From NCBI GenBank assembly GCA_018394295.1, contig CP074573.1:1302001-1366000 (forward strand): a stretch of 64,000 nt of DNA, given 5' to 3'. Under the pieces are notes generated by a model. It had not been told where the DNA came from, made no database searches, and worked only from the letters and a program-made list of their open reading frames with translations. The position numbers and the translations under genes were made by a program. Shown one piece after another: positions 1-64,000 of the stretch (positions are counted from its first letter, which is position 1; each line of letters begins with the position of its first letter). This DNA comes from Mycoplasmatota bacterium (GTDB lineage: Bacteria > Bacillota_I > Bacilli_A > Haloplasmatales > Haloplasmataceae).

Positions 1-347
<347 letters not shown>

Positions 348-392
348 TTACTAGATTATATATATTTTTTTATAAAAATAATTATTATTGTA

Positions 393-1097
393 TTATGCAA
401 AAAATCCTAAGTATAAAAGTGCTGCTAATGAACCACCAATGATAGGTCCAACGACAGGAATCCATGCATATTTCCAATTTGAGTTTCCTTTATTTGGAAT
501 TGGTAAAATAAAATGAGCAATTCTTGGTCCTAAATCCCGTGCTGGATTAATTGCGTAACCTGTAGTTCCACCTAAACTTAATCCGATTGATACAATCAAA
601 AATCCTACTGCTAATGCGCCTAAACCAGCAGACATTTCCTGTAATCCCATCACAAGTATTACTAATACTAAAACAAATGTTCCTACTATTTCACTAAATA
701 AGTTGAAGAATGTTCCTTTTATTGCAGGTCCTGTAGAAAATACACCTAAAACTGAATCTGAATCCTTTGTTTCCTCAAAATGTTGATAATAGTAAATTGC
801 GACAATTGTTGCACCTATAAATGCACCAATCATTTGAGCAACGATATATAAAGCAACCTTACTCCAAGCAAATTTATTAGCTATCGCCAATCCAATTGTT
901 ACCGCAGGGTTCAAATGAGCTCCAGAGATATGACCTGTTAAGTATACCGCCATTGCTACCGCAAATCCCCATCCTAATGTTATTACAATCCAACCTGATC
1001 CTTCTGCTTTACTTTTTTTAAGTACCACACCAGCTACAACGCCACCTCCAAGTAAAATTAAAAGCGCTGTACCAATTACTTCAGCAAAAAATTCCAT
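393..1097 (-). CDS. glpF: Glycerol uptake facilitator (aquaglyceroporin)
   Basis: MIP-family channel of 234 residues that lets glycerol diffuse across the membrane. Both NPA boxes are present: GAHLNPAVT near residue 62 and [10 protein letters not shown] near residue 184. The Asp after the second NPA (NPARD) is typical of glycerol facilitators rather than water channels. Six hydrophobic segments are visible, and the length is normal for a compact GlpF. The ATG is preceded by AGGAGG. It is first in an operon with glpK. Upstream there is a promoter with a cre-like box and a leader hairpin, so catabolite repression and antitermination are likely. Confidence 0.96.
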
Positions 1098-1166
1098 TAT
1101 GTAATCCTCCTGATTCTATAATTGAAATGTAAATATTAGTTGGGCCCTAAGAATAATAAAAAAAAT

Positions 1167-1202
1167 CAAAACGCGTCCCATCAAAATAAGGGTCTGGTTT
1201 TG
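1167..1202 (-). terminator. Attenuator-like hairpin in the glpF leader
   Basis: On the minus strand CAAAAC and CCC pair with GGG and GTTTTG around a 10-nt loop, with a weak 4x4 internal loop, followed by a run of eight U. It lies between the mapped promoter and the glpF start. In Bacillus glp operons the antiterminator GlpP acts on leader terminators in this position. That function is inferred here from position and shape only. Confidence 0.6.
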
Positions 1203-1245
1203 GTTTTTCTCTATTTCTCTCACCTAATATTAACTTTCTGAAACG

Positions 1246-1274
1246 AGTATAACATCTCGGGAAAACGTTTACAA
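1246..1274 (-). promoter_or_regulatory. glpF promoter
   Basis: On the minus strand -35 TTGTAA (1269-1274) and -10 TATACT (1246-1251) are separated by 17 nt. The -10 is preceded by TGT, an extended -10. This gives a leader of about 140 nt that contains the hairpin at 1167-1202. Confidence 0.65.
1260..1274 (-). promoter_or_regulatory. cre-like CcpA operator overlapping the glpF -35
   Basis: TTGTAAACGTTTTCC matches the consensus WTGNAANCGNWNNCW at every fixed position but the last. It covers the -35 box, where CcpA binding would repress glycerol use. A second palindrome, GTGAA-ATTG-TTCAC, lies just upstream at 1281-1294. Confidence 0.55.
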
Positions 1275-1299
1275 TCCTTAGTGAAATTGTTCACATATA

Positions 1300-2318
1300 T
1301 TTCTCTTGACTTTTATGTTTTATTATTATATAGCTAGATAATAATAAAATTGGTAATATATAACAATGCATTATTTTCGGATATTTCTCGCGAATTTTCA
1401 GTAAAAACACTAAAAGAAGAACATATATTTCCTTCTTAATATTTTACAATATTTTTCATAAATGATATGAAATATTGACTTTAAATATTACTTTTTTACT
1501 GAAAGAGGAATTCTTATCAGACGCTACTGAAAATGTCGTGTATTCTATAGGTATACTTTATGTATATAATTCACTTTTCCTAATGAGTTTGTAATCATCA
1601 TACACCTCATTATTAAGTTTAATTAGTTATTAGATATATAACAGCTTTTTTAACTTCTTTAAAAAATCAAAAATCTTTTAATAATATGTGAATTGGTCTA
1701 GATGCAAAATTACCAACTCATTACAGTAAAAATTCATACATAAATCTTTTTTTATTATTTGGTTTATTGTCTAAGTTCTAATTAATTATTATCCTAACAT
1801 ATATACCATATTTTACCATAAATTAAAAAATATCGATATATTTTGTAAATAATTCTTAGTTAAGTTTAACATGATGAATTAGTGAATTAAGTGATATATC
1901 TAGAATCAATATAAAGGAGAAAAAATTGTGAACGACTTAAAATAGATTATTTAAGTGTGACAAGATGACTGGTTATAAATATAAATCACACATGATATAA
2001 TATAAAAAGGCTTAAGTAATTCTACTTAAACTTTAAACATCAATATGTTGGATAATTTGATATTGAATCAAACTATATATACACTAATTCCTTATTAGCA
2101 AATACACTGACTCAACGCGTACTTGAACTACAGTCAATTTTTTCTCATAACAAAACTATTCAGAAATAGTACGACTCCTTTATCATAAGTGGGTAGTTTT
2201 TTATTTGTGAAGGACTTTTAGGCAATTATATTAAATTATTTGTAGTTGATGAGATCAAATTGATTATTTTTTTCTATTAAATAATAATAATTTATAAAAG
2301 GTACTTTCTCATATTTTT
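1300..2318. other. Long non-coding junction between chromosome and accessory region
   Basis: About 1 kb without a convincing gene. It holds a decayed excisionase-like remnant (1928-1980), an inverted repeat GTGTGA/TCACAC (about 1956-1992) and a TTAAGT/ACTTAA hairpin (about 2012-2029). The hairpin resembles the sequence after the excisionase remnants at 31.6 kb. The rest shows nothing recognisable. Confidence 0.5.
1928..1980 (+). pseudogene. Decayed excisionase-like HTH remnant
   Basis: In one frame KCDKMTGYK aligns with RCDIMTVYK of the intact HTH gene at 50822-51001, and the GTGAACGA start region matches that gene's ATGAACGA. Stops and deletions destroy the reading frame. It marks old integrative-element DNA at the left border of the accessory region. 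Confidence 0.45.
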
Positions 2319-2972
2319 TTAAAACAATTCGTCATTATTATTTATATTAGAATATTCATTTATATCAAACTTTTTAGCTAAATACCACTTTAAAACCAGA
2401 TTACTTAATTTGTAGAGAGTTAGTACAATAGCTGTATAAAATGAAATATTAATAATTAATGCTCCATTTTCTTGTGGTACTTTAGATAAATCTTTAGCTA
2501 TAAAGTATGCAATATATCCAACTCCTGTAGAAACAAATGGAACAGCTTTGTATTCTTTATTCCTTTTGTTATAGGCAATATTTCTCATTATAATAATGAA
2601 TATAATAAAAATAATAATTTGAAAGACAATGGCCATTAAAAACAAAAGATTATTAAAAGATTGGATAATGCTTAAACCAGAATAGATTAGAATATTTGCA
2701 TTAATAACTAAAAATAAAAATGACAGTCCATACATGAATAAGTTATTTTTAAACTCACATTTGTCATATATTTTTAAATAAATATTAATAAATAAATATA
2801 TTGAAAACAATATAGAATAAATAATCAATAATAAATGATCTTGATTCACTAGTAATGACATTATTGAAAATAAATACATAATTGTATTAGCTAAAATTAA
2901 TTTGTTGACTCTTTTGTTGTCAATTATGTATCCCCTATTTATAAACATTTGTGCTTTATCTTTATCAATCAT
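2319..2972 (-). CDS. Multi-pass membrane protein, orphan immunity candidate
   Basis: About 217 residues with roughly five to six hydrophobic helices and a hydrophilic tail. I chose the ATG at 2972 (MIDKDKAQMF) because GGAG lies 8 nt upstream; the GTG three codons earlier overlaps that site. No family is recognised. The last 85 residues are nearly identical to a truncated copy at 29363-29662 that follows an rhs region. A small membrane protein duplicated beside rhs loci suggests immunity to a membrane-acting toxin, but that is inference. Confidence 0.6.
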   Translation of the reverse strand: MIDKDKAQMFINRGYIIDNKRVNKLILANTIMYLFSIMSLLVNQDHLLLIIYSILFSIYLFINIYLKIYDKCEFKNNLFMYGLSFLFLVINANILIYSGLSIIQSFNNLLFLMAIVFQIIIFIIFIIIMRNIAYNKRNKEYKAVPFVSTGVGYIAYFIAKDLSKVPQENGALIINISFYTAIVLTLYKLSNLVLKWYLAKKFDINEYSNINNNDELF

Positions 2973-2981
2973 ATTCTTCAC

Positions 2982-3442
2982 TCCAGTTAAAATATTAAAA
3001 TTCTATTATGAATCTGCTACAATTTTTATTTTTTATTATCTATCTATTAAGTTTTTAAAACGCTTCATCAGTACTTGTTATTTCAAAAAACCTTGATACT
3101 TGAGTTGTATAGTTTGATTTATAATCATTTATTCAAGAGGATTGACTCAAAAATCCATTCTATAGAAATGTTCGCTGAAATTATACATACTTAAAACAGA
3201 ATCATACTTTATCATATTTAGATAAAATACAGGTTCTTACTTGTTTAAAATCATAAAAGATATCAGCTACTAAGGAAAAATTAGTAAACATAAATTTTGA
3301 GCAATAAAGTATTTTTGATGAGTTATTAGCTTTTTGTACTCTTTAACGACTATACCATTAAAGATAATATCTTGAAGAAAAATTATTACTATCACAATCA
3401 CAATTAAACTTATATTTAGTTCGTCTAGACTATTTGCGTCAA
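2982..3442. other. Intergenic stretch, nothing recognised
   Basis: About 460 bp, very AT-rich. Short minus-strand frames such as YDSVLSMYNFSEHFYRMDF are broken by stops and may be gene remnants. No RNA gene or clear terminator was seen. Confidence 0.4.
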
Positions 3443-4001
3443 TTATAATTCATAACTAATGAAAATTCCGGCAATTACAAAACATTCTGCCAGTAAGTGC
3501 TTAATCTTAAATAACTTAACACTTTTAATAAGATTCCTCTGAATATTTGACTTATATAAATTAGTATTTAATGTATTTATTTTATCTTCATTAATAATAT
3601 TATTTGACATTAATAGAATAGCTAGATATCTAGTATACGTAGTAGTGAAATAAACTGTTCTTTTTCCAAAGTAACTCTTGGTTTTTTTTATCATTTTACA
3701 GTTTTCATTAAATAAATTAAGTTTACTAGATTCTTCATAATATAATGAAGAATAATTTATTACTAAAAATGGAATTAAAAATATGTTTAACAATATGATC
3801 ACTCTAATCTTTTTTTCACTATAAATAAATTTTCCTTCTCGATAATATCTAAAAACTTTTTTCCAAACAACCATACTATATATACTGAGAGAGTATGCTA
3901 ATAATAAATATAAAGTTACTACCAAAGACTCATGATCCAATAAATCAATAATTTCATACAATTTAAAAATATATACACCAACTAGAAATGAAATGATTTC
4001 T
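3443..4001 (-). pseudogene. Membrane protein gene cut at its 5' end by IS30
   Basis: The open frame has about 185 codons and runs straight into the IS30 end at 4002 with no start codon or ribosome-binding site. A TTG at 3961 is the only possible start and lacks a Shine-Dalgarno sequence. The product has two strong N-terminal hydrophobic helices, a charged middle and a C-terminal hydrophobic segment. No family is recognised. It sits in the run of orphan immunity-like genes and was probably inactivated by the insertion. Confidence 0.5.
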
Positions 4002-4038
4002 GAATTGTCAATACAAATCCGACAAATAATTATGATAC

Positions 4039-5013
4039 TTAAGCAACTGGTAGTAGTGTATCTACACCGGTTGTTTTTTTCAACACCTCTGCAGGTGTTA
4101 AATAATTTAAAGACTTACGTGGAATGCTATTCCACTTATTTGCTATTAGGTTTAATTCTTCTTGGGTATAAACTGATAAATTAGTGGATTTAGGTAAATC
4201 TTTTCTTACAATACCATTGGAGTTTTCATTCAATCCTCTTTGTCCTGGAGAGCCAGGGTCACCAAAATAGATACCCACATTTACTAAACTCTCCTGCTCA
4301 ATTTCTTTCCATTTTGAGAATTCTTTTCCACGATCAAAGGTAATTGTTATAATACAGTTATTAGGTAGTTCATTGAGCCAATTACATGTTGCTAATTTCA
4401 CATCTTCACTTTTTCTACTTGCCTTTAACAAGATAATGTATTTAGTTTGTTTTTCAACTAATGTTACAATTGCAGACTTACGTTTCTCGCCCACAATTGT
4501 ATCGCCTTCAAAGTGTCCATATTCCTCATTACTACTAGCCATAGGGTGCTTTTCATTGCGCTCATGAATCGTCTTACAGACGTTTATTTTACCTCTAGTT
4601 TCGTTATGCCCTTTAGGATTTCTTTTACCTTTGCGTCTTAGTTTATTCTTGTCTATTAAATCTCTTTTAACCATGTTGTATAAAGTTTTAGTTGAACATC
4701 TTTCTTCTACTTGATCTACTTTATCTCTACCAGCTTTGGCATCTAGTGACCAATCAGAATCTAACCTATAATCAATTTCTTTTAGTTTTTCTTCAGATAA
4801 CTTAATATGTTTTCTTCCACATCTTTTTCTATTTTTTAGGTACTGATTATAAATTTGAATTACTGTAAGTCCTTGAATAAACAACTTATAATACGTATAA
4901 ACTTTATCTTTTCCTATTTGCATTCTGAGTGCGCATTCTCTAGCTTTTATACCTAATCTATAATTTGCCTCTATATTTGTTAATTCATTTACGGTAATAT
5001 GTTTATATGACAT
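4039..5013 (-). CDS. IS30-family transposase
   Basis: 324 residues, a normal IS30 length. The N-terminal HTH region is followed by a DDE core: Asp in HFEGDTIVG, Asp in ITFDRGKEF and Glu in GLNENSNGIVRKDLPK. The C-terminal RKSLNYLTPAEVL is the typical IS30 ending (RKxLxxxTPxE). It catalyses cut-and-paste movement of its own IS. The frame is intact, but its promoter-side end is now separated from the right terminal repeat by the IS3 insertion. Confidence 0.95.
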   Translation of the reverse strand: MSYKHITVNELTNIEANYRLGIKARECALRMQIGKDKVYTYYKLFIQGLTVIQIYNQYLKNRKRCGRKHIKLSEEKLKEIDYRLDSDWSLDAKAGRDKVDQVEERCSTKTLYNMVKRDLIDKNKLRRKGKRNPKGHNETRGKINVCKTIHERNEKHPMASSNEEYGHFEGDTIVGEKRKSAIVTLVEKQTKYIILLKASRKSEDVKLATCNWLNELPNNCIITITFDRGKEFSKWKEIEQESLVNVGIYFGDPGSPGQRGLNENSNGIVRKDLPKSTNLSVYTQEELNLIANKWNSIPRKSLNYLTPAEVLKKTTGVDTLLPVA

Positions 5014-5064
5014 GTATGATACTCTTTATTTGTTTGGCGATGAATTAAGTGTATCATACATGTC
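5009..5064. repeat. Inverted repeat at the transposase start
   Basis: GACATGTATGATAC at 5009 is repeated in inverse orientation as GTATCATACATGTC ending at 5064, with a spacer of about 28 nt. It includes the transposase start codon, so an RNA hairpin could mask translation initiation and limit transposase production. Confidence 0.6.
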
Positions 5065-5206
5065 TTTTTTTGACACTTTATTTCGCTTAATGTCAAGGTA
5101 GTTGTCGCATATTTTTAATTTTTTTAAGAAGATTTTGTTTCTTCTTTTTCCAAAATTGATGATTTTTCTGGGTTTAACCAAACTATGTTTTCCACACTCC
5201 AATTTC

Positions 5207-6211
5207 TTATGTTTCTCGACCATCTTTCTGGTGTTTAAGTTGTGCTTGTTCATAGACTTTAATTCGCTTTTTTAATATTTTATTAGATAAACCGGAATGC
5301 CTTTGGTGTGGAGTTAAATATTTTATCCCACTATGAAGATGTTCATAGTTATACCAGTTTATAAACTGTAATGTCCAAGTTCTTGCTTGTTTAATAGTCT
5401 CAAAGCCCTTATCTGGGTAACCTGGACAATATTTGAATGTTTTAAATATAGACTCCGCATAAGGATTATCATTACTTACTCTAGGTCTACTATTTGATGG
5501 AGTAATACCTAGTTGATAAAGGGTCTCTAAAAGAGTGGCTCCTTTCATCGGACTTCCATTGTCAGAATGAAGCACTAAAGGTTTTTTATGTAAAAGTATA
5601 TTTTCTGCTAATACTGCTCTTTTAACTAATTCACTAGCGTGTTGAGCAGATTGTTCAGACCATATTTCCCATCCTACTACTTTTCTACTAAATAAATCTA
5701 GGATCAAATATAAGTAATAATACATCCCTTTTATTGGTCCTTTTAGATAAGTAATATCCCACATCCATACTTGATTAGGACCTGTGGCATAATGTGTTGA
5801 TATAGGTCTATTTTGGGGTTTTTTAGTATTTCCTCTATGTTTTAGTTGTTTTTCTTCTCTTAAGATTCTATATATTGTTGATTCAGATGCTAAATATATT
5901 CCTTTATCAGCTAGGAGCGGCACAATTTCATTAGGAGATAAGTTTTTATATTCAGGCTGATTTACGACTTTTAAAATTTCTTTTCGTTCTTTTTTAGTTA
6001 ATCTATTTTTGGGTGCTTTTTTTTTACTAATAGGTCTTTGATCTTCATTTGGTGATGAATCACTTCTCCATCGTTGAAGTGTTCGTAAACTAATTCCTAT
6101 TTCTTCACATGCTTTTTCTTGTCTTGCTCCATTATCTACAGCTTCTCTTATCAGTGATATTGCTTTTTTGCGATCTGTGGCACTGATTAATCTTCCTCGT
6201 CTTCCCCCCAA
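5207..6211 (-). CDS. IS3-family transposase OrfB (integrase domain)
   Basis: 334 residues. A short HTH start is followed by an HTH_21-like region and an rve DDE core: Asp in VWMWDITYLKG, Asp in LVLHSDNGSPMKG and Glu in NDNPYAESIFKTFKY, with the WYNYEHLHSGI C-terminal motif. It overlaps orfA by 25 bp in the -1 frame. It is probably made only as an OrfAB fusion by ribosomal frameshifting, since the apparent start is a weak TTG without a ribosome-binding site. Confidence 0.94.
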   Translation of the reverse strand: MGGRRGRLISATDRKKAISLIREAVDNGARQEKACEEIGISLRTLQRWRSDSSPNEDQRPISKKKAPKNRLTKKERKEILKVVNQPEYKNLSPNEIVPLLADKGIYLASESTIYRILREEKQLKHRGNTKKPQNRPISTHYATGPNQVWMWDITYLKGPIKGMYYYLYLILDLFSRKVVGWEIWSEQSAQHASELVKRAVLAENILLHKKPLVLHSDNGSPMKGATLLETLYQLGITPSNSRPRVSNDNPYAESIFKTFKYCPGYPDKGFETIKQARTWTLQFINWYNYEHLHSGIKYLTPHQRHSGLSNKILKKRIKVYEQAQLKHQKDGRET

Positions 6212-6684
6212 ATCGCACTTGCCTTTTTTCTAAGTACAAGAAGGGCTGCTGCTTCTGCAAGTGCTGATTCTTTTCTTTGTAGTTCTTTATTTAATTTCTT
6301 AAGTTCTTGATTTTTTTCTCTTAACTGCTTTTGTAGTTCTGTTGCTTGTTTAGCTACACCACCATTAGCCTGCATACATGCATCTCGCCATTCTTTAACT
6401 TGATTAACATATAGTCCTTTATTTCTACAATACTTAGATAATTCTACTTCACTTAATGTTGCAGTTTCTAAGACAATATGAAACTTATCTTGTGTACTCC
6501 ATTCTTCTGATTTTAAAGGTTGTTCGTTAACAGGGATTCCATTTTCTTTCGCTTTCTTTTTCCAAGTAAAAAGTGTTATTTCTGGTATTCCTGATTCTCT
6601 TGATAATTCTTTGACTGATTCATTATGTGGTGGCATCATTCTTTGTATTAATGATAACTTATAATCCTTTGAGTATCTTGCCAT
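6187..6684 (-). CDS. IS3-family OrfA (DNA-binding part of the transposase)
   Basis: 165 residues. The N-terminal HTH (YSKDYKLSLIQRMM and IPEITLFTWKKKA) is followed by a second HTH-like part. A strongly predicted coiled coil of heptad Leu/Lys/Glu residues (about 110-150) probably drives dimerisation. The ATG is preceded by AAGGAG. The gene ends inside orfB. Confidence 0.92.
   Translation of the reverse strand: MARYSKDYKLSLIQRMMPPHNESVKELSRESGIPEITLFTWKKKAKENGIPVNEQPLKSEEWSTQDKFHIVLETATLSEVELSKYCRNKGLYVNQVKEWRDACMQANGGVAKQATELQKQLREKNQELKKLNKELQRKESALAEAAALLVLRKKASAIWGEDEED
6223..6229 (-). promoter_or_regulatory. Programmed -1 frameshift site between orfA and orfB
   Basis: The heptamer A-AAA-AAG lies in the orfA frame just before its end. 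It is the standard IS3-family slippery site and shifts ribosomes into the orfB frame, which is open from here onward. Confidence 0.8.
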
Positions 6685-6940
6685 AAAGTTGTTCTCCTTA
6701 CTAAGTTTTTAAATTTTATTTCAAGACAACTAGTTGTCTTGAAATAACTTACTATGTCTACTATACTATTTTTAGAGCTCCATGACAACTATTCTAACAC
6801 AGAGGGATTTGTCTGATTTAATTATACAATTTGGGATTACAAAAAAAATAAAATGATAATTTCTATAATTTAATAACATTCTCTTAAAAGCTATTTTAAT
6901 ATCATTCTTCTCTTGCATAATATATGTTCCCTTCATATAA

Positions 6941-7087
6941 TTAACTCCATTGAAAAATTTTAACTAATGAAAAATCATAAATATATTTGGAAGAATAATA
7001 ACCTGCTACACCGCCAATCAATCCTCCCACAAAGACATCTTTTCCAAATAAATTAACTGGAATAGGGATACTTAACCAATTTTTATC
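6941..7087 (-). pseudogene. C-terminal remnant of a small protein, perhaps an Rhs tip linker
   Basis: An open frame of 48 codons without a start. It contains a Gly-rich hydrophobic block (GGLIGGVAGYYSSKYIYDF) like the linkers after the Rhs core in this window. A stop precedes it at 7088. It is probably a decayed tip upstream of nothing that survives, next to the IS30 end. Confidence 0.35.
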
Positions 7088-7167
7088 TTATTTAGGTTTT
7101 TTGTTAAATAAAATCATTTTATCAAAGACACCTTTTAATGATTTTTTTATAAAAAAATCCAGACCTT

Positions 7168-7836
7168 CTATATTTTTTTATATTTTTTATTGAAAATATA
7201 GAAATCAGACAAATACTGTTTTTTATATTTAAATAAGTTTTTATAGTCCAAAAAACTACCTTTTGTAGGTATACTATTTAATAATCTAATACGAATTGAG
7301 AAGTTTCTCTTTAAAACATTATTTTTTATTAGTGCTATTTTCTGTTTTTTATTATCTAAATCACAAAAATTAATATATTTATTATTAATATTATTAATTT
7401 TTATTTTTTTAAAAATTCCTCTATGATTAATTTCTTTATTATTATAAATGTTTACATAAACACTAAAGAATATTATCTCATATATTCTTTTCTTTTGGTT
7501 TCTCCATTTTCTCATATCATATTTTTTTTGATATTTATTAATAATCCAAATTCCTTTTTCTACTTCAATAATATTTATCTCATTGTTTAAAATAATATTC
7601 GGGTGTAGATCAAATTCCTTAAAATTATTATTTGGAACTCCAATAATTAAAGGAAATTGAATCAAACCAAAAACTAATATTGAAGCAAACCCAAAAGAAA
7701 TGCCTAGTATTCCAAAAACAATATAAAGTATCCGATTTGATATTAAAATATCTAGCAGAATAAAGAGAATGGAAAATAGAAAACATAACTTCAAAATTAA
7801 TATTCGATTTTGATTATAATACTTATCTTTTTTCAA
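7168..7836 (-). CDS. Membrane-anchored protein of unknown function, orphan immunity candidate
   Basis: About 222 residues. Two close hydrophobic helices near the N-terminus (about 12-75) are followed by a Lys/Asn/Ile-rich hydrophilic domain. I chose the TTG at 7836 (LKKDKYYNQ) because GGGAG lies about 8 nt upstream; an in-frame ATG 13 codons earlier has no such site. No family is recognised. Its size, anchor and place among rhs-derived debris fit an immunity protein. Confidence 0.55.
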   Translation of the reverse strand: MKKDKYYNQNRILILKLCFLFSILFILLDILISNRILYIVFGILGISFGFASILVFGLIQFPLIIGVPNNNFKEFDLHPNIILNNEINIIEVEKGIWIINKYQKKYDMRKWRNQKKRIYEIIFFSVYVNIYNNKEINHRGIFKKIKINNINNKYINFCDLDNKKQKIALIKNNVLKRNFSIRIRLLNSIPTKGSFLDYKNLFKYKKQYLSDFYIFNKKYKKI

Positions 7837-7956
7837 ATTAATCTCCCTTCTCGTATAAATCTTTATATAATTCAAATGAAATTTTATACAATTTTACTTT
7901 TATGAAAAATGTTCATTTTAATTGATTTTTTGGCAACAAAACTTGTTATAGCCCCC

Positions 7957-8385
7957 TTAATATAACATTCTATCATAATAACCTTTTTCAAATATTATTA
8001 TTCCTTCAATAGGATCTAATGGACATTCATCAGCAAATGGTGCATAAACACCTATTCCGTACTTATAAGATGTAAAACCAGTATCATCAACTTGAATATT
8101 TTTATCCAATTTAAAGAATAAATCTTTTATTTCTTGATATGACATATTCATTAAATTAATATCATTAAATGTAACTACAGCTGGATTAAAAAACTCTATA
8201 GCTTCACAAACACCTGGTTTTTTATAAAATATATGACAAGTATTGTATGCATCAGTATACAATTCATCATCTTTAAATTTCTTAAATTTACGTGGTTCAG
8301 CTAATAAAATATTTTGTATTTGCTCACTCGTCATCCCAAACATAATTTTCCCTGCACCAATGTATGGTTTAATTTTAAATTTCAT
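7957..8385 (-). CDS. Small soluble protein, orphan immunity-like
   Basis: 142 residues with no signal peptide or membrane segment. The N-terminus KIKPYIGAGKIMFGMTSEQIQ resembles a widespread small-protein motif (GxIxFGMTxEEV) often found beside polymorphic toxin genes. The ATG has GAGG upstream. No toxin gene is adjacent, so if it is an immunity protein it is an orphan one. Confidence 0.55.
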   Translation of the reverse strand: MKFKIKPYIGAGKIMFGMTSEQIQNILLAEPRKFKKFKDDELYTDAYNTCHIFYKKPGVCEAIEFFNPAVVTFNDINLMNMSYQEIKDLFFKLDKNIQVDDTGFTSYKYGIGVYAPFADECPLDPIEGIIIFEKGYYDRMLY

Positions 8386-8542
8386 GTTCTAACCTCACTA
8401 ATTTAAAAACATATATGCATATTCTAACATTTGCTCAATTGCCAAATCCTATTTATCTCCAAGTTTTGATCTGGTATCATTAATAACCATAAGTTGAGCA
8501 TCGATAAAATTACCTTAATCAATAATTGAATTTTTACTATAG

Positions 8543-8574
8543 CAGGTCCCTCTCTATGAAGTGGAACCTGTTTT
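8543..8574 (+). terminator. Hairpin with T-run on the plus strand
   Basis: CAGGTCCC pairs with GGAACCTG (one mismatch) and is followed by TTTT on the plus strand. The neighbouring genes run on the minus strand, so it may be a relic of an element that has been lost. Confidence 0.35.
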
Positions 8575-8616
8575 AACTATATTAAAATAAAAATCAGCTT
8601 TTTTAAAAGAACCTCT

Positions 8617-9210
8617 TCAGTTAGAATCATTTAATCTATAATCTTCTTGTACAAAACTAACTAACAAAAATAATGTAAATAAAATTCCTCCTATGTACTT
8701 AGCTAAAGAACCTGAACCTGATACATCTATTTCTATAAACTTGTAAGAAAAAATATAAAATAAATAATAAATAACTATATAAATTAAAGTTGAAAGCCAG
8801 AAAAGAATTTTTTGTATCTTATTATAATCAGATAATCTTAATGAACTTTTATAAGTATCAAAAGCTTTATTATTTGAATTAAGTATTTTCTTTATTAAAA
8901 AATAATAAATAACTGAACTCAAAATATATATTAAATAAAATCTTAATTGTAACAACTGTATACCAAAATTAAAAACAAATAATAAGAATTGCCAATATAT
9001 ATTGGTCTTATTAGAAATTTTGTATTTAATCAATTTAAAAATCGCTACAAAAAATAAAACTATGTTAATAATGAATAAAATAATATATATATATTCAGCT
9101 GCAATGTAATCTATTTCATTTATATATTTTACATCATCAGACTCAAAATGAAGATAAGATAAATACCAAAAGAAAAACATTAATATTTCTACTGCGATAA
9201 ATTTCAACAT
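8617..9210 (-). CDS. Multi-pass membrane protein, orphan immunity candidate
   Basis: 197 residues with about five hydrophobic helices spread over the whole length and short charged loops. GAGAGG precedes the ATG. No family is recognised. Like its neighbours it may protect against a membrane-targeting Rhs tip, but no toxin is adjacent. Confidence 0.55.
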   Translation of the reverse strand: MLKFIAVEILMFFFWYLSYLHFESDDVKYINEIDYIAAEYIYIILFIINIVLFFVAIFKLIKYKISNKTNIYWQFLLFVFNFGIQLLQLRFYLIYILSSVIYYFLIKKILNSNNKAFDTYKSSLRLSDYNKIQKILFWLSTLIYIVIYYLFYIFSYKFIEIDVSGSGSLAKYIGGILFTLFLLVSFVQEDYRLNDSN

Positions 9211-9239
9211 AAATACCTCTCATTAATAATACTCTATTT

Positions 9240-9506
9240 TTATTTACTTCTCGTGCACTTGAATAAATAACCCTGCAAAGTGCCGCCTTTAAACAACCAT
9301 TTTTCAAGTTCCTCTTGAGTTAGTTGATATTCGAGCTTTATCTTTTCTATATCATCTTTCAGTTCATCTGCAAGCTCTTTTATTTCTTCCCAACCTACAT
9401 AATCAATAAACATACAGTAATCATCACAATGACTAAGCCAATGTTCAGTCTGCCATGATGCATAACTCGATGTTCGATATATTAACTCATACAGATATTC
9501 TTTAGC
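9240..9506 (-). pseudogene. CbrC/UPF0167-family C-terminal fragment
   Basis: 88 open codons with no start; a TAA precedes the first codon. YASWQTEHWLSHCDDYC and FIDYVGWEEIKELADEL match the conserved second half of the CbrC family (UPF0167, named for tolerance to colicin E2). The Cys-rich N-terminal half is missing, and the C-terminus deviates after LFKC. Members of this family are often encoded beside polymorphic toxins, so it is probably a broken immunity gene. Confidence 0.65.
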
Positions 9507-9514
9507 TTACTAAA

Positions 9515-10375
9515 TCATAATACTTCATCATCTATGGTAAGACCTGTTAAATTTATGAATTTTAATATGTCGTAAGCTGGAATGTATAAGTCATACACAT
9601 CTACACCAACATCAATGTGAGCAATATAATACGGTTTAATATTAAGCATTCCATTATCATATCTAATTTTATATTTTGTATACTCACCTTTAGCAGGTTC
9701 TTCTTTTTTATTCCACATTGGAGCTATCTTCTTATTAACTTTTTCAAGAGAAGTAGATTGATTAAGAGGAATTTTTACGACCCGTTTTAAATCAGCAATA
9801 AATAGCTCGTTATCCTTTATATACATATACTTTTCTTGATTTATAAAATCAATTGATATTGTTTTATCTCGCGAGATTTTGCCAGCAATTACTTCATAAT
9901 AAAATATTATTATATCTATTTGCACAGCATCTTCTGGCACACCAAGCTGTGAAAGACATGATTTCTTAACAGTTTCAACTTGTTGTACTGATTGTTCAAA
10001 TTCAGGTGATTCTTTAACATTATTCCTTATAAGTCTCTCATAAGTGAAAAGAAATAACCAAATAATAAATGAAATAGGCAACATACCTATTATTACTGGT
10101 GCATTTTTATACGCTTGTGCTATTGTTATCCTCTCAGTTAAAGATCCTGATAAAATTGCTAATATTGTCACCCATGCAAAAAAAGCAATAGCTTGAATCA
10201 CTGTTAATTTGATTGGTATTGATGCTTTTAGCTGTTGTTTTGCTTTCATGTTCAATGTTTGTTGAAGTTTATGTTCTTGCGAAACGTCTATTTTATTAGA
10301 TACAAAATATAACTCTTCTCTCTGAACGATATTTTCATTATCCGTCATGTTTACACTAAACAATATTTTCGTCAT
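9515..10375 (-). CDS. Protein with two membrane helices and a soluble C-terminal domain, function unknown
   Basis: 286 residues. A hydrophilic N-terminus (about 1-55) is followed by two helices (about 57-80 and 92-113) and a large soluble part of mixed beta character. The soluble part may be a PH-like or YcxB-like domain, but no motif proves it. AAGGG lies upstream of the ATG. It ends in TGA. It touches the CbrC remnant, so the two may once have formed an immunity cluster. Confidence 0.6.
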   Translation of the reverse strand: MTKILFSVNMTDNENIVQREELYFVSNKIDVSQEHKLQQTLNMKAKQQLKASIPIKLTVIQAIAFFAWVTILAILSGSLTERITIAQAYKNAPVIIGMLPISFIIWLFLFTYERLIRNNVKESPEFEQSVQQVETVKKSCLSQLGVPEDAVQIDIIIFYYEVIAGKISRDKTISIDFINQEKYMYIKDNELFIADLKRVVKIPLNQSTSLEKVNKKIAPMWNKKEEPAKGEYTKYKIRYDNGMLNIKPYYIAHIDVGVDVYDLYIPAYDILKFINLTGLTIDDEVL

Positions 10376-10770
10376 TATTCCACACCCTTTCTAAATCATA
10401 AGTATTATATCATAGACTAAAAAACTAAACAGAATACATAATAATTCGATATTCTTACGTCCTACTTATAATACAGCTCATTGTAACATTTTTAATTGTA
10501 AAATAGTGGATTCTCTTTATCAAGCAGCTCTTTTTATCTTTGGATTTAACAATATTTACACCTCATTGTTAAACATTTTCTTCATGTTTTTTATGATTCT
10601 GTTTTCATACTCTGGTGTCCAATATATTCTAAGTTTTCTTCTCACCTAATATAACAGTATAAAAAATTATTTGCACTTAACTAATTATGCAATCATATTT
10701 CTAAGTATAGAGCTATTTTGTGTAATTTATTTATTTCGCAAATAAATTACATCAGTAATTTCTTAAATAT
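10376..10770. other. Intergenic stretch with one tiny frame
   Basis: About 400 bp. A 29-codon minus-strand frame at 10556-10645 starts with GTG and contains RIYWTPEYENRIIKNMKKMF. It could be the tail of a lost gene. Nothing else is recognisable. Confidence 0.3.
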
Positions 10771-11595
10771 TTATATTTTTTTTACCATACTGTATGATTT
10801 ATAACCTCTTGGATCGTTTTCTTTTGTAAAAACTATCTTGTATCCCAGTTTTTCATAAAATTTTTCTGCTTGAAACTCTACTGTACCTAAATTAATACTA
10901 TAGACATTTAGCTCCTTTGCTTTTTCCTCTATTTTATACATTAGGTTCTTACCAATTCCATTCCCTCTGTACGCTTCATCAACTGCAAGTCGACTTATAT
11001 ACATTGAATCTTCAGTAACAATCCCATAAACTCCCCCAACATATTTATTATCATCTAATGCTACAAACAATATATTTCTTTCTTGCATAGGATGAATATT
11101 ATTATCACAATTAAATCTCTCTATTCGATTTAATAAAATAGAATTATATGCACCTATTTTTTCATTAACTACAATTACTTCAGTTTGTGCATTACTTTTT
11201 ATATTAAAATCTGTATTCTTCAAATAAAAATATCTAGTTGTTCTTGGTGTTTTCTCTGTAATTCCTCCAATATCAAACCCTATAGACTTAAAATCTTCAA
11301 CCCTAGATTCAACTTCTGTATATAATTTTAAACCTACTGCTTTATTTATATAATAATGACTAATTTCTGATATCAACTTATTTAATATATCAATATCCTC
11401 ATAAAACATATTATTAATACTTACCCAATCCCACATGTAGTTTGTGTAAACAGCTCCAACCAGTTTTTCACCATCTAAAGCATAAAAATATTCAGTTGAT
11501 GAATCCCTTTCACCAGTAAACTTTATATTATAATCTCTTAAATGTTTTTTCAGTTTATCTTCATATTCAAAATTTTTATCCTCTATATATCTCAC
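10771..11595 (-). CDS. GNAT-family N-acetyltransferase
   Basis: 274 residues. The C-terminal half is a standard GNAT fold: ISRLAVDEAYRGNGIGKNLM (motif A with the acetyl-CoA pyrophosphate loop RGNGIG) followed by EKFYEKLGYKIVF. The N-terminal half looks like a second, degenerate GNAT domain. The GTG start has GAGGAGG upstream. It would transfer an acetyl group to an amine or protein; the substrate cannot be told. It is the only clear enzyme among the orphan immunity-like genes. Confidence 0.85.
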   Translation of the reverse strand: MRYIEDKNFEYEDKLKKHLRDYNIKFTGERDSSTEYFYALDGEKLVGAVYTNYMWDWVSINNMFYEDIDILNKLISEISHYYINKAVGLKLYTEVESRVEDFKSIGFDIGGITEKTPRTTRYFYLKNTDFNIKSNAQTEVIVVNEKIGAYNSILLNRIERFNCDNNIHPMQERNILFVALDDNKYVGGVYGIVTEDSMYISRLAVDEAYRGNGIGKNLMYKIEEKAKELNVYSINLGTVEFQAEKFYEKLGYKIVFTKENDPRGYKSYSMVKKI

Positions 11596-11765
11596 TTTTA
11601 TCCTCCTCGCATAAGTTTGTATTTTATTGTATTAGACAAATTAATAAAAGTATGGAAATTGTTGCATATCAATGGAAAAAACCGCAATCACATGTGATAC
11701 GGTCCATTTTAATATATAAAAATATAACAACTATCAATATAAAACTATACATTTGAAGGTAATAA

Positions 11766-12371
11766 TTAATCTTTAAAAATTTGAGAGATATTTTCTAAGT
11801 AGTCGGTTGATTTTGAATATCTATTTGATTTTATTATCTGTCCATTTTTTGAATAATCATCTAAAAATAGGTCATATACTCGTTTCTTAACAATAATCAC
11901 CCCTTGTCTTCTCATTCTTGGACTTTGATTTGTATTGCTAAATAAAGTAGAAAATATTTCATAGGTATCATTATATTTAAAACCTATAATTAATCCTTTT
12001 AACCAAAAAGAGAAAAACATTTCCTTATCCATTAATCTTTGATTACTAATACGGGCAAATCTGAGACCAAACATTCTAAATCCAATACTATGACCGCCTA
12101 GAAAACCTATTATTATATTATAAAATAAAAGAATACAAATTGGCAATACTACTAAAAGAGTCAAATCAGTTATAGGGTCATAACATACAAATAAAATTTT
12201 ACTAATATACAATATATAGAAATAGAACGCCACCAGCAAAAAGCATATTAATACATCTACAATACCTGAAAGATAAAATTCCAATTTATTACATATTGTT
12301 AGCATAATAGCTTGTTCTGGAGCCATCTTACTATTTTTATGATTTTCTCTAAATTGCTCATACCTATACAT
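11766..12371 (-). CDS. RDD-like membrane protein
   Basis: 201 residues with about three hydrophobic helices. GHSIGFRMFGLRFARI resembles the second conserved block of RDD-family proteins (GxTxGKxxxGLRVV), and RMRRQGVIIVKK may match the end of that domain. The soluble tail is unusual. AGGAGG precedes the ATG. Some RDD-like proteins occur as immunity proteins; that role here is only suggested by context. Confidence 0.5.
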   Translation of the reverse strand: MYRYEQFRENHKNSKMAPEQAIMLTICNKLEFYLSGIVDVLICFLLVAFYFYILYISKILFVCYDPITDLTLLVVLPICILLFYNIIIGFLGGHSIGFRMFGLRFARISNQRLMDKEMFFSFWLKGLIIGFKYNDTYEIFSTLFSNTNQSPRMRRQGVIIVKKRVYDLFLDDYSKNGQIIKSNRYSKSTDYLENISQIFKD

Positions 12372-12916
12372 AAATCCCCCTCCTCTAACATATAAGTAAA
12401 ATCATTGACATAAATATATTACCATATTTTTACAGTTAGTACTATATATTCAAATAAAAATCATACTACTAATGATAAATCTATTGGCGTGTTAATTTCA
12501 TATGCATTTTTAATACTATAAGTTAAAAAAAGAAAACTACACTAGTTTGTAATTTTCCATCCTATTTTTTGCTTATATTTTATATAGAACCTAAATATGT
12601 TCTATTTTTTATAACATTTCATCCTTACTTATGGTACCACTCATCGTTATTAATTCTAAACAAACTTAGTTCTTGTTCAGACAGAGTTATTTATATTGGT
12701 ATATAAAGGAAGATTATTCCCTCAATCACTATTATTAGTATATATAAGGCTATTTCCTAATTAGCGATACTAGTTTAGTAAAATAATTGGCCCTCTTTTT
12801 GATAAGGGGACCGTGAAATATTAAGAAAAATGTTTTTATGCAATATAATATACAATAATTATTTGTTAACTTTTATAATAATTTTGCTCATTCCTAAATA
12901 TACAAAAATATATAGT
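12372..12916. other. Intergenic stretch with weak gene remnants
   Basis: About 545 bp. A minus-strand frame around 12450-12570 containing NAYEINTPIDLSL is cut by stops. A GGCCCT/AGGGGACC-like hairpin lies near 12790-12812. Nothing is firm. Confidence 0.3.
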
Positions 12917-13522
12917 TTATAAATCTTGAAAGGCATTTTCTTTAGCTAAATTATAAATTTTATTTAACTCCTGTTTTTCTTGTGAAAAAAATGTTAATGC
13001 ATTACCTTCACAACCTAAATCTCTTACGATTAAAACTACATATTTTTCTTTGTAAAAAAATCGAAATAAGTCACCTCCATTAAAATTATTCAAAGAAGCT
13101 AATAACATATCATCATTTCTAGCTAAAGTAATTGTTTCATTACGTAACAATGGAATATGATGAAATCCGATATTGCGAACTTTTGCGAATGCATATCTAT
13201 GACTTTCACTTATGTAAAAATCTTCAGATTTATAATCTAATGGAATCTGTTTATATTTATTCCATAACCCTAAATGTTTTTCTACTGAGCTAAAATTAAT
13301 GTCTTTTTTTTGTTCAACAATGATATACATTTTTTTATGTTCTTTACTTTTATATTTTTCAATGACAGAATTATATGCTTCCATAGATTCTTTTTTAAAA
13401 GCACTAATATTTTCAACTATCCAAGAGAATTCTTCTTTATTATTAGCTCCAATAGATAAACTTAAACAGTCTATATTCTTACTTAAATCAATATGTTGAT
13501 TAATTTCTTTTTGATAATTCAT
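12917..13522 (-). CDS. Soluble protein of unknown function, immunity candidate
   Basis: About 201 residues, no signal or membrane segment, mixed alpha/beta by eye. The ATG at 13522 (MNYQKEINQ) has AAGGAG 8 nt upstream; a GTG three codons earlier overlaps that site and was rejected. The C-terminus (FRFFYKEKYVVLIVRDLG) is beta-rich. No family is recognised. A plus-strand Rhs/Hint remnant abuts the start, so this gene was probably moved here with toxin debris. Confidence 0.5.
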   Translation of the reverse strand: MNYQKEINQHIDLSKNIDCLSLSIGANNKEEFSWIVENISAFKKESMEAYNSVIEKYKSKEHKKMYIIVEQKKDINFSSVEKHLGLWNKYKQIPLDYKSEDFYISESHRYAFAKVRNIGFHHIPLLRNETITLARNDDMLLASLNNFNGGDLFRFFYKEKYVVLIVRDLGCEGNALTFFSQEKQELNKIYNLAKENAFQDL

Positions 13523-13541
13523 ACCTATCACTCCTTACTCT

Positions 13542-13715
13542 TATTCCAATAATGCTGATGAATTTGCAGAATATGGTGAAGAAGCACTTGTTGTAACTAC
13601 TGTTGGAGGAACACTTGGTGCAATGATAGGATATTCAACCCATTCATCTACTTTTTCTAATTGTTTTGTTACTGGTACATTAATAAAAGAAAATATATTA
13701 ATATTAAATGGTTAA
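13542..13715 (+). pseudogene. Rhs tip remnant ending at the start of a Hint domain
   Basis: 58 open codons on the plus strand, opposite to its neighbours. EEALVVTTVGGTLGAMIGYS is the Gly-rich linker typical of tips, and SNCFVTGTLIKE matches the first motif of pretoxin Hint domains (CFVAGTLV). The domain is cut after about ten residues. The inverted orientation shows a local rearrangement. Confidence 0.5.
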
Positions 13716-14138
13716 TATTTTAAATCTAGTCTTGTTTATCTTGTTCTTTGATTTTAGCCAAACATAATGGAAATACTTTTTTCCAGACAATATTCTTTCA
13801 ATCAAACAAAAAATTACGCATATACCAGACATTATAAAGAATAGATTATGTAATAATTTTGATAACCAATGCTTTAATGGTATTTAATAAAGTATTATTT
13901 CTTGATTATCTTCAACCTTATAAATTGAAACATATCCTAAAAGATTGCTTTTTACAATATATTTATCACCATCTTTTGTTCACAAAATCTTACCATTTAT
14001 TAAAATTAAATCTTTTCTTAAAAGTTATACTTCAATACCTTCTATTGATAAAAAAATTTTATTAAAGCATGTTTTATTGACTAAATACAATACGAATATT
14101 ATAGATATAATAAAAAATAGTTCCACCAAAAATTTCAC
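13704..14138 (-). pseudogene. Broken membrane-anchored gene with three internal stops
   Basis: A single frame of about 145 codons from a possible GTG at 14138. It has an N-terminal hydrophobic helix, a middle part (DGDKYIVKSNLLGYVSIY) and a second hydrophobic stretch. It is cut by TAA, TGA and TAA. The TGA occurs where Trp would fit, as expected from decay of TGG. It overlaps the end of 14135-14581 by a few bases. Probably a dead immunity gene. Confidence 0.55.
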
Positions 14139-14581
14139 CCATTCGCCAAGTGTTTAATTAACTTAATAAAAGAATCATCCATTATATTATCGCTATCATA
14201 TTGAATTACATTATCATAAATTTCTTGCCACAATTCTTTATAATTTAACAATGAACGAGTAAAAAAAATCTTTTTATTATTTACATATAAAATAACCATA
14301 CCTATTTTATATGTGACTTTAGTAATATTATCCCAATAAATATCAATTGGCTTATTTCTGCTAACTATAAAATAATCGAAATGTAAATGTGTCGAATGTA
14401 AAGATATTCTATATGATAATTCTTGTTTTAATAAAATACTGCCTAAAACTATTGTCAACAATATTATTGTAATATAACTTCCTAAATTTTTAGAATAATA
14501 CATAGTAAATATAGATATTAAAAGTGTGTAAAATATTGTGTAGTAAAAGATTTTAATTCTATTAAACTTATATACTTTCAT
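14135..14581 (-). CDS. Two-helix protein with PH-like domain, immunity candidate
   Basis: 148 residues. Two N-terminal helices (about 10-50) are followed by a short beta-rich domain (IDIYWDNITKVTYKIG, VILYVNNKKIFF), reminiscent of bacterial PH-like domains. The C-terminal block NYKELWQEIYDNVIQY recurs as NYNSLFRQIYSRVTRY in the disrupted gene at 40203-41853, so the two are paralogues. CGGAGGGG precedes the ATG. The paralogue directly follows a tip remnant, which supports an immunity role. Confidence 0.6.
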   Translation of the reverse strand: MKVYKFNRIKIFYYTIFYTLLISIFTMYYSKNLGSYITIILLTIVLGSILLKQELSYRISLHSTHLHFDYFIVSRNKPIDIYWDNITKVTYKIGMVILYVNNKKIFFTRSLLNYKELWQEIYDNVIQYDSDNIMDDSFIKLIKHLANG

Positions 14582-14670
14582 AGTCCCCTCCGTTATTCAA
14601 TGCTATACATATGGTTTAAGTAAATTATTTATTACAAGATTAAATATTTTTTTTATTTTTTAATTTGATT

Positions 14671-15243
14671 TCAAGATAATTTATCGAGGATATTATTACA
14701 TTTATCTAACCAATTTTTAACCATATTTTTGGATATTTTTCTTACAACACAAGTTTTATAGTTTTCTTTAAATTCTTCATAACTTATATATTCATTTTTA
14801 CCGTCAATAAAATCTTCAAAGTGCCACTGATAAGTAGGCGTAATTTCAATGACTATATCATTATTTAAATTATATATCCATGTTTGATAATTCATTGAAT
14901 CCCATATCAAATATTTATCACCAATCCAATAGTAACCTTCCTTCTCTTTAACCATCTTTAATCCTGGTTTATTTTGAAAGTTCTCATTACTAATAAATCC
15001 TATTCCTTTTTCTATGATTGAACTATCTAGTTCTAATTTTCTATTAATGGCCTTGCTAAGTAATCTTTGAAATGTTTCAATCGCTTCACATAAGAAATCA
15101 TTTGCGTACAAAATATACTCTCTTTCCATATTTCTAAAGAAAATTCTAACTTCTTCATATCTATTAAGGTCTTTATTACATGAAAATCTTTCAATTTCTA
15201 TCTTTTCATCACTAGAAATAAATAAAGTCATCAAGTTACTCAT
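14671..15243 (-). CDS. Soluble immunity candidate coupled to a dead toxin tip
   Basis: About 190 residues without signal or membrane segment, acidic and Trp/Tyr-rich (GYYWIGDKYLIWDSM, ITPTYQWHFEDF). Its ATG (15241-15243) overlaps the TGA of the upstream tip remnant, a translational coupling often seen in toxin-immunity pairs. A GTG one codon earlier is an alternative start. No family is named with certainty. The partner toxin is now a pseudogene, so this immunity gene is an orphan. Confidence 0.65.
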   Translation of the reverse strand: MSNLMTLFISSDEKIEIERFSCNKDLNRYEEVRIFFRNMEREYILYANDFLCEAIETFQRLLSKAINRKLELDSSIIEKGIGFISNENFQNKPGLKMVKEKEGYYWIGDKYLIWDSMNYQTWIYNLNNDIVIEITPTYQWHFEDFIDGKNEYISYEEFKENYKTCVVRKISKNMVKNWLDKCNNILDKLS

Positions 15244-15489
15244 CACGGTATAAACCTACCTTTCTTATCTACTAACCCTACTTTACGAAGAACTGAACGA
15301 TTATTCAATCATTCTCTTAAATTGTACAATCCATATGAAGTTATATCGACAATAGCTTCACTTGAAATTGCTATTCCGGTAGATACTACTCTATAAATAG
15401 GTCTTATACCAGCTTTAGCTATTTCTACACTATATTACGATTCAAATCCATCAAACATATTTGTTACACCATATATTAAAGCATTGTAC
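15243..15489 (-). pseudogene. Dead Rhs toxin tip
   Basis: About 80 codons in one frame with two internal stops (TAA and TGA). The readable parts are VEIAKAGIRPIYRVVSTG, SSEAIVDITSYGLYNL and RSVLRKVGLVDKKGRFIP. The end overlaps the start of the gene at 14671-15243. No catalytic motif is visible. The core and the rest of the rhs gene are missing. Confidence 0.6.
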
Positions 15490-15516
15490 TAATCCAGCCT
15501 GTAGTCTTTTAAATAA

Positions 15517-15836
15517 TTATAAATTCATTTCACTACTAGGATACCCAATAATCATTTTAGTTTTATCATCTACATTTTCTAACTTCTTTATTGATTCAAA
15601 TTTTACTTCGTTTGAGTTATGATTAATGTTTTGTATTATTTTTTCTAATATATTTCTATATCTCTGTGATCAATTATTTTAATTACTAAATAATGATCAC
15701 TATTAATAAAATCACTGTAATCATTGATTTCAACTGCAGAACTGCATTTATCAGGGTTAAATAATACTAGAAATTCTATATTACCATTTATGTCCTCTAA
15801 TTGAAGCAATCTCTTCTTTGCTTGTTCAGATGTCAC
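15517..15836 (-). pseudogene. Frameshifted small immunity-like gene
   Basis: The first 63 codons (MTSEQAKKRLLQLED onward) end in TAG, but the next frame continues at once with RNILEKIIQNINHNS and ends in KTMIIGYPSS-like sequence (KMIIGYPSSEMNL). Together they give about 108 residues of a soluble protein. A single-base slip near 15650 explains the break. The family is not recognised. Confidence 0.55.
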
Positions 15837-15929
15837 TTTTTTTATTTTATTAAGTTAAATCCACTCTGGATTTGAAAGATGTCATCATTTAGATTATAAT
15901 TTATATCTGTTGTGATTAGATAATACCAA

Positions 15930-16268
15930 TTAATAAATTCTTTTTAATTCAAACTCAATTTTTTCTGGTTTAAGTTTACCAAAAAAATCATAAGTAGGAT
16001 GATAGTTATTATATATATGTAATATTGCAAGAATAATACCCTCATTAGTAAGTTCTTTTACTAATATTAAATTAGGTTCAATACAAAAGTAACCTGAATC
16101 TTGTATCGTTTCTTTAGACTCTCGATAAAATTCTTCATAATCATAAGCTATTAGATTATAATAATTATTATCTATCTTAACAATTATATAAGGTCTTCTA
16201 CCTTTTTGCATCCAATATCCTTCTTCTTCTTCAGAATTATCAAGTAAATAAATCTCTATTTCATTCAT
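15930..16268 (-). CDS. Small acidic soluble protein, immunity candidate
   Basis: About 112 residues. I start it at the ATG of MNEIEIYLL because GGAGG lies 7 nt upstream; a TTG five codons earlier overlaps that site. It is acidic with clustered Glu (NSEEEEGYW), rich in Tyr, and has no membrane segment. No family is recognised. It lies in the orphan immunity run with no intact toxin nearby. Confidence 0.55.
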   Translation of the reverse strand: MNEIEIYLLDNSEEEEGYWMQKGRRPYIIVKIDNNYYNLIAYDYEEFYRESKETIQDSGYFCIEPNLILVKELTNEGIILAILHIYNNYHPTYDFFGKLKPEKIEFELKRIY

Positions 16269-16326
16269 AACTTTACCCTCCAAAAGGTGAAACTATTATT
16301 TTATATAACAATTCTTAAAATTCATT

Positions 16327-16646
16327 TTAACTCATTACTCTTCTTGGTATAATTTCATAGTGACCAGAGACAACTTGTGAAAATTTTAACTCTATAGGGT
16401 AATTATCTTTTTTATATGGTCCACCATGATTTTCTATGTTTTTATAATATGGAATGCAGATAAATCCAAATCAATTTTTGACCCTAAATAAGTTTCTATA
16501 TCTTGAACTGATAATTCAGGAATATATATATATTCTCCTAAGTATCTACCTAGATAATTAATACTTATTACTAATTCATTCCCTTGTTTTGTTAATCTAC
16601 CTATAAGTTGATCATTATATTGCTCAGTTAAGGGTAAAATTGGTAT
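16327..16646 (-). pseudogene. Frameshifted remnant of a soluble gene
   Basis: The frame after the TGA at 16647 stays open for about 70 codons (LIGRLTKQGNELVISINYLG, YIPELSVQDIETYLG). It then shifts by one base into a frame that reads NIENHGGPYKKDNYPIELKF and ends SGHYEIIPRRVMS. It is probably a dead immunity or tip gene joined to the transporter fragment upstream. The function is unknown. Confidence 0.5.
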
Positions 16647-17998
16647 TCAATTTACATCAGCATCTATATTCAATTTTTCATCATATGTTTGTTGTGTCAT
16701 AAATAGTTGCAGATATGTGTTTTTCTTTTCTACACTAAAAGAAGCTGCGTCAGACAAATCATTTTGAATCAATTTTTGATAATAAATCTCATAATCAGTA
16801 TCTACAATCCCACATATTGTTAATTTTATTGAATTATTTTCATGTCCTAATAGGTCATTTTCATTTTTTAAACCCTCAAATACTCCATATTTAAGGAGCA
16901 TATTTGCCATATAATCAGTTATAAGAACATTACCTATAGTACTTGGATAATTTCCAAATTTCAAAGAATAAAGATTCTTATTTTTATCATTTAATATTGT
17001 TACTTTATTAAATTTATTAGAATCATACTGTGATTTTGGTATGTAATTATCCATTATTATAAATGGAAATTTAGGTTTAAAGTGGAATTTACAAATTTAA
17101 TTGACTTATAATTATCCATAAAGTAGTCATAATCTTCATTAGTAAATGAAACTAAGTTTTCGTTACTATCATTATCATCAGTATATTTGTTCATTGGAAT
17201 AATATTAATATTCGTTTCATTAAAAGTTTTAATTGTTGCTTGACTAACATCATAGAAATTATATGATGTAGCAATAGTAACAAACATTATTGAACAGGCT
17301 AATAAGATAACCATAAAAAATAAATGAATTTTTTTATAAAATAAACTATTTAAAGCAAAATTAAAAATTGAACCGAGAGGTAATGAAGATCTTTTAAGTT
17401 CAAGAGTTTTTTTAAATTCAAAAGATTCTTTTTTATCTATTTTTGTTTTATCTGATATAATTTCACCATCTTTTAGTTGAATGATTCGATCACCATAAGC
17501 ATTAACAAATTCTTCATCATGAGTAACCATAATAATTAATTTATCCTTTGATAATCTTTTTAGAATTTCTAGGATTGCTTTACTCGTTTCACTATCAAGA
17601 TTTCCAGTAGGTTCATCAGCTACAATAATCTTAGGATTTTTAACTAATGCTCTTGCAATTGCAACTCTTTGTTTTTCTCCACCACTTAAATTGCTTATTT
17701 TTTAATCGTGATACTCTTGTAATTCTACTAATTCTAGAATATGTTTTACTCTTTTTTTAATTTCTCGTTTATTTATCTTTTGCAATTTAAGAGCTAATTC
17801 TATATTCTCACTGACAGTTAAGCGATTAATGTTATTGAATTCCTGAAATACAAACCCAATATATGTATTACGATATGTATCCCATTCATAACGTGAATAT
17901 TCTTTAGTAGATTTATTGTTAATTATAAGTTCTCCTTGATCATAAGAATCTAAACCACCAATTATATTAAGGAGAGTTGATTTTCCACTTCCACTTGT
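16647..17998 (-). pseudogene. Broken ABC transporter (ATPase fused to FtsX/MacB-like permease)
   Basis: The ATPase part begins inside Walker A (SGSGKSTLLN) because its N-terminus is lost. It keeps the Q-loop (FVFQEF), the signature [15 protein letters not shown], Walker B (IIVADEPTG) and the H-loop (VTHDEEF). The permease starts near 17400 with one helix ([17 protein letters not shown]) and a MacB-like extracytoplasmic region. Lesions are a TAA at 17702-17704, a frameshift near 17080 and a TGA at 16647, with the C-terminus absent. Intact relatives export peptides or give resistance to them. Confidence 0.85.
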
Positions 17999-18481
17999 AT
18001 AGGAAGAGGAACATGAATAATTGGTTCATAGTGCCTAATAATTTCACTTATTATCACTAAATCTTTAGTAGTACTTGTACCTGTAGCAGGAACAATATTT
18101 GGTATATATTTATGATATATTCGAACAAGTATACTATCGTTTTTCCCAGCACTTAATAACTCTTTTGTACCGCTTACCTTAATCAAAATTAAGTTTATAT
18201 CATAAAAATTCAAATTGATTATCCATGTTGATACTATTGTCATTTCCATGTTGATACAATTTTGATGTTGTCCTTAATAGTTCAGCACACCCTACTTTAG
18301 TTGTGCTGTCATACAAAAATTGCTGTCAAAATTGAATCATATGTTTCTACATACAAGTTGTGTTTGGACTTCAGTTTTGCTAATTTCCCCTATAAGTGAG
18401 AATAAACATTTTAAATTTTTTCTAAGATTTCTTAGTTGTATTTATTAATAAATTATTTGAGTTTTCGAAATTTCTTAACAT
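17999..18481. other. Junction debris next to the ABC fragment
   Basis: A minus-strand frame from 18249 runs across the ABC junction and contains ISEIIRHYEPIIHVPL. I could not assign it. CCATGTTGATAC is repeated directly near 18195-18260 with small changes. Another short frame (LAKLKSKHNLYVETYDS) lies near 18310-18390. These look like pieces of lost genes. Confidence 0.3.
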
Positions 18482-18865
18482 TTATTTTAGAACTGTAAAA
18501 TCACTATGTTCTTCGAATACTTTTTTACCATTTTTACTAAAGCAAGAATAATCTTCACATTGTTGAAATTGACATGTTTTTGAATTAACTACTGTATATC
18601 CATGTTCGCCAATAATATATATTCTATCATCTACATATTTATATTCATATATGTTAATTTCGATAGTTGATTGTTTTTCAATATTCATTAATCCATATGT
18701 CATTTCTCCATTGGGAAAATAACTTCGTAGTATTTGTAAAGTACCATCTCCAAAAATTTCAAGTGTATCTTTCCCGGGTATATATTTATATTTTGAACAT
18801 CCAGCCACAATAGATAAAAGAATAGTAAAGATTAAAATAAATTTAATATATCCATTTAATTTCAT
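18482..18865 (-). CDS. Small lipoprotein, immunity candidate
   Basis: 127 residues. An N-terminal signal with lipobox VAGC places the lipidated Cys at residue 23, so the mature part is anchored on the outer face of the membrane. It contains four further Cys, including QFQQCEDYSCF. AAGGAG precedes the ATG at a longish spacing. No family is recognised. An extracytoplasmic lipoprotein in this region fits protection against a toxin acting outside the cytoplasm. Confidence 0.6.
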   Translation of the reverse strand: MKLNGYIKFILIFTILLSIVAGCSKYKYIPGKDTLEIFGDGTLQILRSYFPNGEMTYGLMNIEKQSTIEINIYEYKYVDDRIYIIGEHGYTVVNSKTCQFQQCEDYSCFSKNGKKVFEEHSDFTVLK

Positions 18866-19427
18866 ACACTCAATTACTCCTTTTTTAATTATTTAATAGC
18901 ATAATCAAAATCAACATATATTCCATAACCATTTATAATTCCTGAAGTTTGAAGTGGTAATACACAATTATTAACAATATTAGGAATAGTAAAATGTCTG
19001 TACTCTTACCCCATTTTATTTTACTGTTCGTCATGATTCGGTTATTCAAATAATTTATTTTGCGAAAACATCATACATAAAGATAATTTTTAAGGCATAA
19101 AAACACTCATTTTTAACGTTTTTAAGGGCTATTTTTAGCCTAAAACCTAAACAAATAGACGAAATGAAAAGCACCATAAAGCCATAAAAGCATATTAATA
19201 TAAAGGCATTCTAGATTTAACCACAATATTTTTATGCTTTTTACTACCCCCCCTAGCTAATTCCGCGAAAATTCACATGAAAGCCTGGCGCGGTCAACAG
19301 TATGATAGTTGTAGAGATTTAAGCCCCCCTACTGTCTGAATTTGAGTGGAAAGTCCATCAAAAACTTTGTTTTAGCTCTAGTAATCCATCAAGTCCTAGT
19401 TTCAATACTAATGTGTTTAAAAACCAA
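18866..19427. other. Gene-free stretch with a GC-richer, C-run island
   Basis: About 560 bp. At 19244-19250 and 19324-19329 there are C7 and C6 runs, both followed by CTA. Between them CCGCG (19263-19267) and CGCGG (19289-19293) form an inverted repeat. A GGCTA/TAGCC hairpin lies near 19127-19140. No open frame crosses it. The base composition is unlike its surroundings; it could be a remnant of an origin of transfer or replication, but no motif proves it. Confidence 0.4.
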
Positions 19428-20579
19428 TTAAAACTTTTTATTTTTAAATTCTATCAACATTCTTTTTAAAATTTGCACATCCTTATATTGCCTCTTAAAT
19501 TTCTCCATAATATATCCATCTATTTTAGGAAAGTGTGGTACCCATACATCTTTTTCATACTCGCTCTTATTTTTCCAACTATTTAGTACATATTGTTTAA
19601 ATTCCTCTTTTTCATTTTCTGAATCAAAATATAAAATACATCCTTTAAAATTGTTATGTGCCATAGTTTCTTCATCTCCATCAGGTTTGTAATAAAACTG
19701 ATGAATAACATTATGGAGAGTATCCTTAATAAAGTACTTAAAGATGATATCCCAATTATGCTGTTGTGTTAATGATATTCCATCTGTCAATGGTGTTGGA
19801 GTAAAATACCTTCCACCATCAAGCAAAACCCCCTCTAAAGACATTAGTAAAGTTTGGTGATAATACAATCGAATTTTTCTCCAATGTGGTGTAATATCTG
19901 TTTGATTAAATAAATAATACTGATATGCATTTCCATCATCCTCCAGTGTAAATTCAATTGTAAACTCCGGAAAATAATTATGATATTTTTTTGATGTTTC
20001 CCAATTCGTAGGAGATTCTACCCAATCATCTGATTTTTCTAAATAATATTTTATACGATCAATTGGTGTAGATATCAACCTAAATCTTTTCTTCCACAAA
20101 TATTCTACATAATGAATTTCTGCTAACATATTTTTGGGTGTATTTGTATCCATTAATCTAGTATAAATATTATTCGCATAGACATCTCTATAGTTTTCAG
20201 TTAAATAAAATGGCGTGTTATAATTATTTTTAATTACAATTACATCGATTTCCCCTGTTGTAAAGTTAACTGCTTGTACATAAACAGTAGGTCTTATTCC
20301 ACCTGCAAACTTTTTACTCCTAATAAAATCAACTAATTTTTGTGTATTCATTCTATAACTATCATTGCTAACACTTTTGACTTTATAAGAGTTTTCTTCA
20401 TCAATGCCTAATATTATGAAACTATCTGTATTCTCCAAATTATTCGCCATGCATATTATGTCATGTAACAAATCAGCAATTTTATCTTTCGAATACCATT
20501 CTCTTTTAAAATCCCAATATGCTCCTTCTTGTTTAAAATTAATTAATTCTTGTACCTTATCTTTAAGCTCTAATAATAT
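19428..20579 (-). CDS. AlbA_2 (Schlafen-type) domain protein, start codon uncertain
   Basis: About 384 codons are open. The N-terminal part reads GAYWDFKREWYSKDKIADLL and HDIICMANN, then DSFIILGIDEE, the AlbA_2 putative DNA/nucleotide-binding domain (EFK ... AMAN ... GxxxxGI). The C-terminal half is unassigned. GGGAG lies at the right place upstream, but the frame there has TTA TTA and no ATG, GTG or TTG, so the start may be mutated. Internal TTG (20471) and ATG (20459) starts would delete the domain's first block. Such proteins occur in defence and regulatory islands. Confidence 0.7.
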   Translation of the reverse strand: MLLELKDKVQELINFKQEGAYWDFKREWYSKDKIADLLHDIICMANNLENTDSFIILGIDEENSYKVKSVSNDSYRMNTQKLVDFIRSKKFAGGIRPTVYVQAVNFTTGEIDVIVIKNNYNTPFYLTENYRDVYANNIYTRLMDTNTPKNMLAEIHYVEYLWKKRFRLISTPIDRIKYYLEKSDDWVESPTNWETSKKYHNYFPEFTIEFTLEDDGNAYQYYLFNQTDITPHWRKIRLYYHQTLLMSLEGVLLDGGRYFTPTPLTDGISLTQQHNWDIIFKYFIKDTLHNVIHQFYYKPDGDEETMAHNNFKGCILYFDSENEKEEFKQYVLNSWKNKSEYEKDVWVPHFPKIDGYIMEKFKRQYKDVQILKRMLIEFKNKKF

Positions 20580-20640
20580 TTCTCCCTTTCAAAGTAATAA
20601 TATATCGGTAATTAAATTGTAAGGTAAACTTCTAATTTAT

Positions 20641-20811
20641 CAACTTAACCTCCTGTAACTGAATCTGTCTCTTAAAAACTAAGGATTTCCCAACATAGAT
20701 ATCATCAGTTTAATAATGATTCATTCAATATCGGGAAACCCTTTTATAATTAAAATATTTAAGTTGTAATTTTTACTTTCTTATATTAAAGCCACATGCA
20801 CAATGTGTGTT
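20641..20811. repeat. Hairpin-bearing repeat A, copy 1
   Basis: About 170 bp shared with 42249-42505 and 51295-51525. Conserved blocks are TGTAACTGAATCTGTCTC and a large hairpin (20681-20743) with arms close to AAGGGTTTCC and GGAAACCCTT. T-runs flank both sides, so it can terminate transcription in either direction. It lies directly downstream of the Rhs1 immunity gene. Confidence 0.75.
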
Positions 20812-20899
20812 TTGTCCTTAGCACTAATAAAAACACATTGCATTCATATCATTGCTTTTCAATAACACTTATTAAAGTACAATTCAGGAGTATTCATAA

Positions 20900-21313
20900 T
20901 CAATTAATATATTTTGATATCAAATTGTCAAAATCTTCTTTAGAACATTGTCTCTTATACCAGGCTATTTCTTTTCCTTCTTTACTATATCTTTTAGTTC
21001 CTCTTTGAGCAATAACTTCATATTCTTGATTTTTATAAAAAATCCTAATACTGTAACCGTCCATAGTAGGTGGATCTCCAAATGGATATTCAAACTTTAT
21101 TTTAGAAAGGTCTGATAATATTTCATTATTTTCCTCAGAGTCTAATGTATATAATATTGTAGCTTCATTTTCTGATTGAGGGTAGTTTAGCTCTATTATC
21201 TCAATTTTTTCAACATTGTTTACTAACTTATTAAAATCATAGTTATAATCTGATCTGCAACCGGTTAATAGAAAAATCAAAACAATGAATATCAAATTAA
21301 ATATCTTTTTCAT
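20900..21313 (-). CDS. Lipoprotein, likely immunity protein of Rhs1
   Basis: 137 residues. The signal MKKIFNLIFIVLIFLLTGC has lipobox LTGC with Cys19 as the lipidated residue; the mature part is small and hydrophilic. It starts 21 bp after the Rhs1 tip, with AGGAGG before its ATG. A surface lipoprotein paired with a tip bearing a metalloprotease-like motif suggests protection at the cell surface. The pairing is inferred from position. Confidence 0.65.
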   Translation of the reverse strand: MKKIFNLIFIVLIFLLTGCRSDYNYDFNKLVNNVEKIEIIELNYPQSENEATILYTLDSEENNEILSDLSKIKFEYPFGDPPTMDGYSIRIFYKNQEYEVIAQRGTKRYSKEGKEIAWYKRQCSKEDFDNLISKYIN

Positions 21314-21333
21314 CTTCTCCTCCTCTTAATTAT

Positions 21334-21681
21334 CTAAATCAATAAATATAAAATTCCTAACGGCAAGGAACCTTTATTATATCCTGACGACCTATTTACT
21401 CCTCCAAACCAATCAGCTGTTCTTTCCCATGGTGCAGAATAATATTCTTTTTCTGATGGATTTCGATAATAATTAATTACTGAAGGAATTGCAATCCGGG
21501 GGATATATAAAGGACCTAGTATCCTTTCTTGTATTGAGTGACCCCATTCGTGTTTTAATGTTGATTTATCCTCACTGTCATTTAACCATACAGTTCCAAA
21601 AATTGAACATGTCCCAATTTGGTTTTGTCTTACAACCAAACTACCTTTGTAAAAAGATAATACTTTCGAATCCAAAGCTAC
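21334..21681 (-). pseudogene. C-terminal toxin tip of Rhs1, cut off by one stop codon
   Basis: About 116 codons in the same frame as Rhs1, separated from it only by TAA at 21682-21684. It contains HEWGH (a zinc HExxH motif), then GPLYIPRIAIPSVINYYR and a downstream Glu in WERTADWFGG, as in small metallopeptidase-like tips of other Rhs proteins. The frame is otherwise clean, so the stop is recent, read through, or a sequence error. Alone the piece lacks a ribosome-binding site and export signal. Confidence 0.75.
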
Positions 21682-24600
21682 TTATTCACTTTGATTAAAT
21701 GGATTAAAACTTCCATTTTTCCAATCATCAGCTAAATCATCCCATCTACCTTGAACCATTGCGGTTCCAATTGTTGTTACTGCAACAATAGTTTTTGCAG
21801 GGATATTACTAACTGTACCCCAAATAGTATTACCCCAATCCCAAATTTCTTTCCATAAATAACCACTTGGATCGATTCTCATTACAGGATTATTTGCACA
21901 ATAAGCATACATATTATGAGATAATATTTCACCAGTCTCTCCTATTATTCCATCCGCATTGATAAACCGACCAATCTCAGGATTATAATAACGACTGTTG
22001 AGATAGTACCAGCCTGTCTCTTCATCATATCTATATCCACGGTATCTATATGGATTTATATTACCGAGATTAATACCTGAGTAATCCGCTTTTTTTACAA
22101 TGTTACCCCATGCATCATACTCATATTCTACTTTTAAATTACCATTGATATCCCTTATTTCTATAATATCACCAAATAAGTTTCTTGCATAGAAATAATC
22201 ATTATCATTATAATTAAAACCTATTATCTTACCATCTACATCATAAGTATAATATATGATTTTGTTGTCTGATGATTTCTCGTATATAACTTTATCGCCT
22301 ACTACATAATAATCAGTAATTTTTCCTCTGAAATTCTTTTGAGTTCTTATACCTTGATCATTATACTTAAATGATACACCAATAGAATAAGATACTAATT
22401 GTCTACCTTCCCAAGTTAAGGTTGCTCCATTAATTTTAGTTGGGTTACCACTATTATCATATTCAAATCCATTTAACATTCCATCTCTGTAAACTACTTG
22501 ATCTTTCCATTTATTACCATAATAATACCAAGCACTCCCATTGAGTAATGGAGTAGAAATTGTTGATGCTGTTGTATAAGCATATATTTTTTTGCTTGAA
22601 AAATTACCATAATCATCATAATCGTATACGTATGTTTTATTAGCTACAGGATTATCTTCTCTTATTAATTGCCCTAATGAATCATAATAATAATTAGTTG
22701 TTCCTGTTTTATAATCATAAATTGATGTTATATTTCCATTTTTATCATAGGTAAAGGTTTGTAATCTACTACCAATTCTTAGACTCTTTACTCTTAAAGA
22801 TACGTTCCCATTTTTAACAACACCTGCATCTAAAGGCGTATTATCAGCATATATATATTTAGTATTAAGAATTGTTGTTGCACCCATTTTTAAGGTAATA
22901 TCTGTTAATCTTCCTATACCTTCTGTTGTATCTTCATAAATATAATCTTTTTCAACTGTTCCATTACTAGTAGAAAAAGTTGTTTTATCATAAATTCCTT
23001 TTGAGAAATCATATATATATTCTACTTCTCTATTTTTACCGTTAACATTATATCCAAATTTATTAGTGTTTCCGGTATTAGAATCATACTCATAACTTAC
23101 TGTATTACCTAATTCATCAGTTACATCTTTTAGATGACCTGACAAATCATAATTATAATAGTATTGTTTATTATTCACAATATCCTTATACACAGCTATA
23201 TTTCCTAAAGAATCATACTCATATTTATGCTTTGTTACATATGTACTAGTACCACTTTCTTTAAACTGCATTTCAGTAATTTGATTTTCACTATTATAAA
23301 TAAATTTAATACTATCACCATTACCATATATTTGTTCATCTAACCTCGTTGTTTTGTAACTTCCATAAGTTTCATAAATATACTGAATTAAGGTCATATC
23401 CGCAACTTGAATATTTTCAAGTCTTCCTAAATCATCATAATTGAAAATGTATTTAAATCCATTAACTTCAACATTTTTTAATTTTCCATTTTCATAATTA
23501 TAAATTGAATTTGAATTTCCTTTAATAACTTCATGTAACCTACCTAAATCATCATAGTCATAAGATGTTGTTACACCATTGGGGTCAACTACACTATCTA
23601 ACTTTCCTGTTGATGTATTATGATTATAATCTATAATATTCCCAAATTCATCTTCAATTTTATCAATATAATTTCCATAATTTGCATAAGTAATTTTCCC
23701 ACCAAACCATTTTCCTGACAAATCATTCCCATACTTAAGACTAGTTGGGTTACCATATGAATCGTAATCAAATGTAGATTTAATATTATTTGCTGATGTT
23801 ATTGTTTTTAATCTTCTAACTATATCATAAGTTACTGATGTTGTACTCATACCATTGGAAATTCCAGAAATATCATTCTTATTTGATGATTCATAAATAA
23901 ATGAAGTATCGTTATTAATCCCTGGGTGATTAATATTTATAATATTCCCATCATTATTATAAGAATAACTAGATCCAAACTCTTCAATATATAATTGCAT
24001 ATTGTCTACATATAAATTACTATAACCTTTATAACTTACTTCAACACTAAGTAAAGTTCCATACAAATAAGGGTTAAATTTAAACATTAAGTATTGCCAC
24101 TCATTTATATTTTTATTAATATCATAAGTCGCTGCATTTAAACTTCCATCCGGAGCTCTATAATTTAATATAATTTGTACCTCTTCATTTGTGTTATGAG
24201 GTATATCTCCTTTAAACCAGCCTCCAAATATAACTTCATTTGCGTTCGTTGTTATGCCTGTTATATTTTGTTTAATATACTTTCTAGTTCCATAACTTGT
24301 TAATTTAACACTTTTATCTTTTAAAACTTTATTGTATATTCCAGAAGTATTATTACTTACTAAACTAGCCCCATTATTTGACCAACCACTTAAACTATTT
24401 TCAAAAGAAGAATTTTCAAAGTAATTAAATCTTTGATTAATAAATCCCTCATCTATTTGTATTTGATCAAAATAAGCTTTACCAATTCCTACTTTATTTT
24501 TTAATACAATAGTTATGTTTGTGTCATCCTTTTCTACCGAAAACTGTAGTTTGTATTTTTCCCATTTACCACTACCTTGTATTTCATATATTGTTCCTTT

Positions 24601-27420
24601 TGAACTAGCTCCTTCTACATCAATATATGCACCTACCCCTCCGATACTATCATAATCACTATTGATATACCCGGAAACAGTATAAGTTCCTTGATCTAAT
24701 ACTACAGTTTGTCGAAGTTCTAATCGATCTACATTAAGATTACCTAAACCATTTCTGGATAAGACACTGCAAGATGTATTTGGTACTCCATATACAGATT
24801 CTGTACTAAATAATCCACAATTATCTTCTGCCTTAACTGTTCCTACGTTGTTTTCAATAACTGTACTCCAATTATCAAGCCCAAACTCAAAACTGTGATT
24901 ATTAAGAGGATTAACAATATTTTTTTGAGGTGATGATATTTCTTCTATTTTATTATTTAATTTATAATTTCCATTAATATCTTCGTCAAAAATATCAGAA
25001 TATTTATAATATTGTGCATTTCCATAACTATCTAATATGTTAATTGTATGACCATATGTATCAAAACTATAATATACTTCATTTCCTTTAAAATCAGTAA
25101 ATTTTGTTCTTTTGAATAAGTAATCAAAAGACATATAACCTAATGAATCTTTACCATTTTTTTCTTCAACTCTAGTAACATTAAGAGATTTATATTGATA
25201 ATTTAACTGATTTCCAAAGGAATTATAAACATCGGTTATTTGCGATAACGAATCATATACAAACGTAGCTTTAAAATCAGCGACATTGTATTTATCATAA
25301 AGTTGAACATAATCAATTTGATTATTAATATAGTTTATTTTATAATAATTTCCATCAGGTAACAATATCTTATCTATTATCCCTGAATTATATTGAAAAT
25401 CAACTTTATTACCTAATGTATCCATTACATAATCAATTTGGTCTGATGATCCTATGTAGTAAATATCAATATCATTTCCATTAATATCTAGTAGTTTTGC
25501 TAATCTACCATAATTATCAAATTTCTTTATTGTACCATCTTTCATGACAATTTCGTGAGAATAGGCACTAGAGTAATATCCAAAAATTGCATAATCAAAA
25601 GAACCATCTTCTGATATACCACAACTATCAGCAATACCTGGACTTATTCCAAAATCTGTACAAGAAGTATCAATGAAATACTTTTTAGTTCCATCTCCAT
25701 CTATATAACGATAATAAATATTTGAATCTCCATCATCAAATTGGTCTTGTCCGATTCTTTCATTTAAATTAGTACGCCAACCATTTCCATACCCAATATT
25801 AGTATTAAAATTATTTGAATTATGAACAAACGATATAGTAAATGGTGTTCTTAATGTTGGATTAGTATACAAAGGTAATGTCCAAGTTAAGTCACCAGTC
25901 GCATCATTAACATATCCAGTTCCAGCTTCACCTAATGATTGAGAATGATACGTCCAATAATCTTCTAGTCCTGTATTGTCAACATATCCTACATGAAAAA
26001 TTGGTTTAATTGATGAATTACTATTTTCACTAGATGCAAAATCAACGTATTGATTTGGATTTTCCAACTCTAATTTTATACCATAATAACCACCATTAGC
26101 TTCCCAATATTTTACTACATCGGTAATATCAAAAGTAACCATTTTGTTTGTTGACGTGATAAATTGATAATCCGTTATTGTACTGCTTGAACTTGGAGCA
26201 TTAGAAGCATTTATCCTTGGTGCATACCAGTTACTTGTAATCCTAGAAGCATTTACTTTACAACCTTCAGTAGGACAACCACTACGACTAGTTACATATA
26301 AACTTAAATCTGAATAGGTTAACAATTTCCCACTTAAGGTACTAGGGAGATTAAATTTAATAAAACCTTCCATAATTGTCGAGTATGTATCATCAATTCC
26401 TAATTTTATATATGAAGAGCCAGCATAATTTGTAAATTCATCTTTAGGATTATTCATATCAAATCTTGTATACGTATCATATATATTTCCTGAAAAAATC
26501 TTATAAGTAGGATCTATTATAACTGGATAGGTAGCGTTTTTTAACCATTCATCACTTGGTTTTATTGTTAGTATATATTCCTTCTTCTTGTTCTTTATAA
26601 TCGACATATCAATGTCATTTGAATAATTACTATTATTATCAAGCATAAACAATTTTTCTATTAAATAGGTTAATTTTCCATCTTTATAAAATTCAATATT
26701 ACCCTCTTCAGTTACCAACATCTCTACATCTTTTACATCAATCACAAATGACATTTCAAAATTATCAATATAGTCATTTAAAATAATGTTTTCCTTTAAT
26801 GTATCACCTTGTATTAAGTATTCAATATCAACATTATTCATTATATTAGAATATTTAACCTTACTGCTGTTATTTAATTTAGTGTAATGATTTTTTTCTT
26901 CAACACCTAATTCAACAACTTCTAAATCACTACCTTTTATCCCAAGAATATTAAATTTGAGTTTAACTCCATTATTATTTAAAGTTATTGATTTATTTTC
27001 TTTAATTTTTTTTGGAAATTTAATATTAAATGAATTTTTCTTATTTTTTTTATAATTTCCTGTTTCATCATCTTGTAATGAATTATCTATTTCTTTCCAT
27101 ACACCATTTTCTTGATAGTGAACTGCATCCTTATACGCTACAAACTCATAAGTACCATCATCTTTTCTAAACACTTTTCCATTTTTTTTACGTTCACTGT
27201 TAACCTCATATAATATTTTTCCACTTCTTGGATTTCTTTCTTTTTCTTTATTAAAATGGTTTAGAAAACCTGTAGAACTTGTAGCTCTGGCAAATACGCC
27301 GATATCAATCGTAGAAAATACAATTGCTAATACTAATAGAACACATAAAATTTTTTTTCCTTTTAACATAAATTTTCTTATATGATTACAATTTATATAC
27401 ACCCTACTTAACGGTGTCAC
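21682..27420 (-). CDS. Rhs1: secreted Rhs/YD-repeat polymorphic toxin
   Basis: 1912 residues up to a TAA that cuts off its tip. The GTG start at 27420 has GGAGGG 6-7 nt upstream. An export helix lies at about 18-45 (ILCVLLVLAIVFS). A DNRLRE-like domain follows the motif TYPVIIDPT near 300. WTYHSQSLGEAGTGYVND marks entry to the shell. Two jelly-roll-like segments (NHSFEFGLDNW and NSSFENSLSGW) interrupt many YD repeats. The core (PYRYRGYRYDEETGWYYLNS ... DPSG) is near 1765-1851. The Rhs shell encapsulates and delivers the tip. Its own promoter is at 27622. Confidence 0.93.
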   Translation of the reverse strand: MTPLSRVYINCNHIRKFMLKGKKILCVLLVLAIVFSTIDIGVFARATSSTGFLNHFNKEKERNPRSGKILYEVNSERKKNGKVFRKDDGTYEFVAYKDAVHYQENGVWKEIDNSLQDDETGNYKKNKKNSFNIKFPKKIKENKSITLNNNGVKLKFNILGIKGSDLEVVELGVEEKNHYTKLNNSSKVKYSNIMNNVDIEYLIQGDTLKENIILNDYIDNFEMSFVIDVKDVEMLVTEEGNIEFYKDGKLTYLIEKLFMLDNNSNYSNDIDMSIIKNKKKEYILTIKPSDEWLKNATYPVIIDPTYKIFSGNIYDTYTRFDMNNPKDEFTNYAGSSYIKLGIDDTYSTIMEGFIKFNLPSTLSGKLLTYSDLSLYVTSRSGCPTEGCKVNASRITSNWYAPRINASNAPSSSSTITDYQFITSTNKMVTFDITDVVKYWEANGGYYGIKLELENPNQYVDFASSENSNSSIKPIFHVGYVDNTGLEDYWTYHSQSLGEAGTGYVNDATGDLTWTLPLYTNPTLRTPFTISFVHNSNNFNTNIGYGNGWRTNLNERIGQDQFDDGDSNIYYRYIDGDGTKKYFIDTSCTDFGISPGIADSCGISEDGSFDYAIFGYYSSAYSHEIVMKDGTIKKFDNYGRLAKLLDINGNDIDIYYIGSSDQIDYVMDTLGNKVDFQYNSGIIDKILLPDGNYYKINYINNQIDYVQLYDKYNVADFKATFVYDSLSQITDVYNSFGNQLNYQYKSLNVTRVEEKNGKDSLGYMSFDYLFKRTKFTDFKGNEVYYSFDTYGHTINILDSYGNAQYYKYSDIFDEDINGNYKLNNKIEEISSPQKNIVNPLNNHSFEFGLDNWSTVIENNVGTVKAEDNCGLFSTESVYGVPNTSCSVLSRNGLGNLNVDRLELRQTVVLDQGTYTVSGYINSDYDSIGGVGAYIDVEGASSKGTIYEIQGSGKWEKYKLQFSVEKDDTNITIVLKNKVGIGKAYFDQIQIDEGFINQRFNYFENSSFENSLSGWSNNGASLVSNNTSGIYNKVLKDKSVKLTSYGTRKYIKQNITGITTNANEVIFGGWFKGDIPHNTNEEVQIILNYRAPDGSLNAATYDINKNINEWQYLMFKFNPYLYGTLLSVEVSYKGYSNLYVDNMQLYIEEFGSSYSYNNDGNIININHPGINNDTSFIYESSNKNDISGISNGMSTTSVTYDIVRRLKTITSANNIKSTFDYDSYGNPTSLKYGNDLSGKWFGGKITYANYGNYIDKIEDEFGNIIDYNHNTSTGKLDSVVDPNGVTTSYDYDDLGRLHEVIKGNSNSIYNYENGKLKNVEVNGFKYIFNYDDLGRLENIQVADMTLIQYIYETYGSYKTTRLDEQIYGNGDSIKFIYNSENQITEMQFKESGTSTYVTKHKYEYDSLGNIAVYKDIVNNKQYYYNYDLSGHLKDVTDELGNTVSYEYDSNTGNTNKFGYNVNGKNREVEYIYDFSKGIYDKTTFSTSNGTVEKDYIYEDTTEGIGRLTDITLKMGATTILNTKYIYADNTPLDAGVVKNGNVSLRVKSLRIGSRLQTFTYDKNGNITSIYDYKTGTTNYYYDSLGQLIREDNPVANKTYVYDYDDYGNFSSKKIYAYTTASTISTPLLNGSAWYYYGNKWKDQVVYRDGMLNGFEYDNSGNPTKINGATLTWEGRQLVSYSIGVSFKYNDQGIRTQKNFRGKITDYYVVGDKVIYEKSSDNKIIYYTYDVDGKIIGFNYNDNDYFYARNLFGDIIEIRDINGNLKVEYEYDAWGNIVKKADYSGINLGNINPYRYRGYRYDEETGWYYLNSRYYNPEIGRFINADGIIGETGEILSHNMYAYCANNPVMRIDPSGYLWKEIWDWGNTIWGTVSNIPAKTIVAVTTIGTAMVQGRWDDLADDWKNGSFNPFNQSE

Positions 27421-28019
27421 AAAAATCCCTCCTATTGTTTTATAACCTATTAACTAACTAACTCTAATTGTATAGATTTTTCGATAATGATAAAATACAT
27501 TTGAATTAACAAATATAGAAACATTAATCATTGTTTTGAATAAAAGAATTTGATGTTAGATGATTTTTTCAAAAACATACCAACTCCTCCTAATTTTAAT
27601 TCGAAATATAATAACGCATTTATTATATCACAAGAATTAAGATTTTTGGAAATTATTGTCAAATATTGTAGAATATTGTAGAATCAATTATTAATAAGAG
27701 TAAATTATTGACTATTTTTATATCTGCTAGACTTAGTCTGTAGACAAGTATATTTGTGAATTATTAAATAGTCTAAGTGTTTTAATGAAAAAGAAGATAA
27801 TAACAAACACAAAGCAGTAATTTATTAACCTATAGTTGCTGATATTAATCTAATATTTATTCATATTCTTTTTTTTATTAAATTTTGTTATAATATACGC
27901 AAATGAGACCAACTATGAATTGTCAAGCGAAAAATAACAAAATTTTATAAAACATTTGTTTAATTAAAATGAATATGCTAAAAGAACCATAAATATGGCG
28001 AAAAAATTCACAAGTTAAA
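27421..28019 (-). promoter_or_regulatory. Rhs1 upstream region with conserved promoter
   Basis: About 600 bp without a gene. An extended -10, TGATATAAT, lies at 27622-27630, about 200 nt before the start. The flanks (a ...TTGACA...TTTCCAAAAAT block upstream, AATGCGTTATTATA downstream) recur before Rhs2 and Rhs3. Similarity to the Rhs2 upstream DNA continues to about 27900. That end carries a TGTTATAAT box facing the plus strand, probably the relic of a divergent gene. A TCTACA-type palindrome (near 27725-27750) may be an operator. Confidence 0.6.
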
Positions 28020-28826
28020 TTAAGCTAAATTAAAAGAAGAATTAGTAGTTAATATTTTGTAAATTACTCTAACCAATTTATGACCAACATGATCTAACGC
28101 ATTATAGTGAGATTTACCTTGAGAAATCTTTAAGTCATAGTAATCTTTAAATATTTTATTATTTTTAGATACATTATAAGCTGCATACACTAATGCCCAA
28201 CGAAGCATTCTATTACCACGTTTAGACATTCTTGTGGTTGAAGCTTTAAAATTACCAGATTGATAGACTCTAGGATCTAATCCTGCATAAGCTAATACTT
28301 TACTTGGAGAAGAAAACAGTGTAATATCTTTAATAGAGGAAAGAATAATCGCTGCTTGAATTATCCCCATACCAGGGATAGTCAGGATTGGTGAATTAAG
28401 CGATAAGACAATTGTCTCAATGTTGTTTTTAATTTCCTCTATCTGTTTTGAATAAAGTTCGATTTGTTCAATAGCTTGCTGGATTTGAAAGCCTAAAGAG
28501 TCTCTTTGGATGCCTACTGTGGTTAAACAAAGTTCCTTAAGCTCTATGGCCTTATCTTTACTATACCGACCGTGAGAAGCCTTGTGTAGTAATTTAGCTA
28601 GAGAATCAATTCGGACTTTATTTATTTTAGTGGGTAATGGATATTGTTTTAGAAGCTTATAAGCAATATTTAAATGAAGATTTCCTTTGAAATACTTATG
28701 TAATTCAGGAAATGCTTGTTCAAGATAGGCAACGTATTGAATCTTTGTTCTAGTGCGCATTGTCTTAATATTTTGATAAGACCTACATAAGTCTTTTAAT
28801 TCTAAGAGCCTATTGTTAAATGGAGT
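28020..28826 (-). pseudogene. IS110-family transposase, N-terminus missing
   Basis: About 269 open codons; a 246-codon frame starts at an internal ATG (28760). It keeps the Transposase_20 C-terminal domain: LTIPGMGIIQAAIILSSI, VLAYAGLDPRVYQSG and RMSKRGNRMLRWAL. The N-terminal RuvC-like DEDD catalytic domain is absent, and the frame opens without a start at the left junction (about 28827). Full-length relatives have about 400 residues. It cannot transpose by itself. Confidence 0.88.
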
Positions 28827-28880
28827 GCAGAAATATACAATGCTATATTTAATAATGATTTAGATAGTTTTCTATGTATC

Positions 28881-29033
28881 ATGATTATGACTTTCATTGA
28901 TTTAATTTATCATACAAATGACCGAAGTACTAGCATCCAATCTACTCAAATTTCAGCTGGTTGGTATCTTAAGAAGAATAAGGATATAGATGATATATTA
29001 AATGATCATTTTAAACCCAAAAATAAATCTTAG
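28881..29033 (+). CDS. Short plus-strand frame, probably a gene tail
   Basis: 50 codons, MIMTFIDLIYHTNDRST to the Lys-rich end KPKNKS. It is followed by hairpins and a strong terminator. There is no clear ribosome-binding site. STSIQSTQISAGWYLKKNK is a plausible transposase or ATPase tail, but I cannot assign it. Treat it as a likely remnant. Confidence 0.35.
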   Translation: MIMTFIDLIYHTNDRSTSIQSTQISAGWYLKKNKDIDDILNDHFKPKNKS

Positions 29034-29093
29034 TGATTATTAAAAAGGTTACCAACCTGATTAAGCTAGTAACCTAATTATACTGAAGACCAC

Positions 29094-29134
29094 AAAAAAG
29101 GTGATTACAATCTTAGTTGATCACCTTTTCTTTT
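29094..29134 (+). terminator. Strong intrinsic terminator
   Basis: AAAAGGTGAT pairs perfectly with ATCACCTTTT around a 14-nt loop, followed by CTTTT. A-runs on the other side make it bidirectional. A weaker GGTTAC/GTAACC hairpin precedes it. Confidence 0.75.
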
Positions 29135-29245
29135 GGAATGTATTAATCCTTTACAGGTTTATTCTTTTTTTATAGTCTATTGTCATAAAATAAAAATAGT
29201 AAATTTATTATACTCAATGGTAATGTAACAGCAAAATGAATGATA

Positions 29246-29298
29246 TTCATACATGTCTTTTTTTGACCCTTTATTTGTCTGATTTAATTATACAATTT
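29246..29298 (-). mobile_element. Solo right end of the IS30 element
   Basis: It matches the IS30 right end, from the transposase-start palindrome arm (CATACATGTCTTTTTTTGAC) to the terminal ACAATTT, in one piece. In the complete IS30 copy this stretch is split by IS3. It is a useful empty-site reference. Confidence 0.75.
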
Positions 29299-29362
29299 GG
29301 GATGAAATAAAAATAATTTAATCAAAATACTTTTTAAATTTTTTTGTATCAAACCATAATTT

Positions 29363-29662
29363 TTATTCTATATTAGAATATTCATTTATATCAAACTTTA
29401 TAGCTAAAAACCACTTCAAAATCAAATTACTTAATTTGTATAGAGATAGTACAATAGCTGTATAAAATGAAATATTAATAATAAATGCTCCATATTCTTG
29501 TGGTACTTTAGACAAATCCTTAGCTATAAAGTATGCAATATATCCAACTCCTGCAGAAACAAATGGAACAGCCTTATATTCTCTATTTCTTTTATTATAG
29601 GCAATATTTCTCATTATAATGATGAAAATAATGTTGATTCCATTAGATATTTCCAAAAACAA
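29363..29662 (-). pseudogene. Truncated copy of the membrane protein at 2319-2972
   Basis: About 85 C-terminal residues (IIIMRNIAYNKRN to FDINEYSNIE) are nearly identical to the gene at 2319. The first half, with four of the helices, is gone; the few residues before IIIMRN are unrelated. Both copies lie beside an IS30 end. Segmental duplication followed by truncation is the simplest reading. Confidence 0.75.
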
Positions 29663-29756
29663 GATGTGTTAAGACTGCTATGTTACTAATATTTCGCAAT
29701 ATATATGAAAGCGAAATAGTAGAAACCCCATTTTAATCTAAACCATTTTCTTATTT

Positions 29757-30167
29757 TTAATTTGTTATAATCTCACCACTATTGGGATTAACTAAATGAA
29801 TACTTTTACCAATTACCTTAATCGTAATATCATGACATCCAATATTTTCATCTGCATGAATTGCTTCAATTGTAATATCATAAAATCCATTATCTAATTC
29901 TGTAGCGTAAATTGAATATATCTCATCATTTGGGAACAATCCTGAAGCATCAAACACAATATTTTTAATATCATTTATTACAATAATACCATTTTCAATA
30001 TCTTCCTTATTATAAAAATGCCAATTACCATCTATGCTCCTTATTCTTGATATTCGATTTAAATGAATTTCTAATTTATTATTATAAGAATCAATTATTA
30101 TTTTTTTAATAATTCTATCCCCTAGATAGATTGTTGTTAAAAAATCTACACAATTCAATATTCTCAA
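29757..30167 (-). CDS. Soluble immunity candidate for Rhs4 (DUF6258-like)
   Basis: 136 residues, no signal. LTTIYLGDRIIKKIIIDSYN, RISRIRSIDGNWHFYNKEDI and an acidic beta-rich remainder resemble a family I recall as DUF6258, often encoded beside Rhs tips; the family name is tentative. The start is a TTG after AAAGGAG, with two candidates three codons apart. It lies 13 bp after the Rhs4 tip. Confidence 0.55.
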   Translation of the reverse strand: MRILNCVDFLTTIYLGDRIIKKIIIDSYNNKLEIHLNRISRIRSIDGNWHFYNKEDIENGIIVINDIKNIVFDASGLFPNDEIYSIYATELDNGFYDITIEAIHADENIGCHDITIKVIGKSIHLVNPNSGEIITN

Positions 30168-30179
30168 TCTCCTTTCAAT

Positions 30180-31113
30180 TTAACGAATAATCCAATGTGC
30201 TGCTTCACTAAATCAATCAACAACTGTACCCCAAACATCTATAGATTTACCTTGACCGCGCATGAAAAGACCTGTACCTAGTAAATGACCATGTCCGTTT
30301 GGTGTAGGATTATTTGGATGTCCGTATGAATCAAGACGATGATAATTTCAACGATTTGGATATCCAGATGGAGCTGGTAATAAAGGTGGTAGTGCATCTT
30401 GTTCATTGAGTTCAATAAGCATTGCCCCTGTAACACCTACAACAATTAAACCTGCCGAAATAACTTGCCCAGCACCAGGGAATAATGCAGTATATGCTGC
30501 TGCTTCAAAGCATGCAGAAGCAAATAATGTAGCAGATTACTAAACGTACCATGAGGATCAATATAATTTACTGGATTATTCTGAGTATAAGCGTACATAT
30601 TCTTCCCTAGAATACTAGGATTTAATCGACCATCAGTATTAATAAATCTACTTATTTCAGGGTTATAATATCTACTATTTAAATAATACCAGCCTGTTTC
30701 TTCATCAAATCGATATCCTCTATAACGATATGGATTTATTTTTGCTATATCAAGTTCAGTTTTTTCTATTCCATCTGCATTGTAATTTTTTGTTTGAATG
30801 ATATTACCTCATGCATTGCAACTATATGTTACCACAACTTTCCCTGTTATATCAATAATTTTAACAACATCATTTTGTATATTTCTTATATAAAAGTATT
30901 CTTGTCCTTTATAATTAATACTAATTAGTGTTTCATCAACATCATAGGTGTAATAAATATTATCTGTTGATACAATTGTTCTATTAACAACATTGTTTAT
31001 CTTTTCTGATAATACCATATCTCCATCTAAATAATATATATATTCATCATAATTTAATTAATCTGTTGCTATTTTTTTATAAGTTCTTATTCCATTATCA
31101 TTATAACGAATCT
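30180..31113 (-). pseudogene. Rhs4: broken Rhs core and tip fragment
   Basis: Reading downward from 31113: YD repeats (YNDNGIRTYKK), an in-frame TAA, more repeats, the core (NPYRYRGYRFDEETG, AYTQNNPVNYIDPHG), a frameshift near 30540, and a tip ending HPNNPTPNGHGHLLGTG, GKSIDVWGTVV and EAAHWIIR. That ending resembles polymorphic toxin type 24 nuclease-like domains; this is tentative. Further stops interrupt the tip. The 5' end is cut where plus-strand excisionase DNA begins (31114). Confidence 0.85.
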
Positions 31114-31127
31114 TTTGTTAATTCTAC

Positions 31128-31292
31128 TTAACAGTAAAAGAAATTGTTGAATATTTACGTTGTGAGATCATGACTGCTTATAAACTCATCTATGAAGGGA
31201 GAATAAAAACAGTAAACATCAGAACTTATAAAAAGCCAAAATACAGAATCTTAAAAGAATGGTTTGAAAACTTTTTGAATGGAACTACATAA
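31128..31292 (+). pseudogene. Excisionase-like HTH gene, 5' truncated
   Basis: Near-identical to the gene at 50822-51001 from its fifth codon or so onward (VKEIVEYLR, MTAYKLIYEGRIKT, RILKEWFENFLNG), but the start codon and ribosome-binding site are replaced by Rhs4 DNA. A Gly-to-Arg change is also present. Confidence 0.75.
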
Positions 31293-31316
31293 CCATATAG
31301 GAGTTTAAGAAGAAAT

Positions 31317-31481
31317 ATAACATACACAACAAAAACACTAGCAGAACATTAGGATTGTAGTACAGCAACCATAAGACAATTAATCAAAGATAAACAACTA
31401 AAAGCATTCAAAATAGGTACTAAATGGAGAATACCAGAGCAGGAAGTTAAACGTTATGAAGAAAATGCTGATAATGAATAA
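31317..31481 (+). pseudogene. Second excisionase-like HTH gene, dead copy
   Basis: Homologue of 51033-51197. The ATG has become ATA and a Trp codon has become TAG (AEH*D), while the rest (IRQLIKDKQLKAFKIG, WRIPEQEVKRYEEN) is intact. Confidence 0.75.
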
Positions 31482-31536
31482 ACTAAAACTAAATAAAAAA
31501 AGAAGAGTTGAAGTGAACTCTTTCGTTGACCAGGAT

Positions 31537-31571
31537 AATAAGCACTAATATAAGAGCTTATTATTTTTTTT
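31537..31571 (+). terminator. Terminator after the excisionase pair
   Basis: AATAAGC pairs with GCTTATT around a 12-nt loop, followed by A and eight T. The same structure follows the intact pair at 51254. Confidence 0.75.
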
Positions 31572-31655
31572 GTTAATTGAATTCTAATCACAAGTATGTG
31601 TAAATAAAAAAAGGCTTAAGCATTCAGCTTAATCCTCATAATTGATTCAATGTCA

Positions 31656-31697
31656 GTTTATTGGATATTCTCTACCCACACTACTTGACAAAGAGCC
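31656..31697. mobile_element. Solo ISL3-like terminal repeat
   Basis: On the minus strand it begins GGCTCTTTGTCAA and continues for about 40 nt to AATAAAC. A second copy lies at 60829-60869. The start resembles the terminal inverted repeats of ISL3-family elements as I remember them; no transposase is attached. Both copies cut rhs or integrase sequence. Confidence 0.5.
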
Positions 31698-31856
31698 GAT
31701 CAGTTCCCATGACAGGGTTATTTAATGTGTATGCATACATATTATGTGATAATATAACACCTTTTTTTCCAACAATACCATCAGCATTTATAAACCTACC
31801 AATCTCAGGATTGTAATATCTTGATTGTAAATAGTCCAACCTGTCTCCACATCCTT
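31698..31856 (-). pseudogene. Displaced Rhs core-tail scrap
   Basis: It starts at KDVETGW, the same core position as Rhs5 at 62168. It loses one base in the WYYL codons and continues as SRYYNPEIGRFINADGIV to NMYAYTLNNPVM, where the ISL3-like end cuts it. It lies just after the Rhs2-immunity terminator. Confidence 0.75.
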
Positions 31857-31914
31857 GACTTTTTTGTTGTTTTATCTAGTCATTATAAAATATTATATTT
31901 AAAAAAATTAAATT

Positions 31915-31939
31915 GTGACCACTTTAATAAAGTGGTCAC
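31915..31939 (-). terminator. Terminator of the Rhs2-immunity operon
   Basis: A perfect 25-nt palindrome with arms GTGACCACTTT and AAAGTGGTCAC is followed on the minus strand by AATTTAATTTTTTT. Confidence 0.85.
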
Positions 31940-31948
31940 AAACATTAT

Positions 31949-32359
31949 TTAATCTGTTGCTTCTCCATAAGAAAGTATATGGAAGTTTAATGATAAACCC
32001 AAATCTACTAATTTTTTAAATATTTTATTATTCATTTGAAAGCCAATTTGACCATAATTAGAACGAAGATAACAATCTATTGTAACATTTTTATTATCAA
32101 AACTAATTTCTTTTATATATTCGGAATATGGATTTAATAATTCAAGTAAATTTAATAAATCATTAAAAATATTCTTATAATCGATAATATTAATCTCAAA
32201 TGACCATATGTCATAAGGTGCTTCATAATTTTTTAGTTTTCCAACCATTTGACCATTTTTTATAATTTTAGTAGGTTCAATATGCAAATTATCCTCAATA
32301 TCTTTAAAATTCAGTTTTTTATCTTTAATACTAAATACAAAACTACCAGAAATATCCAT
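31949..32359 (-). CDS. DUF4279-like immunity protein for Rhs2
   Basis: 136 residues, soluble. GSFVFSIKDKKLNFKDIEDN, the LHIEPTKIIKNG block and YDIWSFEI match the DUF4279 pattern (strand, then lxixPt...G, then W). This family is commonly encoded next to polymorphic toxins. It starts 11 bp after the Rhs2 stop and precedes the operon terminator. Its role as partner of the Rhs2 tip is inferred from position. Confidence 0.7.
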   Translation of the reverse strand: MDISGSFVFSIKDKKLNFKDIEDNLHIEPTKIIKNGQMVGKLKNYEAPYDIWSFEINIIDYKNIFNDLLNLLELLNPYSEYIKEISFDNKNVTIDCYLRSNYGQIGFQMNNKIFKKLVDLGLSLNFHILSYGEATD

Positions 32360-32370
32360 TTTTATTCTAC

Positions 32371-35300
32371 CTACCTTCCTATTGATTTAAGAAGTTCTTT
32401 TGCTAAATCTATTAGTTTTTTATATTTAAAATTTTGGTTTGGCTTCATTCCAAGTTCTGCTTTTACCTCGTGAATATATTCACCAAAAAGATCTCTATCA
32501 ACTCCAACCTCTTTAGCTGCATCATTAACCATTTTCAAATCCCTCTTACTTGCAAAAAACATTAGTCCTGTCAAAGCTGTTGCTGTTGCAACTTGGGCAC
32601 CACTTATTGTAACCGTTGATGTAACTACATACATTGATCCTGCACCAGTACTAGCTAGAGCCCAGCCTGTTGGAATAGAAATCTGTGCTCCTAATAAACC
32701 AGTAATACTTGGTGCAGCATAATAACCTAAAAATCCTCCTGTTACTCCTCCGCCTACAATTCCTAGTGCAGTCCAGCCTGCTAATTCCCATCCTTCAGCA
32801 CCATTTTCTTTTGCAACGTTATAAGCAACAGTACCCCCAGCAGCTGCTCCAATGATTGTACCAATGATTATACAGGCTAAGATTATGGAATCACCATTAG
32901 GATCCACATACATAACTGGATTGTTTTCTGTATAGGCATACATGTTTTTACCTAAAATACCTTCATTTAATTGACCATCTGCATTGATGAAACGACCTAT
33001 CTCAGGATTATAATAACGACTATTTAAATAATAATACCCTGTTTCTTCATCAAATCGATATCCTCTATAACGATATGGGTTCTTTTCTGATAGATTAAAT
33101 CCTAATGATGGGTCATTGTACTTATCTACTATGTTTCCCCATGCATCGTACTTGTATTTTACCACAGTGTTACCTGTTATATCAACCAGTTTTATGATAT
33201 CTCCTTGTAAATTAGTAATATAGAAATATTCATTTCCATTTAGGTTCATACTTAGTAATGTGCCATCAACATCATATGTATAGTAGATTAGGTCGGTTCC
33301 ATTATCTTCAACTAGAACCCTATTACCATCTAAAACGTATTTTGTTATTATTTCATTTCCTGAACTAGGTTGTACTTTTTTTTCGGTTCTGATACCTTGG
33401 TCATTATACTTGTAATATGCTTGATAATTATGTCCTTTTACATAAGTAAGTTGTCTTCCATCCCAATTAAATGTCTTACTATCATAACCATCGATACTTA
33501 TATCATACAGGTTAGTAGGATTACCACTCTTATCATATTCAAATATATGTGTTTGAAAATAAGTACCATTTTTAAAGTATTGTATAGAACTTATTTGGTC
33601 TTTCCATGCATTATCATAGATATATTTCATATGTTTTTGTGGTACATTTGGTGAATCCTCTGGGCTTCCTACCTTAAAAACAATCTTGAACTCGATATTA
33701 TATAATTTCTCATCAGTTGCAGTATAACTACTATAATAATATCCTTCTTTTGAAATATTTAAATTTGAGTAAGTCTGTGTAGTAGTCATACCGGTAATAT
33801 ACATCTGATTAGTTACATCATAATAAGTAAAAGATAAAGATGGACTTTCTTCAATACTCAGCTTATAAATATCATTGTAATCATGAACATCATTATAATA
33901 CATTTTTACAGAATTAAGTCCTGTACTTACTTCATAATAAGAAGGTATAGTTGGTTCTTTATAATCTTGTTGTCCATATAGAAAAGTTTTTGCATCTGTG
34001 ATATTACCTCTTGTATCATAATGGTAATATTTAGTAAAGGAAGTATCACCACTATTTATCCATATATCTTCTCTTACAAGCTGATTAAAACCATCATATT
34101 GATAATCATATTGGTCTATTAATGTACCGGTACCTGTTCTAACCTTAATCGACGTTATATTATGATTTGCATCATAATTATAGAAATGATATTCGTCAGC
34201 AGTACCATTTTTTTTATAGATTATTGAATATACTCTGTTAGTCGCATTTCCCATTGAAGAATCTACAAGATAGTCATCATAACCAATTTGTTTTGTAAAT
34301 GTATTTGCTCCAATCAACAGTTCAATATTATCTAGTCTTCTAAGAGAATCCTCTTGGTAATTAATATTTTTTCTAATATCGGTTCCATTAACTTCATAAG
34401 TTGTAAAGTCATGTTCTCCAGTTGTGGAATTATAATGGAAAGATACACCTCTATTTATATTTCCGATTTCATATACATATTTACTCACATTTCCATCATT
34501 ATCATAGATATATTGGATTTCATTATCATCTTTATCAGTTATTACTTCTAATCGACCAGCTAAATCATATGAATAAAAATAGATGTTATTATTGTAGATA
34601 TCTTTATATATTGACAATCTTGCACTAGAATCATATTCGTACTCATATCTTACATTACCATTAAATTTAATTTTCTTTATTTGATTTTCATCAGTATATT
34701 CAAAACTAATGATGTCTCCATTTCCATACGTTTGACTATTTAGAATATCTGTATAATATGTTTTATTGCTATCCTGAATATACTTTTCAACATAATCATA
34801 CGATATAACCGTAACATCAGCTATTTTAACAGATGTAATTTGATCAATACTATTGTAAGCAAACTCATATACTAACCCATCTCGTATAATCTTCCATAAT
34901 CTACCATATATATCATACTCATATTTAACATTTATATTAGCACCTGTGTCTATATCTTGAATACTAGAATCTTCAATATTACCATGTTCATCATAAATAA
35001 AAGATTTAGAATTTCCTAACGCATCTGTTATGGATGTAATAAGTGATACAGTAGGATCAGTATACATTGTTGTAATATTACCAAATTCATCTTTTACAGA
35101 GTTTATATACTGATGGTCAGTAGTATATGTTGTTGATGTTTTAAACCACTTATCTTGTTCATTGATAGATAGATTTATATCATAACCTACTTTAGTATCT
35201 GTTAATTGATTTGTATCAAGGTCATATTCAAAGGTGGTATGTACGTTATTTCTTGATATTTCTTCAATTTGATATGATGTATTTCTTTTAAAATTAGTAG

Positions 35301-38300
35301 TAACATCATTAGATTTTTTCGTTTCAACATTATCGTTTGAATCATATTTATATGATGTAGTTTCACCATTTTTATCGACAACCCTATCTAAATTACCTGT
35401 CTTACCGTATGTATATTCTGTTCCTATCTTATCATGGTATAATTGTAAATTATCAAAATAAGCTGTTCCTTCCCCTTGATATGCACCTTTTATTATAACT
35501 TTATTAATTTTTCCTGGTAGTTCAAACTCTCGCATTTGATATTGCCAATCTGTGATTGATGGATCAAAGGTCAAATATTTAGTTACCTTTACTTCCCAAC
35601 CATCTATTTCACAATCCATTATAACCATGAGACCAAAAAATCTACCGTCAGAAACAGTATCATATGTATCAATTATATCATATGGTTCATTATTTATGAA
35701 AAATGCTTTATTTGGAACTGCATTGGCTTTTGCCCATCCTCCAACTATAAAAGTTTCTCTTTCAGTTACAAAGTTAGTTATATCTTGTTCAAATGATTTA
35801 CGTGTGCTACTATCACCAATTATTGATATAACATGACCTCCAAGAATTTCCTCAAATTCACCTGATTCATAAATATCATCATAATTTGCACCATTTAAAG
35901 TCCATCCCCCCTTATAAAAATCTTCAAAAGAATTATTTGACACCATATTATAACGAGAATCTACAAAACCTTCAACAATTTGAACATTATCAAAGTAGGC
36001 AGTTGACACACTTTCATTAATGAGTTTTATTGTAATAGTTTTACCTGTACCTAATGTAAATATTAATTCATACTTATCCCAACCATCTGTACTATAAACT
36101 TTATTAATTTTTCCCTTTATATCAGGTGAAATAACATCTATATATGCTCCTGGAGCTCCTCCAGAATTTTTTATCCAGGCTTCAACTTTATAATTTCCAG
36201 CATCTAAATGAAAGTTTTGTGAAGCGTAAGCAGTTGATGTTCCTTTTTCTATTTTAAGTGATTTGTCACCAACTAAAGCTTCAGCAGAAGTTAATCCTAC
36301 GTTTCCATCACTACCTTCATAAATATTCCAACCAGTAATTTCATCAACAATTCTCAAGTCATATTCAAAGCCATGATTACTTACTGGATTTTGTTGTTGT
36401 TTTAAAACATCTGAATTATATAAAAGATGATGATTGTTGTAATAATTCGGTTCTAAGTTTAATAAATTAAATTCGTTTTGTTCGTCATTTTCAACAAGGG
36501 TAAATAATCCTGAATATTTGTAAAATGTTGAATTTCCAAAATCATCTAAAATATTAGTTGTATGTCCATAATTATCAAAAGTATAATAAATTGATTTACC
36601 TAAGTAATCAGTATATGTAGTCTTATTATAGTCATAAACAATATCAAATTCACTTAATTGTTTATAATTTTCAGAAACTATAACTTTTTTCACTTGGTTA
36701 TTTGTGGAGTATTGATATTCAATTTTATTTTTTAAAACTAAATTTTTTGATTCGTTGTATGCATTAATTAACTTATGGTCACTGTCAAAGTAATATTGTA
36801 ATGTATAATCGTACACCATTGAAGTTGAAGTGTTTGTATCTGTTCCGTATCTATACCCTTGCGAAATGTAGTCTAAATTATTATAACAATCAAAAAAATA
36901 TTTCTTTTCCTCAACAGGTCTATATGTTCCATCAGATTGTTTAAGTTTTAACTCAATTATAATTTTATGGTTAATTGAATCATAAGTAAAATCAATTCTA
37001 TTATCAGCTTCATCTTTAACATAATCTATTTTTTTTGATGTTGAATCAATATAATAGACCCTTATATAATGGTTTGTTTTAACATTCCTTATATTTTCTA
37101 ACCTTCCAGTTGAATCAAAATTATATTCTATATCAGATTTAGTTGTAATTTGGAAATCTAGGTTACTACCATTATAAATATTACGCTCCATTAACATCCT
37201 TGAACCATCTTCTGAAATCGCATCACAACTATAAGTAGCACTTGATACCTGTTCACAGTTTTCATTCATATAGAAAACTTTGTCGCCATCTGGTTTTAAT
37301 AAGTAATATTTATTACTAACTGAATCTTTGAGAACTTGCATACTATAACTTGTTCGCCAACCAGCTCCATATCCTATATCTTCATTTCTTGTATAATTAC
37401 TATAGAAGAAACTGAGTGATAACGACATAAATTCATTATTCAAACTAAAGTCATTTCTAACAAATGTTAAATTTCCAGTATAATCACTAATATAGCTTGT
37501 TCCAATCATTCCCATGTCTTGTGATGTGTATGTCCAGTAATCTTTAAGACCTGACGGTTCTTCATATCCAATAGTAATCGTAGGTCTATTAGTTAATGTA
37601 CTATCACCCATTTGGTATACTGAATTAAATGAACCTAACACTTCATCATCATCCATTTCATCAGCTATTGTAAAACCAGTTGTCCTATTATCACCAGTTG
37701 CTTGCCATTCTTTAACTGGTCTAGTGATATCGAATATGTATTTATTATTTGAATCAACAAAATGATAATCAACAACTTGTGTATCATAACTTGGTTCAAG
37801 AGTTTCAATCCAAGAATTCCAAGTCACACTCGAACTCGAAAATGTTTTTAAATTTTTATAAAGATTTATTTGACGACCTTCAGTTGCTGTTTTTTTTGTT
37901 AGTGTCAAATGAGAATAAGTGATAACCTTATCCATTATACTAGATGGAATATAAAAATATAATAATCCTTTATATTCATCAGCAGAGGATAGACTTGATA
38001 CCTTCATCTCTGAAGAACTAGAATAGTTTGTACTAGGGTTAGCTTCTGAAATATATGTATCGTAAATCAACATAGATGTAGTATCGCTTTTTAATGTTGG
38101 ATCAATTACGACTGGATAACTTGCATTTAACATCCAATTATTATCAGGTGTAATAGTTACTAAATAAGCATTATCACCTGTCTTTTTAATATCATAATTT
38201 ATGTCAAATGAAATATTTTCATTTATGTCAAACATATATAGTTCATCAAAAGTGAAGATAATATCATTATTTTCATTAACGAATAAAACTTGCTCTTCAT

Positions 38301-39093
38301 CATTTTGAATAATTTTTAGGTTACTTAACTTATATTCAAAACTTATACTGAAATCAGAAATATACTCATTAAGAACAATATTTTCTTTTATATTACTTCC
38401 ATTTACTAAATATTCTATATCTACGTTATTTTGAATATTTCTATATTTTATAGTCTGATTGATATTAGTTAGTTCCCTTTTATCATTTGATTTAATCTTA
38501 TTATGTTCATACTGTGCATCAGATCCATCAATACCTAGAACTTTCCAATCAATACTATAGTCATCCATTTTTAATTTGATTTTTTTATTATCATCTAATT
38601 TTTTAGGAAATTTCAGTTTAAATTTATTTGCTTTAGTTTCTAGTTCATCTTTATTTTCATTTAATCTATTATCAATATCCTCCCATTTTCCATTTTTAAA
38701 ATAATGTACAGGTTGATTATAGATTGCAACTTCATATGTACCATCTATTTTTCTAAAATATTTTTCATATTCAGTCCTATTTTCAGTAAGTTCAAAATCA
38801 ATAGGAACTAAACTATTATCCAAATACTCATTTTCAAATATATCTTCTTTATCTATATCTTGATTATTTGATTCTGTTGGAAATTGAATAACAGTATCAT
38901 CTGCTTTAGTTATAAAAGCATTCCAATTAACTGATGACAAAACCATTGTTAAACCTAAAACTAAACAAATATATTTTGCAAATTTTTTAAATACAAGATA
39001 TGAATTTGGACATTCTTCTTTCTTTAATTTTAATCGATTCCTTCTAAACATTATAATACCTTGTATGATATTCTTGCACACAAAAAAGTACAA
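32371..39093 (-). CDS. Rhs2: secreted Rhs/YD-repeat polymorphic toxin
   Basis: 2240 residues counted from the TTG at 39093. The ATG at 39051 (MFRRNRLKLKK) matches the Rhs3 start by alignment and may be the true one. An export helix (YICLVLGLTMVLS) is followed by a DNRLRE-like domain after SYPVVIDPT, WTYTSQDMGMIGTSYISD, YD repeats, two jelly-roll-like segments and the core ending DPNG near 2067. The tip of about 173 residues has two Gly-rich hydrophobic stretches, then an alpha-helical end (KMVNDAAKEVGVDRDLFGEY, IHEVKAELGMKPNQNF) shared by many Rhs tips of unproven activity. The frame is intact, so this is probably an active toxin. Confidence 0.94.
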   Translation of the reverse strand: MYFFVCKNIIQGIIMFRRNRLKLKKEECPNSYLVFKKFAKYICLVLGLTMVLSSVNWNAFITKADDTVIQFPTESNNQDIDKEDIFENEYLDNSLVPIDFELTENRTEYEKYFRKIDGTYEVAIYNQPVHYFKNGKWEDIDNRLNENKDELETKANKFKLKFPKKLDDNKKIKLKMDDYSIDWKVLGIDGSDAQYEHNKIKSNDKRELTNINQTIKYRNIQNNVDIEYLVNGSNIKENIVLNEYISDFSISFEYKLSNLKIIQNDEEQVLFVNENNDIIFTFDELYMFDINENISFDINYDIKKTGDNAYLVTITPDNNWMLNASYPVVIDPTLKSDTTSMLIYDTYISEANPSTNYSSSSEMKVSSLSSADEYKGLLYFYIPSSIMDKVITYSHLTLTKKTATEGRQINLYKNLKTFSSSSVTWNSWIETLEPSYDTQVVDYHFVDSNNKYIFDITRPVKEWQATGDNRTTGFTIADEMDDDEVLGSFNSVYQMGDSTLTNRPTITIGYEEPSGLKDYWTYTSQDMGMIGTSYISDYTGNLTFVRNDFSLNNEFMSLSLSFFYSNYTRNEDIGYGAGWRTSYSMQVLKDSVSNKYYLLKPDGDKVFYMNENCEQVSSATYSCDAISEDGSRMLMERNIYNGSNLDFQITTKSDIEYNFDSTGRLENIRNVKTNHYIRVYYIDSTSKKIDYVKDEADNRIDFTYDSINHKIIIELKLKQSDGTYRPVEEKKYFFDCYNNLDYISQGYRYGTDTNTSTSMVYDYTLQYYFDSDHKLINAYNESKNLVLKNKIEYQYSTNNQVKKVIVSENYKQLSEFDIVYDYNKTTYTDYLGKSIYYTFDNYGHTTNILDDFGNSTFYKYSGLFTLVENDEQNEFNLLNLEPNYYNNHHLLYNSDVLKQQQNPVSNHGFEYDLRIVDEITGWNIYEGSDGNVGLTSAEALVGDKSLKIEKGTSTAYASQNFHLDAGNYKVEAWIKNSGGAPGAYIDVISPDIKGKINKVYSTDGWDKYELIFTLGTGKTITIKLINESVSTAYFDNVQIVEGFVDSRYNMVSNNSFEDFYKGGWTLNGANYDDIYESGEFEEILGGHVISIIGDSSTRKSFEQDITNFVTERETFIVGGWAKANAVPNKAFFINNEPYDIIDTYDTVSDGRFFGLMVIMDCEIDGWEVKVTKYLTFDPSITDWQYQMREFELPGKINKVIIKGAYQGEGTAYFDNLQLYHDKIGTEYTYGKTGNLDRVVDKNGETTSYKYDSNDNVETKKSNDVTTNFKRNTSYQIEEISRNNVHTTFEYDLDTNQLTDTKVGYDINLSINEQDKWFKTSTTYTTDHQYINSVKDEFGNITTMYTDPTVSLITSITDALGNSKSFIYDEHGNIEDSSIQDIDTGANINVKYEYDIYGRLWKIIRDGLVYEFAYNSIDQITSVKIADVTVISYDYVEKYIQDSNKTYYTDILNSQTYGNGDIISFEYTDENQIKKIKFNGNVRYEYEYDSSARLSIYKDIYNNNIYFYSYDLAGRLEVITDKDDNEIQYIYDNDGNVSKYVYEIGNINRGVSFHYNSTTGEHDFTTYEVNGTDIRKNINYQEDSLRRLDNIELLIGANTFTKQIGYDDYLVDSSMGNATNRVYSIIYKKNGTADEYHFYNYDANHNITSIKVRTGTGTLIDQYDYQYDGFNQLVREDIWINSGDTSFTKYYHYDTRGNITDAKTFLYGQQDYKEPTIPSYYEVSTGLNSVKMYYNDVHDYNDIYKLSIEESPSLSFTYYDVTNQMYITGMTTTQTYSNLNISKEGYYYSSYTATDEKLYNIEFKIVFKVGSPEDSPNVPQKHMKYIYDNAWKDQISSIQYFKNGTYFQTHIFEYDKSGNPTNLYDISIDGYDSKTFNWDGRQLTYVKGHNYQAYYKYNDQGIRTEKKVQPSSGNEIITKYVLDGNRVLVEDNGTDLIYYTYDVDGTLLSMNLNGNEYFYITNLQGDIIKLVDITGNTVVKYKYDAWGNIVDKYNDPSLGFNLSEKNPYRYRGYRFDEETGYYYLNSRYYNPEIGRFINADGQLNEGILGKNMYAYTENNPVMYVDPNGDSIILACIIIGTIIGAAAGGTVAYNVAKENGAEGWELAGWTALGIVGGGVTGGFLGYYAAPSITGLLGAQISIPTGWALASTGAGSMYVVTSTVTISGAQVATATALTGLMFFASKRDLKMVNDAAKEVGVDRDLFGEYIHEVKAELGMKPNQNFKYKKLIDLAKELLKSIGR

Positions 39094-39100
39094 AGATCAT
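39044..39100 (-). CDS. Short upstream frame overlapping the Rhs2 start
   Basis: 18 codons (MIFVLFCVQEYHTRYYNV) from an ATG 4 nt after AAGGAG, the best ribosome-binding site in the leader. Its TAG overlaps the start region of Rhs2, so it could couple or restrain Rhs2 translation. In the Rhs3 leader the equivalent frame has only five codons, so the peptide sequence is not conserved. Confidence 0.4.
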   Translation of the reverse strand: MIFVLFCVQEYHTRYYNV

Positions 39101-39237
39101 ACTTCTCCTTTCATAACATAAGTAATTAAATCCATAGTTATTGTATAGTTTCTAAAATCATATACAACTTAGAATAATTATTTTTTTATTTACATCTCAC
39201 CCCACCTAATTTCATTCTGAAATATAATAACGCATTG

Positions 39238-39563
39238 ATTATATCACAAAAATTAACATTTTTGGAAAATATTGTCATAAATTGTAAAATTTTGTAGAAC
39301 CAATTATTAATAAGAATAAAATGTTGACAAATTTAATATCTTCTACACTTAGACTGTAGACAAGTTATTAGTGAATTATTAAATAGTCTACGTGTTTTCT
39401 GTATGAAAAGAAGCTAATAGCAAACCCAAAGCAATAATTTATTAACCTTTATTCATATTCTTTTTTTATAAAATTCTGTAATAATATAAGTAAATTTAGA
39501 CATTAGGGTAAAATTTTGCTAAAGACAATTTAGCAAATTGGAAACATAATATGAGGAATGAGG
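39238..39563 (-). promoter_or_regulatory. Rhs2 promoter and conserved upstream DNA
   Basis: Extended -10 TGATATAAT at 39238-39246. Upstream TTCTACAAAATTTTACAA, a TGACA block and TTTTCCAAAAAT are shared with Rhs1 and Rhs3; downstream AATGCGTTATTATA is shared too. Similarity to the Rhs1 region continues to about 39484, including the palindrome TCTACA-N7-TGTAGA (near 39340-39362). Confidence 0.6.
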
Positions 39564-39714
39564 ATGGCTTCCATAATAAAAAAAAGAAGTTAAAGTCGTA
39601 TCTTATCAAGAGAGGTATAAAATAAATGGAAAACAAAAAACCACTTCTTTCACAGCAAGAGATAATTCGAAGTCAGCTGGCGAGAAGTGGAACATAAACC
39701 TAAAGGTTATATGA
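39564..39714 (+). pseudogene. N-terminal fragment of a tyrosine integrase
   Basis: ATG GCT TCC ATA ATA then a run of eight A with a one-base slip, then VVSYQERYKINGKQKTTSFT and GEKWNINLKVI, an Arm-type DNA-binding domain like the other integrases here. It stops after about 50 codons. It is the third integrase remnant of the window. Confidence 0.5.
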
Positions 39715-39726
39715 AAAAAATTGAGT

Positions 39727-39950
39727 CTAAAAAAATTCTTCAGCAAAAAAATATCCTGTTTTTGAAGTTGAGTAATATTCTCTCAGACTCCAAACATCTG
39801 ATAATTCCATATCTTTTTTTTCAATTTCATTATAGAAGTGAGAAGAAATAACTTTATTTTGTTTCAATTGAAATTCTTATAAACAATTAAATCTACATAA
39901 TCCCTTTTTAAATTAGAGATTATTATTTCAATGTTCTCCAACCTTGTACC
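39727..39950 (-). pseudogene. Decayed immunity-like gene tail
   Basis: One frame reads SSHFYNEIEKKDMELSDVWS and ends TGYFFAEEFF; the adjacent frame upstream reads ENIEIIISNLKRDYVDLIVY. A frameshift near 39880 separates them. It follows a tip remnant, so it may be the immunity gene of a displaced module. Confidence 0.45.
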
Positions 39951-40059
39951 ACTCCTTATCTTATTTGGTCAATAGTTTTTTCGGTTGTATAACTTACTTC
40001 CTTCAAAAAAATATTTATATCTACTTGTTCAATATTTTTTACTCATAAATAATTTACAA

Positions 40060-40200
40060 CAGAATCAGTAATCCTATAGTAGCTATTTCCTATTGTGCTA
40101 CTGTTACAGAAACACCACTAATTGCAACTCCCAAATATCGATACTGCTGTAATAACTAGTATTACCTCTGGAACTAATACTAGCACAGCTACCACAACAT
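40060..40200 (-). pseudogene. Decayed tip linker
   Basis: A hydrophobic Val-rich stretch (VVVAVLVLVPEVILVITAV) changes frame and continues GVAISGVSVTVAQ before a stop. This is the membrane-like linker found after the Rhs core in this window. Nothing of the toxin domain is left. Confidence 0.4.
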
Positions 40201-40633
40201 ATTTAGTTTATTTTTGAATTCTTTTCTAAATCATTTATATAATCGATGAAAGATTTATCAATTATACAGCTTGGATTATATCTAGTAACTCTAGAATATA
40301 TCTGCCTAAATAAACTATTATAATTTATCCATTCTCTACTAAAATTTAACTTCAACCCTGTATTATTAATTAACACTAATTTTTTTCTCTTATATTCAAT
40401 TCTTGCTATTTCTTTCCATGTAAAAGAATATCTAGTTTTTTTTATAAAAATAGTCGTTTCAATAAAGATCTGTTCTGAATTTAAATACGTTTTTCTAAGT
40501 AATGATATACGTAAAACAATTGGAAAAATACAATAACCTACAATCATCATAATATGAGAGAAAGAAAAGTCATCTTCTATAAAATTAACTACGATATTCA
40601 TTAAAATAAAAGAAAGTAAATATAAACGTTCTT

Positions 40634-41791
40634 TTCAATTTAAGTGTTGATGATTATGCAAAAATCCCATATCGATATTCATAATAAGCATCTTTTAAAG
40701 ATATTGGATAATCAAAATTTAACGTATCCTTATTAGATAAATGATGATTGTATTTTAATAAGTTATACATTATATTTGCATGATCTTTTCGATTAGTTCT
40801 ATAATGTAATTGTTTTTTATATAGGTAAAATGATAAGTAATCTTGTAAATGTCTTATAGATACACCATGACTATTTTTTATAATCTTAGTAATCCCGGTA
40901 GCCAATTGATTAATATCACCTAAACTATTACCTAGATTAGTAGTATAACGTTTTTTATTAGCTATCACAGGAACTTTATCATTCTTAACACCTAAATTAT
41001 TCGCAAATTGTTGAATACATGGTTTACTGTCAGAAATAATTAAAGTTGTATCCATAAATTTATCGGTATATTTAGTGTATTTTTCCATTGATTCCGATCC
41101 AACTCCAGCTATCTCAAGCAACATATTATCATTTTCATCGATTGCAGCGACAATACATACTTTGTGATGAGATATACCTGAATATGCAGATGTATTACCT
41201 CTCTTTTTACTATGTCTAGGCATATTTGATGGTTTGGTTCCTTTAAGATTTATCTTTGTATAAATACAATCTAATTCAACTTTACTAGATAAAGTTTCTT
41301 TCATCTTTAAGTTTCTGATTGCTTTATAAAGCTTATGTCGCATATAAAAACAAGTTGTGATACTTAAATTATTATAATAAGCAGTTTCTTTTAAAGATAA
41401 TCCTGATATTTCACAATCAATAAATTTTAACCATATATCTTCAGTACATCTACTTCTATAAAGAAGAGTGTTAGATGTATCACAAAATGATTTATTACAC
41501 TCGCGACAAATGTATCTTTGAATTCCTTTGTTTGTTTTTCCATTTTTAACAAACTCAACTGAACCACAATGTGGACAATTCAAACAAATATCGCTTTTAG
41601 ATTCTATAGGGTTATTGAAAGACATAATGAAACTAAAAACATCTTCATAATTCTTTATAGATAGTTTATTTAATTCATTAATTAAATCTATTTTATTTAT
41701 CATTCTAATTACCTCACTTTATAATTTCATTATAAAGTGACTTATTACATCATAGATGTAACAATAAAAAAATATCAACACTTAAATTGAA
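40634..41791 (-). mobile_element. IS1595-family element
   Basis: About 1.16 kb with perfect 18-bp terminal inverted repeats reading TTCAATTTAAGTGTTGAT inward at both ends. It carries one intact transposase. No 8-bp target duplication is obvious. Confidence 0.85.
40654..41703 (-). CDS. IS1595/ISXO2-type transposase
   Basis: 349 residues. An N-terminal zinc ribbon (CPHCGSVEFVKNGK ... YICRECNKSF) is followed by a helix-turn-helix region (LSLKETAYYNNLSITTCFYM) and the ISXO2-like DDE domain starting at KVELDCIYTKINLKG, with HHKVCIVAAIDENDN. The frame is intact, so the element may be active. Confidence 0.9.
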   Translation of the reverse strand: MINKIDLINELNKLSIKNYEDVFSFIMSFNNPIESKSDICLNCPHCGSVEFVKNGKTNKGIQRYICRECNKSFCDTSNTLLYRSRCTEDIWLKFIDCEISGLSLKETAYYNNLSITTCFYMRHKLYKAIRNLKMKETLSSKVELDCIYTKINLKGTKPSNMPRHSKKRGNTSAYSGISHHKVCIVAAIDENDNMLLEIAGVGSESMEKYTKYTDKFMDTTLIISDSKPCIQQFANNLGVKNDKVPVIANKKRYTTNLGNSLGDINQLATGITKIIKNSHGVSIRHLQDYLSFYLYKKQLHYRTNRKDHANIMYNLLKYNHHLSNKDTLNFDYPISLKDAYYEYRYGIFA

Positions 41792-41867
41792 TTTAGCGAA
41801 TATAAAATACTTTTAAAAATACTAATAGTTAATTTTGGTTTATATATTCTCATTTTATTCACCTCTT

Positions 41868-42090
41868 CTATTCAATACCAAGTAAATCATATAGGTATTC
41901 TTGTCCTTTACTGACTGCATAAGTGCTGCCAGCAATTATACCTCCTCCCACAGCTGCAAGTAAGAATGATGTGCTTGGTATAGTACCAGCTATACCTATA
42001 CTGATTACTGATGTTCCATATGTACCTATTACCCTATTTGCATAAGTTCCTGCTAATTGAATGGCTATTTTTCCTCTCTTTGACCGTTTG
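41868..42090 (-). pseudogene. Displaced Rhs tip remnant
   Basis: About 70 open codons: KRSKRGKIAIQLAGTYANRV, then ISIGIAGTIPSTSFLLAAVG and GSTYAVSKGQEYLYDLLGIE. No start and no Rhs core remain. It ends 15 bp before the start of the IS1595-interrupted immunity gene, so the two formed a tip-immunity module. Confidence 0.6.
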
Positions 42091-42248
42091 TATTACAACT
42101 TTGTTCATTAAACCATGTATTTCATACATCAAGTCCTACAGTTGTACATTCTACAACAGTAGATACTATGTTTATTTTTTTATTATATCTAAACCAGTAA
42201 TCCATTTCAAATTTATTATCTTTTTTATTATAATTTTTGTTGCTAACT

Positions 42249-42505
42249 TTAGTTAAATATTAATTGTTTATTTATTTTTTAAATCCCGAATCTTGATGAG
42301 ATAATAAAATAAACACCTATTTTGCCAACTAAACCTCTTGTAACTGAATCTGTCTCTTAAAATCTAAGGGCTTCCTAACATTGATATCATCAGTTTATTA
42401 ATTGTTTGATTTACTCAATGTCAGGAAACCCTTTTATATTTGGAATCTTTAAGCTGTTATTTTAACATTCTTAATATCAAAACCACACTGTCGACGTGTG
42501 TTATA
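42249..42505. repeat. Hairpin-bearing repeat A, copy 2
   Basis: Shares more than 200 bp with the copy at 51295, from AGTTAAATATTAATTGTTTA through the hairpin (42366-42433) to GTGTGTTA. It lies directly downstream of the Rhs3 immunity gene. Confidence 0.8.
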
Positions 42506-42694
42506 GGTGATAAACTACTAATATCCCTAGTATTATTTAATATTATTCATAAAGTCTATAAATTGCTTAACGTATGTATAATTTGTCGAAATTTACGGTT
42601 GTATTTATCATTAATACAATATACTGCTTTGTAACATTACTGTTCCGATGTCTAAGTACTTGTGAAACAGTTGTTACCAGTACTCATATCTACA

Positions 42695-43087
42695 CTATAA
42701 ATCAATCTTTTTTAAAATTTTTAAAATCCTTCGTGCCAATTGTCTCTGTTCTTCCCAAAGTGGATGGTTTTTCAATCCATTTAGTGTCCAAAAATTCTCA
42801 TCATAAAATGAACCATCAATCGACACATCATAGAAATTTTTATTTATTTCTTTATACAAAGTAATCACAGTATCACTTATTAAACTTTGAGTATACATGA
42901 GAATTACACCGCTTTTCAAATCATTCCAAATCCAGTCGCTCGCAATATCATTTGTAATATAGTCATCAAGATTACTTAATTGTTTATATTGCTCTTCATA
43001 AGTCAAAGCCAATGTTTTTGCCTGTTCAATATAATAATCAACATCTTCCTTTCGTATTTTGTGATTTTCTTTTCTCTCTTTAAACAT
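42695..43087 (-). CDS. Immunity candidate for Rhs3
   Basis: 130 residues, soluble, helical and charged; contains VDYYIEQAKTLALTYEEQYK, ITNDIASDWIWNDLKSGV and a C-terminus rich in Arg/Lys/Leu. AAGGAGG precedes the ATG, 10 bp after the Rhs3 stop. No family name is certain. Its place makes it the partner of the Rhs3 tip. Confidence 0.65.
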   Translation of the reverse strand: MFKERKENHKIRKEDVDYYIEQAKTLALTYEEQYKQLSNLDDYITNDIASDWIWNDLKSGVILMYTQSLISDTVITLYKEINKNFYDVSIDGSFYDENFWTLNGLKNHPLWEEQRQLARRILKILKKIDL

Positions 43088-43097
43088 TTAAACCTCC

Positions 43098-46000
43098 TTA
43101 ATAGGGAAATCTTTTTGCCTTATTAAAAGAACTCGTTACTTTCCAATATGGTGCTCCATTGTAATGTCGTAAAGTTCCTGGATGATATTGTATATAACCA
43201 TAAGATACATTCATCTTGTTAGTTGCAGTGAACCCTCCATATGGATTAGACTTGCTGCGTTGCATAACACCCACTTTGTATTTGGATGACAACCGGGTAG
43301 CCATTTTCACTTTTGTTAGCGATTGCCCTTCTATTGCAGATGGATTCGTTACTATATTATTTAAATACCTTGTTGAGAATGTATCCGCAATTTTTCCTCC
43401 AGCAATACCACCACCAATACTTCCGATGAATGAGCCAAGTTCATAACTCCCTCCTAGTCCCTCACTTATATACCCACCAGCAAATGATCCTACCCCTGAT
43501 CCTATCATACTTGCACCAACGGAAGCAAACGGCGTAAATAATAATGCTGTCCCACCGATTATATCAATTCCTGCTGATATCTGACAAGCTAATTTAGAGT
43601 CTACTCCAAGAGCGTCCATTGTATTCGAAACCAGACCAGAGGTTCCTCCTACAATAAAACCAACACCAATCACTTGCATTCCTGGCACAAAACATAGAAC
43701 AGTTCCACCAACAACGGCAGCTCCTGATAATGCCCAATTCCACCAGGCATAACCACTAGGATCTACTCTCATAACTGGATTATTTCCACAATACGAATAC
43801 ATGTTGTGACCTAATATATCACCAATTTCTCCAATTAACCCATCCGAATTAATAAATCTACCAATCTCAGGATTATAATAACGACTGTTAAGATAGTACC
43901 AACCTGTCTCTTCATCATATCGATATCCACGATAACAATATGGATTTAATTTAGCTAGATCAATTCCTGAATTGTCATAAGTATCAATTTTATTTCCCCA
44001 TGCATCATATGTATATTTTACTACTTGAGTACCATTATTGTCCAGTAATGCAATGATATCTCCTTGTAAATTTCGCATATACCAGTATTCTGTTGTTACA
44101 TTATTTTTGTTGACAATCATACTGAATAATTTTCCATCTACATCGTATGTATACGTAATTTTATCAGTTGAACTTGACCGTTTTATTTCTTCATAAATAA
44201 CCTTATCACCATTTAATTGATACGTGTATTCACCATAATGGGTTTTCTTGTAGATCCTAATCCCTTGATCATTATACTTATATGTCGCAAATAATGATAC
44301 CCTATCAAAAACAGCAGTTAACTCCCTTCCCTTCCAATAATAATAATACTCATTGTTATATACAGGATTTCCTTGACCATCATAACTAGATGAATTATAT
44401 ATATCTGATAATACGGTGTCACTACTATCAACATAGGATACTCGTTTTAATTGATCTTTCCATTCACTATCATAAAAATACTTTATAATTGAAATCGGTG
44501 TTCCTGAGATTTCAAGCATTGGATCAGTGTAATTATACTCTCTAACATACTGAATATTCCCATGGTTTTCGTACTCATATGATTTAGTAACTTGTTTAGA
44601 TGGTGTATGGATATCTTCACGAAGTAGTTGATTAAGTGAATCATATTTATAATTATACTGCAGCGTTTGATTCATTGAATTATCTTTGTCAACATATTGT
44701 TTAATATTTCCGACTTCATCATAATTATAAGTCATGGTTCTAAATACTAAATCATTTTTTGACAACTCTATTTTCTTAATTCGAGTTGTTGAATTTCCAT
44801 GAACAACTGATGAATCGTCATATTCGATATCGATATTAATTTTTTGCCCATCTATTGTAATTTGAATTGTTTCTAATCGATTTAAAGCATCTGTTGAATA
44901 CTGATAATCTTTAACAACTACTCGCCCATTAACTGTTTTAAAAGTTGTTTGATCATAATTTTGAGTGTTTTCATCATATAAAAATTCAGTTGAGATTGTG
45001 ACACCAAATAGTGATTGTATATATTCATTAACATACCCTAATGTTTCATCATACCCAAATTGTAACACATTTCCTTGTTCATCGAGCACTTTTTCTAAAT
45101 TATTACTCTTATTATAATAGTAAATAGAGTTTTGACTACTTAATTGTTCAACCACAATTACTTCTTGTCCTAAACTATTGTAAACATATCGATAGTCTTT
45201 CTCTAATCTATTTGAGTAATCTTTCATTCCATCCACTACTTGATCATCATTATAACTATAGACAATTGAACTATTATTTCCAAATACCTTTGAAAGTAAT
45301 TTACCTGTTTGAATAACATAAGGTTCTCCCATTACCATTTTAGTTACTGTCTCATAATTGTTAGTCATTAAAGTGTTGATTAAATTTTCATTACTATCAA
45401 ATAACTGGACTTTTATGACATTTCCGAAATCATCATAAGTATAATAGTAAATAAAGTCATTTACATAAATCTTTTCAATTAATCCATTATGATACGTATA
45501 TCGATTAGAAGTAATAGGTGTATCAGTTGCCGGTTCTGGGCTATCATAGCCTTTAACCGTTTCTAAGTAACCAAAATCATCATAATCATATTTAATAGAG
45601 CTATTATAATTCTTAACTTCATCTAGTAAACCATTTACCGCATTGTAATCTATATCAACTTCATTTCCAAATTCATCAATATACTTATCAAGATATTGGT
45701 TAAATGAATTTTCATCATAATAATTTGTTTGTTCTATGTATTCACCATGTAAATCCCCAATTTGTGTAACGAGTAATTGACCATTCTCATTATAACCAAA
45801 TGAAGATTGATATGTCTTATTGGTTTTATCTGTAAATGATTGAGTAGTTAATTTATATAAGTCATCGTATGTATAACGAATTTCTAATCCATCTGATGTT
45901 TTGACACCTAATACATTATTCAATTCGACCCTATAATAAGACTCATTTCTAATAGCTTGTCTATAATTCTCATAACCTTGTTCTAAAGTTGATGCATATG

Positions 46001-49000
46001 TGAGGTAATCTGATAAATAAAAACACTCTCCAGAACCTGTTGCCGCATAACAATAATCAGTCATTTTCCCTTTTGGATCAGTAACACCGATTAAGTTTCC
46101 AAATTCACTATAATGATATTTATTCCCAAACTCTTCAATATAAAGCTGGATATTATCAAAATATGCATATCCTGTACCTTGGTACACAAGCCGAATTTTT
46201 AAATTCACTATGTCGTCAGTTAAAATGACTGAATCTAGCTTTTGTTGCCAATCATCTACTTCACTATTCATATCTATTTTATAAGTGTTTTCATAACCAT
46301 ATACATCAGTTACGATTAACTGTATTTGTAGTTTTCGGTTATAGTTTTCTTTATCAGGTAACATTTTTGCTTCAGCCCAACCACCAAAAACAATATTTGT
46401 TCCTCTAGGTATATAATATTGACCATCTTCAGTACGACCCAAATCTATCATATTATTAAAATGATTTATATCAATTGATTGCCATAAAGATAGTTCACTA
46501 TTAAGCTGACCAGAAATACGAGCTGCACGATCCCCTAAAATTTCATCAAAGACTGTTGCTCTAGCAGCATAAGGAACATTTGAAAAATAACCTACCCAAT
46601 TTGAACTGTTGTCTTCAAATGAATCATCTAAGATCATATTATTCTCTTCTTCAATATAATTTCGATTGATATGTATGTTATCAAAATTGGCAGATGAAGT
46701 TGAATCTTGATTAGAAACAGTAACCTCATTTTGAAGTGCTATAGTTAATGGTGTGTTATTTTGAGTGACTTCAAATTCAATGAAATAATATTGCCATCCT
46801 GGCTGATTATAAATTTTTTTAGGCGAGCTTTCAAGTAGTGTTATATATTGGCTATTATAATTTTCTATCGCTAAATAAGCCCCTGTCGTATTATTTGGGT
46901 TTTTAATAAGGCCTGATAAGGTATATATTCCTTTATCCAATACTAAATCTTGTCTTAATTCAATATCGCTATTTACAGTGTTTACAATCATAAAGCTACT
47001 ATTCCCGAATACACCATCATTTGAGTGAATTGTTGTTCCATTTGCTGAACCGTTATATATATACCATCCATTCGGATGTGATAAAAATGTTAGGTCTTCA
47101 AAACTGTAATCTTTCACAGGGTTAAACTTATCCTTTTTTGTATTGGATTCGGATATTAATTTATGATTTTGATTGTACATGAATATATCAAAATCATCGT
47201 ATTTGTAATCATAAATATTTTGATAAGCAAGAAATTTGGCGTTTCCATTACTATCCGCAACATTCACTGTATGACCATAATTATCAAAGGTATATCTTAT
47301 ACTTTTTCCGTAAACATCAGTAAACGTTGTTGCTTTTGTGGCATAGGTTATATCTACCCATTCACCAAGACTTGAACCATTAAATTGTTGAATTGTTTTG
47401 ACCTGACCTAAGCTGTTATATTGGTAACTTACACCTGGAGTTGTACTATTTTTAGCTTGTGTTAAACCATAATCATTATCATAATCATAATCATTAATCC
47501 CCTCAGATGCTGATCCTATATAATAGTGGATAACCTGATCTAAATAAGGTGTACCACTTCCATATTTAAACTCTATCCATTTCAGAAGTGAATATTTATT
47601 ATCACTCTTTTTTTTAACGATTTGTAATTCAACTAAAAGGTTATTTGAGTATAAATATTTATTATAATTACCTATAGCATCCGTTACACGATCAATTACA
47701 TAATTTTGTCCATTATTTATTGTCACATGGGTAATTACTAACTCATTTTCATACTTGTCTAAAGTTTTATTATAACTTGTATAATCCCTAACCTTTTTTA
47801 ATATGTATTCTCTATCGGTATCTTGTCCACCAGAAATTAATTCAAACTCTTTTATGTTATAATTCTTATCAAATAATTTGACTGTATTATAATATAAGAC
47901 TTCACCGTTACTATCAGTTTGACTATTACTAAGTCGCATAATCGTACCTGTACCATTTTCGGCTAATCCACAAATCCCATCATTTTCTATTTCACTTTGT
48001 TCAATTATATTATAGAAGTAAATTCCTCCTGTTCCTCCTATAAAACATGTACAATCTTTTTTTTCATCAAACACATAATATTGCTTAGTTCCATCTCCAT
48101 CTAAATGATAATATAAGTTATTTTCTTTATCATAAAAAATACGTTGATCAAAATTTACACTCCAACCATATCCGTACCCTTTATTCACATTTCGATTTAC
48201 ATAATTATAAACATGTTGAAGGCTGTAAGAATTCCGCTCTGTACTAGTTTGATAAAGCGTGTTAATAAACGTTAAATTGCCAGTATAATCGTTTACATAT
48301 CCTATTCCTGCTTCACCTGCATTTTGAGTATGATAGGTCCAATAATCTTCAATTCCAACTTGTTCATTAAATCCGATTTTAACAACTGGTTTAAGTGGAA
48401 TACTCGTAACACTTGAAGAATTAAAATAGACATAATTACTAGTTAAATTTTCATTATTGTTACGTAATTCTACAGTTCCTTTTGTTTCCTTATTGCTGAC
48501 CCAAATTTGCATTAACTTGGTAAAATCCCAAAAGTAAGTAGTCTTATTGTTATATGTATCTAATATATCATCATAAACTTTATCACTATTTGATAAATTC
48601 TCATAATCAAAAATACGGTAAAAGCCTTCTAAATTTGGTAAATTCGAACCAGTAATATCAGTATAATTTTCAGAGGAACTTACACCATACAAATTAATTT
48701 GACATACAGAACTACAACTCTTACTGTAAACATTCAATTCAAGTAATGCATAATTGATAATCTTTGTATCAAGAAATTGACTTAAATCAAATTCTAAATA
48801 ACTTCTATAAACTGTGCTTGACCTATTCCCAACTTTTAAAAATGAATTATCATATGGATTACTAGAACCTTTAATGACATATTTATCTCTAATAGATGTT
48901 GTTGAAGTATGCGACATTTTAATTGTAGGGTCAATTTTGATTGGGAATTGACGTTCACTACTCCTTATCCATTCATCATTAGGAATAATTTTTATTTCGT

Positions 49001-49853
49001 ACTGATGATTACCTTGTTCTGTAATACTTAACTGTACATCTTCACTGATTTCTCCTTTCGCATCAATCATATATAATGAATCAAAATGAAGAATTTCTTT
49101 ATTCCCATCAACAAAAATTAAATTTCCAGAATCATTATAGGAAATACTTAATCCTTTAATCTTATAATCAAAGGTTAAGCTAAAGTTTTCTATATATTGA
49201 TTTAAAATAATATTTTCTTTTACTTCTTCACCTTTTAAGATGTACTCTAAGTTAACATTTTCTAATACATTAGAGTACATAATCGATTGATGAATATTTT
49301 CTTGATTGCGAGGATCATCACTCTTTATATTTTGTTTTTGAATATCAATATTGCTAACTAAACTATTTCGTAATGACCATTCTATTTTATACCCTTCAAA
49401 ATCTAATTTAAACCGTTTATTATCTTTGATTTCTTTAGGTAATTTTATCTTATATGCATTATCTTTATTCTCATACTCACTCGTTACCTTGTTCAATGTG
49501 AGTGAATTGTTAATATCAACCCATTCATTATTTTTCAAAAAATGAACCGGTTCATCATAAATGACTTTTTCATATGAATAATCATCTTTCAAAAACACTT
49601 TCGAATATTGATCGCGTTTTTCCCTTAACTCATAGACAACATCTCGCTCATAATTTTTAATTTTTTCTTTTTTTTCTTTTTTATATAGATTATTATTTGT
49701 CTGTCCAACAACTTCAAAAAAATTTTGTATAGGTAGATTTGATAAGAAAAGTGAGAACGCTAAAATGAAAGTCACTATTATTTTCATTTTCTTTTTTGTT
49801 TTTCTACTAACATTCTTAAACAATCTAGCTTTCATAATATTTTTAAACATCAT
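43098..49853 (-). CDS. Rhs3: secreted Rhs/YD-repeat polymorphic toxin
   Basis: 2251 residues, intact. Lys-rich N-terminus and export helix (IIVTFILAFSLFLSNLP), a DNRLRE-like domain after FPIKIDPTIKM, WTYHTQNAGEAGIGYVNDYT, YD repeats, two jelly-roll-like segments (DYSFEDLTFLSHPNGW, DDSFEDNSSNW), then the core ending DPSG near 2036. The tip has Gly-rich hydrophobic stretches (to about 2160), then a basic, Tyr/Gly-rich toxin end (SNPYGGFTATNKMNVSYGYI, QYHPGTLRHYNGAPYWK). That end suggests a nucleic-acid target, but no catalytic residues can be named. Start: ATG-ATG after AAGGG. Confidence 0.94.
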   Translation of the reverse strand: MMFKNIMKARLFKNVSRKTKKKMKIIVTFILAFSLFLSNLPIQNFFEVVGQTNNNLYKKEKKEKIKNYERDVVYELREKRDQYSKVFLKDDYSYEKVIYDEPVHFLKNNEWVDINNSLTLNKVTSEYENKDNAYKIKLPKEIKDNKRFKLDFEGYKIEWSLRNSLVSNIDIQKQNIKSDDPRNQENIHQSIMYSNVLENVNLEYILKGEEVKENIILNQYIENFSLTFDYKIKGLSISYNDSGNLIFVDGNKEILHFDSLYMIDAKGEISEDVQLSITEQGNHQYEIKIIPNDEWIRSSERQFPIKIDPTIKMSHTSTTSIRDKYVIKGSSNPYDNSFLKVGNRSSTVYRSYLEFDLSQFLDTKIINYALLELNVYSKSCSSVCQINLYGVSSSENYTDITGSNLPNLEGFYRIFDYENLSNSDKVYDDILDTYNNKTTYFWDFTKLMQIWVSNKETKGTVELRNNNENLTSNYVYFNSSSVTSIPLKPVVKIGFNEQVGIEDYWTYHTQNAGEAGIGYVNDYTGNLTFINTLYQTSTERNSYSLQHVYNYVNRNVNKGYGYGWSVNFDQRIFYDKENNLYYHLDGDGTKQYYVFDEKKDCTCFIGGTGGIYFYNIIEQSEIENDGICGLAENGTGTIMRLSNSQTDSNGEVLYYNTVKLFDKNYNIKEFELISGGQDTDREYILKKVRDYTSYNKTLDKYENELVITHVTINNGQNYVIDRVTDAIGNYNKYLYSNNLLVELQIVKKKSDNKYSLLKWIEFKYGSGTPYLDQVIHYYIGSASEGINDYDYDNDYGLTQAKNSTTPGVSYQYNSLGQVKTIQQFNGSSLGEWVDITYATKATTFTDVYGKSIRYTFDNYGHTVNVADSNGNAKFLAYQNIYDYKYDDFDIFMYNQNHKLISESNTKKDKFNPVKDYSFEDLTFLSHPNGWYIYNGSANGTTIHSNDGVFGNSSFMIVNTVNSDIELRQDLVLDKGIYTLSGLIKNPNNTTGAYLAIENYNSQYITLLESSPKKIYNQPGWQYYFIEFEVTQNNTPLTIALQNEVTVSNQDSTSSANFDNIHINRNYIEEENNMILDDSFEDNSSNWVGYFSNVPYAARATVFDEILGDRAARISGQLNSELSLWQSIDINHFNNMIDLGRTEDGQYYIPRGTNIVFGGWAEAKMLPDKENYNRKLQIQLIVTDVYGYENTYKIDMNSEVDDWQQKLDSVILTDDIVNLKIRLVYQGTGYAYFDNIQLYIEEFGNKYHYSEFGNLIGVTDPKGKMTDYCYAATGSGECFYLSDYLTYASTLEQGYENYRQAIRNESYYRVELNNVLGVKTSDGLEIRYTYDDLYKLTTQSFTDKTNKTYQSSFGYNENGQLLVTQIGDLHGEYIEQTNYYDENSFNQYLDKYIDEFGNEVDIDYNAVNGLLDEVKNYNSSIKYDYDDFGYLETVKGYDSPEPATDTPITSNRYTYHNGLIEKIYVNDFIYYYTYDDFGNVIKVQLFDSNENLINTLMTNNYETVTKMVMGEPYVIQTGKLLSKVFGNNSSIVYSYNDDQVVDGMKDYSNRLEKDYRYVYNSLGQEVIVVEQLSSQNSIYYYNKSNNLEKVLDEQGNVLQFGYDETLGYVNEYIQSLFGVTISTEFLYDENTQNYDQTTFKTVNGRVVVKDYQYSTDALNRLETIQITIDGQKINIDIEYDDSSVVHGNSTTRIKKIELSKNDLVFRTMTYNYDEVGNIKQYVDKDNSMNQTLQYNYKYDSLNQLLREDIHTPSKQVTKSYEYENHGNIQYVREYNYTDPMLEISGTPISIIKYFYDSEWKDQLKRVSYVDSSDTVLSDIYNSSSYDGQGNPVYNNEYYYYWKGRELTAVFDRVSLFATYKYNDQGIRIYKKTHYGEYTYQLNGDKVIYEEIKRSSSTDKITYTYDVDGKLFSMIVNKNNVTTEYWYMRNLQGDIIALLDNNGTQVVKYTYDAWGNKIDTYDNSGIDLAKLNPYCYRGYRYDEETGWYYLNSRYYNPEIGRFINSDGLIGEIGDILGHNMYSYCGNNPVMRVDPSGYAWWNWALSGAAVVGGTVLCFVPGMQVIGVGFIVGGTSGLVSNTMDALGVDSKLACQISAGIDIIGGTALLFTPFASVGASMIGSGVGSFAGGYISEGLGGSYELGSFIGSIGGGIAGGKIADTFSTRYLNNIVTNPSAIEGQSLTKVKMATRLSSKYKVGVMQRSKSNPYGGFTATNKMNVSYGYIQYHPGTLRHYNGAPYWKVTSSFNKAKRFPY

Positions 49854-50034
49854 AATACCCTTGCACGATATCCTTGTACACTAAAAATACAAGTTCATAC
49901 TTTTCCTTTCATAACATTAATAATTGAATACATAGTTATTGTATAGTTTCTAAAATCACAATACTTCTTAGAATAATTTTTTTAATTACATATCAACTCC
50001 CCCTAATTTTATTTCATAGTATGATAACGCATTC

Positions 50035-50043
50035 ATTATAACA
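50035..50043 (-). promoter_or_regulatory. Rhs3 promoter (-10)
   Basis: Extended -10 TGTTATAAT, followed by AATGCGTTAT and preceded by TTCTACAAAATTTTACA, TTGACA and TTTTTCCAAA, the same arrangement as before Rhs1 and Rhs2. Conservation stops near 50100, where plus-strand regulator DNA begins. Confidence 0.6.
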
Positions 50044-50119
50044 TAAAAATGGATTTATTTGGAAAAATATGTCAAATTATGTAAAATTTTGTAGAATAAG
50101 TTATAAATAAAAAATTCAA

Positions 50120-50632
50120 TTGAAGCAGCAAGATTTAGCAGATAAACTTAATGTAACAAAACAAACAATTTCTAATTGGGAGACTGATAACAGAACTCCA
50201 GATGCAGATACCTTAGAAAAATTATCTATTATCTTTGATGTAACATTAGACTATTTAGTAAAAGGTATTAAATTTCCATATGGTGATATAACTAAATCCA
50301 TAAGAGAAAATTTAGGGTACACTTTGGACGAAACTACGGAAAAGATAGGTTTAAAAGATTCTTCTTATATTTATTATTTAGAGAAAGGACGTAGAAAAAC
50401 AAGCCCAGAATTTATCAAAGAATACGTAGAAAAATTAGGGGGGAATTTTGATGATTATCCTTATGATAAAATAGTAAAAAAACATGATGATTTAAAATCA
50501 ACAAACCTCATATATGGTTTAGATAAAGGTGTTTCGGTATTATATACTCTTAACAGCAATATGACTCCAGAAATACTCAAAACATTAAAAGCAGTATATA
50601 AATCATTAACCGATGACAAAGAAGAGGAATGA
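50120..50632 (+). CDS. XRE-family regulator, probably N-truncated
   Basis: 170 residues from a TTG. The HTH is visible at once: QQDLADKLNVTKQTISNWE, with the XRE signature and DYLVKG. A second HTH-like segment follows (YTLDETTEKIGLKDSSYIYY, EKGRRKTS). Most XRE domains have about 12-15 residues before this point; here a TAA lies three codons upstream and no ribosome-binding site is seen, so the first helix was probably lost at the junction with the Rhs3 upstream DNA. It ends in TGA. It heads a plus-strand set with two excisionase-like genes. Confidence 0.75.
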   Translation: MKQQDLADKLNVTKQTISNWETDNRTPDADTLEKLSIIFDVTLDYLVKGIKFPYGDITKSIRENLGYTLDETTEKIGLKDSSYIYYLEKGRRKTSPEFIKEYVEKLGGNFDDYPYDKIVKKHDDLKSTNLIYGLDKGVSVLYTLNSNMTPEILKTLKAVYKSLTDDKEEE

Positions 50633-50821
50633 TTTAATAAATATATGATATATAAGAGTAACTAAAGTTTAGCATAAATAATGTATAATGAACTGTAATT
50701 AAACTGTCAAAAAACTGCCAAAGTAAAAATAAATCAAAATTTGATAAATTAAGTGTAACACAATATTTTGATTATAAACTCTAATAAAACTCTAATTTAC
50801 ACTACAAAAATGGGAGGAATA

Positions 50822-51001
50822 ATGAACGAAGTATTAACAGTAAAAGAAATTGTTGAGTATTTACGTTGTGATATCATGACTGTTTATAAACTCATCCATG
50901 AAGGGAGAATAAAGACAGTAAATATCGGAACTGAAAAAAAGCCAAAATACAGAATTTTAAAAGAATGGTTTGAAAGTTTTTTGAATGGAACGACTGAATA
51001 A
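50822..51001 (+). CDS. Excisionase-like HTH protein 1
   Basis: 59 residues (MNEVLTVKEIVEYLRCDIMT onward), a MerR/excisionase-type winged HTH with KTVNIGTEKKPKYRILKEW. The ATG at 50822 has GGGAGG 5 nt upstream. Such proteins bend attachment-site DNA to favour excision by a tyrosine integrase. Dead copies lie at 31128 and 1928. Confidence 0.8.
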   Translation: MNEVLTVKEIVEYLRCDIMTVYKLIHEGRIKTVNIGTEKKPKYRILKEWFESFLNGTTE

Positions 51002-51032
51002 TTTATAACTAGATAGGAGTTTAAGAATAAAT

Positions 51033-51197
51033 ATGACATACACAACAAAAACACTAGCAAAACATTGGGATTGCTGTGTCGACAGTATAAGAAGATTAAT
51101 CAAAAATAAACAACTAAAAGCGTTTAAAATCGGTACTGACTGGAGAATACCAGAACATGAAGTTAAACGTTATGAAGAAAATATTGTTAATGAATAA
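51033..51197 (+). CDS. Excisionase-like HTH protein 2
   Basis: 54 residues: MTYTTKTLAKHWDCCVDSIR, then LIKNKQLKAFKIG and DWRIPEHEVKRYEE, the HTH_17 pattern. AGGAG lies upstream at a long spacing. It follows HTH protein 1 by 31 bp and precedes a terminator, so the two form one transcript. Confidence 0.75.
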   Translation: MTYTTKTLAKHWDCCVDSIRRLIKNKQLKAFKIGTDWRIPEHEVKRYEENIVNE

Positions 51198-51253
51198 ACT
51201 AAAATTACATAAAAAAAAGAAGAGTTGAAGTGAACTCTTCCGTTAATCAGGAT

Positions 51254-51282
51254 AATAAGCACTAAGAGCTTATTATTTTTTT
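51254..51282 (+). terminator. Terminator after the excisionase pair
   Basis: AATAAGC pairs with GCTTATT around ACTAAGA, followed by A and seven T. An additional AAGAGTT/AACTCTT hairpin lies just before (about 51223-51241). Confidence 0.8.
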
Positions 51283-51294
51283 ATTATTAATTTT

Positions 51295-51525
51295 TTAGTT
51301 AAATATTAATTGTTTACACAAATCTTGATGAGATTATAAAATAAACATCTATTTTGCCAACTTAACCTCTTGTAACTGAATCTGTCTCTTAAAAACTAAG
51401 GGTTTCCTAACATTGATATCATCAGTTTAATAATTGTATGATTTACTCAATGTCGGGAAACCCTTTTATTTGTATTTTAAGCTGTTGTTTGAACATTCTT
51501 ATTATCAAAACCAAGCTCTCTATGT
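51295..51525. repeat. Hairpin-bearing repeat A, copy 3
   Basis: The hairpin (51398-51465) has perfect arms AAGGGTTTCC/GGAAACCCTT extended by ACATTGA/TCAATGT. The copy lies directly downstream of the Rhs7 immunity gene and directly after the excisionase terminator of the opposite strand. Confidence 0.8.
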
Positions 51526-51663
51526 GTGTATGTACTATAGTGTTGATAATTTTATGTAGAATTACTTAAATGACGTAAAAGTGTTCTCCTTTATTATAAT
51601 AAGAACTTACTTGAACGATTAATAATTAATTAATAAAAATTAACAAAACTAATTTTTAAGAAA

Positions 51664-52083
51664 TCATTTATTATATCTTATAAGTATGTATGAATCCCAG
51701 CTTCTAGTATTATATATGGGATTGATTGAACCCCAATTATAAACTGATTCAGTCGGTGTACCAGTTATGTCATTTACTATTTTACAATCAATTTCATGAA
51801 TTTTTTTTAGCATTTCTTTACTTATATCATATAGTGACTTTACATGATTATATATATTTTTTGTAAAACGTATTGAGATATCACTAGTATTATCAGTAGT
51901 TATCAAATAACTGATTGTGCAAATCCTACTCATAAATTTTACATTTTGAAGAGTAACAAATGTATTACTTTCATGATGTGGATAAATTCTATATAACATT
52001 TCCAAATCTTTTTTTTGTATACCTTTAAATGCTAGCAAAATATTATCATCAGAATAAATAGATCCATTTTTTAAGTCTATCAT
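51664..52083 (-). CDS. Immunity candidate for Rhs7
   Basis: 139 residues, soluble: GSIYSDDNILLAFKGIQKKD, MLYRIYPHHESNTFVTL and the C-terminus NTRSWDSYILIRYNK. GGGG precedes the ATG. It lies about 70 bp after the Rhs7 tip and before repeat A. No family is recognised. Confidence 0.6.
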   Translation of the reverse strand: MIDLKNGSIYSDDNILLAFKGIQKKDLEMLYRIYPHHESNTFVTLQNVKFMSRICTISYLITTDNTSDISIRFTKNIYNHVKSLYDISKEMLKKIHEIDCKIVNDITGTPTESVYNWGSINPIYNTRSWDSYILIRYNK

Positions 52084-52151
52084 TATTTAAATTCCCCTAT
52101 CCTATTACATATTCTACAAGTTTTTCCAGAACCTCTTTTGCATTAGGTATA

Positions 52152-53043
52152 TTATTGTCTTAATCCTCCTGAGCCAAAGGTAGTATTATTTGCGACATAA
52201 CTTGTTGCTACTTGAACCCTATCTATTACAAGATAAAAGCCCATCGAATCACGCATAGGGTAATCAGGATTTCCTGCAATTTGTAACCCATTATATAATT
52301 GTGCATTGGATAAACCCAAGTCTAAAAATTCTGTATTAGTATAATAATTACCTTGGCCTGGCAACATACCACAAACAATATCACCAGCTTCTAAAAAAGT
52401 AGATTCCCACGAATCAACATTCATACCTATTGATTGTTGTGATTGAATAGCTTGTTGGACTACATCCATACCACTACTTCCAACTGATAATCCTCCACCA
52501 GTTAAATCGCCAGCTGTGATAGAAGCTGCTCCTCCTCCAAAGTATGCTATAGCAGCTTCTGCAACTAATCCTACACCGGCACCGATTAAAGCACCACCAG
52601 CAACATATCTCCAATCAACGCTACCAGTTGTATAATAAGCATATACTCCTCCTGCTACTGCTCCAACTACAGCACCTACTATAACTAACCCATGCAAATT
52701 CACCACTAGGATCAACCATCATCACCGGATTATTCTGCGTATAAGCATACATATTGTGACCTAGAATATCTCCTGTTTCTCCAATCAACCCGTCCGCATT
52801 GATGAAACGACCTATCTCAGGGTTATAATATCTAGATTGTAAATAATACCATCCTGTTTCTTCATCAAATCGATACCCTCTATAACGATATGGGTTCTTT
52901 TTAGCTAATTCTAAACTACCTGTATTGTCAGTTGTATGGATAATATTTCCCCATGCATCATATATATATGATACCTTAATACTACCATATGAGTCAACTA
53001 TATTTACAATATCACCTTGAATATTTCTTACATAGAAGTATTC
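52152..53043 (-). pseudogene. Rhs7: core-and-tip fragment with a frameshift
   Basis: It starts without a start codon at EYFYVRNIQGDIVNIV, where plus-strand integrase DNA abuts. The core is complete (NPYRYRGYRFDEETGWYYLQ ... MMVDPSGEFAW), then one base is out of step near 52700. The rest (52152-52715) reads VIVGAVVGAVAGGVYAY and a tip with STFLEAGDIVCGMLPGQGNY, YLVIDRVQVATSYV and NNTTFGSGGLRQ. The spacing of those last motifs recalls TNT-like NAD glycohydrolases, a weak suggestion only. Confidence 0.8.
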
Positions 53044-53875
53044 TTAAAAGTGACTACTAAAACAATTAAAATCAATGGTAATACTAAAACAGCGAAAAAT
53101 AAAGCAGTTAAAGAAATGGAGAAATTTATCAAAGAATTGAAAGCTCAAAAAACCCTTGGAATAGCAAAGGACGAGAGTAGTATGAAATTCAGTGAATATG
53201 CTGATATCGTTTTTAAGATAAGAGATAGGAAAGCTTCATTTCAAACCAAAATAAATAGAAAATATTATTTAGTTGTCGTGAAAAAATATTTTGGAAACAT
53301 CAAATTAAAAGATATTACCGCAACAAAAATAGAAAACTTCTTTACTGAAATGTCAGAGACTAAATCAGATCAAGTACTATCAAAATATAAATAAATAATT
53401 AATATAGTGTTAGATTACGCATTTACTAAAGATTTGATTATTGTAAATCCAATGACAAAAGTTAAATTCAAGATATCTCAAGCAAATCTAAAAGAAGTTA
53501 AACCAGTTAATTTAGATGATTTTAAAAAATATGTTGATTACGCTAAACAAAACAAAAAATATTACTTTGGGTTGCTATTGATATATTATACAGGTATGCG
53601 TATTGGTGAAATACTTGCTATCAAACATAAAGATTTTGATTATGATTCTAATACTTTCGATATTAACAAGTCACAGATAAGAAATGGTAAAATTGGTGAC
53701 CCTAAAAAGGGAAAAAGCCGTAAAGGAATAATTCATGAGAATTTAGCAGAATTACATTTTGAAATAAGAACCTGGCAAAACCAACATAAAAAAGTATTTA
53801 AAGATGAATATAGAGATAATGATTTAATAATTTGTAATGAAGATGGTTCCCCTATTATAAATGTCAAGATAAGAA
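53044..53875 (+). pseudogene. Tyrosine integrase, left part
   Basis: The first about 30 residues are replaced by Rhs7 DNA. The Arm region (VKEMEKFIKELKAQKTLGI) and core-binding domain (FGNIKLKDITATKIENFF) follow. A CAA-to-TAA change at 53392-53394 splits the frame, which then continues DYAFTKDLIIVNPM and the catalytic Arg box TGMRIGEILAIKHKDF. IS21 cuts it at 53876. The second integrase at 60338 supplies the intact reading across the stop. Confidence 0.85.
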
Positions 53876-53908
53876 TGTACATTTTTGATCATTTAATAAT
53901 GTACATTT

Positions 53909-54658
53909 TTAATTTTCTTCGATAAAGTAATTTTTAAGTCGATAAGATTTACCTGTAATGTTAACTACATGAGCATGATGAAGAACTCGATCAAGAATGG
54001 CGTTAGCTATTATAGGGTCTTTAAAAATATCATCCCAATTAGAAAAGTTAATGTTGGTTGTAATTATCGTACTTCGTTTTTCATATCGTCTATCTATTAG
54101 CTGAAAGAACAATTTAGAATCTTCTTTGTCGATAGGTAAATAACCTAGTTCGTCAATAATCAATAATTTGTACTTGGTAAAATGCTTGAGCCTATCGTTT
54201 AAGCGATTTTCTAACTTAGCTTTCTTTAACTGGGCTATCAAATTATGACATTTTATAAAGTATGTTGATATACGCTTCTTCGCAGCGGATATACCTATTG
54301 ATGTAGATAAGTGGGTTTTACCAACACCACTCGTTCCCATAAAAACGATGTTCTCGCATTGATGGATGAATCTATGACTCTCAAAATCTAATATTTGTTC
54401 TTTGTTTATATTTTCTTGGAAAGAGAAGTCAAAATCCTTCAATTCTTTGTAATGGGGGAACGCGCCTACTTTAACCATAGCTTTGATCATACTAGCCTCT
54501 TTATAATCAATTTCATATGTTGTTAACTTAATAAGCCCATCAACGAAAGATAGATTATTTTTATTAATAAAGTTAATAGTATCGTCTAAATGATTTTTCA
54601 TTTCTTTTAATTTTAAATATTCTAAATTTGAGATTAATTGCTCGTGTGCTGTTGTCAT
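53909..54658 (-). CDS. istB: IS21 transposition helper ATPase
   Basis: 249 residues, AAA+ family. Walker A is GTSGVGKTHLSTSIG; Walker B is LLIIDELGYLPID; TIITTNINFSNWDDIF and LDRVLHHAHVVNITGKSYR are the standard C-terminal blocks. It assists IstA in target selection. It overlaps istA by one base. Confidence 0.95.
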   Translation of the reverse strand: MTTAHEQLISNLEYLKLKEMKNHLDDTINFINKNNLSFVDGLIKLTTYEIDYKEASMIKAMVKVGAFPHYKELKDFDFSFQENINKEQILDFESHRFIHQCENIVFMGTSGVGKTHLSTSIGISAAKKRISTYFIKCHNLIAQLKKAKLENRLNDRLKHFTKYKLLIIDELGYLPIDKEDSKLFFQLIDRRYEKRSTIITTNINFSNWDDIFKDPIIANAILDRVLHHAHVVNITGKSYRLKNYFIEEN

Positions 54659-55959
54659 TATTTATAACGTTCTCCTATCTTGTTAAGATTTTCTTTTGCG
54701 AATTTTTGAATATCTTCATCATCAAAAGATAGAGTCATTCTGGCAATCTGTATATAGTGCTCCTCTAAATAATTCAACTTTTTACTACTTAACGAGTGTA
54801 TTGTCACCAAATTTGTGTTAGAATATGTGTGAATTTGATTATCATATACCTGCAGTTGAAGTGTACGGTTCATATATTTAGGTGGTACTGAATATTGATT
54901 ACCCTTATAACTAATCATTGATGATGAGTTTACTTTCGCTGTTATGGTTTTAATCAAGTATGGATTTCTTATCGTGTCTCGTGGAGGGGACTGTAAGAAA
55001 TCTTTTTCATTTTGTAGGCCAAATAGTGGAATCATATCATAAGCTCTATGTAACCTACTGTTTTCTCTGTTGTTTATTTCTTGTACCTTTTTTACTAATT
55101 GTTCATAATTTAAATCACCACTATATGCTTTTAATTCATCTAAAATTTTCATAGGGGATTCAACCTTTGCTTTTGTATTTGGTCTGCCTGCGATACAGGG
55201 TTTAACTTCAAATCCATAATCATTAGCGAATTGTTGAAATTTATTATTTACTTTTCCTTTTGAATATTCAGTTCTTGGTACATCCATTACTGTTTTCATA
55301 TTATCAGTTAGTATTTCATGAGGTACACCACCAAATGCTTGAAATGCTTCGTCTATGAAGTTAAACAGTATGTCTTGAGATTTAGTTAATGATAATCTAT
55401 AAACTCTAAACCTTGAGTAACTCAGTAATAAAACGAATATATTGATTGTGATGACTTCTCCTGTATCAAGTACGAAATTCATTGATTCTTTCCAATCTAG
55501 CTGTGCTTGGTGACCTTTATCTGTTTCATAACGTATAACTGAAGGTGCTTTGATAGCACTTTTTTTCTTTTGATCAAAGTACTCTTGAAATTCTGGTGTT
55601 TTACTTATATATCGCCTAAATGATGATTCAGCACATTTTAGTCCATAATTATCACTAAGATACTGCCAAAGCACTTTTTTATATTCAAAAACTTTTATTT
55701 TATCATTGAGTAAATCCTTAATTAAGTCATAATAATCATCTACTATACTTGATCGTTTTCTATTTTTAGACTTCTCATAACCATTAATATACTTACTTAT
55801 CGTTCTTCTATCAACATTTAACTCTCTTGCTAATCGACTTTTATTTACCTTTAAGTTTGTTGTTTCCATTAAATTCTTTAGTACCTTTAAATCAGTTAAT
55901 TTCTGTATTTCTATATTAGTATCTATTTCATAGTTTAGTATCATAAGTTGTCCTCCCAT
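54658..55959 (-). CDS. istA: IS21 transposase
   Basis: 433 residues. N-terminal HTH (RLARELNVDRRTISKYI), DDE core (Asp in QLDWKESMNF, Asp in EILTDNMKTV, Glu in NTKAKVESPM) and the C-terminal beta domain (NQYSVPPKYM). The frame is intact; with istB the element looks competent. Confidence 0.95.
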   Translation of the reverse strand: MGGQLMILNYEIDTNIEIQKLTDLKVLKNLMETTNLKVNKSRLARELNVDRRTISKYINGYEKSKNRKRSSIVDDYYDLIKDLLNDKIKVFEYKKVLWQYLSDNYGLKCAESSFRRYISKTPEFQEYFDQKKKSAIKAPSVIRYETDKGHQAQLDWKESMNFVLDTGEVITINIFVLLLSYSRFRVYRLSLTKSQDILFNFIDEAFQAFGGVPHEILTDNMKTVMDVPRTEYSKGKVNNKFQQFANDYGFEVKPCIAGRPNTKAKVESPMKILDELKAYSGDLNYEQLVKKVQEINNRENSRLHRAYDMIPLFGLQNEKDFLQSPPRDTIRNPYLIKTITAKVNSSSMISYKGNQYSVPPKYMNRTLQLQVYDNQIHTYSNTNLVTIHSLSSKKLNYLEEHYIQIARMTLSFDDEDIQKFAKENLNKIGERYK

Positions 55960-56019
55960 TGATTAACTATGAAATTATACTATATTAACTGTACATTTTA
56001 AAGTGATCACTTCTGTACA

Positions 56020-56286
56020 TATCTATCTTATCATTTATACCCTATTAGTTATAATGCATTTAGGATGTATTTTAGACGACTTGATGATAAAACAATAAAA
56101 GTTAGACCTCACCAAATACGCCATACATTCGCTACAATGCTACAAGGGATGAATCCAAAAGAAATACAACAACTTCTAGGACATAGCGATTTAGAAACAA
56201 CATTAAATATCTATACTCACTTCAAACCATACCAGGAAAACACCATAGAAAACCTTGAAAAAGAGTTTAAAAAATATAAAATGTAG
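56020..56286 (+). pseudogene. Tyrosine integrase, right part
   Basis: Catalytic C-terminus: [13 protein letters not shown] (box II His-x-x-Arg), [17 protein letters not shown] (His and the Tyr nucleophile). Just after the IS21 end the frame reads [11 protein letters not shown], which repeats in diverged form the residues PIINVKIRMY before the IS. The two parts therefore overlap and are probably from two integrase copies rather than one interrupted gene. Confidence 0.8.
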
Positions 56287-56312
56287 TAATCGTGTAGTAA
56301 TGAATATAAATA

Positions 56313-56337
56313 AAAAAGTTGGGTATCTCTCCCAACT
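56313..56337 (-). terminator. Terminator downstream of the tRNA-Thr 3' remnant
   Basis: AGTTGGG pairs with CCCAACT around AGAGATA, followed on the minus strand by TTTTTTA. Confidence 0.65.
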
Positions 56338-56446
56338 AATTAATTACCATATATTTAAATAAAAATGGTGCTGGTTGTTAATGTCAATATAAATTTCACC
56401 AATTTTGATTATGATAGATTCACCAATTATGGTAATTTACTCATAA

Positions 56447-57208
56447 TCATTTTTTATTAGGTTCAATACTTTCTATTTTATCTTTAGTTCTGTATGATCT
56501 ACCGACAATATTTATCACATGAGAATGGTGAAGTAATCGATCTAGAATGGCGTTAGCTAATACACTATCTCCAAATATTTCTCCCCATTTAGAGAGTGGT
56601 TTGTTTGTTGTTATAATTGTAGACTTTTTTTCATACCGTCTAGCGATTAATTGAAATAATAAATTAGATGATTCTGTATCAAGAGGTAAAAATCCAACTT
56701 CATCAATTACTAATACCCTGTATTTGGTGAAAAATTTTAATCTTGTTTCTAATCTGTTTTCTAAATGTGCTCGTTTAAGTTGTAAAATTATATCGTTACA
56801 ACTTATAAAATAAGTACTTTTTCTTGATTTAGCTGCTTCAATTCCTATTGACGTAGCTAAATGAGTTTTACCAACCCCTGGAGATCCGATTAGAAGAATA
56901 TTTTCATTATTCTCAATGAATTTTAAATATTTGAAATTTAATATTTCGTCTTTATTTATAGATGGTTGAAACCCAAAATCAAAATCATCTAATGTTTTAA
57001 GAAAGGGGAAATTAGCGACTTTAACACATGACGTTATTGCACGTTCTCGTTTAAAATTCATTTCATACTCTGTAAGTTCATATAACGAATCTACTATATT
57101 CTTTTCGCCTTTTGCGATAAGATTCAAATAAGAGTCGATATTGGCTCTAAAAAGGTTTAAATTTAGGGTTTCTAAGTTATTTAATAATTTATTATAATTA
57201 TTTAACAT
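56447..57208 (-). CDS. istB: IS21 transposition helper ATPase
   Basis: 253 residues. Walker A GSPGVGKTHLATSIG, Walker B VLVIDEVGFLPLD, TIITTNKPLSKWGEIFGD and LDRLLHHSHVINIVGRSYR. Clearly homologous to 53909-54658 but diverged. Intact. Confidence 0.95.
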   Translation of the reverse strand: MLNNYNKLLNNLETLNLNLFRANIDSYLNLIAKGEKNIVDSLYELTEYEMNFKRERAITSCVKVANFPFLKTLDDFDFGFQPSINKDEILNFKYLKFIENNENILLIGSPGVGKTHLATSIGIEAAKSRKSTYFISCNDIILQLKRAHLENRLETRLKFFTKYRVLVIDEVGFLPLDTESSNLLFQLIARRYEKKSTIITTNKPLSKWGEIFGDSVLANAILDRLLHHSHVINIVGRSYRTKDKIESIEPNKK

Positions 57209-57232
57209 CGCGTACTCCTCATCTTTCTACTA

Positions 57233-58440
57233 TTATCGTGTTATTTGATCTAATAATGCTAGATTTTCTTTTGCGATTTGATCAATATCTAAATTATCAT
57301 TTTTAATGGTGATACCAAGTGCAGCTTTATAATGGCTCTCATTATAATTAAATTTCTTGTTGGATATATTATGTATTATGATTAAATCAGTGTTATAATA
57401 GATATAGAGTTTATCATCAATGGGTATCAATTTAACTCTTTTGTTTATAAACTTACTGGGTACAGAATATCCATTTCCTTTATAATTTACAAGCAGTGTT
57501 TGCGGCACTGATTGTATATCTACGTTTTCTACGTAGGATTCTAACAGAATTTTGTTAGGTAAAGGATTTAGATATTCTTTTTCTTTTTCAAATAAGACAC
57601 TCGGTGGTATATTGGTGGTTTGATTATTCTCTAGATTGACCTTGTTGTTTATCTTGTTCAATATATTGATCAGTTCCTCTTCATCTTCAAATTCACCATC
57701 ATAAGGACGTAACCAAGCCAAGAATCGGTTAGCGGACTCATCTTTACCTTTTGTTTCTGGAGTCCTTGCCTTACATAATCTTATCGAAATTCCAAAATCC
57801 CGTTCAAATTGTTTTATTTTAGAATGTTTCTTTTTAGTTCCATTTGTGATGCTAACGACAGCTGACATATTATCCGTTAAAATATGTTTAGGGATACCCC
57901 TAGATGATTTAATGTATCGATTACACAACGGATGAAGTCTTCTGTCGTTTTTGTTTTTGAATAAACGAATTTATGATACCTTGAGAATCCTAGAGTAGAA
58001 GTTAATACATTAAACTCAAATACTTCTCCGTACTTACTTATTAGTTTCATACTTTCTTTCCAATCTACTTGTAGTTGGTCTCCTGGCCTGGTTTCATATC
58101 TAACATGTGGAGTGGTGCTTTTAGGTATGGTAATATGATTATTTTGAGTATAGTGTCTAAAGGTTGAATATGCCGGTATATTTTCATATTTATCTCTTAA
58201 ATATTCATGAACTGCTTTCTTTGTTACGCCAGATTTATTCATCAAATGTGATATTTCTTCTTTATATTGATCAAATCCACTTTCGCGTTTTCTTGTAATC
58301 AATTTCTTTCCTCCATCTTCATAATATTTTTTAATAGTATGTCGGTCTAATCCATAGATTCTTGCTAATTCACTATAATTTGGTTTCATATCATACGTTC
58401 TCAATATATCTAACATTCCTAGTACATTTATTTCAGTCAC
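57233..58440 (-). pseudogene. istA: IS21 transposase with a frameshift
   Basis: N-terminal piece 57877-58440: HTH (ARIYGLDRHTIKKYY) and first Asp (QVDWKESMKL). C-terminal piece 57233-57928: second Asp (ILTDNMSAVV) and Glu (ETKGKDESANRF). The pieces overlap at NHLG/GIPKHIL, where a G run has four bases (57897-57900) and five would restore the frame. A one-base loss, polymerase slippage or a sequence error explains it. Confidence 0.9.
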
Positions 58441-58568
58441 TTTTTTTACCTCGCTTCAGTTCAACTGAAACTATTATACTAAAAAAGATAACCTAATTGA
58501 TTATGTTATTACCAAAATTGGTAACTTTCTCATAATCAAGATTGGTTATCTTTATATTATCATTAATA

Positions 58569-58609
58569 CTGGTAACAAGAATCGAACTTGTAACCTCTTC
58601 CTTACCATG
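58569..58609 (-). other. tRNA-Thr 3'-end remnant, integrase attachment site
   Basis: On the minus strand the sequence reads TGGTAAGGAAG (3' side of a GGU anticodon arm), then T-arm ACAAG-TTCGATT-CTTGT and TACCAG. The last five bases CACCA lie at 56366-56370, beyond IS21 element 2. Joined, this is the 3' half of tRNA-Thr(GGT) with CCA. No 5' half is present, so it is not a working tRNA gene but a recombination site. Confidence 0.75.
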
Positions 58610-58860
58610 GAATAAACGCCATATAAACGGGTATAAAGCAATGTATAGCAATGTCTATTTATATATAGATAATTTGGCGATTTTAGTAGTTTTTTAATGT
58701 TTTTTTAAGTATGGTTAAATGATATTTTTTAAGCATTTTGTTGTAAAAATGTTGTAAAAAATTAAGGTGGTAAATGCAACTTATATATTAATGTGATATA
58801 GAAATGTACAATCAAATTTTTGTAATAATGCAAATATAGCAATATATTCAATAAAACGAC
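58610..58860. repeat. Gene-free DNA with short direct repeats beside the attachment site
   Basis: AGCAATGT occurs twice near 58637-58657 and TGTTGTAAAAA twice near 58740-58762. Direct repeats here could be integrase arm-binding sites. Otherwise nothing is recognised. Confidence 0.4.
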
Positions 58861-58862
58861 GA

Positions 58863-59027
58863 AAACCACTTTTTCAGTGGCTTTCTTTTTAGGTAAAACG
58901 AGTTTCAACTCTTTTTTAGATATCACTATCTAATTATAATATATTCAACAAATTAAATTAGATGACGAAAACCACCTAAAAAGGCGGTTTTCTTTTTTAG
59001 ATATTACGAGCATTAACGCTCTTTTTT
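58863..59027 (+). repeat. Two tandem copies of a double-hairpin unit
   Basis: Unit 1: hairpin AACCACT/AGTGGCTT (58863-58885) plus GAGTT/AACTC-T6 (58900-58917). Unit 2: GAAAACCxCCT/AGGxGGTTTTC-T6 (58967-58997) plus GAGC/GCTC-T6 (59008-59027). Each unit ends TCTTTTTTAGATATCA or a close variant. All four look like intrinsic terminators on the plus strand, though no plus-strand gene precedes them closely. Confidence 0.6.
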
Positions 59028-59090
59028 AGATATCAGTAATCTACTACGTACATGATATCATTCATATTATGTGCTGTCAAGAAGTTTTTA

Positions 59091-59735
59091 TTAGTTCCAT
59101 TCATTAATAATAGCTCTAAAGACTTCTCTCATCTTAGAAGATCTGACCCCACCCATTGGAGAATTTAAATCTACTCGATATATACTTATTGGAGTTATTC
59201 TAGTTACATTGACATATCTATCTCTTCTAGGCAAATTAAAAACCATATCTATAGTAATTTCAGATGGTCTAGGATTTGTTAAACTACCAGACGTTAAAGG
59301 TGCAACAATTAAAACTTCTCCTAAATTTTTTAAAATAATTGCTGGATGCTTACCACCAAACTCACAACCAACATTAAATCCAAACTCTGCCCAAATAACG
59401 TTGCCCCGTAAAAATACTAAATTATGCAATAAATCTAAAGAATCGGATATATCTATAGACTTTGAATTTCGTTTATAATCACCATCAATTAAATTATAAT
59501 ATTTATCAATTTTTATTTGAATTGATGGAGAATTTCTATTATAGGCAAATTCTGTTACTTTGTTTGGAAAAATTTTATCAGGGATAGATAAAGGTTTTTT
59601 TTCATCATGATATAGTTGCGAATGTTTTGCAATCCATTCCAAATATAAAATACTTCTTTTAACCTCATTTTGAGTATTTGATTTATCTACAATATTAATG
59701 ATAGACTTATTAGCGTTAAATTGCTTAGTATACAT
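59091..59735 (-). CDS. PemK/MazF-like toxin-family protein
   Basis: 214 residues. The C-terminal half carries the PemK/MazF signature: LRGNVIWAEFGFNVGCEFGG, KHPAIILKNLGEVLIVAPLT and later RYVNVTRITPI. The extra N-terminal half (about 1-105) is basic and of unknown role. GGGGG precedes the ATG. Family members are mRNA endonucleases checked by an antitoxin, but no antitoxin gene is adjacent, so the function is open. Confidence 0.8.
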   Translation of the reverse strand: MYTKQFNANKSIINIVDKSNTQNEVKRSILYLEWIAKHSQLYHDEKKPLSIPDKIFPNKVTEFAYNRNSPSIQIKIDKYYNLIDGDYKRNSKSIDISDSLDLLHNLVFLRGNVIWAEFGFNVGCEFGGKHPAIILKNLGEVLIVAPLTSGSLTNPRPSEITIDMVFNLPRRDRYVNVTRITPISIYRVDLNSPMGGVRSSKMREVFRAIINEWN

Positions 59736-60144
59736 ATAATTATCCCCCTCTATTATACAATAATTTACAATATCAAATTAAAATAAACAAGTTTTTATAT
59801 ACTTCTTTTTTCAAAAGAATTGTTTTCTATTTAATTGTTTTATTAGTTGGCGTATATCCAGTTTTTCATGAAGATAAAACATTTTTCAATAATTTGTTTC
59901 TTTCAATTATGAAATCCTTGTCTGTTAATGAAGGAAGAGTTTACATCTAGCGAAAAGCATACTTTTATCATTATAGGCATAACCGATATATAAGGGATAA
60001 TGCTCTTTCTATTCGATAAATGATTACCAAATCTTTATTTTGTTTTAAATAGTTATCCAGTATTCTAAACAAAGTACACACATTTTATTTCGCCCTATAA
60101 ATTTCAATTTTAATTAATATAAAGTGACTTTTTCAGTCTAAAAA
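59736..60144. other. Intergenic stretch, nothing recognised
   Basis: About 410 bp, AT-rich, with no frame, hairpin or repeat I can support. Confidence 0.4.
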
Positions 60145-60336
60145 TTATATTTCTTCAAGAACACTATTTTTTATTTCAATAGTTTTATACTCATAATCGA
60201 ATGAATAAATAGACGCGATTATCATCTGATGATTTGAAAATTCATTATAAATGATATTATACATGTCATCTATATGCTTTTTTTTAACCTCACGACCATT
60301 AGGAGAATCTAATAGTAAATAACTATGGAGGAGCAT
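60145..60336 (-). pseudogene. C-terminal scrap of an SMC-like ATPase
   Basis: 63 codons: LLLDSPNGREVKKKHIDDMY, then NHQMIIASIYSFDYEYKTIE. LLLDSP followed by a late IIIAS strand is typical of the D-loop and end of DNA-repair type ABC/SMC ATPases. The apparent ATG is on the complement of the integrase ribosome-binding site, so it is a chance start at a junction. Confidence 0.5.
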
Positions 60337-60337
60337 T

Positions 60338-60828
60338 ATGACAAAATATCAAATTAAAAAAAATATAGATGATACAAAAACATTTCAATACAGATACCGT
60401 AACATTAACGGTAGACAAAAAACCAAATCTTTCAGAGCAAAAAATACGACAAAAAATGCTGAAAAAGCTGCGCTTAAGGAACTTAAAGATTTTGCTAAGG
60501 AAATGGAAGCCAATAAGACACTTGGAATAGCTACAGATGAAAGTTCAACTAAATTTAGTGATTAAGCTGAATTAGTATTCAAAATTCATGACCGGGATGC
60601 ATCAGAACAAACAAAACAAAATCGACAATACTATCTTAGAGTAATCAATAAACATATCGGAAATAAAAAATTAAAAGACTTATCTGCTACTAAAATAGAA
60701 AGCTTTCTAGTAGAAATGTCAGAAGTTAAGTCCAATCAAGTTTTGAGTAAATATAAACAAATAATCAATATCGTTATGGACCATGCTTTTTCAAAAGATC
60801 TAATTTCTATTAAAACCGTGATATTTTA
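60338..60828 (+). pseudogene. Second tyrosine integrase, 3' truncated
   Basis: Good ribosome-binding site (GGAGGAG) and ATG. Arm domain (KTFQYRYRNINGRQKTKSF), then TAA at 60563-60565 where the homologue has TAT (SEYAD), then the core-binding domain (IGNKKLKDLSATKIESFL, YKQIINIVMDHAFSKDL). The catalytic domain is absent; the ISL3-like end follows at 60829. Confidence 0.85.
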
Positions 60829-60869
60829 GTTTATTGGATTTTGTTACCTATACTATTTGACAAAGAGCC
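60829..60869. mobile_element. Solo ISL3-like terminal repeat, copy 2
   Basis: Close match to 31656-31697: GGCTCTTTGTCAAATAGTAT on the minus strand. It truncates the integrase on one side and lies downstream of the Rhs5 immunity gene on the other. Confidence 0.5.
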
Positions 60870-60896
60870 GTAATAGAAACCTATAGCCTCAAAACA

Positions 60897-60919
60897 AACC
60901 ACCCGTTTTACGGATGGTT
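60897..60919 (-). terminator. Terminator after the Rhs5 immunity gene
   Basis: AACCATCC pairs with GGGTGGTT (one G-T pair) around GTAAAAC, followed by TGTTTTG on the minus strand. Confidence 0.55.
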
Positions 60920-60927
60920 ATTATTAA

Positions 60928-61398
60928 TTATTTACTGAAAGAATTATACCTTTTCAAATCTACAGCATCACTAAATTTATTATTAAATTTTTGTAGAATA
61001 TCATTATTGTTGCTAGAGAAAATAGTTAGTGATGAATCAAAACATACAATCTCAACTGAAGCAAGGGGATGTTGTATTTCTGCATAATTAGTCCAAAAAG
61101 TAGTATTTCCATCTGCAAAAGGTACTATATCTAGCTTATTTATGTCAATATTAATAGATTTATTGAATCCAGATAAAACTCCCCATATAAATTGTATATT
61201 GTTCGTATTTAAAATATTACTTAATTCCTCCCCACTAATCCATATTATTTCTTTATTTTTAAATTCTTTAGGATAATAATTTAATTCAAAATCTGTTATC
61301 AACCAATTATAACCTTCTTCTAAACCTTCAAGTGAGCTAAAAATAGCTTTTACATCTGTATGAATAGGCATTTGCCTTGTCTTTTCTAAAATATACAT
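60928..61398 (-). CDS. Immunity candidate for the Rhs5 tip
   Basis: 156 residues, soluble, acidic: FSSLEGLEEGYNWLITDFEL, SGEELSNILNTNNIQFIWGV and VEIVCFDSSLTIFSSNN. GAGGTG precedes the ATG, 23 bp after the Rhs5 stop. The beta-rich pattern is common among soluble immunity proteins; no family is named. Confidence 0.6.
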   Translation of the reverse strand: MYILEKTRQMPIHTDVKAIFSSLEGLEEGYNWLITDFELNYYPKEFKNKEIIWISGEELSNILNTNNIQFIWGVLSGFNKSINIDINKLDIVPFADGNTTFWTNYAEIQHPLASVEIVCFDSSLTIFSSNNNDILQKFNNKFSDAVDLKRYNSFSK

Positions 61399-61421
61399 TT
61401 ATTTCACCTCGTGTATAAAAT

Positions 61422-62168
61422 CTATGACCATAAGTCAATTTTCCAAGGAACATGATCACCACGTTTTAAAGTACCTCCAGTTGGATTAGGTAAAAAGAAA
61501 TGATCGTGTGGATATGGATGCCCTCTGCCATGAGTAGTCCAGTCGGTTGTTCTTATCGGTTGCCCATTATATCCCCATTCTCTAGTTTGTATATAACCAC
61601 CGTTTCTACCATTTCTATACCTTATTTGAGTATGTGGATATTTACAACTAGGAACTGGGCTTCCGCCTGCATTTCTAGGTAATTTTACTGGATTACCATT
61701 TGCATCTAATGGATAATAAGTTGCCTTAGGACTAACCCTAGGGTTGTAGAAATACTGTAAACCACCAGCACCAATTCCTACTACAGGATTCCATCCCATA
61801 TAAAAAGAAAGCATTAAATATAATTCATAAGCAAACATACCTAAAGAGTATACAGTTCCAAAAGCAATAAACCCATTTACTGTTGCTCCTAACCAATCTA
61901 CTTGTCCTGTTTTATTATGTGAGTCAATAGCTGTATAAGTAAATACCCCTGCGCCAGCAACAATAGCAACAATTAGTATAATAGCCTCAATACAGATTTC
62001 ACCACTAGGATCAGAATACATTACCGGATTATTCTGACAATAAGCATACATATTATGTCCTAATATATCTCCTACTTCTCCTACTAAACCATCAGCATTA
62101 ATAAATCTTCCCCACTCAGGGTTGTAATATCTAGATTGTAAATAGTACCATCCTGTTTCGACATCCTT
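61422..62168 (-). CDS. Rhs5: displaced core-tail and toxin tip without a start
   Basis: About 249 codons from KDVETGWYYLQSRYYNPE through NPVMYSDPSGE to a tip. The tip has two hydrophobic stretches and the end TQIRYRNGRNGGYIQTREWG, TTHGRGHPYPHDHFFLPNPT and KRGDHVPWKIDLW; His-rich motifs suggest a nuclease. The frame upstream to 62285 is open only by chance, across a terminator hairpin, and has no ribosome-binding site. The toxin is therefore silent unless joined to an upstream rhs gene. The frame itself is clean. Confidence 0.8.
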   Translation of the reverse strand, partial: KDVETGWYYLQSRYYNPEWGRFINADGLVGEVGDILGHNMYAYCQNNPVMYSDPSGEICIEAIILIVAIVAGAGVFTYTAIDSHNKTGQVDWLGATVNGFIAFGTVYSLGMFAYELYLMLSFYMGWNPVVGIGAGGLQYFYNPRVSPKATYYPLDANGNPVKLPRNAGGSPVPSCKYPHTQIRYRNGRNGGYIQTREWGYNGQPIRTTDWTTHGRGHPYPHDHFFLPNPTGGTLKRGDHVPWKIDLWS

Positions 62169-62216
62169 GTAAAACGAACCCAAATAAATAAGTCTTATTT
62201 GTAAAAAATATATTAC

Positions 62217-62247
62217 GAAAGATCCAACATATATAATTGGATCTTTC
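62217..62247 (-). terminator. Terminator between the Rhs6 and Rhs5 modules
   Basis: GAAAGATCCAA pairs perfectly with TTGGATCTTTC around nine bases, followed by GTAATATATTTTTT on the minus strand. Confidence 0.8.
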
Positions 62248-62381
62248 TTGTTATTAAAATTCATATTTTCACAATAAGATGACAATTAGTATTTATTCTT
62301 TAGTGACCTAAGATTCAGCAATTAAACATGATTTTAATTGTTCTTACATCTTTGTAGTCTCTTATTTCCTTAATTGTAACT

Positions 62382-62678
62382 TTAAAAGTTTATCTTTGGT
62401 CTACTATAATCTATTTTTTCAGCATCTAAACAAATTGCTTTCTTATTATTATTTAAAAGATAAAAATTATTAAGCCAGTATACAAATGCTTCCGCCCTAT
62501 ATGAGCAATACTTTTTTTCACCATCAATTGTTACCCAATATTTATGGATGATTTTTTTATTAAATAACCACTTAAAAAAAGTTGCTTTTATATTTTCAAT
62601 TTCTTCCCATACTGATTCTGGTATATCAATGACATCAGCATCTTCAAATAGTTCATCGAAGAAAACATTTATTACCAT
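62382..62678 (-). CDS. Immunity candidate for Rhs6
   Basis: 98 residues, acidic at the N-terminus (FFDELFEDADVIDIPESVWE), Trp/Tyr-rich, soluble. AAGGAG precedes the ATG, 22 bp after the Rhs6 stop. The family is not recognised; the position makes it the partner. Confidence 0.6.
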   Translation of the reverse strand: MVINVFFDELFEDADVIDIPESVWEEIENIKATFFKWLFNKKIIHKYWVTIDGEKKYCSYRAEAFVYWLNNFYLLNNNKKAICLDAEKIDYSRPKINF

Positions 62679-62700
62679 AGTCGGTCTCCTTTATAATTAA

Positions 62701-64000
62701 TTACTTATCAAATTTTATCGTTATATGGTCCACAGGTCCGATATAGATGTGAGGTATATTGCTAGCGGGTCCTGGCCTATTAGGGTGTACTTCTGGTCCA
62801 TGTTGTGGAATATTAAGTTTATCTGCCCAATCTATAAGTATTTGAGCTTCAGATTCAGTAACCCCAAGTTTTTTTCCCATTTTAGCTAGTTCAATTAATG
62901 ATTGCTGGTCTGGAGAAAATCTCTTTGAATCATTTTGTGAGAACATATATCCTGTTGATATTCCTTCTCCATTAAAAACCTCGTGTGTAAATCCTGGTAA
63001 AGTTGTAGAGAACCCTCCTGGTGTGGAATCTATAGGTGGAGAAGAATAACCTCCTGGTGCTGAATCTATAGGCGGAGAAGAAAATCCTCCTGGTGTTGTA
63101 TCAATAGAAGGAAAAGAAAATCCTCCTGGTGTGGAGTTTTCAGATACATAAACGGCTACAATAGCAACAACTGCCACTACTGCTACGACTCCAATTATTG
63201 TCCATCCAACTGGTCCTATACTTAAACCATACCCTAAACCTAATGCAAGAGCTCCGCCACTATATCCTGTTGGATCTACCATCATTACAGGATTATTTTC
63301 ACAATATGCATAGAGATTGTTCCCAAGAATACCACCATTTATTTGACCATCCGCATTGATAAAACGTCCAATCTCAGGATTGTAATATCTAGATTGCAGA
63401 TAATACCAGCCTGTCTCTTCATCATAGCGATAGCCACGGTAACGATATGGATTTACTTTTGCTATATCAAGTTCAGTTTTTTCTGTTCCATCTGCATTGT
63501 ATTCTTTAGTAAGAATGATAATACCCCATGCATCATACTTATACTTTACCACAGTATTCCCATATATCAACTAGTTTTATAATATCTCCTTGTAAATTAG
63601 TAATATAGAAATATTCAGTTCCATTCAGGTTCATACTTAGTAATGTGCCATCAACATCATATGTATAGTAGATTAGGTTTGTCCCATTATCTTCAACTAG
63701 AACTTTATCACCAGCAACAACATATTTTGTTGTTGTTTCATTTCCTGAGCTAGGCTGTATTTTTTTTTCAGTTCTGATACCTTGGTCATTATACTTGTAA
63801 AATGCTTGATAATTATGTCCTTTTACATAAGTAAGTTGTCTTCCATCCCAATCAAATGTCTTAGTATCATAACCATCGATACTTATATCATATAGGTTAG
63901 TCGGATTACCACTATTGTCATATTCAAATATATGTGTTTGAAAATAAGTACCATTTTTAAAGTATTGTATAGAACTTATTTGGTCTTTCCATGCATTATC
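62701..64000 (-). pseudogene. Rhs6: C-terminal part of an rhs gene with a frameshift (runs off the right edge)
   Basis: From the edge to 63567 the YD repeats (WKDQISSIQYFKNGTYFQTH, FYKYNDQGIRTEKK) are nearly identical to Rhs2. At about 63567 two bases are missing compared with Rhs2 (IDITGN becomes IYGN), so the frame shifts. The 289-codon downstream frame has the core (NPYRYRGYRYDEETGWYYLQ, MMVDPTG), one hydrophobic helix, a repeat region and an end (LIDWADKLNIPQHGPEVHPN, NIPHIYIGPVDHITI) resembling polymorphic toxin type 37; this is tentative. Confidence 0.85.
63015..63140 (-). repeat. 36-nt tandem repeats in the Rhs6 tip
   Basis: Four units with an exact 36-bp period encode (T/A)PGGFSSPPIDS-type 12-residue repeats between the helix and the toxin end. 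They probably form a flexible linker and could vary in number by slippage. Confidence 0.85.

Follow-up and report, generated by a model that had tools for sequence, protein, structure and literature searches.

Why do four terminator-like hairpins lie side by side in two tandem units, where no gene needs four terminators? This question is raised by positions 58863-59027 of the window, by which we mean the whole 64,000-nt stretch of DNA analysed here (positions 1302001-1366000 of a 3.2-Mb contig from a Mycoplasmatota bacterium). A sequence-only reading of the array had offered three answers: small RNAs, a strong insulator of an attachment-site region, or the remnants of a repeat that multiplies. 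The first is supported by promoter, strand and relatives, with two changes: the RNA lies on the opposite strand, and it is tied to a toxin gene that the reading did not mention. Our analysis indicates that the array is probably a small RNA read from the minus strand, with its own promoter behind a MazF-like toxin gene, and that it probably acts as the RNA antitoxin of this toxin.

On the plus strand the array consists of four hairpins, each followed by a T-run, at 58861-58885, 58900-58911, 58967-58992 and 59008-59021. They form two tandem units with a spacing of 108 bp and an identity of 75% over 106 bp (79/106). The plus strand of the array folds at -41.0 kcal/mol with a z-score of -4.70, better than 200 of 200 dinucleotide shuffles; for the four single hairpins in turn, 0, 3, 1 and 2 of 200 shuffles each folded as well. 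The description of four hairpins with T-runs in two units was thus confirmed, and their folding is far from chance. The linker said to be shared by the units, CTTTTTTAGATATCA, is exact at 58911 and 59021 and has one mismatch at 58992, and the fourth linker is more degenerate. The statement that the large stem keeps pairing while its sequence changes held in part: two compensatory pairs are seen by eye inside the window (e.g. GAGT/ACTC to GAGC/GCTC), which is a modest number, and the large stems carry A.C mismatches on the plus strand. The four hairpins are real structures and probably not terminators.

Comparison of the two strands showed a difference in pairing. On the plus strand both large stems contain an A.C mismatch, at different places, and one small stem has such a mismatch at its tip; on the minus strand both large stems are continuous, with one G-U pair each. 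The large-stem energies are -14.2 and -16.6 kcal/mol on the minus strand vs -8.5 and -12.7 on the plus strand, and the full array reaches -50.3 kcal/mol on the minus strand against the plus-strand value given above. A third wobble pair at the tip of a small stem is possible on the minus strand and is absent from the minimum-energy fold, and the plus-strand fold has one G-U pair of its own in another stem. What appears as T-runs on the plus strand is, on the minus strand, a set of A-rich linkers, (G)ATATCTAAAAAAGA, that precede the stems. A strand preference drawn from two or three wobble pairs alone is weak evidence; the argument gains because these pairs agree with a minus-strand promoter that is directed into the array. 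This promoter (59052..59080, minus strand) reads TTGACA-17-TATCAT, scores 11/12, has a TG before the -10 element and begins 10 nt past the stop of the toxin gene. It is the best promoter-like site in 58000-60500 (59080-59052), a region in which such sites show no excess overall (19 found vs 18.5 expected from shuffles). A pattern scan called the last large stem (58861-58885) a terminator on both strands, and on the minus strand it is the sole stem so called. On the plus strand T-runs follow all four stems, of which the large ones are broken there, and these T-runs could also end plus-strand transcripts.

The 165 bases first reported are not the whole feature, which on the minus strand also includes the promoter and a possible third hairpin per unit (59043-59027 and 58933-58916). 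The array begins about 9 nt past the promoter. RNA copy 1 would span 58955..59046, with a start deduced from the promoter, and consists of hairpins joined by A-rich linkers. Its hairpin 0 (TAGAT..ATCTA, 59027..59043) was found by eye and is uncertain, as the single-sequence fold prefers another pairing and the alignment to the covariance model R1, described below, pairs other bases upstream. Hairpin 1 (GAGC..GCTC, 59008..59021), the fourth hairpin of the sequence-only reading, appears in both the fold and R1, and hairpin 2 (GAAAACCGCCT..AGGTGGTTTTC, 58967..58992) in the fold, where it is continuous only on the minus strand. Copy 2 follows in tandem at 58850..58938, as judged from its R1 match and the alignment of the copies; its putative 3′ end is a hairpin followed by GTCGTTTTATT. 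The fold contains its hairpin 0 (TTAGATA GTGA TATCTAA, 58916..58933), its hairpin 1 (GAGT TGAA ACTC, 58900..58911; the second hairpin in the earlier count) and its hairpin 2 (GAAAGCCACT..AGTGGTTTTC, 58861..58885), which fold and pattern scan together mark as the probable terminator of the RNA.

The gene in front of the promoter (59091..59735, minus strand) encodes a MazF/PemK-like toxin of 214 aa. A Pfam search at E up to 0.001 returned PF02452 as the sole family (E 1.7e-9), and a profile match to EndoA had an E of 7e-9. The protein carries an N-terminal extension of about 106 aa ahead of the MazF fold. In the predicted structure (mean pLDDT 89.2), modelled residues 108-214 superpose on MazF chains with a best Z of 15.5 and an rmsd of 1.6 over 103 residues. 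The EndoA arginine, which we take to be R25 and catalytic, aligns with a His that is invariant in an alignment (A8) of the window toxin with 32 of 109 scanned loci. ToxN has a fold of the Kid/MazF type. The matches listed in the structure comparison include no ToxN-type chain, which is no evidence because the re-scoring covered Foldseek's own list only. Around the start of the window toxin there is no frame of at least 40 aa ending from 80 nt before to 40 nt after it, and upstream of the gene zero promoters exceeded the cut of the scan.

Used as the sole query, the window toxin drew no relatives from either the genome or the viral collection. Matches occurred in 2 of 395 class genomes, namely its own and one with a 27% identical protein (L023) that has no promoter site behind it, and among 392 phylum genomes its own was the 1 match. 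A tblastn search of plasmids and phages matched five plasmid records as well as one phage genome with two accessions. With an alignment as query, the genome collection yielded 148 relatives; we kept 80 of these, which by their titles are mostly Clostridia. This query also gave 29 viral contigs; a second alignment query, built from L051 and L045, found none among viral contigs. The family analysed here comprises 80 genome loci, 29 viral contigs and 6 plasmid or phage records. Clustering at 70% identity places its 116 members, the window included, in 40 clusters, and 114 of the members are long enough for the promoter test; L136 and L042 are one phage, counted as two members of one cluster. In a Heyndrickxia oleronia plasmid (L041) and Geobacillus virus E3 (L042) a long gap lies 3′ of the toxin, and hairpins follow a promoter that is located at the stop or shortly behind it. 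The plasmid loci L044 and L045 likewise have a promoter and then hairpins behind the toxin, as does L043 with a weaker site (9/12). L045 and a Parageobacillus plasmid found through it (L051) have two tandem units like the window, by eye. Of 37 plasmid records that resembled L045 seven were fetched, and L051 alone was counted, after its RNA had been noticed. The other six (L046-L050 and L052), PemK/MazF loci fetched by the same likeness, were set aside from the family; they have 0/6 promoters at 10/12 and a plain terminator by eye. One viral contig (IMGVR_UViG_3300034520_000372; L140, 2300-2750) holds a decayed toxin that is close to the window toxin and has stops inside; a promoter site was not found behind its broken frame.

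To describe the family as a whole, we counted promoters scoring at least 10/12 within -20..+90 of the toxin stop. Such a site occurs in 35/40 clusters and 76/114 members, vs 7/87 control frames (at least 150 aa, same loci; 22/287 over all loci) and 44/800 shuffled sequences. By source, it is found in 19/20 viral and 11/15 genome representatives, and without L051 the count is 34/39 clusters. The clusters below the cut are L054, L086, L092, L097 and L133. Among the 38/114 members below it, 20 keep TTGATT-17-TATCAT (9/12) at +21 to +30 and six are without any site. With toxin starts picked mechanically, a promoter of this strength lies downstream of the toxin in 34/39 clusters vs upstream of the start in 6/39, and the downstream one is the stronger in 33/39. 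No frame was detected upstream of the toxin in 24/39 clusters. The upstream frames of the other 15/39, compared without a family search, belong to no single common family, and six of them resemble phage repressors or parts of these by eye.

The region behind the promoter is also folded. The 150 nt from 40 nt past the stop have a median z of -3.66, with 31/40 clusters at or below -3, vs a median of -0.65 and 13/85 in controls (Mann-Whitney p 2.8e-12); the RNA region of L045 reaches a z of only -0.62. Exact direct repeats above chance were detected in 9/40 clusters vs 8/83 controls. This is a weak test, in which L045 and L051, with their two tandem units by eye, go unflagged. Because of this count of 9/40, we regard the repeat-flanked form as clear in the window, in the Clostridia group and in some further members, and as not clear in the majority of those from viral contigs. 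The longest exact direct repeat among the 40 cluster representatives, 20 nt in two copies 31 nt apart, lies 35-235 nt past the toxin stop (3289) in L159. The linker motifs of the toxin-RNA subfamilies are TATCTAAAAAAGA, TTGCTATGAAAG and GTGAAGGA.

The RNA of the Clostridia group, the best-covered one, is about 100 nt long and consists of hairpin 0, the motif, hairpin 1, CAGT, the motif again, hairpin 2, CAGT and a T-rich end. A triplet within the motif (GGA, AAA or TTT) largely co-varies in both repeats, by eye. We aligned 23 of the 31 group loci (alignment A6), leaving out three short loci (L099, L102 and L103), two with no promoter row (L107 and L118), two duplicates (L111 and L114) and one that is identical to L098 over the modelled part (L109); the start of L130 was shifted by hand to the visible promoter. 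In these 23 RNAs, 22 of them distinct, 98.9% of cells are paired and 11/24 pairs are altered on both sides. None of 500 shuffles reached the observed covariation, and six slid structures came nowhere near it. The RNAs vary by compensatory changes and by indels of one or two bases that ignore a reading frame. Covariance analysis, which had been proposed as a check on the hairpins, gave a positive result for this group.

A covariance model (R1) was built from the Clostridia group, with the window excluded, and run with filters off over 57500-60500. Its top match is 59064-58958 on the minus strand (26.3 bits, E 1.6e-4), which is copy 1, and its second match is 58937-58852 on the same strand (15.8 bits, E 0.021), which is copy 2; the best plus-strand match has 10.6 bits. 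Because the two best matches are the two window units, both on the minus strand, we consider the array to be the family RNA twice in tandem. R1 is not very specific: over 50 kb of the window, 29129-29037 comes first (29.2 bits), copy 1 second (E 0.0027) and copy 2 fifth (E 0.35). What makes the match persuasive is its location and the repetition of the motif, and not the score alone. With default filters R1 missed the window array, and found 5/49 family loci outside its own group (49 being part of such loci) and 0/6 control loci. All five matches (L042, L085, L087, L088 and L094) lie directly behind the toxin, and the last four loci have two tandem matches each. The site at 29129-29037 on the minus strand was considered as a further RNA copy and rejected, as it consists of two terminator-like stems with T-runs, without hairpin 1 and with no family toxin in front. 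It resembles a plain double terminator and yet outscores the window array.

The array RNA is probably the antidote of the toxin because most related toxins tested are likewise followed by a promoter and a folded RNA. An RNA antitoxin is the most likely reading given the strong promoter of the RNA, the weak one of the toxin, the absence of an upstream protein partner, the tandem units and a fold like that of type III toxins. What we computed in support of it comprises the strand preference, promoter, tandem copies, toxin fold, recurrence in most relatives, covariation in one group and the lack of a conserved upstream protein; from there we infer the transcription, excess, binding, inhibition and function of the array RNA. 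A non-coding RNA unit with two or three hairpins, present twice in tandem, would be transcribed from its own strong promoter and made in excess over the poorly promoted toxin. The RNA may bind the toxin via its hairpins and the repeated unpaired A-rich linkers, as ToxI binds ToxN. Upon loss of the element or shut-off of transcription, the short-lived RNA would decay and the toxin would be freed. The freed toxin would then cut cellular RNA, which could lead to maintenance of the element or to abortive infection.

Several other explanations were weighed against an RNA antitoxin. The RNA could be a true partner of the toxin without being its antitoxin, acting as a substrate or decoy, as a specificity or sensor RNA or as a regulator of the toxin mRNA, while inhibition comes from the N-terminal extension or an unlinked gene. 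Promoter, covariation and folding associations fit this equally well, and the N-terminal extension of these toxins, roughly residues 1-106 of the window toxin, could be autoinhibitory. However, a strong promoter on the RNA and a weak one on the toxin are the expectation for an antitoxin in excess, and a conserved protein partner upstream is absent, so that we regard this explanation as possible and rather doubtful. We consider it unlikely that the array is an ordinary duplicated cluster of intrinsic terminators between convergent units, the integrase on the left (plus strand) and the toxin on the right (minus strand). The T-runs behind all four plus-strand stems, the terminator call of the last large stem on both strands, the better R1 score of the double terminator at 29129-29037 and the plain terminators, without a 10/12 promoter, at six other PemK/MazF loci speak for it. 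Against it, the large stems are broken by A.C mismatches on the plus strand and continuous on the minus strand, the array is faced by the 11/12 promoter, and the integrase frames on the plus strand are interrupted by IS21-like genes (by eye) and end 2.6 kb off. Moreover, most relatives of the toxin retain promoter and folded RNA in differing neighbourhoods. Terminators or an insulator, as had been suggested, are therefore not the best reading of the array.

It appears very improbable that the hairpin region hides a short peptide gene or represents a type I system. A 54-aa frame on the minus strand does overlap the region (58926-58762), but it spans the second copy only and is without a ribosome site by eye, and the RNA of the best-covered group varies by compensatory changes and frame-ignoring indels. 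We give even less weight to the remnant of a multiplying repeat, for which the two tandem copies, 75% alike, could speak. It is contradicted by the single place that BLAST found for the array in its own genome, where the proposed search for more units gave no further copies, and by 99 other genomes, in which there were short DNA matches only and the lowest-E match covers 37 bases. The linker occurs elsewhere in the host genome, within one mismatch, as six scattered singles. The array DNA had zero matches among 50,697 phage and 72,556 plasmid records, and its exact motif pattern was found in 0 viral contigs.

The RNA antitoxin that we favour resembles the known type III systems (ToxIN, AbiQ-AntiQ, CptIN, TenpIN) in several respects. 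An RNase-like toxin lies beside a structured RNA, with tandem units in part of the family; the promoter layout suggests an excess of RNA; and the systems occur on plasmids, in phages and, here, in an integrated element. In ToxIN a single operon carries first the 36-nt repeats, then a terminator and then toxN, and the repeats are both cut and bound by ToxN (PMC5772629). Unlike this, the RNA of the window and of most relatives is encoded downstream of the toxin and has a promoter to itself, the toxin belongs to PF02452, and the units of about 90-100 nt have two or three hairpins as opposed to the 36-nt pseudoknot repeats of ToxIN. A repeated-unit RNA beside an RNase-type toxin is present in the window, with exact repeats across the family in the 9/40 clusters only, and an RNA upstream in one operon with a terminator between is absent. 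Because two defining features are lacking, we do not file the system as a type III member. In our best reading it would work like type III, with a MazF-type toxin, a reversed gene order and a separate promoter. With type II MazEF/PemIK systems (EndoA, Kid) it shares the PF02452 toxin domain and the MazF fold; it differs from them in having no adjacent gene for a protein antitoxin, in the N-terminal extension and in the His in place of the EndoA Arg.

Neither the window nor the RNA region of 25 family loci had a match to any Rfam family at its gathering score. At E up to 10, 331 window bases gave 18 matches, all under gathering scores, and at E up to 1 the RNA region of 13 loci was without a gathering-score match. 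The 'pemK' RNA of Rfam (RF02913) is alike in being a structured RNA near some PemK genes. It gave no gathering-score hit in the window, L041-L045 or 20 further loci (0/4 records), and was rejected as the array RNA, since 0/25 RF02913 loci have a family toxin just upstream; in 5/25 a short ordinary PemK gene lies about 140-340 nt downstream of the RNA. RF02913 occurs in 28/392 phylum genomes. Its name may mislead, because only 5/25 loci (L162-L186, 1.5 kb each side where the contig allows) hold a PemK-like stretch. Structured RNAs upstream of ToxN are reported in PMC8040213, and the parts of it consulted do not describe the downstream arrangement. A PemK/MazF toxin with a downstream RNA antitoxin is undescribed among the matches listed from open-access titles and abstract starts, a scope that includes parts of PMC8040213, PMC11507696, PMC10054693 and PMC5772629, and it may be described elsewhere.

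Beyond this locus, we see an even chance that the family represents a widespread, unnamed class of RNA antitoxins in Bacillota, phages and plasmids. In such a class, N-extended MazF/PemK RNases without a protein antitoxin would be held in check by a downstream hairpin RNA with its own promoter, which would link type II and type III. In the annotation of six plasmid and phage stretches that carry such a toxin, it is labelled as type II PemK/MazF or as a PemK-superfamily regulator, and the RNA partner is unmarked (the plasmid gene table used has no RNA genes). If the RNA partner is true, many toxins of Clostridia, bacilli, plasmids and phages that seem to have no partner would turn out to be complete systems. 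With a MazF-type toxin under the control of an RNA, the evolutionary relation of type II to type III would also become directly testable.

Mobile elements are a frequent home of toxin-antitoxin pairs, and the array sits, as had been noted, in an attachment-site region, immediately within a stack of elements at a tRNA-Thr(GGT) gene. A 21-base core, AACCTCTTCCTTACCATGGAA, is present in the window at 58592, again 11.2 kb further and a third time, at about 28.5 kb, within the intact tRNA, which makes three copies in 28.5 kb. The corresponding places are 58569-58613 in the window and 1371835 (L039) and 1389069-1389143 (L040) on the contig. On the left of the window copy (58569-58613) a different tRNA-like 3′ half is kept. 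On the other side of the array, gene debris lies by the toxin. A 75-aa frame at 60338-60565 (plus strand), without a Pfam hit, resembles an integrase N-terminus by eye, and a 63-aa frame at 60145-60336 (minus strand) matches the C-terminal end only of PADLOC PDC-M46B (E 2.4e-17) and LmuB. An IS21-like element (frames judged by eye) ends at 58568. Its end, 58440-58568, has five exact copies in the genome, one in the window and the others in four other places, and one copy abuts the tRNA-like fragment.
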